NCBI GenBank assembly: GCA_001303705.1
Contig: LJUI01000112.1
Span: 1 to 8,279 of the forward strand
Reading direction: 5' to 3'
Length of the DNA: 8,279 nt
Origin: a candidate division TA06 bacterium SM23_40
GTDB lineage: Bacteria; LJUI01; SM1-40
Shown: positions 1-8,279 of the stretch, piece after piece
Layout of the letters: each line of letters opens with the position of its first letter
How positions within the stretch are numbered: position 1 is the stretch's first letter
Made by a program: the position numbers and the translations under genes
The notes under the pieces: model-generated
What the model was told of the DNA's origin: nothing
Database searches by the model: none
The model's input: only the letters and a program-made list of their open reading frames with translations

Positions 1-940
1 CGATGCGCAATCCCTCGGCCCGCCTCACCAGCTCGGCAAGGAGCTCGTCGTGGATACCCGCCTGGACGATGAGGCGGCTGGTGGCGGTGCAGCGCTGGCC
101 GGTCGTGCCGAATGCCCCCCAGAGAGCCCCTTCGATCGCCAGATCGATACTGGCATCGTCCATGACGATCTGGGCGTTTTTCCCTCCCAGTTCGAGGGAG
201 CACCGCTTCAGCGTCTTCCCCGTCACTTCGGCGATCCGGCGCCCCACCACGCTCGATCCGGTGAACGAGACGACGCCGATCCCGGGATGCGCGAGGATCG
301 CCTCTCCCACCTCCCGTCCGGTCCCGTGGACCAGGTTGACGGCGCCTTTGGGAATGCCCGCCTCATCGAGGATCTCGACGAGCTTCGCCGCCGATGCGGG
401 GGTATCAGAGGCCGGCTTCAATACGACAGTGTTCCCGCAGAGAAGTGCAGGAAATGCCTTCCACGTGGGTATGGCGATAGGAAAGTTCCAGGGCGTAATG
501 AGCCCGGCAACGCCAATCGGACGGCGGAAGGTGATGCAGACCTTGTTCGGCAGCTCAGAGGGGGAGGTCTCCCCAAACAGCCTCCGCCCCTCGCCAAAGG
601 CGTAGAAGGCAGTATCGATCCCCTCCTGGACATCTCCCCGCGTCTCCTTGAGCACCTTCCCCATCTCGCGCGTCATGAGACTCGCCAGCTCTTCCTTCCG
701 CTCGACCATCAGCTCGCCCACGCGCCGGAATATCTCCCCCCGCTTGGGCGCCGGCGTGTCCCGCCAGGCGGGGAACGCCGCCTTCGCAGCATCTACTGCC
801 TTCGCCACATCCGGAGCCCCTGACCGCGGGAAGATCCCCACTACCTCGTCCCAGTTGGCGGGATTCCGATTTTCGAATGTCTTTCCTGACTTCGCATCGA
901 CCCAGGATCCGGCCACAAAGTTCTTGTACGCTTCTGGCAC
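1..940 (-). CDS. Aldehyde dehydrogenase, NAD(P)-dependent (N-terminal 313 residues; 3' end outside window)
   Basis: The product oxidises an aldehyde or semialdehyde to the acid with NAD(P)+, presumably in the cytoplasm. Translating the minus strand gives an unbroken ALDH-superfamily sequence. Visible landmarks are PWNFP (oxyanion Asn152), VLKPA (cofactor-binding Lys175), FTGS (Rossmann loop, about 226-229), LELGGKN (general base Glu250) and GQRCTA (catalytic Cys284). Family members are about 480-500 residues, so roughly the last third is missing beyond position 1. An in-frame ATG lies at 970 but has no Shine-Dalgarno. GTG at 940 has AGGAGG eight bases upstream and gives a typical ALDH start (MPEAYKNFVAGSWVDAKSG), so I chose GTG. 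From memory the sequence resembles the semialdehyde dehydrogenase branch (alpha-ketoglutaric semialdehyde or YcbD-like), but substrate cannot be set from sequence alone. Family assignment is very secure; substrate is unknown. Confidence 0.96.
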   Translation of the reverse strand, partial: MPEAYKNFVAGSWVDAKSGKTFENRNPANWDEVVGIFPRSGAPDVAKAVDAAKAAFPAWRDTPAPKRGEIFRRVGELMVERKEELASLMTREMGKVLKETRGDVQEGIDTAFYAFGEGRRLFGETSPSELPNKVCITFRRPIGVAGLITPWNFPIAIPTWKAFPALLCGNTVVLKPASDTPASAAKLVEILDEAGIPKGAVNLVHGTGREVGEAILAHPGIGVVSFTGSSVVGRRIAEVTGKTLKRCSLELGGKNAQIVMDDASIDLAIEGALWGAFGTTGQRCTATSRLIVQAGIHDELLAELVRRAEGLRI

Positions 941-948
941 TCGGACGT

Positions 949-954
949 CCTCCT
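949..954 (-). promoter_or_regulatory. Shine-Dalgarno that decides the ALDH start
   Basis: The minus strand reads AGGAGG here, with an 8-base spacer to GTG at 940. It lies inside the extended reading frame that would begin at ATG 970. This favours the GTG and makes the ten extra codons unlikely to be translated. Confidence 0.75.
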
Positions 955-1189
955 TGCTGAGCTGCGTCATTCGCTGCGATCGCGGTCAAGCGGCTGCGAT
1001 CACGCCGATCCGGCCGTGCACATTCCACCCTGACCGCGCTTCTGTGCTTTCTTCGCATGTACTCGGTGCTCCGGCCGCCCGCTATCGCCAGGCCATTCCG
1101 CCTCACGCAAAACCGGATCGCCTGCAGAGCAGCATGCCGCCTCAGAGGAGCGATCGCGGGGTGGGACGGTTCGTCTGCAACCATCGAGT

Positions 1190-1226
1190 ATTTAACAGCG
1201 TTAGCAGAATTCCCACACACTGTCAA
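1190..1226 (-). promoter_or_regulatory. Possible promoter for the ALDH gene
   Basis: The minus strand has a perfect TTGACA (1226-1221). Seventeen bases on is a poor -10 hexamer, TAACGC (1203-1198), preceded by TG as in an extended -10. A second AT-rich element, TTAAAT (1195-1190), is too far away for normal spacing. If used, it would give a leader of about 250 nt. The region 971-1197 between this site and the ALDH gene holds no convincing gene on either strand; reading frames that cross it continue only as out-of-frame shadows of the ALDH gene. Confidence 0.35.
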
Positions 1227-1275
1227 GGAAAATCGCCCGATGACGCTGCCAGACCCGGTGTAACAGGAGCGTGAC

Positions 1276-1366
1276 AATGTCCTATTCGGGCAAAATAGGA
1301 CATTTCTGTTTTGCTAAGAACCGGACATTTCTATTTTGCTAAAAACCGGACATTTCTGTTTGGCTT
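1276..1366. repeat. Three 25-bp direct repeats plus an 11-bp inverted repeat; likely orphan transposon end
   Basis: Three copies of GGACATTTCTRTTTTGCTA start at 1298, 1323 and 1348, exactly 25 bp apart; the third has drifted at its end. Just before them, AATGTCCTATT (1276-1286) and AATAGGACATT (1294-1304) form a perfect 11-bp inverted repeat around a 7-base centre, so the GGACATT core also occurs once in the opposite direction. Several same-sense repeats next to a terminal inverted repeat are known at IS21-family ends, where the transposase IstA binds. No istA, istB or other transposase remains nearby, so this is read as a solitary end or a small non-autonomous element. The family is an inference. 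Confidence 0.55.
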
Positions 1367-1623
1367 TGACAGACGTTGCCGGATCCCCTTGACCCCTCCC
1401 GATCTGAGGAGTAAACTCCGGGGACGGGGCGGCATCTCATGGCCGTTTCGTACGCACAACTCGCGAGGAAGATCGTCTGACGACGATTGGAGGGGCCGAG
1501 CAACTGCGGCCGCATGGCGAAGCGTTGTCCGGGCGCAGCCTCATCCCGTCCGCGGCGACGTCCATAGACACCTCTTCCGCGCCGGCATCGCGAGAACCCT
1601 GCAACCGGAGAGGCCGGCGACGA
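1367..1623. other. Intergenic stretch without a recognisable gene
   Basis: No reading frame here looks like protein. A TTGACA at 1366-1371 has no matching -10 at normal spacing. A 13-codon frame from ATG 1439 to TGA 1480 has no clear ribosome binding site and is not called. A short dyad, GGAGT-AA-ACTCC (1408-1419), is the only local symmetry noted. Confidence 0.5.
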
Positions 1624-1809
1624 TAACAAGGCCGGGATCACAACAACACCGCGGTCACGGCAACACCGCGGTCACGGCAACACCGCAATCTCAGCAACAC
1701 CGCAATCTCGGCAACACTGGGACCACGACAACACCGGGATCATAACAACACCGCGATCATGACAAGGCCGCGATCAGACAATACCGTGATCACGATAACC
1801 TCGAAGCCT
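1624..1809. repeat. Tandem array of 17-bp units (about 10 copies) upstream of the lipoprotein gene
   Basis: The consensus unit is close to CGGCAACACCGCGATCA. Units begin at 1624, 1641, 1658, 1675, 1692, 1709, 1726, 1743, 1760 and 1777 (the last is 16 bp), followed by a decayed copy at 1793-1809. Neighbouring units differ at a few positions, so it is an old, drifting array. The 17-bp period is not a multiple of three and no frame through it is convincing, so it is unlikely to be coding. It ends about 15 bases before the ribosome binding site of the gene at 1838, so it probably lies in that gene's promoter or leader. It is not a CRISPR array: there are no separate spacers. Confidence 0.85.
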
Positions 1810-1837
1810 CATCACAGTCACACGGGGAGGGAAAACG

Positions 1838-3040
1838 ATGCTGAGGCAGACCACTCTGACCGTTCTCCTGGTCCTGGTCTTCGGCTGTGCCATGAAGGGC
1901 GAGCTGCCCCGGACGGAACCCGACCTGGGGGCCGAAGCGGCTCACTCCGCACTCGCCCAGAAGGCCGTGCTGGCAGACTACGTCAGGACCCACCATATGT
2001 CGCCCGAGGAATATGTGATAAGCAAGTTCGAGGAACACGACGTCGTCTGTATCGGGGAACAACATCGCATCAAGCACGATGTCGAACTGATACAGCGGAT
2101 CATCCCGGAGCTATATGAGAACGGCATCTACACGCTCGGGACCGAGTTTGGCCGGCGAGAGGATCAGCCTCGCATCGACAGCCTCCTCAATGCTCCCGCC
2201 TGGGATGAGGCGCTCGCCCGCCAGGTCACGTTCAATCAGTCCGTCACCTGGGGATTTCGGGAATACGTCGATGTGTACAGGGCCGCCTGGCAGCTCAACC
2301 ACGGGCTGCCCGAAGGCGCACGGAGATTCCGCATCCTGGGCCTGGGCGACTCGCTCGACTGGAGTGTCATTCAGAAGCCCGAGGACCGGAACGATCCGGC
2401 GATCATGAAGAAGGTGTGGCACGGGGAGGGCGAGCACCTCTGGGCGAAGGTCGTCCTCGACGAGGTGATTACCAAGGGAGAGAAAGCCCTCACGTACAGC
2501 GGCATTCACCACGCCTTCACGCAATACAGACAGCCCAACTGGAGCATTGAGAAGCAGAGACTGATACGATTCGAAGACAGGCGGATGGGCAACTTCCTGT
2601 ACAGAGAGATCGGGAAACGCGCCATCACCATCTACCTTCACGCTCCCTGGAACTCGGCCGAAGGATGGGAGGCACCGATGGTCCAGCCGGCCGATGGTAT
2701 CATCGAATCGGTCATGGCCGAGCTCGAACCGGAGTACATCCCGGTCGGCTTCGACACGAAGGGGACACCGTTCGGCAGATTGCCCGGCGAGACGAGCATG
2801 TACATGTATGGGTATGAGGATTTCACGCTCGAGACATTCTGCGACGGCTATATCTACCAGATGCCCATCTCGGAGTTCAGAGGAGTCACTCCGATCGAGG
2901 GATTCATCAATGAGGACAACATCGAATATGCGAGACTCCAGATGCCGAATCCGGCATATAGGCACGCCTCTATCGAGCAGTTCAATAACGCGATCGCCGC
3001 CGATGCCGACATACCGAGGCGATTCGCAAACGTGCGATAG
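1838..3040 (+). CDS. Putative lipoprotein of the TIKI/ChaN/EreA-like superfamily
   Basis: This 400-residue protein begins with a lipoprotein signal peptide: a Lys/Arg-poor start, a hydrophobic run (LTVLLVLVF) and a lipobox-like VFGC with the lipidated Cys at 17. It should be anchored in the envelope. Two GxxH motifs, GEQH (73-76, followed by H80) and GIHH (222-225), plus an acidic residue in GTEFGRRE (E103), match the pattern described for the TIKI/TraB/ChaN/EreA/GumN superfamily. Members of that group include metal-dependent proteases, erythromycin esterase and a haem-binding lipoprotein. Other candidate polar residues are D171 and H268. The substrate cannot be told from sequence, and no resistance role is claimed. 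The start is supported by GGGGAGGG (1824-1831), seven bases from GGAGG to ATG. Two large repeat tracts flank the gene (1624-1809 and 3058-3530), so it is probably transcribed alone. Confidence 0.75.
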   Translation: MLRQTTLTVLLVLVFGCAMKGELPRTEPDLGAEAAHSALAQKAVLADYVRTHHMSPEEYVISKFEEHDVVCIGEQHRIKHDVELIQRIIPELYENGIYTLGTEFGRREDQPRIDSLLNAPAWDEALARQVTFNQSVTWGFREYVDVYRAAWQLNHGLPEGARRFRILGLGDSLDWSVIQKPEDRNDPAIMKKVWHGEGEHLWAKVVLDEVITKGEKALTYSGIHHAFTQYRQPNWSIEKQRLIRFEDRRMGNFLYREIGKRAITIYLHAPWNSAEGWEAPMVQPADGIIESVMAELEPEYIPVGFDTKGTPFGRLPGETSMYMYGYEDFTLETFCDGYIYQMPISEFRGVTPIEGFINEDNIEYARLQMPNPAYRHASIEQFNNAIAADADIPRRFANVR

Positions 3041-3057
3041 TTCGACGACCACGTCCT

Positions 3058-3530
3058 GACGCGCCGGATCACCTCGACATACCCGATCAACTTGACGCGC
3101 CCGATCATCTAATGCAGCGGATCAACTCGACACCCACGATCAACTTGACGTGGCCGATCATCTGACATGCCGGATCGACTCGACATGCCAGATCAACTTG
3201 ACGTGGCCGATCATCTGACGCGCCGGATCAACTCGACATAACCGATCATCTGACACGCCGGATCAACTCGACATGCCAGATCATCTGACCTGCCGGATCA
3301 ACTTGACATAGCCGATCATCTGACACGCCGGATCACCGCGACGCGCCGGATCAACTGACGCGCCGGATCAACTGACGTGGCCGATCATCTGACGCATCGG
3401 ATCAACTCGACAGGCCGGATCAACTGACGCGCCGGATCGACTGACGTGGCGAATCATCCGACGCGTCGGAACAACTCGACATGCCGAATCATCTGACGTA
3501 TCGGATCAATTCGACATACGGGATCATCTG
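3058..3530. repeat. 27-unit tandem array of alternating 17- and 18-bp units rich in GATC
   Basis: All units but one start with GAC (the exception starts AAT) and contain a core near GCCGGATCA. Two forms occur. The 17-bp form ends GATCATCT or GATCAACT; the 18-bp form ends GATCAACTC or GATCAACTT. I count 13 units of 17 bp and 14 of 18 bp, filling 473 bases without gaps. Between about 3200 and 3330 the two forms alternate strictly, giving a 35-bp higher-order repeat. GATC occurs in 24 of 27 units, and units near the right end have decayed to GAATC or GAACA. Mixed 17/18 spacing breaks any reading frame, so it is not coding. It occupies nearly the whole gap between the genes at 1838 and 3584. There is no spacer structure, so it is not CRISPR. 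Confidence 0.93.
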
Positions 3531-3583
3531 GAGAGTTACACCACCACTCGATCGGCCCCTGCCGACGAAAGGGGGGATTGGGA

Positions 3584-4051
3584 GTGAGATATGAGAAAGA
3601 GAAGGAATACCTCGTCTCCTATTGCGGCTCGTACTGCCACACGTGCGACTGGCACACGGGAAGAATCCGCAAGATCTCCCGTGCCGCGCTCGACATGATG
3701 AAGCTGTACGGCGGCTTTCGGAAGCAGCTCGAAGGGAAGGCCGATCCCGAGGAGATTACCCGTGGGCTGGAGGTCCTGTCGGAGTCGGGCATCTGTTCAG
3801 GATGCAAGGCGGAGCTGGAAAAGGACCCCGAGACCGACCGGTGCGCCATCCGGCAGTGCTGTGCGGCGAAAGGTCTCCTCCTCTGCAGCGAGTGCCCCGA
3901 TTTCCCGTGCGAGATGCTGGCCACGAACCCGGGAGTAATCAGGTTCGGCTGCCTCGAGAACCTGAGGCAGATAGGGGAACGCGGCATCGAGAGATGGATC
4001 GATGAGCAATGGGAGAAGGAGACCGGCACCTCGCCCGGTCTCGGCATCTGA
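3584..4051 (+). CDS. Cysteine-rich DUF3795-type protein
   Basis: This is a 155-residue protein without a signal peptide or membrane segment, so it is probably cytoplasmic. Twelve cysteines are grouped as CGSYCHTC (14-21), CSGC (71-74), CAIRQCC (87-93) and CSECPDFPC (101-109), with a single C123. This spacing, with CGxYCxxC near the N-terminus and CSxCPDFPCE later, is typical of the DUF3795 family, thought to be metal-binding but of unknown function. The cysteines probably hold zinc or an iron-sulfur cluster; that is inference. The frame is also open from TTG at 3578, but the purine run AAAGGGGGGA (3568-3577) abuts that codon, whereas GTG at 3584 sits seven bases after GGGGGG. I chose the GTG. 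The stop codon lies inside a 13-bp direct repeat, and a hairpin covers the last coding bases. Confidence 0.82.
   Translation: MRYEKEKEYLVSYCGSYCHTCDWHTGRIRKISRAALDMMKLYGGFRKQLEGKADPEEITRGLEVLSESGICSGCKAELEKDPETDRCAIRQCCAAKGLLLCSECPDFPCEMLATNPGVIRFGCLENLRQIGERGIERWIDEQWEKETGTSPGLGI
4019..4042 (+). other. Perfect 8-bp-stem hairpin at the end of the DUF3795 gene
   Basis: GAGACCGG (4019-4026) and CCGGTCTC (4035-4042) pair fully around an 8-base loop, ending just before the stop codon at 4049. No T-run follows, so it is not a classical intrinsic terminator. It may stabilise the 3' end of the message or simply reflect coding sequence. Confidence 0.45.
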
Positions 4052-4070
4052 GCTGACCATCTGAGCTGAC
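4045..4070. repeat. 13-bp perfect direct repeat spanning a stop codon
   Basis: CATCTGAGCTGAC occurs at 4045-4057 and again directly after at 4058-4070. The first copy contains the TGA stop (4049-4051) of the DUF3795 gene. It looks like a recent slippage duplication. Confidence 0.85.
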
Positions 4071-4086
4071 AGAGAACCTCAGAGCC

Positions 4087-4157
4087 ATCCGAATCATCAG
4101 AGACACATTCAGAAGATCCAGAACACATCCGAAACACATCCGGAACATCTGGAAGAC
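4087..4157. repeat. Short degenerate array with 9- and 11-bp units upstream of the PEBP lipoprotein gene
   Basis: Seven consecutive units start with ATC or ATT: ATCCGAATC, ATCAGAGACAC, ATTCAGAAG, ATCCAGAACAC, ATCCGAAACAC, ATCCGGAAC and ATCTGGAAGAC. They are 9 or 11 bp long, averaging about 10 bp, close to one helical turn. The array ends 16 bases before the Shine-Dalgarno of the next gene. No promoter could be picked out in the 135-base gap. Confidence 0.65.
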
Positions 4158-4186
4158 CTTCAAGCCACCAACGGGAGGAAACGATC

Positions 4187-4747
4187 ATGATCAAGAGAGT
4201 ATCCGTTCTGCTCCTCGCCATGACCCTATTGATGGCCTGTCAGACGGAGAACCAGACCCAAGAGGAAGAGAAAGGAGAGATCGCCATGGCCATCACACTC
4301 CAAAGCTCAGCGTTCGAGGAAGGAGGAACGATTCCTGCCAGGCATACGTGCGAAGGCGATGACGTCTCCCCTCCCCTGTCCTGGGGTGACGTTCCCGAGG
4401 GGACGAAGAGCATCGCCCTGATCTGCGACGACCCGGATGCTCCCAGGGGTACGTGGGTCCACTGGGTCATCTACGGGCTGGCCCCCGATATGCGCGAACT
4501 CGCCGAGGGGATCCCCGCTGAGAAGGCACTCTCCGAAGGGGGGAGCCAAGGCACCAACGACTTCCGCCGCATCGGGTACGGAGGACCGTGCCCTCCCAAG
4601 GGGCCTGCCCATCGCTACTTCTTCAAGCTGTACGCGCTCGATGCCGAAATCGGACTCGAAGCCGGCGCCTCCAAGAGCGATCTGCTCGATGCCATGGAGG
4701 GACACATCCTGGCGCAAGGACAACTCATGGGGATGTACCAGCGGTAG
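4187..4747 (+). CDS. PEBP / YbhB-YbcL family (Raf kinase inhibitor-like) lipoprotein
   Basis: This 186-residue protein starts with a short basic region and hydrophobic stretch, then the lipobox LMAC (Cys18), so it should be a lipoprotein. A Glu/Gln/Asn/Thr-rich linker (19-33) leads into a complete bacterial PEBP domain. Visible family motifs are the DPDAP loop (82-86), HW (92-93), the GPCPPKG loop (133-139) and HRYFF (142-146). These residues line the anion or phosphate-head-group pocket in PEBP structures. Bacterial members have no settled function, so none is given. GGAGG (4174-4178) lies eight bases before ATG 4187, which supports this start. A second start with its own ribosome binding site lies at 4286 and would give a 153-residue signal-less protein, about the length of cytoplasmic YbhB. 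Family assignment is firm; lipidation is well supported. Confidence 0.93.
   Translation: MIKRVSVLLLAMTLLMACQTENQTQEEEKGEIAMAITLQSSAFEEGGTIPARHTCEGDDVSPPLSWGDVPEGTKSIALICDDPDAPRGTWVHWVIYGLAPDMRELAEGIPAEKALSEGGSQGTNDFRRIGYGGPCPPKGPAHRYFFKLYALDAEIGLEAGASKSDLLDAMEGHILAQGQLMGMYQR
4272..4288 (+). promoter_or_regulatory. Internal ribosome binding site and ATG inside the PEBP gene
   Basis: AAGGAG (4272-4277) is followed after eight bases by an in-frame ATG (4286-4288). Starting there would skip the signal peptide, Cys18 and the acidic linker, and begin exactly at the PEBP domain (MAITLQSSAFEEGG). Purine-rich Glu and Lys codons in the linker could produce this by chance, so its use is unproven. Confidence 0.45.
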
Positions 4748-4798
4748 TCGTCCGGCCGTCGCCTGCCCCCGGCATCGCACGGGCCCGCCGTTCCGGCC

Positions 4799-4828
4799 TT
4801 GACAGACGCCCATATCTTCAGGTACAAT
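4799..4828 (+). promoter_or_regulatory. Near-consensus sigma70-type promoter
   Basis: TTGACA (4799-4804) is followed by an 18-base spacer and TACAAT (4823-4828). Transcription should begin near 4835. It lies 51 bases after the PEBP stop and faces the beta-helix gene at 5115, which would then have a leader of about 280 nt. It is the best promoter match in the window. Confidence 0.7.
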
Positions 4829-4853
4829 AGAGACCTCAGGGGGAGGAGTGGGG

Positions 4854-4988
4854 TTGGGCGGCGGCGGACGCCCCCGTTTCTGCGACCTCTCCGGTCTGTT
4901 CCCGGATTTCGAGCCCCGACCACCTGTGACTCCCACTATCTTCTCATACCGAGCAGCGCACCTGGGACAGGTCTTACCTCCCCTCTGA
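4854..4988 (+). other. Possible small ORF (44 codons) in the leader of the beta-helix gene
   Basis: Just after the promoter at 4799, a strong purine stretch GGGGGAGGAG (4839-4848) precedes TTG at 4854, with an in-frame GTG at 4848. The frame runs 44 codons to TGA at 4986. The product is Pro- and Gly-rich with no recognisable domain or signal peptide. The same DNA could instead be untranslated leader or a small RNA. A GGGCG/CGCCC stem (4856-4873) overlaps the start. Evidence for translation is only position and Shine-Dalgarno. Confidence 0.2.
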
Positions 4989-5021
4989 AACAATCGCTCG
5001 ACGAAATGACCCTGGAATAGC

Positions 5022-5040
5022 GCTCATGAAGATCATGAGC
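5022..5040. promoter_or_regulatory. Perfect 8-bp dyad with 3-base centre upstream of the beta-helix gene
   Basis: GCTCATGA and TCATGAGC flank AGA. The dyad lies 75 bases before the ATG at 5115 and downstream of the promoter at 4799. It could be an operator or a leader hairpin. There is no T-run to suggest termination. CATG also recurs nearby at 5051, 5065 and 5079. Confidence 0.45.
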
Positions 5041-5114
5041 ATCATTCCCACATGATCCGACAACCATGTCACCTGAGCATGCCTCACCGGTGGCCGCGAT
5101 AGAGGGAGGAGACC

Positions 5115-7949
5115 ATGAACCAGAATCGGATCGGCGTTCTCGCCGTCATCGTCCTTGCTTTCTTCCTTGCGCCGCGCTCCCCCGCCTGGACCCCTGTCCA
5201 GGGGCCTGTCGAGGGAGTGTGGGACCTAGAAGGAAGCCCGTACATCGCCGTCGGCGACATCCAGATCTGGGGGGGAGATACACTCGTCATCGAGCCGCTC
5301 GTCGAGGTGCGATTCAATGCTGGCCTCACGTTCACCGTGTATGGCACGCTCCTCGCCCAGGGTACGGCGGACAGCCTGATCACCTTCACCTCCCACCAGC
5401 CGTATCCCATGGCCGGGGACTGGGGTCCCATCTATTTCTATTCGAATGAGCCGGAGGGATCAGTGCTCGACTACTGCATCGTCGAGTACGGCGGCGCACC
5501 GGGACCGGGCACCATCAGGATCGAGTACCTGTCGAACCCGACGATCACGCACTGCCTCATCCGTGAAAGCTCCAACTACGGGATCTGGTGCCACAACCAG
5601 ACCACTCCCCTCATCGCCGACTGCATCATCCGCGATAACGAGAAGCATGGCATCGCGTGCGAGAACATGGCAGCGCCCACGATCTCGGATAACACGTTCA
5701 TCGGCAACTCGTACGCAGCCTATGTCGATGGCTCCTCCCAGCCGGTACTGAGCGGCAACACGGCGTCCGGCAACACGCACGATGGGGTCGAAGTGCACGG
5801 TTCCCTCATTGTCGATGCACACTGGTCCGACCTGCCGTACTACCTCTCCGGAGGCCTGTACGTTGAGCAGGGGGTCACCCTGACGATCGACCCGGGAATG
5901 AAGATCGTCTCTGCATCAGCGGTCTCGCTCACCGTGTACGGCACGATCCATGCTGACGGCACGCCCTCAGATCCGATCACGTTCACGAGTCAGTTCGGTT
6001 CTTCCGACTGGGGCCGGTGGGGCCACCTCGGGCTCCTTGAATCATCGACGGGGAATATCATCGATGCCTGCATCTTCGAATACGGGGGCTCCGACAATCA
6101 GGGACTGATCCTGTGCCAGGGCGCCGAGGCGGCGATCAGCAACTCGCTCATCCGGTACAGCCCGAATGCCGGGATCCGGGTGACAGCGGATGCCGATCTG
6201 AGCGTGACGGGAACAACCTTCATCGGTACGGAGTGGCCGATACGGGCTGATGCCTCCGCCTTTCTGACAGTCGCAGGCAACACCGCCCAGGGTAATGTGC
6301 ACGACGGGATATCGATCCAGGGTACCGCAGCGAACGGCTCCACATGGCATCCCGACCTGCCGTACATCGTCGCCGAGTACGTCTCTGTCGATGCCGGGGA
6401 CACCGTGACCCTCCTGCCGGGTACAGAAGTACAGTTCCTCCCGTACAGGGGAATGACAATCCGGGGCACTCTCCTTGCGGTGGGCACGCCGTCGGACTCA
6501 ATCATCTTCACCTCATCCCAACTCTATCCCGGTGGCGGCGACTGGAACGCCGTCGATTTCATCGACAGCAGCTCGAGCGGCAGCATCCTCCAGTACTGCA
6601 CCCTCGCCTACGGAGGGGCGAATGGCACGGGAACGGTCAGAGTGTCGGATTACTCTGACCCGACGATCGCGAATTGCCGTATCACCAGGAGTGCCGTGGA
6701 CGGCGTTCAGTGTGTCAATCGTGCTGCTCCCACGATCTCCCGATGCCTCATCGAAGCCAACGATCGCTACGGCATCTTTATTTCGTCGTTCGCCGAACCG
6801 GATATCAAGGACTGCCGCTTCTTTACGAATGAGTTCGCCATCTTCGCAGACGGCGATGTGGCACCTACGCTCGTGCGGAACACGGCCTATGGAAATCTCC
6901 ATGATGGCGTAGCTGTGAGCGGTACCATCTCCTCCGACGTGACGTGGAGCAATCTCCCCCACATCGTAATCGCGGGAATGGAAATCGCGGCAACAGCGAC
7001 GCTGACGGTCGATCCAGGGGTCGATGTCCAGTTCGTCCCCGACGCGCACCTCAATGTCTACGGGAAACTCGAGGCCGACGGAGAGCTCGTCGATCCTATC
7101 ATCTTCACCGCTGAACCCGGGGCATCCGAGAGCGGCCACTGGGGACATCTGGGATTCATCGGTCCGTCCTCGAGCCAGAATCTGCTCGACTACTGCATTG
7201 TCGAGTTCGCCGGCAGCGACGGCCTGGGAGCGCTCTTCTTCGAGTCCTCCGCCGGAGGAACGGTCGCCAGATCAGAGGTCCGGGCCAATCTCGCCCACGG
7301 GATCGAGTGCCGCGATCACGCATCACCCTCGGTGCTCGGATCATCCCTGCTCGCCAATGCGAGCTCCGGCGTCCGCGCCGAGGGAGAATCAACCCCCACC
7401 ATCACCAACAGCAATATCGTCGGCAACGCGCGGTACGGTGTGGAGAACCTGGATCCACTGGTGACTATCGATGCCGAGGATAACTGGTGGGGGAGTCCGA
7501 GCGGCCCCGGGGGCGCAGGCCCGGGAACGGGAGACAGCGTGACCGCCTGGGTAGACTACGACCCGTGGAGGGACAGCCCGTACCTGCCCTCAGTGACGAT
7601 CTCCCTCACTCCTGATACCATCCCCATCGTCATCCCGCCGCAGGGCGGAGGCTTCGGGTACACGGGCGTCGTCATCAACCACACCTCTCAGCAGCAGACG
7701 CTCGCCGGATGGATAGACGTCCGGCTCCCCAACGGCACGAGATACGGGCCGCTCCTCGGCCCGATCACCCTCAATCTCGCGCCCGAGGAGACGCTGAGCG
7801 TCCATCTCCAGCAGAACGTCCCGGGGATGGCTCCGGCAGGGCACTATCGGTTCAACGGATATCTGGGGACCCACCCTTCTCCGGCGAGCGACTATTCGTG
7901 GTTCGCGTTCGAGAAGGCGGGGCCGCTTGGTATCGTGAGAGAAGACTGA
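5115..7949 (+). CDS. Secreted right-handed parallel beta-helix repeat protein, 944 residues
   Basis: The N-terminus is a Sec-type signal peptide (MNQNRIGVLAVIVLAFFLAP) with likely cleavage near residue 24 (SPA-W), so the protein is exported. Residues 36-823 form four modules of about 174-213 residues. Each opens with W..LPY or a similar motif, passes through a TLTI.PG..V.F motif, GTL.A.GT and a D.I.FTS strand, then rungs such as P.I..C.I..N...GI. Modules 1-3 close with GN.HDGV/I. This is the pattern of right-handed beta helices of the pectin-lyase/NosD/CASH type. DNWWGSPSGPGG (789-800) closes module 4, a motif common at the end of such proteins. Residues 824-944 form an Ig-like domain (ISLTPDTIPIVIPP... 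then YSWFAFEK). No catalytic residues of a known polysaccharide lyase were recognised, so it may be an adhesin, surface or binding protein. GGGAGGAG (5104-5111) supports the start. Confidence 0.93.
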   Translation: MNQNRIGVLAVIVLAFFLAPRSPAWTPVQGPVEGVWDLEGSPYIAVGDIQIWGGDTLVIEPLVEVRFNAGLTFTVYGTLLAQGTADSLITFTSHQPYPMAGDWGPIYFYSNEPEGSVLDYCIVEYGGAPGPGTIRIEYLSNPTITHCLIRESSNYGIWCHNQTTPLIADCIIRDNEKHGIACENMAAPTISDNTFIGNSYAAYVDGSSQPVLSGNTASGNTHDGVEVHGSLIVDAHWSDLPYYLSGGLYVEQGVTLTIDPGMKIVSASAVSLTVYGTIHADGTPSDPITFTSQFGSSDWGRWGHLGLLESSTGNIIDACIFEYGGSDNQGLILCQGAEAAISNSLIRYSPNAGIRVTADADLSVTGTTFIGTEWPIRADASAFLTVAGNTAQGNVHDGISIQGTAANGSTWHPDLPYIVAEYVSVDAGDTVTLLPGTEVQFLPYRGMTIRGTLLAVGTPSDSIIFTSSQLYPGGGDWNAVDFIDSSSSGSILQYCTLAYGGANGTGTVRVSDYSDPTIANCRITRSAVDGVQCVNRAAPTISRCLIEANDRYGIFISSFAEPDIKDCRFFTNEFAIFADGDVAPTLVRNTAYGNLHDGVAVSGTISSDVTWSNLPHIVIAGMEIAATATLTVDPGVDVQFVPDAHLNVYGKLEADGELVDPIIFTAEPGASESGHWGHLGFIGPSSSQNLLDYCIVEFAGSDGLGALFFESSAGGTVARSEVRANLAHGIECRDHASPSVLGSSLLANASSGVRAEGESTPTITNSNIVGNARYGVENLDPLVTIDAEDNWWGSPSGPGGAGPGTGDSVTAWVDYDPWRDSPYLPSVTISLTPDTIPIVIPPQGGGFGYTGVVINHTSQQQTLAGWIDVRLPNGTRYGPLLGPITLNLAPEETLSVHLQQNVPGMAPAGHYRFNGYLGTHPSPASDYSWFAFEKAGPLGIVRED
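5220..7583 (+). repeat. Four coding modules in an A-B-A-B arrangement within the beta-helix gene
   Basis: Module 1 is 5220-5819, module 2 is 5823-6344, module 3 is 6345-6944 and module 4 is 6945-7583. Modules 1 and 3 share YP..GDW, YGGA.G.GT.R and an extra rung; both are close to 200 residues. Modules 2 and 4 share WGHLG at the matching place and S...N.LDYC-type strands followed by GSD..G. Module 2 is about 26 residues shorter, roughly one rung. This suggests duplication of a two-module unit. Divergence at DNA level shows it is old. Confidence 0.65.
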
Positions 7950-8006
7950 CAGAGGTCGCGGGGCGCCACAGTCTGGCAGCATACCGGCTTAAGTCAGAAG
8001 GGCGAT

Positions 8007-8038
8007 GAGCCAGCTCTGGCAGGCGCGTGGGCTGGCTC
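8007..8038. terminator. Hairpin downstream of the beta-helix gene, possible terminator
   Basis: GAGCCAGC (8007-8014) pairs perfectly with GCTGGCTC (8031-8038) around a 16-base loop, 58 bases after the stop at 7949. There is no T-tract on either strand, so it may be a Rho-type or bidirectional structure between convergent genes. Confidence 0.4.
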
Positions 8039-8075
8039 CGGCGCAGATATAGACGAGTCCGAGCGGAAACAGGAG

Positions 8076-8102
8076 CCCGGAAGGAGCATCAGCTCTTCCG
8101 GG
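8076..8102. terminator. Second hairpin between convergent genes
   Basis: CCCGGAAG (8076-8083) pairs perfectly with CTTCCGGG (8095-8102). An alternative fold extends inwards with GAGC/GCTC. It lies 30 bases past the stop of the minus-strand gene at 8133 and could end transcription from that side. No T-run is present. Confidence 0.45.
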
Positions 8103-8128
8103 CAGAGCTGACCAGCTTCCGGGCAGAG
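8095..8128. repeat. 13-bp direct repeat with a 21-bp period
   Basis: CTTCCGGGCAGAG occurs at 8095-8107 and 8116-8128. The first copy forms the right arm of the hairpin ending at 8102, so a second copy of that arm is available for alternative pairing with CCCGGAAG at 8076. Confidence 0.75.
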
Positions 8129-8132
8129 GTGT

Positions 8133-8279
8133 CTAGCGAATGATGGCGAACGTGCCTACGACAGTCTGAGCCGGGGCCTCAACCGAAAAGAGATAGATGC
8201 CGCTTGCCACATCGGCTGCCACCGGATCCCATTCAACCGAGCCGCCGCCTTCTCCCGCATATCGAATGCTCGCCACACG
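8133..8279 (-). CDS. C-terminus of an extracellular protein with a FlgD/T9SS-like Ig tail (5' end outside window)
   Basis: The minus strand is open from the right edge to a TAG at 8135-8133, giving 48 residues. The end reads WDPVAADVASGIYLFSVEA followed by a VVGTFAIIR strand. The pattern W(D/N)..........SG.Y...(L/V).A.........F..(I/L)R is that of FlgD Ig-like or T9SS type A sorting-like C-terminal domains, common at the ends of secreted proteins in FCB-group bacteria. The tail is thought to fold outside the cell and, in T9SS species, to act as a sorting signal. The rest of the protein, and so its function, lies beyond position 8279. It converges on the beta-helix gene with a 183-base gap. The short length limits certainty, but the motif and exact end fit well. 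Confidence 0.7.
   Translation of the reverse strand, partial: RVASIRYAGEGGGSVEWDPVAADVASGIYLFSVEAPAQTVVGTFAIIR

Follow-up and report, generated by a model that had tools for sequence, protein, structure and literature searches.

Layout of the locus and order of the repeat units

The window that we analyzed is the whole of an 8.3-kb contig (8,279 nucleotides) from the candidate division TA06 bacterium SM23_40, and it carries genes for an aldehyde dehydrogenase, a ChaN-like protein, a DUF3795 protein, a PBP, and a beta-helix protein. The gap between the ChaN-like and DUF3795 genes is filled by a tandem array of 473 bp (Table 1). This array lies outside coding sequence (coding fraction 0, between the two called genes), and no single reading frame runs through it because 17- and 18-bp units are mixed. 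For the DUF3795 gene, an alternative TTG start is possible upstream, at 3578. Two further arrays of the window, both absent from the initial annotation, are listed in the table; the one at 4070 to 4154 falls under the threshold used for the array class described below (TRF score 100).

The window also holds 25-bp repeats with CCGGACATTTCTATTTTGCTAA at 1292-1365, beside an inverted repeat at 1276-1304, and repeats of this kind are found again at L064:12264-12386. Sites of the CCGGACATTTCTATTTTGCTAA type (three or fewer mismatches) occur on four other contigs and look like insertion-sequence ends. There was no transposase gene in the gap that holds these repeats.

Table 1. Genes, arrays, and repeat blocks, with positions counted along the window
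Feature	Position	Strand	Description
Second array	1626..1799	+	about 10 copies of an unrelated 17-bp unit, ACAACACCGCGATCACG; lies upstream of ChaN-like gene
ChaN-like protein gene	1838..3040	+	PF04187, 400 aa; upstream flank, 17 bp from array
Main tandem array	3056..3530	+	17/18-bp base unit, 27 units, four types
Unit type A			GGATCAACTCGACATGCC, 18 bp; main array
Unit type B			CGATCATCTGACRCGCC, 17 bp; main array
Unit type C			CGATCAACTTGACGTGGC, 18 bp; main array
Unit type D			GGATCAACTGACGYGSC, 17 bp; main array
Three 53-bp trimers, A-C-B	3066..3224	+	units 1-9
Three 35-bp dimers, A-B	3225..3329	+	units 10-15
Two 69-bp tetramers, A-D-D-B	3330..3467	+	units 16-23
Terminal units	3468..3537	+	A-B dimer (units 24-25), A unit (26), decayed B-like unit (27)
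DUF3795 protein gene	3584..4051	+	PF12675; downstream flank; start from codon scoring
Weak degenerate array	4070..4154	+	A/C-rich, period about 31; next gap; TRF score 84

In an alignment of 18 columns, the units of the main array sort into the four types. The 27 units, which a partial unit precedes, follow one another head to tail over positions 3066-3537 in the order (A-C-B) three times, (A-B) three times, (A-D-D-B) twice, A-B, a single A, and a last, decayed unit resembling B. The trimer, in the 5' third, is built of 18+18+17 bp, and the tetramer, in the 3' part, of 18+17+17+17 bp. TRF scored the array at 322-343 under strict settings and at 550 under looser ones. We found GATC in 24 of the 27 units, between 3067 and 3522, and the distance from one GATC to the next is 17 or 18 bp, the single exception being a 69-bp stretch with three units that lack it.

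The unit alignment and TRF thus bear out the number of units, the number with GATC, and the spacing given in the initial annotation. The strict alternation of 17- and 18-bp forms that it described holds in the center (about units 9 to 17), but elsewhere the units are ordered as trimers (5') and tetramers (3'); because the blocks are nested as (A-C-B), (A-B), and (A-D-D-B), alternation is merely the central portion of the pattern. Its satellite-like 35-bp dimer is real, and the order extends further, to trimers and tetramers. Copies of the trimer are 81-89% identical to one another, those of the dimer 78-94%, and those of the tetramer 87%; for the three dimers at 3225..3329 taken by themselves, the range is 86-94%. 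Mean identity between adjacent units is 70%, against 78-94% between blocks of the same type. Same-type blocks are therefore more alike than adjacent units, as block duplication predicts. The array has the features of an intergenic minisatellite: head-to-tail repetition of a unit of more than 10 bp, a noncoding position, and a pattern of block duplication.

A unit confined to one locus and a genome-wide class of arrays

We found no second copy of the main-array unit in the 2.88-Mb assembly, either by DNA search or by degenerate-pattern search. Exact matches to the core of the unit (see below) occur outside the array as nine scattered singletons in the genome. Viral contigs gave 25 isolated, single matches. 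Arrays built from other units are common. Sampling 1.07 Mb of the 2.88-Mb genome at a TRF score of at least 100, we counted 44 intergenic arrays in 834 kb (53 per Mb) and 9 in an independent 231 kb (39 per Mb); a fourth-order Markov shuffle of the 834 kb gave one array of any kind at this score. The base units are 14-25 bp long, and most are specific to their locus and unlike one another, while a few of the 53 arrays are clusters of a dispersed 26-mer rather than arrays of their own units. In 16 of the 29 arrays with a unit of 13-26 bp, the highest score fell at a multiple of the unit. So many unrelated arrays in one genome show that a genome-wide process is at work.

Both neighboring genes are known for 40 arrays. 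The flanking pair is co-directional for 31 of these, divergent for 7, and convergent for 2; among the background gaps (251, each 150 bp or longer) the corresponding counts are 201, 38, and 12. Since the orientation equals the background, it does not point to the class acting as promoters or terminators. Promoter and terminator scans found no site within the main array, and no Rfam family matched it.

The same pipeline gave 4 arrays per Mb in a GN15 genome and none in G083. G051 and G100 had 28-29 per Mb, but their arrays are few and mostly of other kinds (longer or near-identical units). These comparators are distant and the samples small (138-251 kb); the Zixibacteriota sample (G098) was left out. 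The literature that we searched, largely reviews on eukaryotes or pathogen typing, holds no description of this class of arrays in bacteria.

Array density is uneven within the genome: L029 (C11), L055 (C33), and the window (C68) are the densest contigs, with 3.6-3.8 arrays per 10 kb, and the longest contigs have 0.2-0.5 intergenic arrays per 10 kb. Foreign contamination as the origin of array-rich contigs was rejected, since composition shows no separation. The dispersed 26-mer, GGGACGTTGGTAGGTTCAGAAGGTTA, has 72 copies in the genome at two or fewer mismatches, frequently paired in direct or inverted orientation at distances of 31-74 bp (for instance L052:14998-15067, L055:5563-5631, L162:3151-3370, and L081:15415-15643). 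All 30 of the GGGACGTTGGTAGGTTCAGAAGGTTA copies in the sampled DNA (three or fewer mismatches) are intergenic, and the 26-mer looks like an element of the REP/MITE type.

Distant homologues of the ChaN-like protein (39-51% identity) were found in a Zixibacteriota MAG, in a GN15 MAG, and in one further bin; for the Zixibacteriota MAG, RpoB is 58% identical. No array lies beside the ChaN-like gene in the Zixibacteriota or the GN15 MAG, both distant, and the third homologue, whose contig ends at the gene, was left out of this check. Because of the distance of these relatives, absence of the array in them carries little weight. It had been proposed that a single copy in the genome, with no conservation in relatives, would mark the array as a neutral local expansion. 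This is largely what we observed, with one copy and no array at two readable ChaN loci, although the relatives are distant and from outside the phylum.

GATC content, core and spacer variation, and strand composition

The density of GATC in the main array is far above background, and the genome average is itself already 2.9 times expectation. Against a single-base expectation, coding DNA has an observed-to-expected ratio of 2.86 and ordinary gaps one of 1.85; the other arrays, at 2.72, lie at background. GATC is not a distinguishing mark of the arrays as a class. A search for Dam-type methylases in this genome, which is about 90% complete, found no match to the Dam family (TIGR00571), for which an E. 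coli control was positive; the single D12-like match is a 653-aa protein with an N6/N4 methylase domain and is not Dam. The enrichment of GATC in coding DNA exists despite this lack of a Dam family match.

These results bear on the functions suggested in the initial annotation. Its methylation-sensitive region is not supported, given the lack of a Dam family match and the 2.9-fold enrichment of GATC in coding DNA. An iteron or parS-like array would have direct repeats in its favor, with GATC in most of them, but the unit is confined to one locus, its core recurs elsewhere only as singletons, and the units of the other arrays are unrelated to it. The annotation had itself remarked that no Rep or Par gene is present, which we confirmed over the genes of the window, and neither a Rep gene nor an origin was found beside the array within the contig. 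Thus, we regard an iteron, parS-like, or Dam/SeqA-type array as very improbable. A DNA-structure element is not indicated either, as neither strand folds unusually compared with shuffled sequence (z of 0.69 for the + strand as RNA and 0.37 for the - strand as DNA).

The variation within the unit is uneven. The core, GATCAWCT(Y)GAC, is 12-13 bp long, and its per-site rate of change is about one-seventh that of the 4-bp spacer. Within unit types, there were 9 changes in 260 cells of a 10-column core and 25 in 104 cells of the 4-column spacer (Fisher p about 1e-8, a value that is too small because units recombine and share ancestry, for a contrast hypothesized post hoc from the alignment). Uniform neutral decay does not predict this contrast. 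The uneven variation makes a functional core possible, and one explanation is that a putative protein binds the core at many sites while a 5-bp linker drifts freely; such a platform could regulate the downstream DUF3795 gene or organize the chromosome. Overdispersion in the main array is 6.1, the highest among the 25 arrays measured (0.7-2.6 in the rest), so the class as a whole does not show this pattern, and 17 of the 20 events in spacer columns 14-16 are transitions that preserve a purine-pyrimidine-purine order. However, a spacing of 17 or 18 bp corresponds to about 1.6-1.7 helical turns and presents no fixed face of the helix, some of the spacer changes counted as independent may stem from recombination between unit types, and the scattered single cores elsewhere and the distant ChaN loci without an array fit poorly with a binding platform. 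We therefore consider such a platform unlikely. CpG hypermutability was rejected as an explanation for the spacer variability, as the CpG transition rate is not raised in other arrays.

We also compared sense-strand composition in 35 arrays between co-directional genes with that in 219 other gaps. T was 0.152 in the arrays versus 0.203 (p = 5e-8) and G was 0.380 versus 0.328 (p = 1e-4), in a set from which dispersed-repeat families were removed, with several base measures tested and replication strand uncontrolled. The T-poor, G-rich direction also holds against the arrays' own flanks (p = 0.009 and 0.016), and the excess of A over T is present in each of the two samples separately. This composition suggests some link to transcription and is at odds with an entirely neutral origin. 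A G-rich, T-poor sense strand might favor the birth or the survival of arrays. Slippage associated with R-loops could be one route; another could be that the transcribed RNA does no harm, or is even of use, as an unstructured spacer. However, the main array is low in T like the rest of the class but, on the sense strand, rich in C (0.328) rather than G (0.239), flanking genes are oriented as in the background, and G exceeds C on the sense strand in ordinary gaps too. Transcription-linked expansion or an RNA-level role is accordingly quite doubtful to us. A Rho-type bias of C over G on the sense strand was rejected; the class shows the opposite, and the main array alone is C-rich. A combination, in which transcription orients a class of spacer arrays and the core of the main array was selected as a platform for an undescribed protein, also seems to us a rather improbable account.

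Probable growth by block duplication and comparison with known systems

The reading that we favor, and hold to be probable, is that the main array is a locus-specific intergenic minisatellite that grew by repeated local block duplication. Local DNA expansion is most likely, rather than a switch built on GATC or a binding site of the plasmid type. A short stretch of the spacer would have been duplicated head to tail first, and two-, three-, and four-unit blocks (35, 53, and 69 bp) would then have been duplicated again as repeats slipped during replication or exchanged unequally, with point changes accumulating alongside. In many other spacers of the genome, the same process probably acted, each time from its own starting sequence; the unit of the main array would carry GATC because its founding sequence had GATC. 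The simplest history is that multi-unit blocks were duplicated time and again. The anatomy of the repeat, its confinement to one locus, the distribution of the class, and the background orientation of the genes are shown directly, and from them we infer both this mechanism and a lack of function. Slippage and unequal exchange are the two standard growth models for minisatellites (PMC3899988).

The array shares features with three known kinds of repeat and differs from each. Iteron arrays, at plasmid and secondary-chromosome origins, consist of direct repeats of about 20 bp, some with GATC. In contrast, the main array has no initiator gene in the window and no AT-rich unwinding region was noted, and it is one among many unrelated arrays. 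Bacterial minisatellites, or VNTRs, are defined by a repeat unit above 10 nt (PMC3899988). The main array is like them in its degenerate head-to-tail units of more than 10 bp, its restriction to one locus, and its position in a spacer. It differs in the high density of arrays within one genome, in that it is long and old (70% identity between neighbors), and in that its blocks are nested. The density of degenerate intergenic minisatellites in this genome is an order of magnitude above that in one distant comparator (GN15).

In eukaryotic satellite DNA, unit types are arranged in multi-unit blocks that are more alike than adjacent units. The blocks of the main array likewise resemble each other beyond adjacent units, but this array has just 27 units, lies in a bacterial spacer, and suggests no centromere-like role. 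Satellite-like growth of higher-order repeats is shown in a bacterial spacer, and this genome is suited to asking how bacterial minisatellites start and grow and whether transcription orients them.
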